DNA of 41,851 nt from assembly GCA_024694565.1 (NCBI GenBank), contig JAILJR010000223.1:1-41851 (forward strand). Reading direction: 5' to 3'. Below are positions 1 to 41,851 of the stretch, piece by piece (position 1 is the stretch's first letter; each line of letters opens with the position of its first letter). The position numbers and the translations under genes were made by a program. The notes under the pieces are model-generated. The model had not been told where the DNA came from. It did no database searches and worked only from the letters and a program-made list of their open reading frames with translations. Source of the DNA: Butyrivibrio sp. Its GTDB lineage: Bacteria > Bacillota > Clostridia > Lachnospirales > Lachnospiraceae.

Positions 1-29
1 GCCCTTAACAGCAAGAGCGGCGTTGTCAT
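1..29 (-). CDS. Start of a third phage tail ORF (partial, runs off the window)
   Basis: A reading frame opens at ATG 29-27, reads MTTPLLLLR and leaves the window. Downstream of a tail-assembly chaperone, siphophages of Firmicutes usually carry a short second chaperone ORF (the T part of a G/GT pair) whose start resembles this REMTTxLxLLR stretch, recalled from memory of the family. The same frame is open upstream across the 3' end of the chaperone gene, so it may be made by ribosomal frameshifting rather than by its own start. Only nine codons are visible, so identity is tentative. Confidence 0.35.
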
Positions 30-36
30 TTCCCGG

Positions 37-405
37 TCAGTCGCTCGAAGTTTTTTTACTCTCCACCTGCGTCTGCACATTCAGCCCCCAGAGCTCGATG
101 ATCTCCGGCAGCACCTGATAGATAGAAAATGTCCCGAACTGATCCAGCCACTCATCCGGCGTATCCGGAACGCCCTGAGGATCCGCATGCTTCGCCATGA
201 TGTAACTGATATCCTCGAACAGCTCCAGCGAAAAGGAATCCAGCGCAGAGTTTTCGGGATCGTTCTCATCAATGCTCTTCTGCAGGTCATGAAGATCCTT
301 ATAGATATCCCTGTGGAACTTGTTTCTGTATATTCTTGGAATGGCTGCCGATGCCCTGAAAGTTACATCCTTGCCCTCAATGTTCACTGTCTTTGTAAGT
401 GCCAT
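37..405 (-). CDS. Siphophage tail-assembly chaperone (G-like protein)
   Basis: This 122-residue protein starts MALTKTVNIEGKDVTFRAS and resembles the small acidic tail-assembly chaperones of Gram-positive siphophages, which bind the tape measure protein while the tail tube polymerises. The ATG at 405-403 is chosen because GGAGGAAAG lies just upstream; the frame is open further upstream but without such a site. The C-terminus is helical and acidic (LPEIIELWGLN), typical of the family. It follows the tail-tube fragment by about 55 bases, the normal order in a tail module. Near its 3' end is a run of seven A (57-51), a possible slippery site. Family assignment is by sequence character and context. 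Confidence 0.65.
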   Translation of the reverse strand: MALTKTVNIEGKDVTFRASAAIPRIYRNKFHRDIYKDLHDLQKSIDENDPENSALDSFSLELFEDISYIMAKHADPQGVPDTPDEWLDQFGTFSIYQVLPEIIELWGLNVQTQVESKKTSSD

Positions 406-459
406 TTCACTTTCCTCCAATCTAAGGTAAAGGGCAGAGCCGAAGCCCTGCCCCACACA

Positions 460-690
460 TTAACCCTGTCCCTGCTCAGTCGGTTCCGATGTTGGCGACT
501 GATAAACAGCGGAATACCAGCCGTTATAAACCGTATCATCTGTATTCGCCCCAGTCTTCACCTTCACAAACCCGTTCGGAAGCGGAGTCGCCGAAAGTTC
601 CAGCTTCTCAGTCTGGACTTCCTTGGAATCCTCATTGGTCTTGCCCTCGATCGTAGGCCTTGCAGCGGTACAGTAATACATGCAATCCTT
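460..690 (-). pseudogene. C-terminal fragment of a phage major tail (tube) protein
   Basis: About 73 residues (YYCTAARPTIEGKTNEDSKE onward) match the C-terminal pattern of siphophage major tail proteins: a TAxRPTxEGxTNE stretch, then EVQTEKLxLSATPLPNG, then NGWYSAVYQ near the end. Full-length family members are about 190-200 residues, so roughly the first 120 are missing. No ribosome binding site precedes the internal ATG at 681. Upstream DNA switches abruptly to an AraC-family coding sequence near 680-690. The gene looks truncated by recombination and is probably not expressed as a working tube protein. Confidence 0.7.
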
Positions 691-863
691 CGTGCACGAA
701 TATATTCACCGACAGTCATTCCGCACAAAGCGCCAAATATGCGCTGATAATAGGATGGTGAAAGAACAGCAACACTTGCAATATCTTCAATATCCAATTC
801 CCTCGTCAGATTCTTTTCAATGAAATCGATTGATTCCTGAATTCCTTCAATCTTTCCTTGCAT
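683..863 (-). pseudogene. N-terminal fragment of an AraC-family regulator
   Basis: The sequence from MQGKIEGIQESIDFIEKNL through GEYIRARR is the first helix-turn-helix of an AraC/XylS-type DNA-binding domain placed at the N-terminus, an arrangement seen in AraC regulators with a C-terminal GyrI-like effector domain. ATG 863-861 is preferred, with GGGAG about 8 bases upstream. After about 60 residues the homology stops and the frame runs out of register into phage tail DNA, ending at 564. The second HTH and any effector domain are missing, so this is a gene remnant. Confidence 0.75.
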
Positions 864-978
864 CTTTTTCACTCCCTTCGCTCACTGTAATGCAAGTATA
901 TCATTCCATGAAAATAAATCCCGACATTTTGTGCTTTCTTTGACCGGTATCTCTTTCATCAAATCAATATCTTATCTT

Positions 979-2766
979 TTACTTAATCATCTGAAAATGC
1001 CTCATAGCATCCTCTATAGCCTTAACCTTTTCTTCCGGACATCCCGGCTGTCTGCTATTCTCTGATTTTGGCTTATTATAATTCTCACGCTCTATAATAC
1101 CATTCAGCCTCTTTACCTGCGCAATATCTAAAGACGATACTTTGAATTCATAGTTATCCTGTACCCATACTTTAATCTTTTCGTATGTTGCCTTAGTCTC
1201 AGCACTGGTTTCATCGAGTTCATCAAGGTCAATCTTTATGCGTACATGCTCGTCTGGTTTTTGTTGGGACAGAAGAACAACCGTCTCCACATGACAGGAC
1301 CATGGGAACATATCGCATGGACGAACGGTCGCCAGCCTGTACCCGCCGTCTGCAAGAACACGTAAATCCCTGGCAAGAGTCGCACTGTCACAGCTCACAT
1401 AGACAATGCGGCCCGGAGACATTTTAAGCATTGTCTCAAGGCACTTGTCGTCACATCCTTTTCGCGGTGGATCCACGACGATCACATCAGGGTGGATGGC
1501 CTTCGAAGCTCTGTCAGCAGTCTCATAGAACCCCGGCAGCACCTCCTCAGCCTTCCCACAAAAAAACTCTGCATTTGACATACCATTAATGGCAGCATTT
1601 CTTTTTGCATCTTCGACGGCATCCGGAATTATCTCGATGCCGTAAACCTTTCCGGCTGTCCTTGCCATGGATAAAGAGATTGTTCCTATCCCGCAGTACA
1701 GATCCCAGACCGTCTCAGATCCTGTCAGATGCGCATATTTTATAGCCTGTCCATAAAGCTTTTCTGTCTGAACCGGATTTACCTGATAAAATGACAGCGG
1801 CGATATCTCAAAGGAAAGTCCGCACAGAGTATCTTCTATTGTTTCCTTACCCCAGATTGTATGGACTCTTCTCCCCATGATAACATTGGTCTTCTCATTA
1901 TTGATACTGACAGAGACAGATGTCATTCCGGTGATACCTGACAATTTCGAAATAAGAGCTCTCTGTCCCGGTATGTACTCTGCAGCCGTATCACTCAATG
2001 CTTTCTGTCTGTTCTCAGCAGCACCTGCATCTGCCGGCGTATTTCCTCTATGCCTCTTTTGCGCTTTATCGCTGTAATTGATCACAACGCAGACCATTAT
2101 CTGGCCGCTTGAAAAGCCCTTCCTTATCAGAACATGCCTGATCAGTCCATTTCCTGTAATCTCGTCATAGGGTGCAATCCCATACTCCTTCATGTGCCCA
2201 AGTATAATGTCAAGAATGTCCTTATTTTCAGAAACACCTATGAGGCAGTCATCAACCCGGATAATGCTGTGAGTCCTTCCGGCATAAAAGCCTGCAACCG
2301 GTCCACCGTTTTTGTCCCTGCCAATAGGGTACTGTGCCTTATTCCTGTACCTCCAGGGATCATCCATGCCCATAATTGGCTCCATGACTTTATCAATAAA
2401 CCCCTCGTCAAATCCTCCGAGGCGAACAAGATTGTTTTTGACTTTATTCTGTTTAAATAAAAGCTGTCTTTCATAAATCATGCTCTGTAACTGACAACCA
2501 CCGCACTGGCAGGCCTTTGGACATCTTGCCTTTTGCCTGAAGGGCGATGGATTAATGACCTCTTCAAGGTGTGCATAGGCATAGTTTTTCTTTGCCTTCA
2601 TGACCTTTGCCCTGACTCTGTCGCCAATTACCGCATCCTTAATAAAAAGAGTATAGCCCTCATACTTACCTATACCCTCTCCATCCGTTCCTATATCCGT
2701 AATATCAACTGTCAGCAGATCATCCTTCTTATATCTGCCGCTAATGTTTTCTTTTCTTTGATCCAT
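979..2766 (-). CDS. rlmD: 23S rRNA (uracil-5-)-methyltransferase, RlmD/RumA family
   Basis: The enzyme uses SAM to make 5-methyluridine in 23S rRNA. Visible parts are an N-terminal TRAM RNA-binding domain (about residues 10-70), an iron-sulfur cluster set with Cys82, Cys88, Cys91 and Cys174, a Rossmann methyltransferase fold (WDLYCGIGTISL), the motif VDPPRKGCD, and the catalytic cysteine in YVSCDSATLARDL (Cys459). At 595 residues it is longer than the usual 430-460. There is a hydrophilic insertion (about 233-262) and a C-terminal extension of about 90 residues from about 505. An AAGGGT site precedes ATG 2766, six bases after the trmL stop, so the two are probably cotranscribed. The exact target uridine (747, 1939 or both) cannot be read from sequence. 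Confidence 0.9.
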   Translation of the reverse strand: MDQRKENISGRYKKDDLLTVDITDIGTDGEGIGKYEGYTLFIKDAVIGDRVRAKVMKAKKNYAYAHLEEVINPSPFRQKARCPKACQCGGCQLQSMIYERQLLFKQNKVKNNLVRLGGFDEGFIDKVMEPIMGMDDPWRYRNKAQYPIGRDKNGGPVAGFYAGRTHSIIRVDDCLIGVSENKDILDIILGHMKEYGIAPYDEITGNGLIRHVLIRKGFSSGQIMVCVVINYSDKAQKRHRGNTPADAGAAENRQKALSDTAAEYIPGQRALISKLSGITGMTSVSVSINNEKTNVIMGRRVHTIWGKETIEDTLCGLSFEISPLSFYQVNPVQTEKLYGQAIKYAHLTGSETVWDLYCGIGTISLSMARTAGKVYGIEIIPDAVEDAKRNAAINGMSNAEFFCGKAEEVLPGFYETADRASKAIHPDVIVVDPPRKGCDDKCLETMLKMSPGRIVYVSCDSATLARDLRVLADGGYRLATVRPCDMFPWSCHVETVVLLSQQKPDEHVRIKIDLDELDETSAETKATYEKIKVWVQDNYEFKVSSLDIAQVKRLNGIIERENYNKPKSENSRQPGCPEEKVKAIEDAMRHFQMIK

Positions 2767-2772
2767 TTACCC

Positions 2773-3267
2773 TTAACTCTTCCACTTAAGTCTGTGAAGC
2801 TCACCCTGCTTTTCCAGATTCAAAAATCCGTTCTGCCGAAGAGCCTCGTAAAGCACGATGGCTACTGCATTTGAAAGATTTAATGACCTTATGTCTTCTC
2901 CCATGGGAATCCTGATACAGTATTCCTCGTTGTCAACCAAAATCTCCTCCGGTATCCCCGCACTCTCTTTTCCAAACATGATAAAGTCATCCGGCAAAAA
3001 CGAAGCCTCGCAGTAGGTGCGCTTTGCCTTGGTGGTGGCGTACCATATCCTTGCCCCGTTGTTTTTTTCTTTAAAATCCTCAAAGTCAATGTATCTGGTC
3101 ACATTGAGCTTATCCCAGTAATCCATCCCGGAGCGCTTTATCTCTTTTTCATTGAGCCTGAACCCCAAAGGTTCTATAAGGTGAAGACCTGTACCTGTGG
3201 CAACGCAGGTTCTTCCGATATTTCCCGTATTCTGCGGTATTTCCGGCTGATGAAGTATTATATGCAA
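2773..3267 (-). CDS. trmL: tRNA (cytidine/uridine-34 2'-O)-methyltransferase TrmL
   Basis: This 164-residue protein has the full length and pattern of TrmL, a minimal SpoU/SPOUT methyltransferase that methylates the wobble ribose of certain tRNAs. Motifs include PEIPQNTGNIGRTC near the N-terminus, FGKESAGIPEEIL in the middle, and IPMGEDIRSLNLSNAVAIVLYEALRQ, which forms the C-terminal trefoil knot and SAM site. Translation probably starts at TTG 3267-3265, with GAAGGAA about 7 bases upstream; no ATG lies at this position. It is 56 bases downstream of the histidine kinase and six upstream of rlmD, placing two RNA methyltransferases at the end of the mutS2 operon. Confidence 0.92.
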   Translation of the reverse strand: MHIILHQPEIPQNTGNIGRTCVATGTGLHLIEPLGFRLNEKEIKRSGMDYWDKLNVTRYIDFEDFKEKNNGARIWYATTKAKRTYCEASFLPDDFIMFGKESAGIPEEILVDNEEYCIRIPMGEDIRSLNLSNAVAIVLYEALRQNGFLNLEKQGELHRLKWKS

Positions 3268-3294
3268 AATGTTTTTCCTTCTTTCACGACAGGC

Positions 3295-3311
3295 TCCCTG
3301 CAGAGCAGGGA
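3295..3311 (-). other. Small hairpin between kinase gene and trmL
   Basis: TCCCTGC (3295-3301) and GCAGGGA (3305-3311) form a 7-bp stem with a 3-base loop in the 56-base gap between the kinase stop and the trmL start. No T-run follows on the minus strand, so it is not an intrinsic terminator. It could stabilise or mark a processing point in the polycistronic RNA. Confidence 0.35.
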
Positions 3312-3323
3312 ACGTTCACTGTC

Positions 3324-4757
3324 TTATTCGTCCTCCGCATCCATGGCTGCTGCCTTTGGAAGCGAGAAGATAAACTCTGTTCCGACCCCCTGAGTACTTA
3401 TTACATTTATGTTTTCCTCATGAGCCTTGATAATCTCTTTTACAATGGCAAGTCCAAGACCTGTTCCCTTTTTGTCCTTTCCCCTGGACAGATCCGACTT
3501 GTAGAATCTGTCGAAGATCAGCTTCTGGTCCTCGTTGGGGATTCCGATCCCACTGTCCTTGACTGAAACAAATACCTTGCTGTGCTTCTCAGTAGTCTCA
3601 ATCTTGATGGAGGAATCGTGATGGCTGAACTTTATGGCGTTGTCGATCAGGTTGTAGAGCACCTGCTGGATCTTGGAAACATCTGCATTCACCAGCATCG
3701 TGTCATCAGTTAGTATCAGCTCTATTGCTATTCTCTTTTCGCGGCAGGTTCCCTCAAAGGAAGCTGCAACGTTTCTGATCACCTGATTGATGTCGAAATC
3801 ACTCTTATCAAGAAGCATTCCCCTTGTATTCAGATTGTTAAGGGTCAGCATCTCGTTGGTGAGCTTGGTCAGTCTGTCAGTCTCATTGATGACTATTCCA
3901 AGATATCTGTCGTACATATCGAGCGGAATAGTCCCATCCTGCATTGCCACCAGATATCCCCTGATGGATGTCAGCGGCGATCTGAAATCATGTGACACAT
4001 TTGCAATAAACTTCTTCTGGTCGTCCTCCTGCCTCGCAATCTCTCCTGCCATATACGACAGCGACGCCGACAGATATCCCATCTCATCCTCTGACTCTAC
4101 AGAAAACTCATATCCCATATTACCGGCCGCATACTGCTCTGTTGCCGTCGTAATCTTCCTGAGCGGCACATACACGAGCTCCGTGAAAAAAATCAGGATA
4201 ATGAGCGAGAGTAAAAAGAGCACTATCAGCATCAGATAGGATATGTTCAGGAACGTATTGGTCTTTGCTTCAATTCCCGTGATCGGAGTGTGGATAACGA
4301 CGTAGGCCTGCACCTTATAGTTTGCGGTTATAGGTGCAAAGACGCTCAGCATCTCCTGGTTAAAGGAACCCCAGAAGGTTCCCGTGGTGTAATAGGAGCT
4401 TCCTGTTACTGTCGGATCAAACCCTGTGATCACTATCTCCTCAACCGGATCAAGAACCCTCGACGAATCCAGAACCAGTCTTCCCGACGGGTTTACGATC
4501 CATATGGGCGACCCCTCCATGTACATTGAAAGAGATGACAGCTCACTGTGGACTGCATCCAGACTCGTCTCTGAGTTATACAGATCTGCTGCATAGGTGT
4601 TTGCAATCCTTGTTGCCATCTGATACATGCTGTCTGCCTTATCTCTTTTTAACCTCTCGTATGTCATGCCATACACGAAGGTGGCTACAACGACAAAACC
4701 AAATATTCCGAAAAGAAGATATGCAAGCAGAAATTTAATATATAAAGTCCGCTTCAT
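3324..4757 (-). CDS. Sensor histidine kinase, HAMP/HisKA/HATPase type
   Basis: A 477-residue transmembrane kinase. TM1 lies at about 9-30, an extracellular sensor region at about 31-168 and TM2 at about 172-192. A HAMP linker follows (about 195-248), then the HisKA dimerisation helix with phospho-acceptor His256 in NVSHDFRSPLTSIRGYL. The HATPase domain shows the N box (NLIDNAIKFS), G1 (DSGIGIPNED) and G2 (GTGLGLAIVKEI) motifs. Its ATG follows the response-regulator stop with no gap (TAAATG), so the two are coupled and form a cognate pair. The signal sensed cannot be told from the sequence. The extracellular part resembles the PAS-like sensor folds of PhoR/WalK kinases only in size. Confidence 0.93.
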   Translation of the reverse strand: MKRTLYIKFLLAYLLFGIFGFVVVATFVYGMTYERLKRDKADSMYQMATRIANTYAADLYNSETSLDAVHSELSSLSMYMEGSPIWIVNPSGRLVLDSSRVLDPVEEIVITGFDPTVTGSSYYTTGTFWGSFNQEMLSVFAPITANYKVQAYVVIHTPITGIEAKTNTFLNISYLMLIVLFLLSLIILIFFTELVYVPLRKITTATEQYAAGNMGYEFSVESEDEMGYLSASLSYMAGEIARQEDDQKKFIANVSHDFRSPLTSIRGYLVAMQDGTIPLDMYDRYLGIVINETDRLTKLTNEMLTLNNLNTRGMLLDKSDFDINQVIRNVAASFEGTCREKRIAIELILTDDTMLVNADVSKIQQVLYNLIDNAIKFSHHDSSIKIETTEKHSKVFVSVKDSGIGIPNEDQKLIFDRFYKSDLSRGKDKKGTGLGLAIVKEIIKAHEENINVISTQGVGTEFIFSLPKAAAMDAEDE

Positions 4758-5459
4758 TTACTGCTGTACCTCAAACTTATAGCCAATTCCCCAGATTGTT
4801 GCAAGACGCCATTTATCATGGTCGCTCAGCTTCTCCCGAAGCCTCTTTATGTGCACATCGACGGTTCTTGTATCACCTATATACTCGTAGCCCCAGATCT
4901 GATCAAGGAGCTGTTCCCTTGTAAATACATGATTGGGAGAAGCTGCAAGGAAGTACAAAAGCTCCAGCTCCTTTGGCGGCATGTCGACTCTCTCGCCCAT
5001 ATAGGTCACTGAGTAATTGGTCATATTTATCTCAAGGTCTGGATATCTGACCACCTTGTCATCAGACTCCTGAACCTCCTGTACCTGAGGCTTGTACCTT
5101 CTTAGCACTGCCTTGACTCTTGCAACCAGCTCTTTTGAGTCAAAGGGCTTTTCCATGTAGTCATCGGCCCCCATCTCAAGTCCGAGTACCTTGTCAAAGA
5201 CTTCTCCCTTTGCAGAGAGCATTATTATCGGAACCTGTGATTTTGTCCTTATCTCCCTGCATACCTGATACCCGTCAATACCGGGAAGCATAAGATCTAA
5301 AAGGACGAGATTAGGAGCAAAGCTGTCAAAGGTGTTGATAGCAGATTCCCCGTCATTACATATCCTCGTCTCGAAGCACTCTTTGATCAGATAAAGAGAA
5401 ATAAGCTCCGCAATATTGTTGTCATCATCTACAATTAATATCTTCTGTTTGTTAACCAT
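4758..5459 (-). CDS. OmpR/PhoB-family response regulator
   Basis: This 233-residue regulator has a receiver domain with acidic pocket DDD (residues 11-13), phospho-acceptor Asp55 (VLLDLMLPGIDG) and conserved Lys104 (YMEKPF). A linker leads to a winged-helix DNA-binding domain, with the recognition segment in FTREQLLDQIWGYEYIGDTRTVDVHIKRLREKL. It sits 11 bases downstream of mutS2 and directly abuts the histidine kinase. The pair is therefore probably transcribed from the mutS2 promoter, possibly with an internal one. Target genes are unknown. It resembles the PhoB/WalR subfamily, but a specific orthologue cannot be assigned. Confidence 0.94.
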   Translation of the reverse strand: MVNKQKILIVDDDNNIAELISLYLIKECFETRICNDGESAINTFDSFAPNLVLLDLMLPGIDGYQVCREIRTKSQVPIIMLSAKGEVFDKVLGLEMGADDYMEKPFDSKELVARVKAVLRRYKPQVQEVQESDDKVVRYPDLEINMTNYSVTYMGERVDMPPKELELLYFLAASPNHVFTREQLLDQIWGYEYIGDTRTVDVHIKRLREKLSDHDKWRLATIWGIGYKFEVQQ

Positions 5460-5470
5460 TTTTCCCCCTG

Positions 5471-7864
5471 TTACTTTATGAAGGTAACTATTGTAACTCC
5501 TGCGTCACCCTCTCCGAATTCACCAAGCTTATAGGATTTGACATAAGGTACACTCTTTAGGTGCGCATGCACAGCCTGCCTGAGTATACCTGCGCCTTTT
5601 CCGTGAACAACCCGCACACTTCCAAGGTGCGACATATATGCATCGTCAAGATATTTGTCCAGCGCTGCTATGGCATCGTCCGAATTTTTACCTATCAGAT
5701 TTATTTCTGTCTTAATGTTTGCAGCCCTTGAAAGATCCATACCGGATTTACCCGATGATCTTCCGTAGAACTTCTTCATGGCCTCTTTTCCGTCCTCATC
5801 CTTCACAAGCACAAGATCCCTGATATTGGCCTTTGTCTTCATGATGCCGCACTGGATAAAGAGATTGCCCTCCCTGTCCGGCTTTGAACTTATGGTTCCT
5901 TTTAGCCCCATTGATACAATCTTTACGCTCTCGCCGAGTTTCAGCTCAGACTCCTTAAGTATCTTGTGTGACTGAACCTGCTTTTCCTTCTTAACAGCTA
6001 TTGCCTTATTCTTGTCAGATAGCTTTTGTGAAAGACCTGTCCTTGTCCTTTCAAGATCCTGCATGCTTGCTCCGGGACCTGCCTTTCTGAAGACCTTTAT
6101 GGTCTCATCTGCAACATCCTTTGCCTCCTGAAGAATATCCCTTGCCTCTTCGTTAGCCTTCCTGATTATCTCATCTCTCTGCCTATCCAGCTTGTCGGTT
6201 TTCTGGGTAAGCTGCTGCCGCAATTGCTGAACCTCTTTCTTGTACTGCTCTATCTCAAGACGCTCCTTCTCAATTGTCTTTCTGCTCATCTCAAGATCTG
6301 CAATAAGGTCCTCAAATCTTTTGTCATCGCCGCTAATCTGTTCCTTTGCTGCTTCAATTATCTCATCTGACAGCCCCAGCTTTGAGGAGATGGCAAAGGC
6401 ATTGCTCTTTCCCGGAAGCCCGATAAGGAGCCTGTAGGTTGGCCGCAGCGATTCCACATCAAACTCACAGCTGGCATTCTGCACACCCCTGGTATTCAGG
6501 GCATAGACCTTGATCTCGCTGTAGTGGGTGGTGGCCAGCGTCCTTATTCCCCGGCCGTGAAGCTCATTCAAAATCGAGATTGCCAGAGCTGCTCCCTCTG
6601 TCGGATCGGTTCCGGCACCAAGCTCGTCGAACAGGCACAGAGAATTCTCATTGGCATCCCTGAGTATTGATACCGTATTCGTCATATGCGATGAAAAAGT
6701 GGAGAGTGACTGTTCAATACTCTGCTCATCACCAATGTCCGCATAAACCTCGTCGAATACGGAAAGCTCCGACCTGTCCCCCGCTGGAATGGCAAGTCCT
6801 GCCTGTCCCATGAGTGTCAAAAGGCCTACCGTCTTTAGCGTGACCGTCTTTCCGCCGGTGTTTGGTCCCGTGATTATCAGCATGTCAAAGTCCCTTCCGC
6901 AATATACGTCAATTGGGACAACCTTGTCTTTTGCAATGAGCGGGTGTCTGCCCTTTTTGATGTCAAAGAAGTGATGCTCATTAAATACCGGAGTCATTCC
7001 CCCGATGTCAAGGGCATAATGAGCCTTTGCAAAGACAAAATCCAGCTCAGTCATTATCTCGCTGTTATACCTGATGGCATCCACATGCTCACCCACTGAA
7101 AGGGAGAGTTCTGCAAGAATCTTTTCTATCTCAGCGTTCTCCTGAAGGCTCATCTCCCTGAGCTTATTGTTAAGCTCTACTATTGCCGCAGGCTCTATGA
7201 AAAGAGTTGAGCCCGAGGATGACTGATCGTGGACAATGCCGTTTATCTGCGATTTGTACTCAGCCTTTACCGGAATACAGTAGCGGTCTCCCCTCATTGT
7301 AACAACCGCATCCTGAAGGTAGGTGCGAAGACTCCCGTTTATCATCCTTAGGAGCTGTTCATGAATACGGTCGTTTGTCAGCATTATGCCACGTCTTATA
7401 TGGCGAAGTCCTGGACTGGCGTCAGAACTCATCTCGTCCTCTGAGACGATGCACCGCCGGATCTGCGCGCTAACAAAAGTAAGCGGCTCCAGCATTTTAA
7501 AGGACTCGGAAAGGCTGTCAGGGGCATCCTCATCCCTTTGGCTTTTCCCATAATTTTTAACCCTGTTCACATTGTCAAGAAAAGACGCAATCTGCAGCAG
7601 AGCCTTCATATCAAGAGAGCTTCCTATTTTGAGTGCCTTCAAAATCCCGGAGAAATCACGGTTGTCTCCAAAGCTTACCGAGCCCTTTTTAAAGACCCTT
7701 GCGATCGCATCCCCGGTCTTTTTCTGATCAGACCTTATCTGCCTGATATCTGAGGAAGGTCTCAGCGAAAGACATAGCTTTCTTCCGGGCTCGGATGAAG
7801 CAAATTCCGAAAGCTTTTCAATTATTTTGTCGTACTCAAGTACGTGAAGTGCTTTATCATTCAT
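5471..7864 (-). CDS. mutS2: MutS2 family ATPase/Smr endonuclease
   Basis: MutS2 proteins act on recombination intermediates and, in Bacillus, rescue collided ribosomes. The 797-residue length is normal. Motifs are the clamp/lever region (residues 1-300), Walker A GPNTGGKT (333-340), Walker B LFDELGAGTDP (411-421), a long charged coiled coil (about 515-600) and a C-terminal Smr domain (about 721-797) with HGKGAGILR. The Smr start reads INLIG where LDLRG is typical, so two commonly conserved residues (Asp, Arg) are changed. No mismatch-recognition domain I is present, as expected for MutS2. The gene heads a probable operon with the two-component pair and two RNA methyltransferases, and a good promoter lies about 75 bases upstream. 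Confidence 0.95.
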   Translation of the reverse strand: MNDKALHVLEYDKIIEKLSEFASSEPGRKLCLSLRPSSDIRQIRSDQKKTGDAIARVFKKGSVSFGDNRDFSGILKALKIGSSLDMKALLQIASFLDNVNRVKNYGKSQRDEDAPDSLSESFKMLEPLTFVSAQIRRCIVSEDEMSSDASPGLRHIRRGIMLTNDRIHEQLLRMINGSLRTYLQDAVVTMRGDRYCIPVKAEYKSQINGIVHDQSSSGSTLFIEPAAIVELNNKLREMSLQENAEIEKILAELSLSVGEHVDAIRYNSEIMTELDFVFAKAHYALDIGGMTPVFNEHHFFDIKKGRHPLIAKDKVVPIDVYCGRDFDMLIITGPNTGGKTVTLKTVGLLTLMGQAGLAIPAGDRSELSVFDEVYADIGDEQSIEQSLSTFSSHMTNTVSILRDANENSLCLFDELGAGTDPTEGAALAISILNELHGRGIRTLATTHYSEIKVYALNTRGVQNASCEFDVESLRPTYRLLIGLPGKSNAFAISSKLGLSDEIIEAAKEQISGDDKRFEDLIADLEMSRKTIEKERLEIEQYKKEVQQLRQQLTQKTDKLDRQRDEIIRKANEEARDILQEAKDVADETIKVFRKAGPGASMQDLERTRTGLSQKLSDKNKAIAVKKEKQVQSHKILKESELKLGESVKIVSMGLKGTISSKPDREGNLFIQCGIMKTKANIRDLVLVKDEDGKEAMKKFYGRSSGKSGMDLSRAANIKTEINLIGKNSDDAIAALDKYLDDAYMSHLGSVRVVHGKGAGILRQAVHAHLKSVPYVKSYKLGEFGEGDAGVTIVTFIK

Positions 7865-7937
7865 AGTCGTTATTTTTCCTTATCACACAGGATACCGAAT
7901 TACTAAAGAAGACCGGCATCAGTAAAGGGGCCCTCCT

Positions 7938-7966
7938 ATAATATATGGAAAGTCATAATAATCCAA
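7938..7966 (-). promoter_or_regulatory. Sigma-A-type promoter for mutS2
   Basis: On the minus strand TTGGAT (7966-7961), a 17-base spacer and TATTAT (7943-7938) form a near-consensus promoter about 75 bases upstream of the mutS2 ATG. It lies back to back with a plus-strand promoter for the HtrA-like gene. Confidence 0.6.
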
Positions 7967-7992
7967 GATACAGTTTATCATTTTGTACCTAT

Positions 7993-8021
7993 TTGTCTAT
8001 ACCTGCGTATTACGATATAAT
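7993..8021 (+). promoter_or_regulatory. Sigma-A-type promoter for the HtrA-like gene
   Basis: TTGTCT (7993-7998), a 17-base spacer and a perfect TATAAT (8016-8021) precede the HtrA-like ATG by about 55 bases. The spacing places the start of transcription near 8028. Confidence 0.65.
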
Positions 8022-8074
8022 GTTACGTAAAGTTTTTTGTTACATTTCAGTTTTCAGGAAGGACAAATAATACC

Positions 8075-9421
8075 ATGCCACAGGGCTTTGATGACAAGAA
8101 CGAAAAGCTGGCGGACACCGGCTTTATCATAGAAAAGATAAAGCAGCGTCCCATCAACAGAAAAAAACTGCTCAGAAGAACTGCCATAACCTTCTTCCTG
8201 GCCATAATCTTTGGTATTGTTGCCTGCTTCACATTCCTGCTTTTACAGCCTGTGTTCAGCGACAGACTTTACCCGGAGGCCCAGCCTGAACCGGTCTCAC
8301 TCCCTGAAGAAAACGTTCAGAACGAACTCACCCCGGAGGAGATGTATGCTGCTGACAGTGCAATTGCAGCCAGTGAAGCTCTCAGTCTGGAGGCAACACA
8401 GAAGGACCAGATTGACCAGGCGATTGCATCATACTCATTTAACGCCTCAGATTACAACAAGATGATGTCGTCCCTTAAGTCCGTTGCCAGCGATGTGGGA
8501 AAGAGTATTGTCACAGTGACGGCTGTCACAAACGACACCAACTGGTTCAGCGATTCCTTTGAAAGCAGTGGTCAGGCATCAGGAGTTATCATAGCCAACA
8601 ATGGAACAAACTACTTCATAGCGGTTCCCTCTTCTGCCATCAAAAACGCAGAAAAAATCAGGATCACCTTCTTCGATGGTTCGGTGGCAACTGCACGATT
8701 AAGCCTTACAGACAATATAACCGGCATAAGCGTCATAAGTGTACGCCTTAATGCTCTTTCCGAGACGACAAGAGAAAAGGTACTTACTTCACAGCTTGGA
8801 AGTTCAAATTCAGGAAATCTCACAGGCCTTCCCGTGATTGCTGTGGGAAGCCCCATAGGTATCCAGGGCTCCATCTCCTACGGTATCATCACTTCGGAAA
8901 AGACACCCCTCGGACTTGAGGACTCCTACTACAAGCTAATTACAACAGACATCTACGGAAGTTCTCTTGGTACCGGCGTTCTTGCAAATTTAAGCGGCCA
9001 GGTCATAGGACTTATCGACATGTCCTACAACACCAAGGATCTGCCAAACCATATCTGTGCCATAGGCATCACTGAGCTGAAATCTCTTTTTGAGGACCTC
9101 TCAAACGGCCGTGACAGGGCTTACCTTGGAGTTCATGGTACCACCATCCCGGGCGACATCCTCACTCAGATGGAGATCCCTCAGGGAGCCTATATAAAGC
9201 ATACAGAAATGGATTCCCCTGCAATGCAGGCAGGTATACAGAGCGGAGATATCATCACTTCGATCAACGGAGTCGATGTGTTATCCTATGAGCAGTTCAT
9301 ATCAAGACTTGAACAATGCTCTCCTGATGATATAATAACAATCACTGTAATGAGACAGTCCCCCACAGGATACGTTGAACTGGAGATAGAGGCCACCCTC
9401 TCATCCTCCACCGGTGAATAA
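8075..9421 (+). CDS. Membrane-anchored HtrA/DegP-like protein with PDZ domain, catalytic triad not conserved
   Basis: The 448-residue protein has a cytoplasmic N-terminus, one membrane segment (about 36-58), an extracellular acidic linker, a trypsin-like fold (about 134-345) and one PDZ domain (about 348-445; YLGVHGTTIPGDI, SPAMQAGIQSGDIITSINGV). The fold is recognised from the spacing of ASGVII, IAVGSPIGIQGSISYGIIT and the TTDIYG...LANLSGQVIGL region. The three catalytic positions appear lost: the His site reads FIAVPSSAI (Ser), the Asp site reads DNITGISV (Gly217), and the GNSGGPL serine site reads SSLGTGVL (Gly299). It is probably a pseudoprotease or scaffold. It is cotranscribed with yhaM (24-base gap). 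GGAAGG lies about 12 bases before the ATG, a rather long spacing. Confidence 0.8.
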   Translation: MPQGFDDKNEKLADTGFIIEKIKQRPINRKKLLRRTAITFFLAIIFGIVACFTFLLLQPVFSDRLYPEAQPEPVSLPEENVQNELTPEEMYAADSAIAASEALSLEATQKDQIDQAIASYSFNASDYNKMMSSLKSVASDVGKSIVTVTAVTNDTNWFSDSFESSGQASGVIIANNGTNYFIAVPSSAIKNAEKIRITFFDGSVATARLSLTDNITGISVISVRLNALSETTREKVLTSQLGSSNSGNLTGLPVIAVGSPIGIQGSISYGIITSEKTPLGLEDSYYKLITTDIYGSSLGTGVLANLSGQVIGLIDMSYNTKDLPNHICAIGITELKSLFEDLSNGRDRAYLGVHGTTIPGDILTQMEIPQGAYIKHTEMDSPAMQAGIQSGDIITSINGVDVLSYEQFISRLEQCSPDDIITITVMRQSPTGYVELEIEATLSSSTGE

Positions 9422-9445
9422 TATTCAACAGAAACGAGGAAATTT

Positions 9446-10390
9446 ATGAAATTTATCAAAGATCTTAACCCCGGAGACAGAATAGCTGACATCTACATGT
9501 GTAAGCACAAGCAGGCAGCCACCACAAAAAATGGCAAGGACTATTTCTCCGTCACTCTTCAGGACAAGACAGGTGTTGTTGATGCCAAGATCTGGGAGCC
9601 CAACAGCGATGGAATCGATGAATTTGAAGCTCCGGACTGCATAGATGTCTTCGGTGAAGTCACAAGCTTTAACGGGGCGCTTCAGATCAACATCAAGCGC
9701 GCGAGGAAATGCCGCGAGGGTGAATATGATCTCGCCAATTATCTCCCCGTGTCAGCAAAGGACAATGACCGGATGTTTGAAGAGCTGCTCGGGATCATCA
9801 ATTCCATTCAAAATCCTTATCTCAAAAAGCTCCTTCAGAAGTTTTTTGTCGAAGACAAGAAGTTCATCGAGCTTTTCCGCAAGTCAAGTGCGGCTAAGAC
9901 CGTACATCACGGCTTTATAGGAGGACTTCTAGAGCATACGCTCAGCGTGACAAAGCTCTGCGATTATATGTGCAGCGCCTACCCGGCTCTTAAGAGAGAC
10001 CTTCTCATCACTGCAGCAATATTCCATGACATAGGCAAGGTACGTGAGCTCAGTCTCTTCCCTCTCAACGATTACACCGATGAAGGGCAGTTCCTCGGAC
10101 ACATCGTCATGGGCTGTGAAATGATCGGGGAAAAGGCCAAAGAGATAGACGGCTTTCCTCTCATTCTTAAGCAGGAGCTTCAGCACTGCATCCTGGCACA
10201 CCACGGGGAGTTTGAGTATGGTTCTCCCAAAAAGCCCGCCATCATGGAAGCTGTTGCGCTTAACCTCGCAGACAACACCGATGCCAAAATGGAGACCTTT
10301 ACAGAGCTCCTTAATGCTATAACCACCCCCGGCTGGCAGGGATATAATAAATTTTTCGAAACCAACATCTACGAGACAAGGATTGACTGA
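9446..10390 (+). CDS. yhaM: 3'-5' exoribonuclease YhaM family
   Basis: The 314-residue protein combines an N-terminal OB-fold nucleic acid-binding domain (about 10-90; KDYFSVTLQDKTGVVDAKIW) with an HD phosphohydrolase domain. Metal-ligand candidates are HH154-155, His164 in GGLLEHT, the HD pair at 194-195 in FHDIGK, His219, HH252-253 and Asp276. This is the full length and order of Bacillus YhaM, which trims RNA (and some DNA) 3' ends with Mn2+ or Co2+. The start ATG has GAGG about 8 bases upstream. It lies downstream of the HtrA-like gene and ends at a strong hairpin terminator. Confidence 0.93.
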   Translation: MKFIKDLNPGDRIADIYMCKHKQAATTKNGKDYFSVTLQDKTGVVDAKIWEPNSDGIDEFEAPDCIDVFGEVTSFNGALQINIKRARKCREGEYDLANYLPVSAKDNDRMFEELLGIINSIQNPYLKKLLQKFFVEDKKFIELFRKSSAAKTVHHGFIGGLLEHTLSVTKLCDYMCSAYPALKRDLLITAAIFHDIGKVRELSLFPLNDYTDEGQFLGHIVMGCEMIGEKAKEIDGFPLILKQELQHCILAHHGEFEYGSPKKPAIMEAVALNLADNTDAKMETFTELLNAITTPGWQGYNKFFETNIYETRID

Positions 10391-10408
10391 ACAAAAGTAC
10401 AAAAAATA

Positions 10409-10446
10409 CAGGGGACGGCTCTTAATTAAGTGCCGTCCCCTGTTTT
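10409..10446. terminator. Bidirectional intrinsic terminator
   Basis: CAGGGGACGGC (10409-10419) pairs with GCCGTCCCCTG (10432-10442), with a self-complementary CTTAATTAAG at the tip. It is followed by TTTT on the plus strand and preceded by an A-rich run that gives T-rich RNA on the minus strand. It separates the convergent yhaM and aminotransferase genes and can serve both. Confidence 0.9.
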
Positions 10447-10458
10447 GTCTTGATGCTG

Positions 10459-11616
10459 TCAGAGCCTTGAAATAAATCTCTCAAGCCGCTCCATTGCAGC
10501 TTTTAAATTGTCAAGTGAATATGCATAGGACACTCTGATGTAGCCTTCCCCGCAATCGCCGAAAGCTGTACCCGGAACAACTGCAAGCTTCTCCTCTTTT
10601 AAAAGCTTTGTACAGAAATCCTCGCTGCTCATTCCGAATTTCTTTATACACGGAAATACATAGAACGCTCCGAAGGGTTCAAAGCAGGGAAGCCCTATCC
10701 TCTCAAATTCACTGAGAAGATATCTCCTCCTGTGGTTGTACTGCTCCTTCATGATCCTTACATCCTCGTCCCCGTTTTTGAGTGCCTCGACAGCCGCATA
10801 CTGGCTGGTCGTAGGTGCACACATTATGGCGAACTGATGAATCTTTACCATCTGGTTTATGATGACTTCAGGACCACAGGCATAGCCAAGCCTCCAGCCC
10901 GTCATTGCATATGCCTTGGAAAAACCATTGATCAGGATCGTCCTTTCCTTCATTCCGGGCAGGGCGATAATCGAAAAATGCTTTCCGCTGTAGGTAAGCT
11001 CACCGTAAATCTCATCAGATATCACATAGAGATCCTTCTCTCTGACAACCCTTGCGATCTCTTCAAGGTCTTCCTTTTCCATTATTGCCCCGGTTGGGTT
11101 GTTGGGGAAGGGAAGCACCAGAATCTTTGTCCTCTCTGTCACCTTGTCGAGCACTTCCTGTGCGGTAAGCCTGAACTGATTCTTCTCCTTGAGCTCGATT
11201 ATCACAGGTCTTGCATCAGCCAGGATAGCACATGGCTCATAGGAAACATAGCTGGGCTGCGGAATAAGCACTTCATCGCCCGGATCAATCATGGCCCTGA
11301 GGGCAAGATCGATTGCCTCTGACCCTCCTACTGTTATGAAGACCTCCTTCAGAGGGTCATAGGTTACCCCCTGAGTCCTCTTTAAATATCTTGATATTTC
11401 TGTTCGAAGCTCCTTCAGCCCCGAATTTGAAGTGTAAAAGGTTTTGCCCTTTTCAAGGGAATAGATACCCTCGTCCCTGATATGCCAGGGAGTATCAAAG
11501 TCAGGCTCGCCAACTCCCAGTGATATTGCCCCTTCTGTCTCAAGAACTATGTCAAAAAACTTTCTAATGCCCGAAGGCTTGATATCAATTACTTTTTTTC
11601 CTACCGGATCTCTCAT
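10459..11616 (-). CDS. PLP-dependent class I aminotransferase
   Basis: A 385-residue fold-type I aminotransferase of the aspartate/aromatic subgroup. Landmarks are SLGVGEPDFDTP near the N-terminus, the cofactor-contact stretch VGGSEAIDLAL, PNNPTGA (171-177), DEIYGEL (201-207), and the Schiff-base lysine Lys234 in NGFSKAYAMTGWRLG. It transfers amino groups between an amino acid and a 2-oxo acid; the substrate cannot be settled from sequence. Its ATG overlaps the stop of the Lrp gene by 4 bases (ATGA), so translation is coupled. This suggests the Lrp-type protein senses the amino acid the enzyme handles. Confidence 0.9.
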   Translation of the reverse strand: MRDPVGKKVIDIKPSGIRKFFDIVLETEGAISLGVGEPDFDTPWHIRDEGIYSLEKGKTFYTSNSGLKELRTEISRYLKRTQGVTYDPLKEVFITVGGSEAIDLALRAMIDPGDEVLIPQPSYVSYEPCAILADARPVIIELKEKNQFRLTAQEVLDKVTERTKILVLPFPNNPTGAIMEKEDLEEIARVVREKDLYVISDEIYGELTYSGKHFSIIALPGMKERTILINGFSKAYAMTGWRLGYACGPEVIINQMVKIHQFAIMCAPTTSQYAAVEALKNGDEDVRIMKEQYNHRRRYLLSEFERIGLPCFEPFGAFYVFPCIKKFGMSSEDFCTKLLKEEKLAVVPGTAFGDCGEGYIRVSYAYSLDNLKAAMERLERFISRL

Positions 11617-12101
11617 GGTGATACAATCTCCCTTGTGTCTTCATTCTTCTTTGCAAGTATAGTGCCATGGTCCTTATATTTTTTCAGAATGAAGTGTGTA
11701 GCTGTGCTAAGGACAGTGTCGAGGGTCGAGAGCTTGTTGCTGACGAAGCTTGCAACCTCCTGCAATGTCTTGCCCTCCAGAATTACCATGAGGTCAAAAC
11801 CGCCGCTCATCAGATAGACGCTGGTAACCTCCGGATATTTGTAAATCCTCTCAGCTATGGAATCAAAGCCAAGCCCCCTCTGAGGAGTTACCTTGACCTC
11901 AATCAGAGCATTCACCTTCTCCTTACTGGTCTTGGACCAGTCTATCATCGTATGGTAGCCGCAGATTATCCCCTCTTCCTCAAGCGCCTTCAGCTCATTC
12001 GCCACAAGGACCTCATCCGCACCCAAAAGCACGCTCAGCTCATGGACATCGATCCGGCTGTTCTTCTCAATAATATTCAGAATCTCTTCTCTTGTACTCA
12101 T
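11613..12101 (-). CDS. Lrp/AsnC-family transcriptional regulator
   Basis: The 162-residue protein has an N-terminal winged HTH (residues 1-55; LNIIEKNSRIDVHELSVLLGADEVLVANELKALEE, quoted here only as the region, with DVHELSVLLG as its core) and a C-terminal RAM/AsnC ligand-binding domain (about 65-145; VTPQRGLGFDSIAERIYKYP, SGGFDLMVILEG). Such proteins form dimers to octamers that respond to amino acids. The stop overlaps the aminotransferase start, forming a two-gene operon. Upstream is a 56-base gap to the AIR-synthase-like gene on the same strand. The effector is unknown. Confidence 0.9.
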   Translation of the reverse strand: MSTREEILNIIEKNSRIDVHELSVLLGADEVLVANELKALEEEGIICGYHTMIDWSKTSKEKVNALIEVKVTPQRGLGFDSIAERIYKYPEVTSVYLMSGGFDLMVILEGKTLQEVASFVSNKLSTLDTVLSTATHFILKKYKDHGTILAKKNEDTREIVSP

Positions 12102-12157
12102 TCCTTAGCATCCCCCTGTAAGAATTATCTTTGCAATTCTTATCATTATATCAGACT

Positions 12158-13132
12158 TTAAAGCACTTTGTGAACCTCATCAGCCCCGGGAAGTTCAAGA
12201 TAACGCTCCTCACCCTCATTGATAATGATGCGGTCGTTTCCCTCCTTTAAGTGTCCTATGACCTTGCAGTTAATATCATTCTTTCTGAAGCACTCCAGCA
12301 TAAGATCAGGGTCTTTTGCAGTAATTAAAAGTGCTCCTCCTGATATCAGAACATAGGGATTGAGTTCAAAAAACTCGCAGATCTCTATGGTCTCCTGTCT
12401 GATGGGAATGGCCTTTAAGTCTGCCACAAGACCTGCCCCTGCCCTTTCTGCAATCTCCCACAGCCCTGCAAAGACTCCTCCCTGGGAGATGTCATGCACA
12501 GAGCTTGCCCCGCACTTTGCTGCGATTCCGGCTGCCTGCCTGATGTCAAGCATGTACTTAAATCCGGCTGCCTCCTCGATGAAGGGGACTGGATATCTTG
12601 CTATCAGGTCACTCTTTTTTTCCTGTGCTATCATAGCCGTTCCCTCGAGCGCTGCAAAGCCTGTCATAATAATGGCCTCTCCCACGGCTCCTCGGCCCCG
12701 GCACAAAACCTTTTTGGGATCGTCGCAAAAGCCCACTGCAGAAGCACTCACAACAGCCCGGTTTACTAAGGTCGTAACCTCTGTATGACCGCCTGCATAT
12801 ACTGTCCCCACTGTTTTTGCTGCTTCTATGGCTCCGGATACAATCTCCCTGATCTCTTTCTCCTCAGAATCCACGGGAAGGAGTATGGATAATGTGACGT
12901 GGTCCGGATCTATTCCCTGAGAAACAAGACCCGCGGCTGCCTTCATCACAGCGTAAAAGCCCGGATCCGACACATTTTGCGTCACCGTTGACAAAACGCT
13001 GTATACTTCTCCATTTTCAGAAAAAGCGCAGTCTTTCCCTACAGCTGCGCTTTTTACCCCTTTAAATTCTGTTCTTATCTGCTTAAAAACTGAGCGTTTA
13101 AGAGTATTCTCAGTTACTTTTCCTATTCTCAT
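12158..13132 (-). CDS. AIR synthase-related (PurM/HypE-like) protein
   Basis: A 324-residue protein with the two-domain PurM fold: an N-terminal ATP-binding half (AVGKDCAF, then STVTQNVSDPGFYAVMKAAA and VGTVYAGGHTEVTT) and a C-terminal half with HDISQGGVFAGLWEIAERAG and a glycine-rich SGGALLI. Relatives include HypE, ThiL and SelD, all of which use ATP to activate a substrate. No other hydrogenase-maturation genes occur here and the C-terminus (GADEVHKVL) lacks the Cys-terminated tail of true HypE, so this is better called an orphan family member. Substrate unknown. It is 20 bases downstream of the VanW gene and upstream of the lrp/aminotransferase pair. Confidence 0.8.
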   Translation of the reverse strand: MRIGKVTENTLKRSVFKQIRTEFKGVKSAAVGKDCAFSENGEVYSVLSTVTQNVSDPGFYAVMKAAAGLVSQGIDPDHVTLSILLPVDSEEKEIREIVSGAIEAAKTVGTVYAGGHTEVTTLVNRAVVSASAVGFCDDPKKVLCRGRGAVGEAIIMTGFAALEGTAMIAQEKKSDLIARYPVPFIEEAAGFKYMLDIRQAAGIAAKCGASSVHDISQGGVFAGLWEIAERAGAGLVADLKAIPIRQETIEICEFFELNPYVLISGGALLITAKDPDLMLECFRKNDINCKVIGHLKEGNDRIIINEGEERYLELPGADEVHKVL

Positions 13133-13152
13133 GGCTACCTGGATGATCCCTT

Positions 13153-14922
13153 TTATTCTGTCTTTATAATCTCAGCCGTATCTACCGGAGCCGGCGCCTG
13201 TTCAGGAGCTGGGGCCGGTGCCGGGGCTGGGGCTGGAGCAGGCGCCGGTGCCGGAGTTTGCTCCGCAGGTGCAGGAGCTGCCTGAGGCTGCGCTGAAGCA
13301 TCTGCCGGTGCCGGAGCCGGAGCAGGCGCCGGGGCTGCTGCATCTGCAGGTGCAGCAGCTGCAGTTTCTGCCGGAGCCCCTTCCTGTGCTGCAGCTGCTG
13401 CCTGCTGCTGAAGCTGGGCATTGGCAGCATTGACCGCGTCGTTGGCTGCCTGCATTGCAGCCTCCGCTCCCTCGGTTCCGGCTGCGCTTATTGCATTTGA
13501 AAGTGCACCGGCTACAGCCTTGACCGTTCCAAGATCACCTGTTGCAATGGCAGCTTGAAGCTGAGCCACGGTATTAGCGTCTGTGCCGCCTGTACCGACA
13601 GTTACAATTCTTGGAACCATCTTATAATTACTTGAATTTACAACCTCTTTGGTAGTCTGACCATTTTCGGTTACTATCTTCCACAGCTGAGCCTTGTATC
13701 CAAGGTGCGCAGACTGGGTTCCCACATAGCCAATCTTGTGTGATCCGTCTGTCACATACTGGTCAGCAGATGCAGGTATTGTCTCAAGGACCTCACTCTC
13801 AAATGACACCTTCCTTGAAGGGTTCCTGGTCTCAACACCATATATTGTAAAAGATATGGTCTTATCTGCCGTAGTATGACCTTCTATATAAATCGGATAA
13901 TCCGTGCTGTTTACAAATCTGAAGTTCTTGCCGCCGGACTCTGCAATCGCCGCATCTTCAGAAGGATCTACGTAGTTAATTATCATAGAGTGGTTGTGTC
14001 TCTCGGTAACCTTCAGCTCCGCACGAAGCACAGCGTTATAAAGCGTTGTTGATACCTGACAGATACCGCCTCCAATACTCTCAACAACAAGTCCGTTAAG
14101 GTATGAACCGGCAGGAAAATAGCCATTTGCCTCAGTGAAGGGCGTAATGGTATCAAGAACAGAGAACTCCTCGCCGGGATATAGCATCGTTCCGTTTATC
14201 AGACGGCACCCGTTTGCCACATTGGCGCTTCGGGATGACCCCGACGACTTATAGCTGGTCTTGTATGTTCCAAGCACATCCTTTACTTTAGCAAGATCCT
14301 CCGCAGTTCCCTTTGGCACATCTGCGACAAAAGAAAGCTCTACAGTGTCATTCCCATTTCCGAACTCATTCTTTAGGAACTCTTCTATTCTTGCTACTGA
14401 ACCCTCCTGATCCACAACATATCCGGTCTGTCCTTCCTTGACCACAAAACCGGAATCTGTCCTTGTCAGACTGCAGTTCACTTTCTCCTGGTTAAATTCA
14501 GAAGCACATCTGCTGACAATCTGATTTACGGCATCTTCGTTATAGCCATATTCGATATTATAAGTATGTTTGTTGTACTCCAGATCCTTTAGTGCCTTGT
14601 ATCTCTGAATAACATTTCCCTGATGACCCAGGGCAAACGCCTTGGAAGCGACGTCTGTGTTACTCCAGTAAAGTCCCATATCACTCCCGCTTACCTGAAG
14701 CTTCTTGTCTTCACCTGCAGATATGGTAATGGTCTTGCCAAGCATTTCGTCTACAAATGCCGAGACAGCAGCATTAGCATCATTTACATTCATGCCTGAC
14801 ACATCAACCGGTCCGATAAATACTCCCTTGGCAATCACTCTGCCTGCTGCATATGCCCTGTTTCCGGGAATGAGCAGAACAACAGCCGCCATAAGGATCA
14901 GATACTTAAAAAACTTTTTCAT
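13153..14922 (-). CDS. VanW-family secreted protein with Ala/Pro-rich tail
   Basis: The 589-residue protein begins with a signal peptide (KKFFKYLILMAAVVLLIPGN, cleavage near AYA). A YoaR-like/PG-binding-4 domain (about 30-200) follows, then the VanW domain (about 240-390) with its signature ESIGGGICQVSTTLYNAVL and the His-Asn-His stretch RHNHS. The domain is linked to vancomycin-resistance clusters and cell-wall binding, but its biochemical role is unknown. From about residue 442 the chain is low-complexity, first Ala/Gln/Asn-rich and then a Pro-Ala tail (about 516-580). No sortase motif or surface-layer repeats are seen, so anchoring is unclear. It is divergent from the membrane protein at 14983. 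Confidence 0.88.
   Translation of the reverse strand: MKKFFKYLILMAAVVLLIPGNRAYAAGRVIAKGVFIGPVDVSGMNVNDANAAVSAFVDEMLGKTITISAGEDKKLQVSGSDMGLYWSNTDVASKAFALGHQGNVIQRYKALKDLEYNKHTYNIEYGYNEDAVNQIVSRCASEFNQEKVNCSLTRTDSGFVVKEGQTGYVVDQEGSVARIEEFLKNEFGNGNDTVELSFVADVPKGTAEDLAKVKDVLGTYKTSYKSSGSSRSANVANGCRLINGTMLYPGEEFSVLDTITPFTEANGYFPAGSYLNGLVVESIGGGICQVSTTLYNAVLRAELKVTERHNHSMIINYVDPSEDAAIAESGGKNFRFVNSTDYPIYIEGHTTADKTISFTIYGVETRNPSRKVSFESEVLETIPASADQYVTDGSHKIGYVGTQSAHLGYKAQLWKIVTENGQTTKEVVNSSNYKMVPRIVTVGTGGTDANTVAQLQAAIATGDLGTVKAVAGALSNAISAAGTEGAEAAMQAANDAVNAANAQLQQQAAAAAQEGAPAETAAAAPADAAAPAPAPAPAPADASAQPQAAPAPAEQTPAPAPAPAPAPAPAPAPEQAPAPVDTAEIIKTE
13181..13375 (-). repeat. Pro-Ala coding minisatellite in the VanW gene
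   Basis: The stretch is built from short degenerate GCTCCGGCN/GCCCCGGCN units (GCCGG, GGAGC and GGCTGG on the plus strand), coding for runs of PA. Such arrays change length by slippage. Unit changes in multiples of six bases would keep the frame, so length can vary between strains without breaking the gene. Confidence 0.7.
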
Positions 14923-14982
14923 AATACTTCCTCTGTGATATCATGTAAATAAAGACCCTCAATTTCTGAAAGGATATTATAG

Positions 14983-15597
14983 ATGAAATTCCCTTTTTTT
15001 ACAAGCTTCATACTTCTGGCAATTGTGGTGAATATATGTATGCGCAGAGTCACCAGAAAGGAAGAAGCGCGTGAAGAAGATTTCTGGGAGCGCGAATCGA
15101 GATCTAACTTTGTACGTAAAAAAAGTCTTGAGAACCTTGACTATGTCCATATACCGGTGGATCTGCTGCCATTTGGCACCGCCGGAGACAACGAGGTTCT
15201 GAAAAAGGCAGAGGAGGAACTTCTCCTCCTTAAAGACGAGAAGATTGTCAATCTCACAGGGATCACCAACACTGACCTTAAACTGGAATACGGCACAGCA
15301 AATATCACTCCCCTGTCCCAGTATGATCAGAATTATACAGCTTTAGTCCGTTCACTCCAGGCCTGGGGCAAGGAGCTCTACGACCGGGGAAGATATGAGG
15401 ATTCAGCAAATGTTCTGGAATTTGCAGTGAAGACCAGGACGGATATAACCGCTACCTACAGGATCCTTCTGGATCTCTACAGAACAAAGCTCGGCCTCAA
15501 CGAAGATGAGATCAAAAGAAAAACAGATGCTCTGATCCCCATCGCCAGGAACCTCAATTCACTCAGTAAAAATACAATTCTTAATATGCTTGAATAA
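14983..15597 (+). CDS. Unknown membrane-anchored protein, TPR-like C-terminal half
   Basis: I do not recognise a named family. The 204-residue protein starts with one membrane helix (about 4-20, PFFTSFILLAIVVNICM) and a highly charged segment (RRVTRKEEAREEDFWERESR). A middle part contains YVHIPVDLLPFG, and the C-terminal half has paired helices (about 115-200; ALVRSLQAWGKELYDRGRYE and TYRILLDLYRTKLGL) that look like one or two degenerate TPR units. AAAGGA lies about 9 bases before the ATG. It is a single-gene transcript divergent from the VanW gene and ends at a strong terminator. A role as an envelope scaffold is only a guess. Confidence 0.75.
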   Translation: MKFPFFTSFILLAIVVNICMRRVTRKEEAREEDFWERESRSNFVRKKSLENLDYVHIPVDLLPFGTAGDNEVLKKAEEELLLLKDEKIVNLTGITNTDLKLEYGTANITPLSQYDQNYTALVRSLQAWGKELYDRGRYEDSANVLEFAVKTRTDITATYRILLDLYRTKLGLNEDEIKRKTDALIPIARNLNSLSKNTILNMLE

Positions 15598-15604
15598 AGT
15601 TTAC

Positions 15605-15652
15605 AAAGAGCCGGACCAAATTCTGACAGGATTTGATCCGGCTCTTTTTCGC
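15605..15652 (+). terminator. Intrinsic terminator after the unknown membrane protein
   Basis: AAAGAGCCGGA (15605-15615) pairs with TCCGGCTCTTT (15637-15647). The stem continues after one mismatch with CAAAT/ATTTG, the loop is 9 bases, and TTTTT follows on the plus strand. Confidence 0.9.
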
Positions 15653-15723
15653 TCTTAAAGCTTTACAATTTTATTTCAGTTCAGGCCGGGAAACGCTTTA
15701 ATCGGCATTTCCCCAAAAAATCT

Positions 15724-17262
15724 TTAGCCCAATGAACCTATAAATCTGTCAAAGGCCCTCTGACCTTCTCCATTGCGCTTATATACACCTGCATCCTCGA
15801 GAACATGCATGAAGACCTCTCCGATTTCTTTTCTTATGATCTCATCGATGTTCTCCTCATTGATATTCCCATATTTGGGCCTAAAGGCGTCTACCCAGTC
15901 TGCATGCTTTTCCAGAACATCACTTTCTCTAAGATCTTCTCCTGAAAGGATTGCCTTTCTAAGAAGAGCCATCTCATCCTTAAGACGTGCAGGAAGAACA
16001 GCAAGACCCATAACCTCAATAAGACCAATGTTTTCCTTCTTAATATGATGAAGCTCCGCATGTGGATGATAAACCCCAAGAGGGTGCTCCTTTGTGGTTA
16101 TGTTATTTCTGAGCACAAGATCAAGCTCGTAATCATCACCACGTTTTCTTGCTATAGGTGTTATCGTGTTGTGCGGAGTGCCCTCTGTTTCTGCAAAAAT
16201 AAATGCCTCCTCATCTGTATAGCCTCTCCACTTATTAAGGATAAGATCTGCAAGAGCTATTACCCTCTCATAGTCAGGAGCAGCAAGTCTTATTACCGAC
16301 ATCGGCCACTTTACTATTCCACTCTTTACGTCCTCAAATCCCTTTACTGTAAAGGTTCTCTCAACCTCTGCTTTTGCCATTGCGAAGGTGTAATGACCTC
16401 CCTGGAAGTGATCATGACTTAAAATCGATCCTCCAACTATCGGAAGGTCTGCATTCGAACCCACAAAATAATGAGGGAACTGCTTCACAAAGTCAAACAG
16501 CTTGCAGAAGGTGCCGTGATCGATCTTCATCGGAATGTGCTCCGAATTAAATACTATGCAGTGCTCATTGTAATATACATAAGGAGAATACTGAAATCCC
16601 CACTTCATATCCTGGATCGTCACTGGTATTATCCTGTGATTCTCCCTTGCAGGATGGTCAACTCTTCCTGAATATCCCTCATTTTCCCAGCACAGCTGGC
16701 ATTTTGGATAACCGCTCTGCTTTGCATTTCTGGCAGCTGCTATTGCCTTGGGATCCTTCTCAGGCTTAGAAAGGTTTATTGTGATATCCAGATCTCCATA
16801 TTCACAGGGAGCAACCCACTTCATGTCCTTTGAGATTCTATAGCGCCTGATATAATCGGTATTTCTTGAAAACTCATAGTAAAAATCTGTTGCCGCCTCG
16901 GGGCTGACCTGATATTTTTCTCTGAATTTCCTGATCACAGCGCCCGGTCTTTCGGTCATGGCTCCCATAAGCCTGGTATCAAACAGATCCCTGTATACCA
17001 CACTGTCGTTTTCAATAAGGCCTTTATTTACTGCGTAGTCATCAATATCCTTAAGTACCTCTTCAAGGAAGGCTCCGCTTTCTATACTTCCTGTGTCAAT
17101 ATCATCCGCGAGAGCCATCAGTGTCTTCACATCATAGTCAGCGCTCTCCATGCCAAGAATAATCAGGATCTGATTTACTGTGTAGATTATGTCTTCTTTC
17201 TCGATGAGGTCTGTTTTTAGACCATATGCCACCAGCCTGTTAACTGCATTCTGAATATCCAT
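15724..17262 (-). CDS. galT: UDP-glucose--hexose-1-phosphate uridylyltransferase (class II GalT)
   Basis: The enzyme exchanges UMP between UDP-glucose and galactose-1-phosphate in the Leloir pathway. At 512 residues and with the Firmicutes-type sequence it belongs to class II, unlike the 350-residue E. coli enzyme. Typical stretches are KCQLCWENEGYSGRVDHPAR, YNEHCIVFNSEHIPMKI, GSILSHDHFQGGHYTFAMAK (His-rich active site) and GVYHPHAELHHIKKENIGLIEVMG. AGAGGAGAT precedes the ATG closely. galK lies 245 bases upstream on the same strand. The gap carries two copies of a 9-bp motif also found upstream of galK, suggesting galT has its own regulated start. No galE is in the window. Confidence 0.95.
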   Translation of the reverse strand: MDIQNAVNRLVAYGLKTDLIEKEDIIYTVNQILIILGMESADYDVKTLMALADDIDTGSIESGAFLEEVLKDIDDYAVNKGLIENDSVVYRDLFDTRLMGAMTERPGAVIRKFREKYQVSPEAATDFYYEFSRNTDYIRRYRISKDMKWVAPCEYGDLDITINLSKPEKDPKAIAAARNAKQSGYPKCQLCWENEGYSGRVDHPARENHRIIPVTIQDMKWGFQYSPYVYYNEHCIVFNSEHIPMKIDHGTFCKLFDFVKQFPHYFVGSNADLPIVGGSILSHDHFQGGHYTFAMAKAEVERTFTVKGFEDVKSGIVKWPMSVIRLAAPDYERVIALADLILNKWRGYTDEEAFIFAETEGTPHNTITPIARKRGDDYELDLVLRNNITTKEHPLGVYHPHAELHHIKKENIGLIEVMGLAVLPARLKDEMALLRKAILSGEDLRESDVLEKHADWVDAFRPKYGNINEENIDEIIRKEIGEVFMHVLEDAGVYKRNGEGQRAFDRFIGSLG

Positions 17263-17309
17263 GATACATCTCCTCTATAAATGCCAGCTTATATCTGACT
17301 TTTTCCGGT

Positions 17310-17357
17310 CGGATACCGATACCGAAAGCTCGCAAAAACAAACGTTAACGGTATCCG
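17310..17357 (-). promoter_or_regulatory. Candidate gal operator pair upstream of galT
   Basis: CGGATACCG (17310-17318) and CGGTATCCG (17349-17357) are exact inverse complements 39 bases apart, 48 and 87 bases upstream of the galT ATG. The same 9-mer occurs once upstream of galK (18825-18833). The pair could bind a dimeric regulator or form a hairpin. The rest of the galK-galT gap also holds a longer-range inverted CCGGTGTG/CACACCGG (17389-17396, 17439-17446). Confidence 0.45.
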
Positions 17358-17507
17358 GCTCCTATGTAAATGGTTGATAATCTCTGACCCGGTGTGTCGT
17401 CCCTGTCATTCTTTAACTTAACTGTGCCTGACTGACTTCACACCGGTAATCGTCCAAATTAAGATGGGCAGTCAGTTGTCCTTAAGATGCTCTGATCGAT
17501 CTTATGA

Positions 17508-18686
17508 TCAGATAACCTCCGGGCCTCCGCCAATCTCAACAGTGTAGAAGGTCGCATCATATCCAATCTTCTTGCGGTAGTTTTCACCTACTGTCTTCTT
17601 AAAGTTCTCTATTGCATCATCCCTTACTATGGATACTGTACAGCCGCCAAAGCCACCGCCTGTCATCCTTGATCCGATCACTCCCGGAATCTTCCATGCC
17701 TCCTCGGCCAATGTATCCAGCTCAACACCGGTCACATCGTAGTCGTCCCTAAGTGACTCATGCGACTGTCTCATCAGCTTTCCGAAATGTTCAATATCCC
17801 CGGCCTTAAGTGCCTTCACAGCTTCTATCGCACGCTGATTCTCGTATACTGCATGCTTAGCCTTTTTCTGCATATCAGGATCTGTAAGCAGACCCTTATT
17901 TGCCTCAAACTCTTCTATTGTAAGGTCTCCAAGGCCCTTAATATCCAGCTTATTCTGGAAAATGGCAAGTGCTTTTTCACACATACTGCGCCTTGCGTTG
18001 TACTGGGAATCAGTAAGCTTGTGCTTCTTATTTGTATTGGCGATTATAATCTTTGCTCCATCAAGTTTGATTGGTGCATACTCAAAAGACAGGTCGGAAG
18101 TATCAAGGAAGATTGCATTATCATCCTTGCCCATAGCAACCGCAAACTGATCCATGATCCCACAGTTACAGCCATTGAAATTGTTCTCTGAATATTGTCC
18201 GATAAGAGCCAGATCCTGGTTAGATACCTCAAATCCATAGAGATCTCTTAAAATAAATCCCGTGAGCACCTCAAGGGATGCAGATGATGAAAGTCCGGAG
18301 CCATTTGGTATGTTCCCGCTGATAACAAGATCGAATCCCTTATCAAGCTTCATACCTCTTTTCTCAAATGCCCAGACAACTCCCTTGGGATAGTTGGTCC
18401 ATCCGGCTTTGTCAGAGGGGTTAAGGTCGTCAAGACTTGACTCGATAACCCCCAGCCTGTCCTGGTTGACCGAGTAAAAGCGCAGCTTTCTGTCATCCCT
18501 TTTAGCTGCCGCACCATAAGTTCCAATTGTAAGTGCGCAGGGAAAAACATGTCCTCCGTTATAATCTGTGTGCTCACCGATAAGGTTTACGCGTCCCGGC
18601 GCGAAGTATGCCTTAACCTCATCATTGTCTCCATAAACCTTTTTAAAGCTGTCAAGAACAGCCTTTTTCATTTCCTGATTGATCAT
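17508..18686 (-). CDS. galK: Galactokinase
   Basis: This GHMP-family kinase phosphorylates galactose at C1 with ATP, the first step toward GalT. The 392-residue length is normal. Motifs are the galactokinase signature GRVNLIGEHTDYNGGHVFPC (near 31-50), the ATP-binding loop PNGSGLSSSASLEV (motif 2), the catalytic Asp region NCGIMDQFAVAMG, and motif 3 MTGGGFGGCTVSIV near the C-terminus. GGAGGG lies 4 bases before ATG 18686. galT is the next gene downstream. No transporter or epimerase is adjacent. Confidence 0.96.
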   Translation of the reverse strand: MINQEMKKAVLDSFKKVYGDNDEVKAYFAPGRVNLIGEHTDYNGGHVFPCALTIGTYGAAAKRDDRKLRFYSVNQDRLGVIESSLDDLNPSDKAGWTNYPKGVVWAFEKRGMKLDKGFDLVISGNIPNGSGLSSSASLEVLTGFILRDLYGFEVSNQDLALIGQYSENNFNGCNCGIMDQFAVAMGKDDNAIFLDTSDLSFEYAPIKLDGAKIIIANTNKKHKLTDSQYNARRSMCEKALAIFQNKLDIKGLGDLTIEEFEANKGLLTDPDMQKKAKHAVYENQRAIEAVKALKAGDIEHFGKLMRQSHESLRDDYDVTGVELDTLAEEAWKIPGVIGSRMTGGGFGGCTVSIVRDDAIENFKKTVGENYRKKIGYDATFYTVEIGGGPEVI

Positions 18687-18824
18687 TATACCCTCCTGAT
18701 ACTATGATGCGTAACTGATTTAACCTTCTTCGTTGCTAAAAACATAATACACAAAGCAATTACGCTTTTCCATATCACTTTGTTCACACTACCTGTCTAA
18801 ATGTTAACTTAGTCACCTGCTCGT

Positions 18825-18850
18825 CGGTATCCGTAAATGCCCGGCATTTA
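18825..18850 (-). promoter_or_regulatory. Candidate operator region upstream of galK
   Basis: CGGTATCCG (18825-18833), the 9-mer shared with the galT upstream region, is followed immediately by a 17-bp palindrome TAAATGCC-C-GGCATTTA (18834-18850). The sites lie about 140-165 bases upstream of the galK start. A possible -10 TATTAT lies near 18745-18750 without a clear -35, which would fit an activator-dependent promoter. Nothing else is seen in 18687-18958. Confidence 0.4.
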
Positions 18851-18958
18851 ACTTCAGATTAAGCGTATCTGCCAAAGTAAGATTTCCAAACGATTTTTTC
18901 TTGTTACTGTTCGGAAAGTCATACCTGTAAAAAAGCTTTTCAGAAAATCCGGGTCAAT

Positions 18959-19013
18959 GAAAAACAGGTGGAAGCGTACACAATATCCTCTACTGTGTCA
19001 TCCTCCACCTGTT
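18959..19013 (-). terminator. Intrinsic terminator after telA
   Basis: AACAGGTGGA (18963-18972) pairs with TCCACCTGTT (19004-19013). An inner ACACA/TGTGT pair and a short T-run follow the stem on the minus strand. It ends the xpaC-telA transcript. Confidence 0.8.
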
Positions 19014-19041
19014 CCAAGTTCTTTTCCCCGATTATCGTTTA

Positions 19042-20205
19042 TCAGTTCTTTGCCGCTTCTAAAAGCTTATCGCGAAGCTGGTTCTCGATACTTACAAGCT
19101 CTGCCTCAGCCTCACGTCTCTTCTGCTTGCCATCCGTCTGAATCCTCAGTACCTCATCAAGTGTCGAGATAAGTGATTCGTTGGTGTGACGAAGAGTTTC
19201 AATATCTACTATACCTCTCTCTGCCTCTTTAGCGCTCTCTATAGTAGCAACCTTGAGGGCATCCGCATTCTTGCGAAGGAGCTGATTAGTCATATCGTTA
19301 ACTTCACGCTCTGCCTTTGCAGCCTGTGTGGCATGTTCAATGCCCATTGCAATTACCATCTGGTTCTTCCAGAGCGGTATTGTGTTGACTATCGTTGACT
19401 GGATCTTCTCAGCCATTACCGTATCTGAGCTCTGTACCATACGGATCTGAGGGCCCGTCTGCATAGCGATTGTTCTGGTCAGTTCAAGATCATAGAGCTT
19501 CTTTTCAAATCTGTCGCACTTGTTTGCAAAATCCTTTGCAGCCTCAGCATCCTCAGGAAGTCCGGACATCTGTGCCTTTCTCTGAAGCTCGACAAGCGTT
19601 GTGTTTCTCTCCTCTTCCAGCCTCTTTTTACCGGCCAGGATGTACATTGTGAGCTCTTTATAATAATTGAGATTAAGATCATACATCTTATCGAGAAGGT
19701 CCACATCCTTGAGTAGAGTAACCTGATGCCTCTGAAGCTCATTGCTTATGGTCTGAACATTGACCTCAGCCTTTGCATACTTTGCCTTCATGACCTCAAG
19801 CTTGTTGGCACTCTTTTTAAAGAAAGCCTTAAGCCCCTTCTCTTCCTCTTCTACCTCAAAACTCTTGAGCTCTCCCACAAGGTTGGTGATCATGTTGCCG
19901 ACCTCACCCATATCCTTGGTCTTGACATTATCAAGTGCCTTCTCAGAGAAATCTGCAAGCTTCTTCTGGGTTCCCACACCATAATTCATGATACCTGCGG
20001 AATTGGTAATATCAATCTGTTTGCTGAAATCCTCGACCTGCTTGAGTTCCTCAGGCGAAAGCTGTGCCTCAAGTGCAAGATTTCCTGTCGGCTGCTGTGC
20101 TGCCTCAGGTGCCGGTGGAGGAGCCATCTGCATCTGAGCCTCTGCTCCAAAACTTAGTTGCGGTGTCGGTGCAGGTGCTGCACCAAAATCTAACTCTGGT
20201 CCCAT
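19042..20205 (-). CDS. telA: Toxic anion resistance protein, TelA family
   Basis: This 387-residue protein has a Pro/Ala-rich N-terminus (about 1-45) and the long helical TelA domain (about 50-385). Characteristic stretches are IDITNSAGIMNYGVGTQKKL, KDVDLLDKMYDLNLNYYKELTMYI, the TGPQIRMVQSSDTVMAEKIQ region, and NTIPLWKNQMVIAMGIEHATQA. TelA proteins are named for tellurite resistance on plasmids, but chromosomal copies probably act at the envelope or in stress response. The molecular activity is not established. AGGAGGACG lies 4 bases before the ATG. xpaC is 43 bases upstream, a pairing common in Firmicutes. Confidence 0.9.
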   Translation of the reverse strand: MGPELDFGAAPAPTPQLSFGAEAQMQMAPPPAPEAAQQPTGNLALEAQLSPEELKQVEDFSKQIDITNSAGIMNYGVGTQKKLADFSEKALDNVKTKDMGEVGNMITNLVGELKSFEVEEEEKGLKAFFKKSANKLEVMKAKYAKAEVNVQTISNELQRHQVTLLKDVDLLDKMYDLNLNYYKELTMYILAGKKRLEEERNTTLVELQRKAQMSGLPEDAEAAKDFANKCDRFEKKLYDLELTRTIAMQTGPQIRMVQSSDTVMAEKIQSTIVNTIPLWKNQMVIAMGIEHATQAAKAEREVNDMTNQLLRKNADALKVATIESAKEAERGIVDIETLRHTNESLISTLDEVLRIQTDGKQKRREAEAELVSIENQLRDKLLEAAKN

Positions 20206-20248
20206 ATCGTCCTCCTAAATCATTTAAATATTATTGTTTATTCTGTCA

Positions 20249-21529
20249 TCACTTGCCAAATGTAAGTGTCTGTGTTTCTGTCTGAGCCTGGACTTGTCCC
20301 TGGGTCTGCATCTGGGCTGCAACGCCCTGACCCTGGGTTGTAAGACCATCCTGTGCCATCATCGTCTTCATTACAGATATGTCGGAAGAGATATCCCATG
20401 CCATATCCTGGAACATGCTGTCAAGAAGATTCTTGAAGGCCTCATTGATGGTATCGATTGCTGTCTCTATCTCTCCCTTCGTCTGTCTAATATTATCAAG
20501 GTCAGGCTGGCTGTATAGCTCAACATATGCATTCAGCAGCTTCTTCGTCGTAGGAAGATAGTAGTCCATGAGCTTCTGCAGCTCATCTGCAGATGAGGGA
20601 TCCTTCTTTATCTGGGCAAAGATCCTGTTCATGATCTCCTCAAGTCTGTAGAGCTTATTGGAAAACTCTTCTGTGTCAGGAATGATATCATTGACATGTC
20701 TTACATACTCAATGTATTCATAACCCTCATCCAGAATTGCCTTTGCATTTTCCGGAAGCTTTTCATACTCAGGATCCTTGTTCTTTCCCTTTTTCTTTGA
20801 TGGCTGTTCATTGCTGTTAAGAGCAGCGACCTTCGCTTCTCTTGCCTCTCTCTCAATCCTGTCCTTCTCGGCTCCCATGTACTGCTCAACCACCCTGTCG
20901 GTCAGCATGCAGGTCGTCTCCGTATTGTCCAGTCTGGCCCTTGGCAGAAATCCCTGTTTTATCATCTCCTTGATATCTTTGAGAACTTCCTTATCTGATT
21001 TTGCACAGGCTCTTCCAAGGTCAGAGATTTTAAAGTACTCGGCCTCCTTTAAGATATTCCCATACTGATGATACTTCTTCGCCAGACCGAATTTCCTGTA
21101 TCCCTGTATTACAAGGAATGCACAGGCTGCTGTTATCAGTCCCGTTACAACTGTACCTGCAGTTACCCCGTCAATCAGCATGCCAAGAAAGGCCAGCAGG
21201 AAATTAATTCCAAGGAACCCTCCCACACACATTCGAACCACGCCGGAATACTTGCTTATGCTCTTCTGGAAGAAGGGATACACTCTCCCTCTGAGCGGAG
21301 TAGAATTATACCTGTTCTGGGTATTGTAGCTGCTTCTTTGACGGTTCTGATAATTGTCCTGGCCGGTTCTCTGACTTGAGTATGTGACATTCCTGTCAAT
21401 ATGAACAGACTTAATAGCCCTGCTCACTTCATCACTCAAATTACTGTAGTCATTTCTGTCAATGGCACTGGTCACACTATTTAAAATGTCATTTCCAACT
21501 TTTACAAAATCCTGTACGTCTCTTTGCAA
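20249..21529 (-). CDS. xpaC: XpaC-like (5-bromo-4-chloroindolyl phosphate hydrolysis) membrane protein
   Basis: The 426-residue protein has an N-terminal region with conserved FVKVGNDILNSVTSAID and a Ser/Asn/Gln-rich stretch. A double membrane segment follows (about 95-150; VRMCVGGFLGINFLLAFLGM and VVTGLITAACAFLVIQGY), then an HTH-like helical part (KISDLGRACAKSDKEVLKDI) and a long helical C-terminal domain (about 255-400). The last 30 residues are Gln-rich. The XpaC name comes from an indicator-dye phenotype, not a known reaction. Translation seems to start at TTG 21529 with AAGGA about 7 bases upstream. It is the first gene of the xpaC-telA pair. Confidence 0.85.
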   Translation of the reverse strand: MQRDVQDFVKVGNDILNSVTSAIDRNDYSNLSDEVSRAIKSVHIDRNVTYSSQRTGQDNYQNRQRSSYNTQNRYNSTPLRGRVYPFFQKSISKYSGVVRMCVGGFLGINFLLAFLGMLIDGVTAGTVVTGLITAACAFLVIQGYRKFGLAKKYHQYGNILKEAEYFKISDLGRACAKSDKEVLKDIKEMIKQGFLPRARLDNTETTCMLTDRVVEQYMGAEKDRIEREAREAKVAALNSNEQPSKKKGKNKDPEYEKLPENAKAILDEGYEYIEYVRHVNDIIPDTEEFSNKLYRLEEIMNRIFAQIKKDPSSADELQKLMDYYLPTTKKLLNAYVELYSQPDLDNIRQTKGEIETAIDTINEAFKNLLDSMFQDMAWDISSDISVMKTMMAQDGLTTQGQGVAAQMQTQGQVQAQTETQTLTFGK

Positions 21530-21575
21530 AATATTTTCCTTTCACATTCTGTTTACTCACCAAAATGCAACTATA

Positions 21576-21604
21576 ATTTTACAGTAAATTGCACCAAAAC
21601 ACAA
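21576..21604 (-). promoter_or_regulatory. Sigma-A-type promoter for xpaC-telA
   Basis: On the minus strand TTGTGT (21604-21599), a 17-base spacer and TAAAAT (21581-21576) lie about 47 bases upstream of the xpaC start. Confidence 0.5.
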
Positions 21605-21646
21605 TTGCTTAGGCTCATTCTGTTTGTCACCCTGTTACAATAAGAT

Positions 21647-21853
21647 GATGCCACCGACAAAAGCCTTTAGTGTATTGAGGGCATGAACATATTGTCCAAT
21701 CGCTTCGGGGACGCTCTCGCTCCGTTGTGCTTCGTAGCGGTACTAAGGCACTAAAATACAGTGCCTTAGTGCCGACGAGCACAAAGGCCCACTCAGTCGC
21801 TTGTGCAATATGTTCATGCCAGATTTACATTATGAGCTTTTGTCGGTGGCATC
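21647..21853. mobile_element. MITE-like inverted-repeat element (207 bp)
   Basis: Terminal inverted repeats GATGCCACCGACAAAAGC (21647-21664) and its exact complement (21836-21853) are 18 bp and perfect. The element is flanked directly by ATAAGAT on both sides (21640-21646 and 21854-21860), as expected for a 7-bp target duplication. Further inside are a perfect 15-bp stem (21680-21694 with 21806-21820), a TTGTGCTT-containing stem (21725-21732 with 21777-21784) and a central 10-bp hairpin (21743-21752 with 21760-21769). The whole element can fold into one long rod. No protein of convincing length is encoded, so it would need a transposase in trans. It lies between the divergent xpaC and araC promoters. 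Confidence 0.8.
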
Positions 21854-21898
21854 ATAAGATACAGTTCAGTGGTCAGCAAGGCAGGAAATTACATTTTC

Positions 21899-21928
21899 TT
21901 GAAATTATCTGTGTTTACATATTAAAAT
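21899..21928 (+). promoter_or_regulatory. Promoter for the AraC-family gene
   Basis: TTGAAA (21899-21904), an 18-base spacer and TAAAAT (21923-21928) precede the AraC-family start by about 40 bases. The right edge of the MITE-like element is 46 bases upstream of the -35. Confidence 0.5.
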
Positions 21929-21969
21929 ACAACTAAGAATTTAGTTTGTTTTCGTTTATGAGGTTCTTT

Positions 21970-22884
21970 ATGGAAAAAGCCTATAAGCTCTTATTTAATA
22001 CAGAGGAGAATGACGACCTTTACGTATATTGCTGCGGGATGTCCCAGACGCAGCCCGGACATTCTTTTGGACCTGCGCTCAAGCCACACTTTATGATACA
22101 TTACTGCCTAAGCGGCAAGGGTTCCTTTACCATGGGCGGAAAAAAATATCCGTTGAAGGAAGGCTATGGCTTCCTTATTGTTCCCGATGAGCTGGCATAT
22201 TATGTCTCAAACGAGAATGATCCCTGGACCTATGCATGGGTTGGTTTTGGGGGAAGGCGCGCAGCTGCCATAGTTTCCCAGCTCGGACTGTCACTTCATC
22301 AGCCGGTATTCAAGTGCAAGGCATCAGAGACCATATATGATCTTATCAAAGATATGATGGATCACAATACCTTCAGCGTCGAGGATGTCCTAAGGCGAAA
22401 CGGCCTGCTATCAATGTTTCTCTCTGTCATTGCCTCCGGCATCAGTGTGACTCAGAAAAGTGATTCTGGCAGCGACAACATCTATGTGACCAAGGCTCAG
22501 GCCTATGTCAGGAGCAATTACTGCAACCCCATTAAGGTCACCGACATAGCCGATTATGTCTGCATAAACAGAAGCTACCTCTACACACTCTTTGAAAAGA
22601 CACTTGGAATCTCACCGCAGCAATATCTTACAAGCTATAGGATAGCAAAGGCTGTGGAGCTTTTGCAGCTGACCCAGCTGTCGATTGAGGCTGTGGCAAT
22701 ATCCTGCGGTTATACAGATCCACTTGTCTTCTCAAAGGCCTTTAAGCAGGAAAAGAAATTGTCTCCGACAGCTTATCGCAAATCTCTCCCAAAAAGCGGA
22801 AGTGATGCTGACAGCAGAGAGCATCTAAGGCAAGTAGAAAAGCTCATAGAACAGCGACATCTTCAGTCAAATGATCCCAATTAA
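21970..22884 (+). CDS. AraC/XylS-family transcriptional regulator with cupin-like sensor
   Basis: The 304-residue regulator has an N-terminal sugar-sensing cupin-like domain (about 1-150; HFMIHYCLSGKGSFTMGGKK, EGYGFLIVPDELAYYVSN, WTYAWVGFGGRRA) and a C-terminal pair of HTH motifs (about 190-290; VTDIADYVCINRSYLYTLFE and LSIEAVAISCGYTDPLVFSK). The domain order is that of sugar-responsive AraC activators (MsmR/YtgR-like). The ATG at 21970 is chosen because GAGG lies 6 bases upstream; earlier TTG and ATG starts lack a site. It faces glgP convergently and shares no operon, so its targets are unknown; a carbohydrate locus is likely. Confidence 0.92.
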   Translation: MEKAYKLLFNTEENDDLYVYCCGMSQTQPGHSFGPALKPHFMIHYCLSGKGSFTMGGKKYPLKEGYGFLIVPDELAYYVSNENDPWTYAWVGFGGRRAAAIVSQLGLSLHQPVFKCKASETIYDLIKDMMDHNTFSVEDVLRRNGLLSMFLSVIASGISVTQKSDSGSDNIYVTKAQAYVRSNYCNPIKVTDIADYVCINRSYLYTLFEKTLGISPQQYLTSYRIAKAVELLQLTQLSIEAVAISCGYTDPLVFSKAFKQEKKLSPTAYRKSLPKSGSDADSREHLRQVEKLIEQRHLQSNDPN

Positions 22885-22888
22885 AATC

Positions 22889-22922
22889 GGCGCCCTTCGC
22901 AAAAAGCGAAAGGCGCCTTTTT
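22889..22922 (+). terminator. Intrinsic terminator after the AraC-family gene
   Basis: GGCGCCCTTCGC (22889-22900) pairs with GCGAAAGGCGCC (22906-22917) with one mismatch and an AAAAA loop, followed by TTTTT. The A-rich loop and flanks could also act on the minus-strand glgP transcript. Confidence 0.9.
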
Positions 22923-23022
22923 ATTTGCCACTTATTTCCGGGACAGCTGCGTAAATCCATCCTCCCCCGTCTCGGAGCATTATTCCGCTGTTATTTTTTA
23001 TATCCTGGAGCAGTGTATGAAC

Positions 23023-25530
23023 TTAGCTCTCTTCTTCCTTCTCTTCAACATCCGGCAGCTCGATCCTGAGTTTGTCCAGATGCCATACATCATCAACATA
23101 CTCCTGTATTGTTCTGTCTGATGAGAACTTACCGCAGCATGCTGTGTTCATCATTGACATCCTTGCCCAGCGCTTCTTGTCAGCATAAGCATCAGCAATC
23201 CTTCTCTGTGCCTCAAGATATGCCTCGAAGTCCTTGAGGATGAAATACTGGTCTGCCTTGTTCGAATTATGAGTGTTGAGCAGTGTGTTATAGAGCGGTC
23301 TGAACAGCTCTCTGTCCTGTGAGAAGGTTCCATCAACAAGCTTATCAAGAACTTTCTTGACGTTAGGATTTGAGTTGTAGATGTCCATAGGATTGTAGCC
23401 GCCATTCTTCTCATAGGCCATAACCTCCTGTGAGGTAAGACCAAAGATGAAGGCATTTTCTTCTCCGACTTCATTTACAATCTCAACGTTTGCTCCGTCA
23501 AGAGTTCCGAGAGTTACAGCACCGTTGAGCATCATCTTCATGTTACCTGTTCCGGAAGCCTCTTTACTTGCTGTAGAAATCTGCTCTGAAATATCAGCTG
23601 CCGCAAAGATGAGCTCAGCATTTGAAACCTTGTAGTCCTCAATGAATACAACCTTGAGCTTACCGGCAATATCAGGATCATTGTTCACAACCTCTGCTAC
23701 TGAATTGATGAGCTTGATCGTAAGCTTAGCTGTAAGATATCCTGCAGCTGCCTTCGCACCGAAGATATATGTCTTTGGATAGAAGTCCTCACTTGGATGA
23801 GCCTTGATATCGTTGTATGTGTGTATAACCTGAAGTATGTTGAGGAGCTGTCTCTTGTACTCATGAAGTCTCTTAACCTGGACATCAAAGATTGACTTGG
23901 GATCAACCTCTATGCCGTTATGAGCCTTGATATACTCAGCCAGACGCTTTTTGTTCTGGTACTTGATCTCCATGAACTCGCTCTGTGCCTTCTTGTCATC
24001 AACAAACTCCTTTAACTTGCCCATCTCTGACAGATCTGTGATCCATCCGTCGCCGATCTTATCTGTAACCCATTCAGCGAGCAGGGGATTTGCGTGAAGA
24101 AGGAATCTCCTCTGAGTGATACCGTTTGTCTTGTTGTTGAACTTCTCGGGCATCATCTCGTAGAAGTCCTTAAGCTCTCTCTTTTCAAGGATCTCTGTGT
24201 GAAGCTTGGCAACACCGTTCACAGAGTGGCCACCGACTATTGCAAGATGGGCCATCTTAACCTGGTTGTCGTAGAGAATTGCCATGCTCCTGATCTTTGC
24301 CTGAACATCAATTCCTGCTGAATTTGTGTACTGGCGCATGATCTGGTCAACAAATCTCCTGTTGATCTCATCTACAATCTGATAGATTCTTGGAAGCAGT
24401 CTCTGGAAAAGATCTACCGGCCACTTCTCAAGAGCCTCAGCCATGATCGTGTGGTTTGTGTAGCAGCAGGTCTTGACAGTTACATCCCATGCCTCATCCC
24501 ATGTAAGATAATACTCGTCCATGAGAATTCTCATAAGCTCTGCAACCGCAACCGTAGGATGAGTGTCATTGAGCTGGAATACAGCCTTCTCATAAAACTT
24601 CTTGATGTCCTCATGCTTTTTGAGATATCTCTTTAGGGCTGTCTGAACCGAAGCAGAGATAAAGAAATACTGCTGTTTGAGGCGCAGCTCTTTTCCTGCT
24701 ATATGATTGTCATTGGGATAGAGCACTTCGCAGAGCTGGCTTGCAAGGTTTTCCTGCTCTACAGCCTTCTGATAGTCACCCTTGTCAAAGGAGTCGAGCT
24801 GGAAACACTGAACCGGCTCAGCATCCCAGATCCTCAGTGTATTTACAACACCATTGCCATAGCCGACTACAGGAAGATCATAGGGAACAGCCTTAACCAC
24901 CTGATAGCCCTCCTGCTTGAACATTGTCCTGCCGCGCTCATCAGTGTACATATTTACATAGCCGCCAAATTTTACTTCCTTGGCGTACTCATTTCTTCTA
25001 AGTTCAAAAGGATTGCCGTTCTCCAGCCAGTTATCGGGAGCTTCTACCTGATAGCCGTCTCTGATCTTCTGGCGGAACATTCCGTATTTATAGCGTATGC
25101 CGCAGCCGTATGCAACATATCCAAGGGATGAAAGAGAATCCAAAAAGCACGCTGCAAGCCTTCCAAGGCCTCCGTTTCCAAGTGCCGGATCAGGCTCCTG
25201 GTCCTCAACAAGGTTTACGTCAATGCCAAGCTCATCAAGAGCCTCCTTGACAGGCTCGTATGCCTGAAGATTGATAAGGTTGTTGCCAAAAGCTCTTCCC
25301 ATCAAAAATTCCATGGACATATAGTAAACAATCTTTGGATCCTGCTCGTCGGCAGCCTTCTGGGTTGTCATCCAGTGGTCAACAATCGCATCCTTTATGG
25401 CATAGGCACATGCCTGATAGATCTCCTGGTCATTGGCCTCATCCATGGTCTTTCTGTAGAGCGTCTTGACATTGTACTGGACGCTTCTCTTGAAAAGATC
25501 CTTATCAAATGATAATTGTTTTTTCTTCAT
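23023..25530 (-). CDS. glgP: Glycogen/alpha-glucan phosphorylase
   Basis: The enzyme releases glucose-1-phosphate from alpha-1,4-glucans with inorganic phosphate. At 835 residues it is full length. Landmarks are EDQEPDPALGNGGLGRLAACFLDSL near the N-terminus (quoted region, with PALGNGGLGRLAACF as the core), FQLNDTHPTVAVAELMRIL, KRLHEYKRQLLNILQ, and the PLP site EASGTGNMKMMLNGA with Schiff-base Lys665. No N-terminal phosphoserine extension is seen, as expected in bacteria. GGAGGGAGT lies just before the ATG. A consensus promoter sits about 25 bases upstream of the start, giving a very short leader. The flagellin gene lies upstream on the same strand. Confidence 0.97.
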   Translation of the reverse strand: MKKKQLSFDKDLFKRSVQYNVKTLYRKTMDEANDQEIYQACAYAIKDAIVDHWMTTQKAADEQDPKIVYYMSMEFLMGRAFGNNLINLQAYEPVKEALDELGIDVNLVEDQEPDPALGNGGLGRLAACFLDSLSSLGYVAYGCGIRYKYGMFRQKIRDGYQVEAPDNWLENGNPFELRRNEYAKEVKFGGYVNMYTDERGRTMFKQEGYQVVKAVPYDLPVVGYGNGVVNTLRIWDAEPVQCFQLDSFDKGDYQKAVEQENLASQLCEVLYPNDNHIAGKELRLKQQYFFISASVQTALKRYLKKHEDIKKFYEKAVFQLNDTHPTVAVAELMRILMDEYYLTWDEAWDVTVKTCCYTNHTIMAEALEKWPVDLFQRLLPRIYQIVDEINRRFVDQIMRQYTNSAGIDVQAKIRSMAILYDNQVKMAHLAIVGGHSVNGVAKLHTEILEKRELKDFYEMMPEKFNNKTNGITQRRFLLHANPLLAEWVTDKIGDGWITDLSEMGKLKEFVDDKKAQSEFMEIKYQNKKRLAEYIKAHNGIEVDPKSIFDVQVKRLHEYKRQLLNILQVIHTYNDIKAHPSEDFYPKTYIFGAKAAAGYLTAKLTIKLINSVAEVVNNDPDIAGKLKVVFIEDYKVSNAELIFAAADISEQISTASKEASGTGNMKMMLNGAVTLGTLDGANVEIVNEVGEENAFIFGLTSQEVMAYEKNGGYNPMDIYNSNPNVKKVLDKLVDGTFSQDRELFRPLYNTLLNTHNSNKADQYFILKDFEAYLEAQRRIADAYADKKRWARMSMMNTACCGKFSSDRTIQEYVDDVWHLDKLRIELPDVEEKEEES

Positions 25531-25554
25531 ACTCCCTCCTCAAAAAAACTAAGT

Positions 25555-25583
25555 ATTGTATATATACGATTTTCCTATCTCAA
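25555..25583 (-). promoter_or_regulatory. Sigma-A-type promoter for glgP
   Basis: On the minus strand TTGAGA (25583-25578), a 17-base spacer and TACAAT (25560-25555) give a start near 25548. The leader is thus only about 18 bases and consists mostly of the Shine-Dalgarno region. Confidence 0.7.
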
Positions 25584-25642
25584 AATATAGTATACTCATC
25601 TATTTTACCCCAAAAAGCCGCATAATTCCACAAAAACTTTAC

Positions 25643-25658
25643 AGAAATGCACATTTCT
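25643..25658. promoter_or_regulatory. 16-bp palindrome between flagellin gene and glgP promoter
   Basis: AGAAATG-CA-CATTTCT is a perfect inverted repeat 60 bases upstream of the glgP -35. On the minus strand a TTTTT run appears about 6 bases after it, so it could be a weak flagellin terminator. Its symmetry also fits a repressor or activator site for glgP. Confidence 0.35.
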
Positions 25659-25741
25659 CAGCCATATCGGTGTTGCCTATAGTCAGATAGTCCATTCTGA
25701 TGTTGAATCTTTTTCTAATCCCGGCTTCCCACTGCTTTTTC

Positions 25742-27496
25742 TCACTGCAAAAGTGCCATAACTCCCTGATTTGTCTGATTTGCCTGCGCAAGAATGGACT
25801 GTCCTGCCTGCATCAGTATATTATTGTTCGAGTACTTCACCATCTCTGCCGCCATGTCTGTGTCACGAATTCGCGACTCAGCTGCCTGCGTGTTCTCCAG
25901 GTTGTTTGCCTGATTCTTTCCGGCATGCTCCAATCTGTTCTGCTGTGCACCTATATGGCTTCTGAGTTCGGAAACATGCTTCTGAGAATTCTTTAGTTTC
26001 ACTAAAGACGTTCTTGCCTTATCAGATGTTGTAACGTCCAGATTTCTCAGGTTCATCGTGTCAAGATCTATCATTCCGAAGCTTATATACATTCCGTCAT
26101 TTACTTCCGAGCTGGCCTGAATCCAGAACTTCTTGGCATCTGTATTTATCACGGCCTGACCATTTGCCTTTTTTATTTCATCTTTCTTTAAATCACTATC
26201 CTTCTGAACATCTTCTATTCCATAGTCAAAAGAAAACTCCAGTTTACCTCCCTTTGTAACTCCCTTCTTCTGCCATACTGCACTGAATCCAAGATCCTGA
26301 CTGGTTGTAGTATTTCCAAGATTTGATGTATTATCGTAATACCCCCAATTACAAATATCGTAATAAATACCAACAGACAACATATCGGGCTTTGTTCCTG
26401 AAAATTCGATCTTCTCAGAAAATGCAAGAGCAGCATCCTTGTTCACTATTGAAAAACTATTTGGAATCGTTGAATAAACACCACTTCCTGAAAGATCAGG
26501 CATATAAGATGAATCTTTATAAACCCTTGCTGTGTCTATTCTGCTCTGGTTTGTATAATAGCTCTCACAGACATCATTATTATTGTAAGCTGTATCGACA
26601 TGAAACATGTATTCCATGTCAAGGGGCGTATCACACTTATTCTCAACAGTATACGAAAGCTCATATTTCTTTTGTTCAGCATTGGGTTTTGCTTTCTGTA
26701 TGACATCAAATTTGATCCCATCTTTGTCATATGTAAGCGTTCTGGTAGCAACTCCGCCCTGATTCGAATATCCGCTGACTTTAAAGTCAGATTCAAGATT
26801 TGCAATACTTGACACGCTCTTCCCACCCTGCTGATAAGTCAGCCTTACAGATCCGAAAGATGTACCTCCATTGCCGTATAAGAGGTTAAAGTCTTTACTG
26901 GCTGCCGGCGAATTCGGGTCTTTGACCTTTGCCTGTAAAGCCAGCATATTACCATTACTTGTGCTGGAATAAGGGGGATTTGTATTAATACTGGTATCTG
27001 CAAAAGAGAAATCTTCAAAAGGAATATTGCCCTCAATAAACGGTGTTCCGTCGCTATTGGTTATCGGGTCAGCTCCTGCGCCGAAAATTTTAATGTTGTT
27101 AAACTCAGTTACTTCATCAACTCTCTGTATCTCAGATAATATCTGCCTTATCTCCTGCTGGATATGAGCCCTGTCAAGAGGGGTGAGTGTATCATTTGCG
27201 GCCTTTACAGAAAGCTCTGTCATTCTGTGTACCATTTCCATGACTTCCTCAAGAGCACCATCGCCAATCTGGCACATTGATGCGCCATCCTGGATATTAT
27301 TTATACCCTGATCCAGTCCCCTTATCTGTCTTCTCATTTTTTCGGAAATTGCGAGACCTGCGGCATCATCCGCAGCACGATTGATTTTGTAACCTGACGA
27401 CAGCTTCTCGGACGACTTGGCCATAATACCGGTCGTTATCCCCAGCTGCCTGTTAGAATTAAATGCAGTTAGATTGTGCTGAATTATCATTCCCAT
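25742..27496 (-). CDS. fliC: Flagellin with a large central domain
   Basis: The 584-residue filament protein has conserved D0/D1 ends: N-terminal MIIQHNLTAFNSNRQL, KLSSGYKINRAADDAAGLAI and QIGDGALEEVMEMVHRMTEL (about 1-150), and C-terminal RLEHAGKNQANNLENTQAAE, RIRDTDMAAEMVKYS and ending NQTNQGVMALLQ (about 495-584). The central part (about 150-490) is an extra surface-exposed region with no family I recognise, larger than in the roughly 270-residue minimal flagellins. AAGGAT lies 6 bases before ATG 27496. The gene has its own sigma-28-type promoter and an unusual hairpin-rich leader. No other flagellar gene is in the window. Confidence 0.95.
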   Translation of the reverse strand: MGMIIQHNLTAFNSNRQLGITTGIMAKSSEKLSSGYKINRAADDAAGLAISEKMRRQIRGLDQGINNIQDGASMCQIGDGALEEVMEMVHRMTELSVKAANDTLTPLDRAHIQQEIRQILSEIQRVDEVTEFNNIKIFGAGADPITNSDGTPFIEGNIPFEDFSFADTSINTNPPYSSTSNGNMLALQAKVKDPNSPAASKDFNLLYGNGGTSFGSVRLTYQQGGKSVSSIANLESDFKVSGYSNQGGVATRTLTYDKDGIKFDVIQKAKPNAEQKKYELSYTVENKCDTPLDMEYMFHVDTAYNNNDVCESYYTNQSRIDTARVYKDSSYMPDLSGSGVYSTIPNSFSIVNKDAALAFSEKIEFSGTKPDMLSVGIYYDICNWGYYDNTSNLGNTTTSQDLGFSAVWQKKGVTKGGKLEFSFDYGIEDVQKDSDLKKDEIKKANGQAVINTDAKKFWIQASSEVNDGMYISFGMIDLDTMNLRNLDVTTSDKARTSLVKLKNSQKHVSELRSHIGAQQNRLEHAGKNQANNLENTQAAESRIRDTDMAAEMVKYSNNNILMQAGQSILAQANQTNQGVMALLQ

Positions 27497-27500
27497 GCCA

Positions 27501-27590
27501 AGATCCTTCTCAAACAGACCGAATTTTTATTTCAGTCTGTGTCCTGATTCCTTCAAGCATCCTTGCATGAAAACAACCAATCCTTTGGTT
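27501..27590 (-). promoter_or_regulatory. Flagellin leader with three GGA hairpins (candidate CsrA sites)
   Basis: Reading the minus strand, three short hairpins each present AGGA in the loop: AACCAA-AGGA-TTGGTT (27590-27575), GCA-AGGA-TGC (27566-27557) and AGA-AGGA-TCT (27510-27501). The last covers the Shine-Dalgarno sequence. The middle one, with its flanks, fits the CsrA consensus RUACARGGAUGU at 10 of 12 positions. Two further GGA trinucleotides lie near 27542-27554. In Bacillus the hag leader is blocked by CsrA, with FliW as antagonist. The same control is inferred here. Confidence 0.6.
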
Positions 27591-27597
27591 ATTATTT

Positions 27598-27624
27598 ATA
27601 TCGACAGGAATTAATATTTCATTA
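27598..27624 (-). promoter_or_regulatory. Sigma-28 (SigD/FliA) type promoter for flagellin
   Basis: On the minus strand TAAT (27624-27621), 15 bases, then GTCGATAT (27605-27598) match the sigma-28 pattern TAAA-N15-GCCGATAA at 3 of 4 and 6 of 8 positions. The predicted start near 27591 falls exactly at the first leader hairpin. Confidence 0.65.
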
Positions 27625-27836
27625 GTTCCCTCGACAGATTTATGCGCCGGCATCAGGACAGGTTAAAATTTTGGGAAAGAATTAATCTTTAACTGTCTGA
27701 AAAATCTTACACAAATGCACAACCACTTCATAATTCACTAAATATCATACAATCATTATTAAATTTTCATTAACTTAATTTTTCAGATAACTTTTACTTT
27801 ATAATATAAATTACCAACTCTCAGGGAGAGAATTCC

Positions 27837-29336
27837 ATGAAAAACTTACATTCCCACAAATTCATACCCTTGGCATTTCAAATCCTGGCAGCAGCTCTTT
27901 CATTATTCTTTGTATCGATTAACTGCTTTGCCGCAGACGGAGCGGATATACGCACAAAAGCAGATATTCCTGCCAATCTTTCCGGAAAAACCGTAATAAT
28001 CCAGACAAACGATATACACGGGCAGATGTGGAGTTATCAAAAGACAGCCCGGCTCAAGCAGGAGCTCAGGGAGCGCGGGGCCAATGTTATACTTGTTGAT
28101 CTGGGTGACTACTCTGTCGGAACTGTTGATGTGAGCTCCACCAACGGAAGGAGTGCCATTTCGGCAATGAATTCCGCCGGCTACGACCTTGCCACTATAG
28201 GAAACCATGAATTTGATTACACCTACGGGGAGCTTAAGAACAATCTCGCTTCAGCACACTTTACAAATATTTGTGCCAATGTTCTTGGTGATAATGGTTC
28301 AAGTATACTTCAGCCTAATGTGCTGATCTCAAATTCCGGATTAAGTATTGGTTTTTTTGGTCTGTGTACTCCTCAGACGCCTCTACAGCTTGAGCCATCC
28401 TTCACTCAGGGACTGAAATTTCTCTCCGGGGAGGATCTGTACGCATGTGCTCAGGAACAGACAGACCTGTTAAAGAGCCGCGGCGCAGACCTTGTGATAT
28501 GCCTTTCACACCTTGGGCAGGACAGGAACGCAAAGCCGGTTAACTCAAGCAGTATTGATCTGTTTGCAAACACTCATGGCATAAACCTTATTCTTGACTC
28601 CCATTCCCACACAGCAATAACATCAGGCCCCGGAAAAGAGCCCATTCAGGCTGCCGGAGTCTATTATGAGTATGTCGGGATAGTCATAATAAACAATGCT
28701 TCCGGAAGAATCGAGGACCGCTTCCTTATAACTACAGATGAGTCTGCTGCACAGAATTCTCCGGATGCAGAAGCTATAGACGCAGCTATTTCCGGACCTG
28801 TCGATAAAAAAACTCCCGACCAGAGAACTGACGAAAAGCCTTTAAATACTCAGGAAGGCGCACTGCAGCCGGCAAACGAAAAAGCTGCTGCACCGGACGC
28901 TGCCTCTCAGCAGCCGGACGGTGAAAAAAACTCTTCTTCCAAAGATCCTGCCTCTCAACAGCCAGGCATTGAAAATGCAGCCCCCGCTCAGTCCACAGAA
29001 CCAAAACCGACTGACGAAAAAAATGCTACAGACGCCGCTGCACCTCCCAAGGATCCTTCCACGCAGGAAGCCACTGAAAAACCTGCTCCTGCCGCCGAAG
29101 CACCCTCCCGGAGCCCGGACGAAAAACTCCCTGCATCATTGGAGGCGCCTGCAAAAAACACAGAACCCGGCACACCGGTATCACAAAACCATTCCGGACA
29201 GGATTCAACCAGCGCTCCCCCTGCACCACAGAACAAAGAAAATACAGAACCTGCAAAGCCGCAGTCCTCTTCTCAGGATGCCAAAGCCATTGGCATAGCG
29301 CCGAAAATCATAGCTTCACAATACGTAGCGCCCTAG
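27837..29336 (+). CDS. Secreted metallophosphatase (5'-nucleotidase-like) with long disordered tail
   Basis: A signal peptide (about 1-32, cleavage near CFAADG) is followed by a calcineurin-type catalytic domain (about 50-300). Metal-ligand motifs are NDIHG (Asp59, His61), GD (Asp91), GNHEFD (Asn123, His124), SHLG (His225) and DSHSHT (His256, His258). This is the N-terminal half of UshA/5'-nucleotidases. The C-terminal nucleotide-recognition domain is absent. In its place are about 197 residues rich in Pro, Ala, Gln, Lys and Glu, with no LPXTG or membrane anchor. GGGAGAG precedes the ATG, and a TATAAT lies at 27800-27805 with a weak -35. Substrate unknown. It is divergent from flagellin and ends in a clear terminator. 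Confidence 0.88.
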   Translation: MKNLHSHKFIPLAFQILAAALSLFFVSINCFAADGADIRTKADIPANLSGKTVIIQTNDIHGQMWSYQKTARLKQELRERGANVILVDLGDYSVGTVDVSSTNGRSAISAMNSAGYDLATIGNHEFDYTYGELKNNLASAHFTNICANVLGDNGSSILQPNVLISNSGLSIGFFGLCTPQTPLQLEPSFTQGLKFLSGEDLYACAQEQTDLLKSRGADLVICLSHLGQDRNAKPVNSSSIDLFANTHGINLILDSHSHTAITSGPGKEPIQAAGVYYEYVGIVIINNASGRIEDRFLITTDESAAQNSPDAEAIDAAISGPVDKKTPDQRTDEKPLNTQEGALQPANEKAAAPDAASQQPDGEKNSSSKDPASQQPGIENAAPAQSTEPKPTDEKNATDAAAPPKDPSTQEATEKPAPAAEAPSRSPDEKLPASLEAPAKNTEPGTPVSQNHSGQDSTSAPPAPQNKENTEPAKPQSSSQDAKAIGIAPKIIASQYVAP

Positions 29337-29351
29337 TACACCAAAAAATAA

Positions 29352-29389
29352 GACGGAATCCGGAAATTTCATCCGGCTTCCGCCTTTTT
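29352..29389 (+). terminator. Intrinsic terminator after the metallophosphatase gene
   Basis: GACGGAATCCGG (29352-29363) pairs with CCGGCTTCCGCC (29373-29384) with two mismatches, followed by TTTTT. Confidence 0.85.
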
Positions 29390-29541
29390 ATTATTGATAT
29401 GACTTTAATAGCGATAACAGGGAAAAACCGCTCGGAAATCTGCCTACTGAGATATGCCTCGATCCGGTGAAAACCAGATTAAATCAGCATTTCCCTGATA
29501 ATAAATCCTTCGACCTGCAGCAATACGTTTTTCCTATTTCC

Positions 29542-29573
29542 AAAATCCGGAAATCGATTCATCTGCTCCGGAT
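29542..29573 (-). terminator. Possible terminator after ileS
   Basis: ATCCGGA (29545-29551) and TCCGGAT (29567-29573) form a 7-bp stem with a 15-base loop, followed on the minus strand by TTTT. It lies 30 bases past the ileS stop. The rest of 29390-29602 shows nothing clear. Confidence 0.45.
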
Positions 29574-29602
29574 CAACAGGTATTCACATCTCAGACCCTG
29601 CG

Positions 29603-32600
29603 TCAGATCTTCTCAACACCGATCGTAACCTTCTGACCATTAATATCCCACTCTTTTGCATTTGCTACATCTGAGCCGTATACGATCTCATTGGCAAGAA
29701 CCTTTGTCGAGATTGATCCCTCATTGGCTTTTACAATCTCTGCGAGCTTGTCATTACCATTAAGTGAAACCTTGATGTGATCCATAACTTCAAAGCCTGA
29801 GTCCTTACGCATTGTCTGAACCTTACTTATAACCTCAAGTACAAAGCCTTCATTTAAAAGCTCCTCAGATAGGTTGGTATCAAGAACGACCGTAATACCC
29901 CAGTTCTCCTGTGAGATAAAGCCTTCCTTCTGAGCGATCTCAATGAGAAGATCTTCCTTGACCAGCTCAACGTCAACATCATTTACAGAGAACTTAATTG
30001 ATCCGTTTGCATTGAGCTCATCCATTGTGGCATTTCCATCCAGCTTTTCAAGGTATGCCTTGATGGCTCCGATGTTCCTGCCATACTTTGGTCCCAGGGT
30101 CTTCAGCTGCGGCTTAAAGCTGTAGCTCGTGAAGTCCCTTACATCATCTGTGAAGTTCACGCTCTTTACATTGAGCTCCTCCCTGATGATATCGGTATAG
30201 AACTCTCCAACAGTCTGCTCTGCCTTTACATACATCTGACCGATTGGCTGACGGTTCTTGATGTTTGCCGCATTTCTTGCTGCACGTCCAAGTACAACAA
30301 TATCAAGAACCTCCTCCATGTCTTCTTCAAGCTTTGCATCTATAATGCTCTCATCCACTACAGGGAAGTCGCACAGGTGGATGCTCTCAGGTGCATCAGC
30401 AAAGCTGTTTCTTACAAGGTTCTGGTAGATTTCCTCTGTCATGAAAGGAACCATTGGAGCTGCTGCCTTGGCAACAGTTACAAGAGCTGTGTAAAGAGTC
30501 ATGTATGCAGAGATCTTATCCTGCTCCATACCCTTAGCCCAGAACCTCTCGCGTGATCTTCTTACATACCAGTTACTCATCTCATCCACAAAGCTGTCCA
30601 GGGCCTTACCCGCCTCAGGAATCCTGTAATTTCCAAGGTTTTCATCAACTGCCTTTACGCAGCTGTTCAGCTTTGACAAAAGCCATTTATCCATGACTGT
30701 AAGCTTATCCATCTCAAGCTTATAGTCAGCAGCATTGAATCCGTCTATATTTGCATAGAGAACAAAGAACGCATAGGTGTTCCAGAGAGTTCCAAGGAAC
30801 TTGCGCTGTCCCTCCATAACTGCATCGCCTGAGAATCTGCTTGGAAGCCATGGCGCTGAATTGGTATAGAAATACCACCTTATAGCATCTGCGCCGTACT
30901 TCTCCAGGGCGTCAAAAGGATCGACCGCATTGCCCTTTGACTTACTCATCTTCTGTCCGTTCTCGTCCTGAACAAGGCCAAGAACTATAACATTCTTAAA
31001 TGCCGGCTTATTGAAAAGAAGTGTTGCCTCTGCATGGAGTGAGTAAAACCATCCTCTTGTCTGGTCAACTGCCTCTGAGATAAACTCTGCAGGGAACTGC
31101 TTCTCAAAGAGCTCCTTATTCTCAAATGGATAGTGGAGCTGTGCAAAAGGCATTGCGCCTGAGTCAAACCAGCAGTCAATAACCTCTTTTACCCTGTGCA
31201 TCTTCTTGCCGCACTTGGGGCAGGTGATCTCATACTTGTCGATATATGGTCTGTGCAGTTCGCAGGTCTCAGCAGACGGATCGCCTGACAATTCAGCGAG
31301 CTCTTTTCTTGAACCTACTGAGAGCTGATGTCCGCAGTCGTCGCACTCCCATATGTTGAGCGGCGTTCCCCAATATCTGTCACGTGAGATACCCCAGTCC
31401 TGGATATTCTCAAGCCAGTCTCCAAACCTTCCCTTACCGATTGATTCAGGAACCCAGTTGATCTCCTTGTTGTTGCGGATGAGGTCGTCCTTGACCTCTG
31501 TAACCTTGATGAACCAGGAAGAACGTGCATAATACAAAAGTGGCGTTGAGCATCTCCAGCAGTGAGGATAGTCATGCTCCATCTTGGGTGCTCCAAACAA
31601 GAGCCCCCTCTTGTCCAGATCCTTCAGTACCTCTGGATCGGCACTTACAGCTCCCTCATCCATCTCCTTCTGGGTTGGCTTACATCTCATTCCGCCAAAC
31701 GGTGTCTCAGGCTTTAAGCGTCCCTCTGAATCAACCATCTGAACGAGAGGTGCATCATATTTTCTTCCGACTCTTGCATCGTCTTCACCAAATGCAGGAG
31801 CTATGTGGACAATACCTGTACCATCTGTCATGGTTACGTAGTTGTCGCAGTATATAAAGAATGCCTTCTTGTGCTGTTTTTCTGTCTCGTCAGCTGCGCA
31901 TTGATAAAGAGGCTCGTATTCCTTGTACTCAAGGTCCGTTCCCACAAAAGTCTCAAGAACCTCATAGGCCTTTTCCCCCTCTTCTTTTGCAAGTCTTCCA
32001 AGAACAGTATCAGCAAGTGCTTCTGCCAGATAATAGATATAGCCGTCAGCAGCCTTTACCTTGACATATTTCTCGTCAGGGTTAACGCAAAGACCAATAT
32101 TTGAGGGAAGTGTCCAGGGCGTTGTCGTCCATGCTAGGAAATATGCATCCTCATCCTTAACCTTAAAGCGGACAACAGCTGAGCGCTCTTTTAATGTCTT
32201 ATAGCCCTGTGCCACCTCATGAGATGAAAGAGGAGTTCCGCAGCGAGGGCAGTAGGGAACTACCTTGAATCCCTTGTAGAGCAGGCCCTTTTTCCAGATC
32301 TCTGAAAGCGCCCACCACTCTGACTCGATAAAGTTGTCATCATAGGTGATATAGGGATGATCCATATCTGCCCAGAAACCTACCGTTCCGGAGAAATCCT
32401 CCCACATTCCCTTGTATTTCCATACGGATTCCTTGCACTTCTTTATGAAGGGCTCCATTCCGTACTCCTCAATCTGCTCCTTGCCGTCAAGGCCGAGCAT
32501 TTTCTCAACCTCAAGCTCGACAGGAAGTCCGTGAGTGTCCCAGCCTGCCTTTCTTGGAACAGTATACCCCTTCATTGTGCGATATCTCGGGATCATGTCC

Positions 32601-32794
32601 TTGATCGCACGTGTCAGCACGTGGCCGATGTGAGGCTTACCGTTAGCAGTGGGAGGACCGTCATAGAACATGTACATCTCGCCCTGGCTCCTGGTATCCA
32701 CACTTTTCCGGAAGATATCCTCTTTTTTCCAGAACTCTTCGATCTTTTTCTCTCTGCCGACAAAATTCATGTCAGTTTCGACTTTGTTATACAT
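29603..32794 (-). CDS. ileS: Isoleucyl-tRNA synthetase
   Basis: The enzyme charges tRNA-Ile. The 1063-residue chain has the class I motifs HIGH (55-58, in NGKPHIGHVL) and KMSKS (615-619). It also has zinc-type Cys pairs in the inserted region (YCPRCG 181-186, HCWRCS 411-416, CDDCG, CPKCGKKM) and an editing domain with AWTTTPWTLPSNIGL (221-235). The length, the lack of a C-terminal zinc finger and the NGKPHIGHVLTRAIKDMIPR pattern suggest the eukaryote-like type 2 IleRS rather than the roughly 930-residue type 1. AAAGGAGC precedes ATG 32794. Expression is preceded by an Ile T-box leader. Confidence 0.96.
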   Translation of the reverse strand: MYNKVETDMNFVGREKKIEEFWKKEDIFRKSVDTRSQGEMYMFYDGPPTANGKPHIGHVLTRAIKDMIPRYRTMKGYTVPRKAGWDTHGLPVELEVEKMLGLDGKEQIEEYGMEPFIKKCKESVWKYKGMWEDFSGTVGFWADMDHPYITYDDNFIESEWWALSEIWKKGLLYKGFKVVPYCPRCGTPLSSHEVAQGYKTLKERSAVVRFKVKDEDAYFLAWTTTPWTLPSNIGLCVNPDEKYVKVKAADGYIYYLAEALADTVLGRLAKEEGEKAYEVLETFVGTDLEYKEYEPLYQCAADETEKQHKKAFFIYCDNYVTMTDGTGIVHIAPAFGEDDARVGRKYDAPLVQMVDSEGRLKPETPFGGMRCKPTQKEMDEGAVSADPEVLKDLDKRGLLFGAPKMEHDYPHCWRCSTPLLYYARSSWFIKVTEVKDDLIRNNKEINWVPESIGKGRFGDWLENIQDWGISRDRYWGTPLNIWECDDCGHQLSVGSRKELAELSGDPSAETCELHRPYIDKYEITCPKCGKKMHRVKEVIDCWFDSGAMPFAQLHYPFENKELFEKQFPAEFISEAVDQTRGWFYSLHAEATLLFNKPAFKNVIVLGLVQDENGQKMSKSKGNAVDPFDALEKYGADAIRWYFYTNSAPWLPSRFSGDAVMEGQRKFLGTLWNTYAFFVLYANIDGFNAADYKLEMDKLTVMDKWLLSKLNSCVKAVDENLGNYRIPEAGKALDSFVDEMSNWYVRRSRERFWAKGMEQDKISAYMTLYTALVTVAKAAAPMVPFMTEEIYQNLVRNSFADAPESIHLCDFPVVDESIIDAKLEEDMEEVLDIVVLGRAARNAANIKNRQPIGQMYVKAEQTVGEFYTDIIREELNVKSVNFTDDVRDFTSYSFKPQLKTLGPKYGRNIGAIKAYLEKLDGNATMDELNANGSIKFSVNDVDVELVKEDLLIEIAQKEGFISQENWGITVVLDTNLSEELLNEGFVLEVISKVQTMRKDSGFEVMDHIKVSLNGNDKLAEIVKANEGSISTKVLANEIVYGSDVANAKEWDINGQKVTIGVEKI

Positions 32795-32814
32795 TTAAGC
32801 TCCTTTCTTTCTTG

Positions 32815-33082
32815 TAAAAAGAAAAGTCCCGCCCTTTGTAAAAAGGACGAGACCAATAATATACTCTCGCTGTACCACCCGTTTACACATACGCGCCGGA
32901 ATACCGGTTAAATACGCTTCCCTTTAACGGAGGGATTCCCGTCAGGATCTACTGCTGTTTCAACCCTGCAGCTCGGAAGTGATCTTCAACCAGTTACTAC
33001 TTGCACTGACTTGCACCAACCGTCAGCTCTCTGAAGCTTTCATCAACTGTCTACTGTCTTCGTCACAGCCTTTTTATTCAAC
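32815..33082 (-). ncRNA. T-box riboswitch leader (Ile) for ileS
   Basis: The minus-strand leader holds the T-box core GGGTGGTACAGCG (32880-32868). A terminator hairpin GTCTCGTCCTTT/AAAGGGCGGGAC (within 32853-32826) follows, ending in TTTTC and TTTTT. Upstream is a long stem I region with an AGTAGA-type bulge. The specifier candidate is ATC followed by A (within GAAGATCACTTC near 32990-32979), an Ile codon, matching the downstream gene. Uncharged tRNA-Ile would stabilise the antiterminator. Confidence 0.92.
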
Positions 33083-33091
33083 TAATTTTAA

Positions 33092-33120
33092 ATTTTACAA
33101 CTTTATGCTTATTCTGACAA
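33092..33120 (-). promoter_or_regulatory. Sigma-A-type promoter for the ileS leader
   Basis: On the minus strand TTGTCA (33120-33115), a 17-base spacer and TAAAAT (33097-33092) give a start near 33085, right at the 5' end of the T-box structure. The promoter begins 7 bases past the threonine-aldolase stop. Confidence 0.7.
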
Positions 33121-33127
33121 GATGGAT

Positions 33128-34225
33128 TTACAGGTACTTCATAAGCTCCTCCACATCCTCCCGGGTTGTAGCCCAATCGGTTGCAAGCCGGATCACCGTG
33201 TGATCGTCATCAATTTTCTCCCAGAAGCTGTATCCTGCATGCTCTGATAAGTCTCTTAGCTTTTCGTTGTCAACAATGATAAACTGCTGGTTTGTTGGAG
33301 AATTAAGGAAAAGGCGGTATCCCTTTTCGATAAGTCCCCTCTTAAGCAGCTCAGCCATATCAATGGCATTTTTACTTATCTTAAAATAGAGATCGTCAGT
33401 AAAAAGCGTATCAAACATAAGTCCAAGAAGCCAGCCTTTTGCAAGGAGAGCGCCATGCTGCTTGATCACAGGCACCGGATGATCTGTGGGGGCTTTTCGC
33501 GGGAACACCACAGCCTCTCCAAACAGAGCTCCTACCTTGGTTCCTCCTATGTAAAAGACATCTGTCAGCCTCGCGATATCTTTTATAGTGACATCTGTCC
33601 TGCTGCTCATCAGGCCATAGCCCAGTCTGGCACCGTCCAGAAACAGCGGCAGCTTCCATTTTCTACAGATTTCTGAAATGTCCGTAAGCTCCTTTTTTGT
33701 ATAAAGAGTTCCATACTCGGTTGGATGTGAGATATAAACCGCTCCCGGAAATACCATATGCTCATGATTGCCATCCCCGTAGAAATCCTCAAGATACTTT
33801 TCAAGAGCACCTGCCGAAAGCTTTCCTGCATCATCGCCCGGGAGCTGATTGTCATTTCCGGGAACGTCCCCGCCCAGGCTATAATCCTGCTCTTTAGGAA
33901 GTGGTGACACAGTAAGCACCTTGTGACCTGAAAACTCTATTGCTCCGGCCTCGTGGACCGCTATATGCCCTGTGGCAGCAGCAACTACTCCCTGATATGG
34001 CTTTAAAAGAATATCTATTACAATCTGATTTGTCTGGGTTCCTCCGGTCAGGAAAAAGACATCTGCGTCGGGGCAGCCACAGACCTTTTTAATCTTTTCC
34101 TTCGCCCTGTCACAGATTTCATCTGTTCCGTACCCTTCCATCTGGTTCATATTGTTTGAATTAAGAGCCCTGAGTATATCAGGATGTGCTCCCCTTGTAT
34201 AATCGCTGGCAAAAGAAATCTTCAT
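33128..34225 (-). CDS. ltaE: Low-specificity L-threonine aldolase family protein
   Basis: A PLP enzyme of the beta-eliminating lyase fold. Such aldolases split L-threonine or allo-threonine to glycine and acetaldehyde. Landmarks are SDYTRGAHPDILRAL, GYGTDE, FFLTGGTQTNQ, the cofactor-stacking DGARLGYGL (197-205) and Schiff-base Lys230 in YIGGTKVGALFGEA. The 365-residue length includes an unusual Gly/Asp-rich loop (about 112-135) absent from typical 340-residue members. Its ATG overlaps the stop of the upstream reductase gene by 4 bases. Exact substrate preference is not readable. Confidence 0.88.
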   Translation of the reverse strand: MKISFASDYTRGAHPDILRALNSNNMNQMEGYGTDEICDRAKEKIKKVCGCPDADVFFLTGGTQTNQIVIDILLKPYQGVVAAATGHIAVHEAGAIEFSGHKVLTVSPLPKEQDYSLGGDVPGNDNQLPGDDAGKLSAGALEKYLEDFYGDGNHEHMVFPGAVYISHPTEYGTLYTKKELTDISEICRKWKLPLFLDGARLGYGLMSSRTDVTIKDIARLTDVFYIGGTKVGALFGEAVVFPRKAPTDHPVPVIKQHGALLAKGWLLGLMFDTLFTDDLYFKISKNAIDMAELLKRGLIEKGYRLFLNSPTNQQFIIVDNEKLRDLSEHAGYSFWEKIDDDHTVIRLATDWATTREDVEELMKYL

Positions 34226-34704
34226 ATCACCCTGTTCTCCATATGTATTTCAGACAGATCCGTCACTTCTTCAAGTGCTTTTACAAACTCCTCCAGTCCT
34301 TTTCTGTCTTCATCATTAAACCTTGAAAGGCTTGGGCTGTCTATGTCGAGCACAGCAACAACGATGCCATCCCTGTGGATTGGAACAACAATCTCAGAGT
34401 TTGATGCACTGTCACACGCAATATGACCCGGAAACTGATGCACATCTTTTACCAGCTGCGTCTCATTTTCAAAGACAGCCGTTCCGCACACACCCTTTCC
34501 GACTTCAATCCGTATACAGGCCACCTTTCCCTGGAATGGGCCGAGCATCAGCGATCCCTTATTCATGATATAAAAGCCTGCCCAGTTAAGGTCCTCCATA
34601 TTGTCATACAGAAGCGCTGACGCATTTGAAAAAACAGGAATGTAATTCGGTTCGTCTCCTGCAAGTGACTTTATCTGTTTTGATAGTAAACTGTAGTCCG
34701 TCAT
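34222..34704 (-). CDS. msrC: Free methionine-(R)-sulfoxide reductase (GAF-type)
   Basis: This 160-residue GAF-domain enzyme reduces free Met-R-sulfoxide using thioredoxin. The three catalytic cysteines of the family are present: Cys63 (VACIRI), Cys73 (GKGVCGTA) and Cys97 (HIACDSASNSEIVVPI). LNWAGFYI and VLDIDSPSLSRFNDED complete the pattern. The length is normal. Its stop overlaps the threonine-aldolase start (ATGA), so the two form a translationally coupled operon linking oxidative repair of amino acids to amino-acid breakdown. Confidence 0.93.
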   Translation of the reverse strand: MTDYSLLSKQIKSLAGDEPNYIPVFSNASALLYDNMEDLNWAGFYIMNKGSLMLGPFQGKVACIRIEVGKGVCGTAVFENETQLVKDVHQFPGHIACDSASNSEIVVPIHRDGIVVAVLDIDSPSLSRFNDEDRKGLEEFVKALEEVTDLSEIHMENRVI

Positions 34705-34737
34705 CTCTCACCTCAGAATTCATTTACCGGTCTGTCA

Positions 34738-35907
34738 TCAATAGATTCCGCCAATACCGGTGTCATTGTCTATGGTATTCATGTTGTAAAGAATAAGCAC
34801 ATCCGAAATATCCTCATGCTCATTGATAAATTTTGAAGGTCCGCCCTTATAGTACCGTGTATCAAAAACGTATATTGTGTGGTAGTTTTCGATAAGGAAC
34901 GGTATCATGCTGTTTGCATAGCTGTCCTTGACAATGGCCAGAGCTCCGCTGTCAACATCATTGTTTGTAATAGTTATAAGCGGATGGATATTATTCAGAA
35001 AATATGAGTATTGATCCTTTTGCTTTAGATATTCACTGTTATATGGCGTGTCTGTCAGTTCAGAGGTGTCAGAATACTCAATCTCAAGCTTCCAGTCCGG
35101 ATGTTCAAATGAAATGATCTCATCACTTCCAAAGTAGGGATCATTAAGCTTTGAATAAATCGTCCCCTTAAAATCCAGTGAGACTACTGATCTTTTGTAA
35201 TCTGACAGCGGTATCTGTGTGATGCCCGCTTCCCTGCAGAATGCCCTGTAGCCCTCATAAGCTCCGGGCATCGTCCAGTGGTGGTCCGTGCGGTAAAAGA
35301 GTCTTTCATCCGGCATCCCGTCGCCGGCTTTATCAAGCAAGTCTACAGCATCTATGGTCAACAGGTCCTCATTGACAGAATCATAGATATGCTCTATTAC
35401 CTGCTTCTGTTTATGATCGTAGCCTGAATTTTCCGGAAGCCTTTCTGAATACACCTCAACTGCCGTAGGTACCAGCATGAGCATGCAGCGTGCATCTGAC
35501 ACATTTTCCGCAAGCTTGGAAAACTGCCGTATCTGCTTCTCAGTATTCTTGGGAACATCGTAGACTTCTATCAGAGAGCCATCTCTTGCAATATATACGC
35601 CATTTATCTCTTTCCTTCCGCTTAATCTCTCAGCCTCTGTCATAAAGCTTAAAAAAGCATCTCTCATGGGAAAATGATCGGCAAAATAGTTTTCAATCCC
35701 GCTGGTAAATGCCCCGCTCTTTATATTTTCCCAAGAAAACTCCGGTACCTTTGCAAGATATCTGTTCTCGTTCTCCGAAAAAGACTTTTTGTCTGCCGCT
35801 ATAAATGCTATCACAAAACCAAGAAGCAGTATGCTCACAAGATAAACGAGAACTCTGTCCGAAGATTCAGCCTTATTTAGTTTTTCTGTCTGCACATCCT
35901 TTTCCAT
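34738..35907 (-). CDS. DHHW-family membrane-anchored SGNH-like protein
   Basis: The 389-residue protein has one N-terminal membrane helix (about 18-37) and an extracellular AlgX/AlgJ-like domain. The DHHW motif is at 208-211 (YRTDHHWTMPGAYEGY), and the likely nucleophile block is KDSYANSM (Ser329). NRYLAKVPEFSWENI and YFADHFPMRDAF near the N-terminus are typical of the family. In alginate acetylation such proteins take an acetyl group passed across the membrane by the MBOAT partner. The MBOAT gene is 108 bases upstream, so the same partnership is inferred. The polymer modified is unknown. The ribosome binding site is weak. Confidence 0.88.
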   Translation of the reverse strand: MEKDVQTEKLNKAESSDRVLVYLVSILLLGFVIAFIAADKKSFSENENRYLAKVPEFSWENIKSGAFTSGIENYFADHFPMRDAFLSFMTEAERLSGRKEINGVYIARDGSLIEVYDVPKNTEKQIRQFSKLAENVSDARCMLMLVPTAVEVYSERLPENSGYDHKQKQVIEHIYDSVNEDLLTIDAVDLLDKAGDGMPDERLFYRTDHHWTMPGAYEGYRAFCREAGITQIPLSDYKRSVVSLDFKGTIYSKLNDPYFGSDEIISFEHPDWKLEIEYSDTSELTDTPYNSEYLKQKDQYSYFLNNIHPLITITNNDVDSGALAIVKDSYANSMIPFLIENYHTIYVFDTRYYKGGPSKFINEHEDISDVLILYNMNTIDNDTGIGGIY

Positions 35908-36015
35908 TCCAAAGTTACCTTAATCTGTCATCTCTTGCCGATAGCCTCATCGGCTTCTTCTGCCATGCATCCAAAAACCGGGTGGATCTGTTACAGGTAT
36001 TTATTTGCCGGTGTA

Positions 36016-37425
36016 CTAAAACCTGAAATAAAGAAACGGATTGTAGGTATCTCTGACAAGGCTTGCCATTGCCAGAAGGAAAAGCCCTGCCATCGCAAAC
36101 GCCCCTATACCTTTTACAGTCTTTTTAATCAGATTATTTCTGCCCTCAAGCATTTTTAAAAATCCGGGATATACCGGAAATGACAGGATAACAGCTGCCA
36201 CCAAAAACGGCAGGTAATTTCCCGTATACCATAAGAATTCTTTTCCAAAAAATGCATTGCCGGGGATTCCAACAAGCTTAGCAAAATACCTTCCCATTTC
36301 TCCAAGGTCATCAAAAGTGAATATCCCGAATCCAAATATTACTATAATGATCGTGTATAAATGCTGTATAAATACCGGTAGCTTCTCAAGCTTCTTTCCC
36401 CATATGAATTTCTCAAGAGTAAGGAGCGTTCCATGGTAGAGTCCCCACATCACGAAGTTCCAGGATGCCCCATGCCACAGCCCTGTCAGAAACCACACAA
36501 CAAATACATTCCTAAGGTGCTTTACCCTGCCGTTTCGGTTTCCTCCCAGCGGGATATATACATAGTCCCTGAACCAGGTAGAAAGTGAGATATGCCAGCG
36601 ACGCCAGAAATCTGTAAGGGTAACAGCACTTAAGGGATAGACAAAGTTTTCCGGAAAGTGAAAACCAAGCATCTGTCCCAGCCCTATGGCCATATCACTG
36701 TATGCACTGAAATCAAAATATAGCTGCAATGTAAAACACAAAAGCCCAAGCCACGCAGTCACAACTGAAATATCACCGGCAGTCCTTATTGCATCAAAAA
36801 GAGATCCTATCTGATTGGCGATAAGAACCTTTCGCAGTATGCCGATTATAAATCGCTTCATTCCATTGACAAAGCCGTCTTCATTTATCGTTCTTGTGTG
36901 CAGCTCCTTCTGCACCACTGAAAAACGCACTATCGGTCCTGCGATAAGCTGAGGAAACATGGATACATATGTGAGGTAATCAAAATAGTTGTGCTCGGCC
37001 TTTATCTTACCCCTGTAAACATCTATAGAATAGCTGATCGTCTGAAATGTATAGAAGCTGATTCCCACCGGAAGAGCCACATGCGGAAATTCAACATCCA
37101 GAGGAGTCAGACTGTTCCAGATTCCCACCGCAAAATCTGCGTATTTGAAATATGCCAGTAACGAAAGGTTTATTGCAAGTGCAATTATCAGGAACAATTT
37201 CTTTTTGCCAGGCTCGCCGCTGTATTTCTCCTGCAAAATGCCATCACAATAGTCAACAAAAGACGACAGCAGCATGAGCAGAATATATACCGGCTCACCC
37301 CAGGCATAAAAAACAAGACTAAAGATAAGCAGGACGAAATTTTTCGCCCTGCCGGGAATCAGATAATACAGGATTAAAAATACCGGTAGAAAAAATACCA
37401 GAAATGACAGACTGCTAAATACCAT
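36016..37425 (-). CDS. MBOAT-family membrane O-acyltransferase (AlgI/DltB-like)
   Basis: A polytopic membrane protein of 469 residues with about ten hydrophobic segments. Family marks are FWRRWHISLSTWFRDYVYIP (273-292), the following PLGGNR, and the catalytic histidine His318 in LTGLWHGASWNFVMWGLYHG. GISFYTFQTISYSIDVYRG is also typical. It would carry an acyl (usually acetyl) group across the membrane for an extracytoplasmic acceptor. The DUF4358 lipoprotein gene is 10 bases upstream and the DHHW gene follows, so they form one operon. The acyl donor and glycan target cannot be named from sequence. Confidence 0.94.
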   Translation of the reverse strand: MVFSSLSFLVFFLPVFLILYYLIPGRAKNFVLLIFSLVFYAWGEPVYILLMLLSSFVDYCDGILQEKYSGEPGKKKLFLIIALAINLSLLAYFKYADFAVGIWNSLTPLDVEFPHVALPVGISFYTFQTISYSIDVYRGKIKAEHNYFDYLTYVSMFPQLIAGPIVRFSVVQKELHTRTINEDGFVNGMKRFIIGILRKVLIANQIGSLFDAIRTAGDISVVTAWLGLLCFTLQLYFDFSAYSDMAIGLGQMLGFHFPENFVYPLSAVTLTDFWRRWHISLSTWFRDYVYIPLGGNRNGRVKHLRNVFVVWFLTGLWHGASWNFVMWGLYHGTLLTLEKFIWGKKLEKLPVFIQHLYTIIIVIFGFGIFTFDDLGEMGRYFAKLVGIPGNAFFGKEFLWYTGNYLPFLVAAVILSFPVYPGFLKMLEGRNNLIKKTVKGIGAFAMAGLFLLAMASLVRDTYNPFLYFRF

Positions 37426-37435
37426 AGATTACTTC

Positions 37436-38074
37436 TCACCGTCCTAAAAGACCATTTTCAATGATTTCTTCAATGCCCTTTGCATCAGGAGAAATAACAA
37501 GATACAGGGTATTTGCATTCTTATTTATACGGGCAGCTTTGATAATGTCTGCCTGATCCGGAAGATAGTCAAGCATTTCCGGGGAATTCATCTGCTCAAG
37601 TACAGCATTCAGCTTTTTCTCAACATCAGACAGGTCCTTCTCATCTGCCACAGTAAGAATGATCACCCTGTCAGCATGGACCTCATCTGCCTCTGCAAAT
37701 ACATAATCAGACAGCTTTGCTGCATCAATACCGTAATAATTCATGAGCCACTCATCATCAGCCTCATACATTTCAGGCAGCTCATAAGAAGACTTTATCT
37801 TTTCATATATCGCAGCAGCCTTTAACGGCTCTGCTTCCCCTTTTTCCGCTGTCGCTGTCTCTTGCGCAGCCGTCTCTTTTGTTACTGTTGTTTCTTTTGT
37901 CTCTGTTGTTTCCGCTGTTTCTTTTGTCTCTGTAGCCTCTTTTGTTTCTGCTGCTCCTTCAGTAACTTTTTCTGTGCCTGATTGTCCTGAAGGCTCTGCT
38001 TTTCCTCCACAACCTGACAAAAGTACCGCTGCCAAAACAACAGCCGAAATAAACTTAGCTCCGATCTTTTTCAT
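37436..38074 (-). CDS. DUF4358-family lipoprotein
   Basis: The 212-residue protein has a lipobox (AVLLSGC, Cys22), then a Thr/Glu/Lys repeat linker (about 35-80; repeated TKET/TTETKE units). The C-terminal DUF4358-like domain (about 85-205) contains YEKIKSSYELPEMYEADDEW, DYVFAEADEVHADRVIILTV and LYLVISPDA. Function unknown. The family often sits beside MBOAT and DHHW genes in Clostridia, which suggests a helper role in surface O-acylation. GGAGGAGG lies about 6 bases before the ATG. Confidence 0.85.
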   Translation of the reverse strand: MKKIGAKFISAVVLAAVLLSGCGGKAEPSGQSGTEKVTEGAAETKEATETKETAETTETKETTVTKETAAQETATAEKGEAEPLKAAAIYEKIKSSYELPEMYEADDEWLMNYYGIDAAKLSDYVFAEADEVHADRVIILTVADEKDLSDVEKKLNAVLEQMNSPEMLDYLPDQADIIKAARINKNANTLYLVISPDAKGIEEIIENGLLGR

Positions 38075-38201
38075 AACATCCTCCTCCGGTCCCGGGAATG
38101 TACCGCTTGTTTGGCTTCCTTAGGACACTTTTTTCCTTCGTTTCTATTGTTCCGTCCTCACGCACAATAAAAATGATTTCTGCAAAGTGACGACTAATCC
38201 A

Positions 38202-38230
38202 ATTTTTTACAATTTACACCTCTTTGTCAA
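38202..38230 (-). promoter_or_regulatory. Possible promoter for the DUF4358-MBOAT-DHHW operon
   Basis: A perfect TTGACA (38230-38225 on the minus strand) is followed after 17 bases by a poor AAAAAT (38207-38202). It would give a leader of about 120 bases. Confidence 0.35.
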
Positions 38231-38268
38231 TAAGAGCCGCATTGCCATCAGTCGTATATGCTTGGGAT

Positions 38269-39825
38269 TTACTGCACCGCCTGTGCCGTTTCCGCAGCAG
38301 AGCCCTTTATCCCCAATCTGTCAGCTGCATATTTCTTTAAGACATCTGCCCAGACCTCATATGCCTTATTGCTCTCATGCAAAAAGCCATCACTGCAGTA
38401 CTGCGGCAAAAGGTTCCCCTCTCCGTCGGAGAGCGGATTAGCTATATCCACAAATCCCCAGCCGTTTTGATCTGCCAGTGCCTTCGCAGATCTGTTAAAT
38501 TCTGCAAGATTAGCATTGTTAAGCTTCCCCTTGCCCTTATCCTTAAGTGTATAGGTGGCACTGATGATAGTTATATCTATATCAGGAGAGTACTCTTTGA
38601 TCTTCTCAACAAGCTGTGCGTACAATGACATTGACTCATCAAGATTGTAAACCACATCATTAATACCAAAGAAAAGAAACGCCTTTTTTGCTCCCATCAT
38701 CTGTATAGATTCCCATATAGGATGCTGTTCGCCCTGATAAAGAGGGTGCACACTCTTACTGCTCACCTCCCAGAAGGAGTTGTGAAGCGAGAGTGAACCC
38801 GCTGCCAGAAATGACAGCTTTGACAGCATTGGATCCGTGCTCTTCTTTGAATAATTCCTAAAGCCCAGCATTACAGAATCTCCTGCAAAAACTGTTCCAT
38901 CATAAAAGGCACAGATCTGAGCCATCTGTTCATCTGAATATACTTCATCCTGACAAGGCGTCTTTGCACTGCCGGAACCGGCATTTTCATCTGCTGCCGC
39001 CTGACCCTCAGATACTGCCGCTGAGGCAGCCTCTGCATCTTTAGAGTCTTCCGGTGTTTTCTGGTCTTCCTGAGGCTTTGATTCTGCTGCCTGCTTTGGA
39101 TCTTCTGAAGTGCTCTGCTCTGACGACTTAGCTTCTTCGACAGTTCCTGTTCCGGATGGCTTTGTCTCATCGGCAGCTGCTAAAGCCACTGTCACTGAGC
39201 CTGCTTCTGTCACCTGCTCCGTCACCGGCTGCCCATCTGCTACTGCCTGTTCGGATGCCATAGATCCGCCTGCAGCTTTCTGTTCTGTTGCTATAGATCC
39301 GTTTGCGGCTTTCTGTTCTGATCCTATCTCTCCGCCTGAAGCTGCCTGATCTGACACCGGCGACGTCTTCTGACCGGAAAGAATCTCTTGCCCTCCGGTA
39401 TTTTGCCCGTCTTTCATTGCCGCATCTTCTTTGGCCGTAAGACCTTCGCCACTTTCTTTACCGGCTTGCATACTGCTGTCATTTTCCCCGGCTTCCACTG
39501 CATTGTCCCTGCTGAGGTACCCATAGTCATAGCCTTTGCTGATCCCGGAAGAAATTGTCATCTCATTCTTCATCAGGACATAGGAATTCTCTGCTTCAAC
39601 AGTATCTGAAGGCTTAAAAACATAATCACTGTTTGTTTCTATGCCATCAGCCGAATAATCTCCACTTTCAGATGCTCCACCGGTTTCATTCCCGGCTACT
39701 TGCGCTTTTTCTGAATTGATGATCCTGGCAGGATATACCTCCTGCTGCCCGGTAGATGCACATCCGCATACAGCGATTGCCATGCCTAAAGAAATAATTA
39801 TACTCCTGCCTCGTCCGCTTGTCAT
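38269..39825 (-). CDS. SGNH/GDSL-hydrolase lipoprotein with long linker
   Basis: A 518-residue protein with an N-terminal lipobox-like AVCGCAS (Cys22). A long low-complexity arm follows (about 45-295, rich in Ser, Ala, Gln, Glu and Lys; repeated EQKAANGS/EQKAAGGS-like units). The SGNH domain (about 310-505) has nucleophile Ser317 in FAGDSVMLGF, the Asn block in FFGINDV (385-391) and the D-x-x-x-H pair Asp479/His483 in SDGFLH. It could add or remove an ester on a surface glycan. It lies upstream of the DUF4358-MBOAT-DHHW genes on the same strand, 194 bases away. AAGGGG is 8 bases before the ATG. Confidence 0.88.
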   Translation of the reverse strand: MTSGRGRSIIISLGMAIAVCGCASTGQQEVYPARIINSEKAQVAGNETGGASESGDYSADGIETNSDYVFKPSDTVEAENSYVLMKNEMTISSGISKGYDYGYLSRDNAVEAGENDSSMQAGKESGEGLTAKEDAAMKDGQNTGGQEILSGQKTSPVSDQAASGGEIGSEQKAANGSIATEQKAAGGSMASEQAVADGQPVTEQVTEAGSVTVALAAADETKPSGTGTVEEAKSSEQSTSEDPKQAAESKPQEDQKTPEDSKDAEAASAAVSEGQAAADENAGSGSAKTPCQDEVYSDEQMAQICAFYDGTVFAGDSVMLGFRNYSKKSTDPMLSKLSFLAAGSLSLHNSFWEVSSKSVHPLYQGEQHPIWESIQMMGAKKAFLFFGINDVVYNLDESMSLYAQLVEKIKEYSPDIDITIISATYTLKDKGKGKLNNANLAEFNRSAKALADQNGWGFVDIANPLSDGEGNLLPQYCSDGFLHESNKAYEVWADVLKKYAADRLGIKGSAAETAQAVQ

Positions 39826-39846
39826 CGAAATAACCCCTTACTATTT

Positions 39847-39867
39847 AGAGAACTGCATAAGTTCTCT
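39847..39867 (-). promoter_or_regulatory. Hairpin in the 5' leader of the SGNH gene
   Basis: AGAGAACT (39847-39854) pairs perfectly with AGTTCTCT (39860-39867) around a 5-base loop. It sits just upstream of the AAGGGG ribosome binding site. It could protect the RNA end or influence initiation. No T-run follows. Confidence 0.45.
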
Positions 39868-39965
39868 GTTCAAAACCTTCTTGTCATATTATGTTGAGAA
39901 ACCACATTATTAGTTTACTCCAAATTATGTGAGTTGGCGAGAACATCCTCCGGGCAAACATACGT

Positions 39966-40011
39966 TAAAAATCAGTGGTCAGCAATGTCAAGACAGGCTT
40001 ACCACTGATTT
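39966..40011 (-). terminator. Intrinsic terminator after rlmI
   Basis: AAATCAGTGGT (39969-39979) pairs with ACCACTGATTT (40001-40011), an 11-bp perfect stem with a 21-base loop. On the minus strand it runs into TTTTT. It lies about 50 bases past the rlmI stop. Confidence 0.75.
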
Positions 40012-40063
40012 GTTACAGACATAAATTTCGACAGCCCCCGAATGTCAGACAAATGCAAAAATT

Positions 40064-41353
40064 TCACAGCTCCTCAACCACCTGGAAGATCACGAACTTC
40101 AGATAATAAGAAGCCGTTCCTCCAAACAGTATTGGATGATCCATTGCCTGCTGCCGAAGCTCCACCTGTCTGATTCGCTTGTGAGCATCTCTTGCCGCTT
40201 CGGATATGGTCTTTAAAAAGAGTTCCTCATCCATAAAATGCGAGCATGAACATGTGGCAAGATAACCGCCATTTTTGACAAGGCGCATTCCCCGCAAATT
40301 AATCTCCTTATATCCGGTTGTGGCTTTTTTAACTGATGCCCTTGACTTGGTAAAAGCAGGCGGATCAAGTATCACTACATCAAAGAGCTCACCCTCTTTC
40401 TCTAATTCAGGCAAAAGCTCGAAAACATCTGCGCACTTAAATGACACCCGGTCCTCATATCCGTTTAAAGCTGCATTTTCCCTTGCCTGTTCGCATCCGA
40501 GTTCAGATGCATCAACTCCCAAAACAGATTTTGCACCACCTGCAGCCGCATTAAGAGCAAATGACCCGGTGTGAGTAAAGCAGTCCAGAACCTTCTTTCC
40601 CTTACAGAGCCCTCTGATTGCCTGCCGGTTGAACTTCTGGTCCAAAAAGAACCCTGTCTTTTGCCCATTTTCCACATCAACGTAATACCTGATCCCATTC
40701 TCTTCAATGAGGACCTTCGTGTCAAAGCTCTCTCCTATAAATCCCTTTATTCTCTCAAGTCCCTCAAGCTCTCTTACCTTCGCATCGCTTCTTTCGAATA
40801 CCCCACGAATTATGACTCCATCCTCTGCAAGAACCTTTCTGCACAGATTCAGAATAAGCTCCTTCATCCTGTCCGTTCCAAGAGCCAGTGACTCAATTAC
40901 AAGAACGTCGGAAAACTTGTCTATTGTAATGCCCGGAAGAAAATCAGCCTCGCCAAAAATCAGTCTGCAGGAAAGTCCTGTGAGCGCCTTTGCATTATCT
41001 TCCGCAGACGCAGAAACCTTTTCTGCCAGCAGAAACTCATTGATATATGTCCGCATTGTATTCTTCCTGTACTCCCAGGCAGAGCGTATCCGTTCTTCGA
41101 TCAATGCTTCCGACACAGGATTGTCCTTCTTTCTGCTCATCATACGGATCCTGATCCTGGAATTAGAATTGATAAAGCCATAGCCTAAAAAGTAACCGTC
41201 AAAGTCATGAAGCTCCACAATATCGCCATTATCGCAGCCTCCCTCAACCTTCTCTATCTCATTGTCGTAAATCCAAAGACCACCTGCCTTAAACTCCCTT
41301 CCCTGACCTTTTCTCAATATTGCCTTCGCTTTTACCTTAAAATCAACTGCCAT
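40064..41353 (-). CDS. rlmI: 23S rRNA (cytosine-5)-methyltransferase RlmI family
   Basis: A 429-residue class I SAM-dependent methyltransferase with an N-terminal PUA domain (about 1-80; ILRKGQGREFKAGGLWIYDN). Next come a linker (GEADFLPGITIDKFSDVLVI), VDVENGQKTGFFLDQKFNR, the SAM-binding VLDCFTHTGSFAL, and motif ILDPPAFTKS followed by LATCSCSHFM with the candidate catalytic cysteine. The order and length match RlmI (YccW), which makes m5C in 23S rRNA. The second ATG (41353) is chosen because AGGAG lies 6 bases upstream of it. It is a single-gene unit ended by a terminator. Confidence 0.92.
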   Translation of the reverse strand: MAVDFKVKAKAILRKGQGREFKAGGLWIYDNEIEKVEGGCDNGDIVELHDFDGYFLGYGFINSNSRIRIRMMSRKKDNPVSEALIEERIRSAWEYRKNTMRTYINEFLLAEKVSASAEDNAKALTGLSCRLIFGEADFLPGITIDKFSDVLVIESLALGTDRMKELILNLCRKVLAEDGVIIRGVFERSDAKVRELEGLERIKGFIGESFDTKVLIEENGIRYYVDVENGQKTGFFLDQKFNRQAIRGLCKGKKVLDCFTHTGSFALNAAAGGAKSVLGVDASELGCEQARENAALNGYEDRVSFKCADVFELLPELEKEGELFDVVILDPPAFTKSRASVKKATTGYKEINLRGMRLVKNGGYLATCSCSHFMDEELFLKTISEAARDAHKRIRQVELRQQAMDHPILFGGTASYYLKFVIFQVVEEL

Positions 41354-41440
41354 CTGCATCTCCTGCCTTTTTTATACACTTTGCCACAAATTGTAAATTC
41401 ATAATCTTAAAAATTTTTTTCAAAAAAATGTTTCTACATA

Positions 41441-41469
41441 TTGACAATATAATAATTATATTCTAAAAT
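41441..41469 (+). promoter_or_regulatory. Consensus promoter for tRNA-Gly
   Basis: A perfect TTGACA (41441-41446), a 17-base AT-rich spacer and TAAAAT (41464-41469) lie about 37 bases upstream of the tRNA, as expected of a strong stable-RNA promoter. Confidence 0.8.
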
Positions 41470-41505
41470 CAATTCATTGTCGCAGATAAAATATGTGACA
41501 TAAAT

Positions 41506-41578
41506 GCGATAGTGGCGTAGTTGGTAACGCGCGACCTTGCCAAGGTCGAGACCGCGGGTTCGAGCCCCGTCTATCGCT
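41506..41578 (+). tRNA. tRNA-Gly (anticodon GCC)
   Basis: The 7-bp acceptor stem GCGATAG (41506-41512) pairs with CTATCGC (41571-41577). The anticodon arm CGACC-TTGCCAA-GGTCG carries GCC, and the T arm contains GGGTTCGAGCCCC. The discriminator is T, and CCA is not encoded. The D arm is short but pairs (GCGT/ACGC). Confidence 0.95.
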
Positions 41579-41583
41579 CTTTT

Positions 41584-41611
41584 AAACCCCAGATGTTTTC
41601 TGGGGTTTTTG
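41584..41611 (+). terminator. Intrinsic terminator after tRNA-Gly
   Basis: AAACCCCAG (41584-41592) pairs with CTGGGGTTT (41600-41608) and runs on into further T residues. It begins 6 bases after the tRNA. Confidence 0.9.
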
Positions 41612-41775
41612 TTGTTTATGCCTCGAAAAAAGTGGTCTGGAAGTGGTCTTTTTTTATTATTCAATTGGATTTGTGCGGATTTTCGCTAGATCGTGCGTTT
41701 TATCCGGTATCACCCAAAGCATTCCTTTATCCTTTACCACAAGAACTCTGAGAAATTATATAAACATGGCTTTAA

Positions 41776-41808
41776 GGGCTGTTGCTTAATGATGTATAGC
41801 AACAGCCC
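41776..41808. other. Strong hairpin near the right edge of the window
   Basis: GGGCTGTTGCT (41776-41786) and AGCAACAGCCC (41798-41808) form a perfect 11-bp stem with an 11-base loop. ATTTT follows on the plus strand and A-rich DNA precedes it. It may be a terminator for a gene beyond the window. No gene is seen in 41612-41851. Confidence 0.5.
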
Positions 41809-41851
41809 ATTTTCCGCTAAATAAGTAATCCTCAATGCACTCAAGGTAAGC

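Follow-up and report, generated by a model that had tools for sequence, protein, structure and literature searches.

The window analysed here is contig C64, a 41,851-nucleotide stretch of a Butyrivibrio sp. genome (3.47 Mb in 249 contigs, 82% complete). On it, a minus-strand gene for an XpaC-type protein (PF10112) and a plus-strand gene for an AraC regulator (PF00165, PF02311) diverge, and a palindromic element of 207 bp (21647-21853) lies between them, flanked on either side by ATAAGAT. This agrees with the first-pass annotation, which had placed the element between divergent xpaC and araC genes and whose 18-bp perfect terminal inverted repeat, bounded by ATAAGAT on both sides, matches in coordinates and in sequence. 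The parts of the element are as follows:

21640-21646, no strand: left target-site duplication ATAAGAT, 7 bp
21647-21664, plus strand: left terminal inverted repeat, perfect, 18 bp, containing the shared end motif CGACAAAAGC
21665-21687, no strand: left outer arm, an imperfect complement of 21813-21835
21688-21812, minus strand: conserved structured core, modelled as RNA, whose own ends make up the inner stretch of the outer stem
21709-21723, minus strand: small core hairpin with a GNRA tetraloop, here minus-strand GAGA at 21715-21718
21729-21780, minus strand: long core hairpin with a two-base bulge (mostly CU), a covarying upper stem, and the terminal loop GUNNUUU (plus-strand positions 21753-21759)
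21813-21835, no strand: right outer arm
21836-21853, minus strand: right terminal inverted repeat
21854-21860, no strand: right target-site duplication ATAAGAT

By a simple equal-base formula, the expected number of perfect 18-bp inverted repeats at such spacing is ~9e-5 per window, and that of such a repeat together with a 7-bp duplication is ~6e-9 per window. The arms at 21645-21702 and 21798-21855 are 79% complementary. When the stretch was folded as RNA, its energy was -119.1 kcal/mol compared to a shuffled mean of -59.2 kcal/mol (z -13.6), and none of 200 shuffles was as low. The foldability claimed earlier therefore stands, but the single rod with nested stems does not, since the minus strand is modelled as a two-hairpin core on one outer stem, with a GNRA loop in one of the hairpins. 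The claim that the element lacks coding capacity was confirmed, with the frames fully within it measuring just 23 and 24 aa and the longest overlapping frame (69 aa) extending beyond the element end. On the araC side, TTGAAA falls in a consensus promoter match at 21899-21928; there are 3 such matches compared to 1.7 expected. A 32-nt direct repeat, 75% identical (21550-21581 and 21912-21943), flanks the insertion in the xpaC-araC region and may represent operator sites.

When a 221-bp query was searched against its own genome, 48 rows were obtained at E <= 0.001 (40 candidates scored), and 42 of these, the window counted in, were places other than reverse-strand self-matches. Near-full-length copies lay at six of the 42 places (C64, C22, C13, C228, C8, and C77). 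A second copy type used as query gave 41 rows ranked ahead of the reverse-strand self-matches, while the covariance model described below had at least 44 matches in this genome, where scoring was limited to 44 candidates. Copies also sit at the starts or ends of several contigs, as collapsed repeats would. The expected many copies with varied flanks were thus found, at ~40 related places with duplications specific to each copy; a single copy in conserved surroundings, the finding that would have spoken for the opposite, is at odds with the 42 places and with the congener araC loci, which lack the element.

The end motif CGACAAAAGC occurred 158 times in the own genome compared to 11 times for the reversed control. 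A longer version, GCCCGACAAAAGC, occurred 93 times in this genome, and none of the other 78 genomes of the genus had it more than once, so that this end type is particular to the own genome. Three kinds of end are present, namely GAGTTGCCCGACAAAAGCTC, GATGTTGAGGTCAAAAGTC, and the window's GATGCCACCGACAAAAGC, and mixed pairs occur too (e.g. at L010).

At three own-genome loci (L114, L073, and L117), ends or elements of different types lie side by side. One 7-bp direct repeat is shared up to three times (ATAAAAT in L114 and ATTCTAA in L073), as if new insertions had adjoined old ones, and L117 contains a short tandem array of single ends. Single 20-bp ends of the GAGCTTTTGTCGGGCRACTC type lie between 7-8-bp direct repeats at L112, L114, and L098 of the own genome; these single ends could have been left by deletions between short TGAG repeats of the palindrome. 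Inverted pairs of RNA copies a few hundred bases apart were observed at L197, L201, L209, L354, and L396, with a small reading frame between the two copies in L197.

To pair the ends, we took the CAAAAG motif and set the boundary at a constant distance of 11 bases, where the flanks were then compared for a set of own-genome loci. Thirty-one two-ended elements were compared in this way, with three composites of two elements kept in the count. A direct repeat scoring >=4 was present at 18 of the 31 copies. At 15 it was perfect, measured >=7 bp, and had an offset of zero, compared to 0.38 copies expected to have one of >=7 bp when flanks of different copies were matched. The duplications (n = 18) measured 7 bp in nine copies, 8 bp in five, 6 bp in two, and 11 bp and 5 bp in one each, and the longer duplications mostly read AT...AT. 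By the same flank comparison, a direct repeat was absent in 13 of the 31 two-ended copies, which counts against the explanation that we favor below. The first-pass annotation had called a 7-bp duplication atypical, and the copies of this genome do mostly have 7 or 8 bp. However, repeats of 7-9 bp are recorded for QMITE2 of Coxiella (PMC10969869), so a 7-bp duplication is not unheard of.

Duplications also surround shorter derivatives. A 57-bp derivative is flanked by the duplication ATAGTTAT, and by eye we identified a 48-bp derivative with an ATCCTAT duplication, a 45-bp derivative with the duplication ATAATTAT, and 20-bp single ends flanked by ATAAAAT or ATAAATAT. The short derivatives may be deletions that followed insertion; since coreless short derivatives lie between duplications, the core is perhaps dispensable for movement, which also counts against the favored explanation.

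An araC match was found in 15 of the 40 relatives searched (identity 68-76%), and the core was absent from all 15 of these congener araC loci. xpaC could be aligned beside araC in 11 of the 15 loci, and the xpaC-araC gap measured 132-212 nt in 10 of these 11 congeners compared to 442-460 nt in the window (442-475 nt with all 11 counted), where the element and one duplication account for 214 nt; at L052 the gap was 663 nt and contained other extra DNA. Outside the insertion, blocks common to the congeners are TTTTACAGTAAA...CACAATTG on the xpaC side and TTGAAA on the araC side. In the ten congeners with a short gap, another 30-100 or so bases adjoining the element are missing as well. A precise empty ATAAGAT site was therefore not observed, and the proposed unoccupied site is upheld only as far as the absence of the element from the 15 loci. 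Taken together, the dispersed copies, the duplications lying exactly at the ends, and the absence from congener araC loci support the earlier identification of a non-autonomous transposon, and that the element is mobile, taken singly, is highly probable.

A full-length transposon with the same ends, which the first-pass annotation had proposed looking for, was not found among the candidates checked in the 82% complete assembly and for one transposase family, and the failure to find a transposase gene with these ends counts against the favored explanation. The end sites covered comprised all 93 exact occurrences of GCCCGACAAAAGC and 100 of the 158 of CGACAAAAGC. No transposase domain was detected within the end pairs at C142:11639-14152 (two frames, Pfam), in C18 (1.4 kb, main frame a GGDEF protein), in C107 (5.6 kb) and C153 (5.0 kb; main frames ferredoxin-type, AAA, DUF2201, and one unmatched), in C82 (3.1 kb, a 732-aa frame with a SPOR domain), or in contig C22 of genome G409 (4.2 kb, main frames of uridine-kinase type and two unmatched). 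Matches to DDE_Tnp_1 (PF01609) numbered six in the own genome, two in G020, and one in G446, while G409, G358, and G401 carry many copies of the element yet had no match to this family. None of the DDE_Tnp_1 genes in these six genomes was flanked by the element's ends; at one DDE_Tnp_1 locus (L293) the end motif occurred twice, on one side. On contig C70 of the own genome, a separate DDE_Tnp_1 frame (L288, 895-2210) lies between 18-bp inverted repeats TAGACAAGTTTCCTAACT, ~1.3 kb apart, whose ends are unrelated.

A covariance model, R1, was built on the minus strand of the element. It matched 53 of 79 genomes of the genus; at the order level, its matches fell in 63 of 392 genomes and covered 30 of the 173 genera sampled (the own genome is included in each of these counts), and at the phylum level 5 of 398 genomes matched. 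The scans used stricter filters that lose weak matches. Within the genus, matches per genome ranged from 0 to at least 44. All order-level matches fell within the window's own family except for one weak case (E 0.0026). In the phylum-level scan, genome G809 of another family had 4 matches (best E 3e-9), which share the stem motifs and likewise have GNRA loops; in the G809 copies (L397 and L400-L403), the upper part of the long hairpin is different, and the arms are long and perfect. Named genomes gave at least 80 matches, and the 80 listed were all labelled Lachnospiraceae, Butyrivibrio, Agathobacter, Acetatifactor, Lachnoclostridium, or Eubacterium, except for two labelled 'uncultured bacterium'. 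For two genomes of the genus (G069 and G065), the 400 bases on either side of a copy are identical to Butyrivibrio sp. M55 and INlla18. Exact pattern matches in viral contigs numbered zero, and plasmids and phages gave no match to one copy used as query.

Matches across species mostly covered query positions ~40-175, with few extending to 19-217, and outside the core the arms differ in sequence between lineages yet still pair. In two other genera (G409 and G358), the ends are of the type AGG(T/C)(A/G)ATTGCGAAACTC, with ATTGCGAAACTC occurring 46 times in G409 and 19 times in G358, compared to 0 and 1 for the control; shorter derivatives are found there as well, and the duplications measure ~9-14 bp by eye. 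G020 had 40 matches, and the nine cores fetched from it are identical or nearly so and have yet other ends. Thus, one core occurs within different terminal repeats in different lineages.

In a MAFFT alignment of 29 copies that was not fitted to structure, the minus strand had 36 pairs, 25 of them with compensated double changes, while the plus strand had 39 pairs, 29 of them with double changes. Since the consensus energy is lower for the plus strand (-32.0 kcal/mol) than for the minus strand (-27.9 kcal/mol), this step does not by itself choose a strand. Among 71 distinct rows fitted to the model, 96.1% of cells pair, compared to 68.8% when shuffled and 28-47% for slid structures, and 642 cells have double changes compared to 159 when shuffled, with 32 of the 36 pairs having at least one. 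Such an alignment is biased toward the model, and the evidence from the loops therefore carries more weight. A four-base loop closes the small hairpin in 149 of 153 distinct sequences, and it is a GNRA loop, a known RNA loop class, in 147 of the 149 (GAAA 55, GAGA 54, GCAA 14, GCGA 9, GGGA 8, GGAA 5, and GUAA 2). The two exceptions, GGUA (L006) and AAAA (L131), are both own-genome copies. Of the four loops of other length, two read GNRA on a stem one pair longer (CGCGAG), and a third may do so.

The GNRA loops point to the window's minus strand as the RNA strand. G-U pairs exceed A-C juxtapositions on the modelled strand by 109 to 66 when the loop-closing pair is left out and by 105 to 42 when the bulge-adjacent pair is left out too (counts from two alignments that share four sequences). 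The two-base bulge is CU in 124 of the 140 cases scored by regular expression among the 153 sequences. Counting against the minus-strand call are the plus-strand energy and one core position at which C lies opposite A in 21 of 153 sequences, which would be G-U on the plus strand. Kinship among the sequences means that these pairing and loop counts are not probabilities. Hammerhead-like CUGA/GAA letters of the own-genome copies were not conserved in other genera (by eye). Nevertheless, as far as sequence comparison goes, the inner 125 bp appears to be a conserved structure that is best read as minus-strand RNA, and a conserved fold with RNA-like features, taken singly, is very likely. The first-pass annotation had held that conserved stem covariation at this single locus would point to a structured RNA instead of a transposon; covariation is indeed present, but it spans many dispersed loci rather than one and so adds to the transposon reading.

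The inverted copy pairs at L197, L201, L209, and L354 and the asymmetric conserved bulge would also suit movement as a hairpin of single-stranded DNA by an enzyme of the HUH type (REP/RAYT-like) that recognises such hairpins, and GAAA-type loops are stable in DNA too. However, HUH-type, REP/RAYT, or IS200/IS605 enzymes are not known to make a target duplication on insertion, whereas target duplications are present here, and the excess of G-U over A-C also speaks against it. We therefore give this explanation almost no credence.

Gene context was analysed for 128 copies, which remained from the 161 hits in two model alignments after 4 duplicates and 29 hits with less than 700 bases of flank had been removed, using simple frames of >=300 nt as genes. 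Relative to both neighbors, the RNA was co-oriented in 49 cases and opposed in 43, and it lay between convergent genes in 22 and between divergent genes in 14. Just 5 of the 128 copies overlapped a long frame, and the most widespread neighbor cluster, an ABC transporter family, accounted for 13 of 134 loci. With no orientation bias and no dominant neighbor, the RNA is not a leader or trailer that accompanies one particular gene in a fixed orientation.

Copies at fixed sites nevertheless keep their pairing as they change. L185 and L186 have 14 differences over 154 bases: five pairs changed on both sides and still paired, one pair that went from unpaired to paired, and two single changes. L186 and L187 are one compensated pair apart. 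In the long hairpin of L176 and L181, two neighboring pairs pass through G-U states, with G-C becoming G-U beside U-G becoming C-G. L191, L193, and L195 differ at one or two core positions, none of them in the outer part of the core stem. Such compensated change at fixed sites can reflect selection at the locus or palindrome correction, and the retention of pairing in orthologous copies, which could mean host function or such correction, counts against the explanation that we favor.

The first of these options would make the core a host regulatory or structural RNA that reached its many sites by hitch-hiking on a MITE and now persists because it benefits the host at each of them. The compensated changes at fixed sites (six pairs across L185, L186, and L187, and also those in L176/L181) argue partly for host-site selection, and the rarity of long-frame overlap fits as well. 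The lack of strand preference towards neighboring genes, the small size of even the largest neighbor cluster, the wide spread in match number among genomes of the genus (from 0 to at least 44), and the lack of a terminator-like site at 21480-22020 speak against it, and we consider it rather unlikely. Taken together, random orientation, copy-number swings, and absence from the sites of relatives suggest that selection acts more on the element than on host sites.

Palindromes can self-correct by template switching, so that arms may covary without selection. An ordinary MITE could on this basis owe its fold to being a palindrome and the similarity of its core between species to descent or horizontal transfer, and the inverted ends, the duplications, and the many copies are what such an element would have. 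The orthologous L185-L187 locus, where six pairs each changed in both partners at once, fits this account too. However, palindrome correction leaves unexplained why GNRA recurs in 147 of 149 loops although N takes any of the four bases and R either purine, as well as the one-sided two-base bulge, and matches in 30 genera likewise weigh against this account, which we judge to be quite improbable. A core that looks like a folded RNA and recurs in many related bacteria makes the element more than an ordinary transposon relic.

Could the RNA itself have been copied into DNA by a reverse transcriptase acting in trans, like a eukaryotic SINE? The conserved RNA-like structure, the random orientation to genes, and the variable direct repeats (5-11 bp in the own genome and ~9-14 bp by eye in two other genera) would be consistent with such a retroelement. 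In contrast, the inverted ends are precise, the >=7-bp duplications have zero offset, no tail was seen, and the neighbor survey revealed no recurrent gene such as a reverse transcriptase, making this explanation very improbable.

The explanation that we regard as probable, with moderate confidence, is a non-autonomous (MITE-type) transposon family built around a conserved RNA module that serves the element and moved by a transposase in trans. The transposase would recognise the lineage-specific ends and insert the element into AT-rich DNA between genes, where it would make a staggered cut of 7-8 bp. The core would be transcribed, and its retention would be due to a benefit of the RNA to the element itself, which might lie in bringing in or controlling the mobility machinery. 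Shifting end recognition combined with a need for a closed outer stem would leave the arms free to change yet complementary. That the RNA is specifically transposition-associated, in that it binds, guides, or regulates the transposase or is an intermediate, with lineages swapping ends and transposases while keeping the core, is a doubtful proposition at present.

If that proposition holds, these elements would form a class of bacterial MITEs that depends on RNA and occurs throughout a major family of gut and rumen bacteria. The element also opens to experiment the question of whether a bacterial MITE can rely on the fold of its own RNA. The structured RNA candidate occurs in ~1/6 of the sampled genera of the order, at up to at least 44 copies per genome, lacks an Rfam 15 match in the loci searched, and can be studied in cultured Butyrivibrio. 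The covariance model is now available for annotating intergenic regions of gut and rumen Lachnospiraceae.

None of the 4227 models of Rfam 15 matched the core at E up to 1, either in positions 21000-22500 of the window or in 15 other copy-bearing loci. Some copies had hits to group II intron, tRNA, or glutamine-riboswitch models in their vicinity, but these did not cover the core. In L172 (1721-1800, minus strand), a group II intron end (RF00029) lies near the 5' side of the RNA copy; some group II introns use hairpins as targets. Searches of the open PMC literature, which does not include most subscription papers, brought up nothing recognised as this element, passages of PMC8632094, PMC10969869, PMC2864571, and PMC2267715 among them.

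Being short, non-coding, and dispersed, with terminal inverted repeats and copy-specific duplications, the element fits the usual description of a MITE in these respects. QMITE2 of Coxiella burnetii, as described in PMC10969869, has 23-29-bp inverted ends and a stable predicted fold alongside its 7-9-bp repeats, and on that description it resembles the Butyrivibrio element in size class, inverted ends, duplication length, and lack of coding capacity. Unlike QMITE2, the Butyrivibrio element has a conserved, covarying, GNRA-looped core that is found across many genera, and no parent insertion sequence was found for it among the candidates checked.

ERIC, bcr1 of the Bacillus cereus group, and BOX of pneumococcus are dispersed palindromic repeats for which roles at the RNA level have been proposed. 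By their general descriptions, these repeats, which belong to other taxa, are like the element described here in being dispersed and palindromic and in being proposed to act as RNA.
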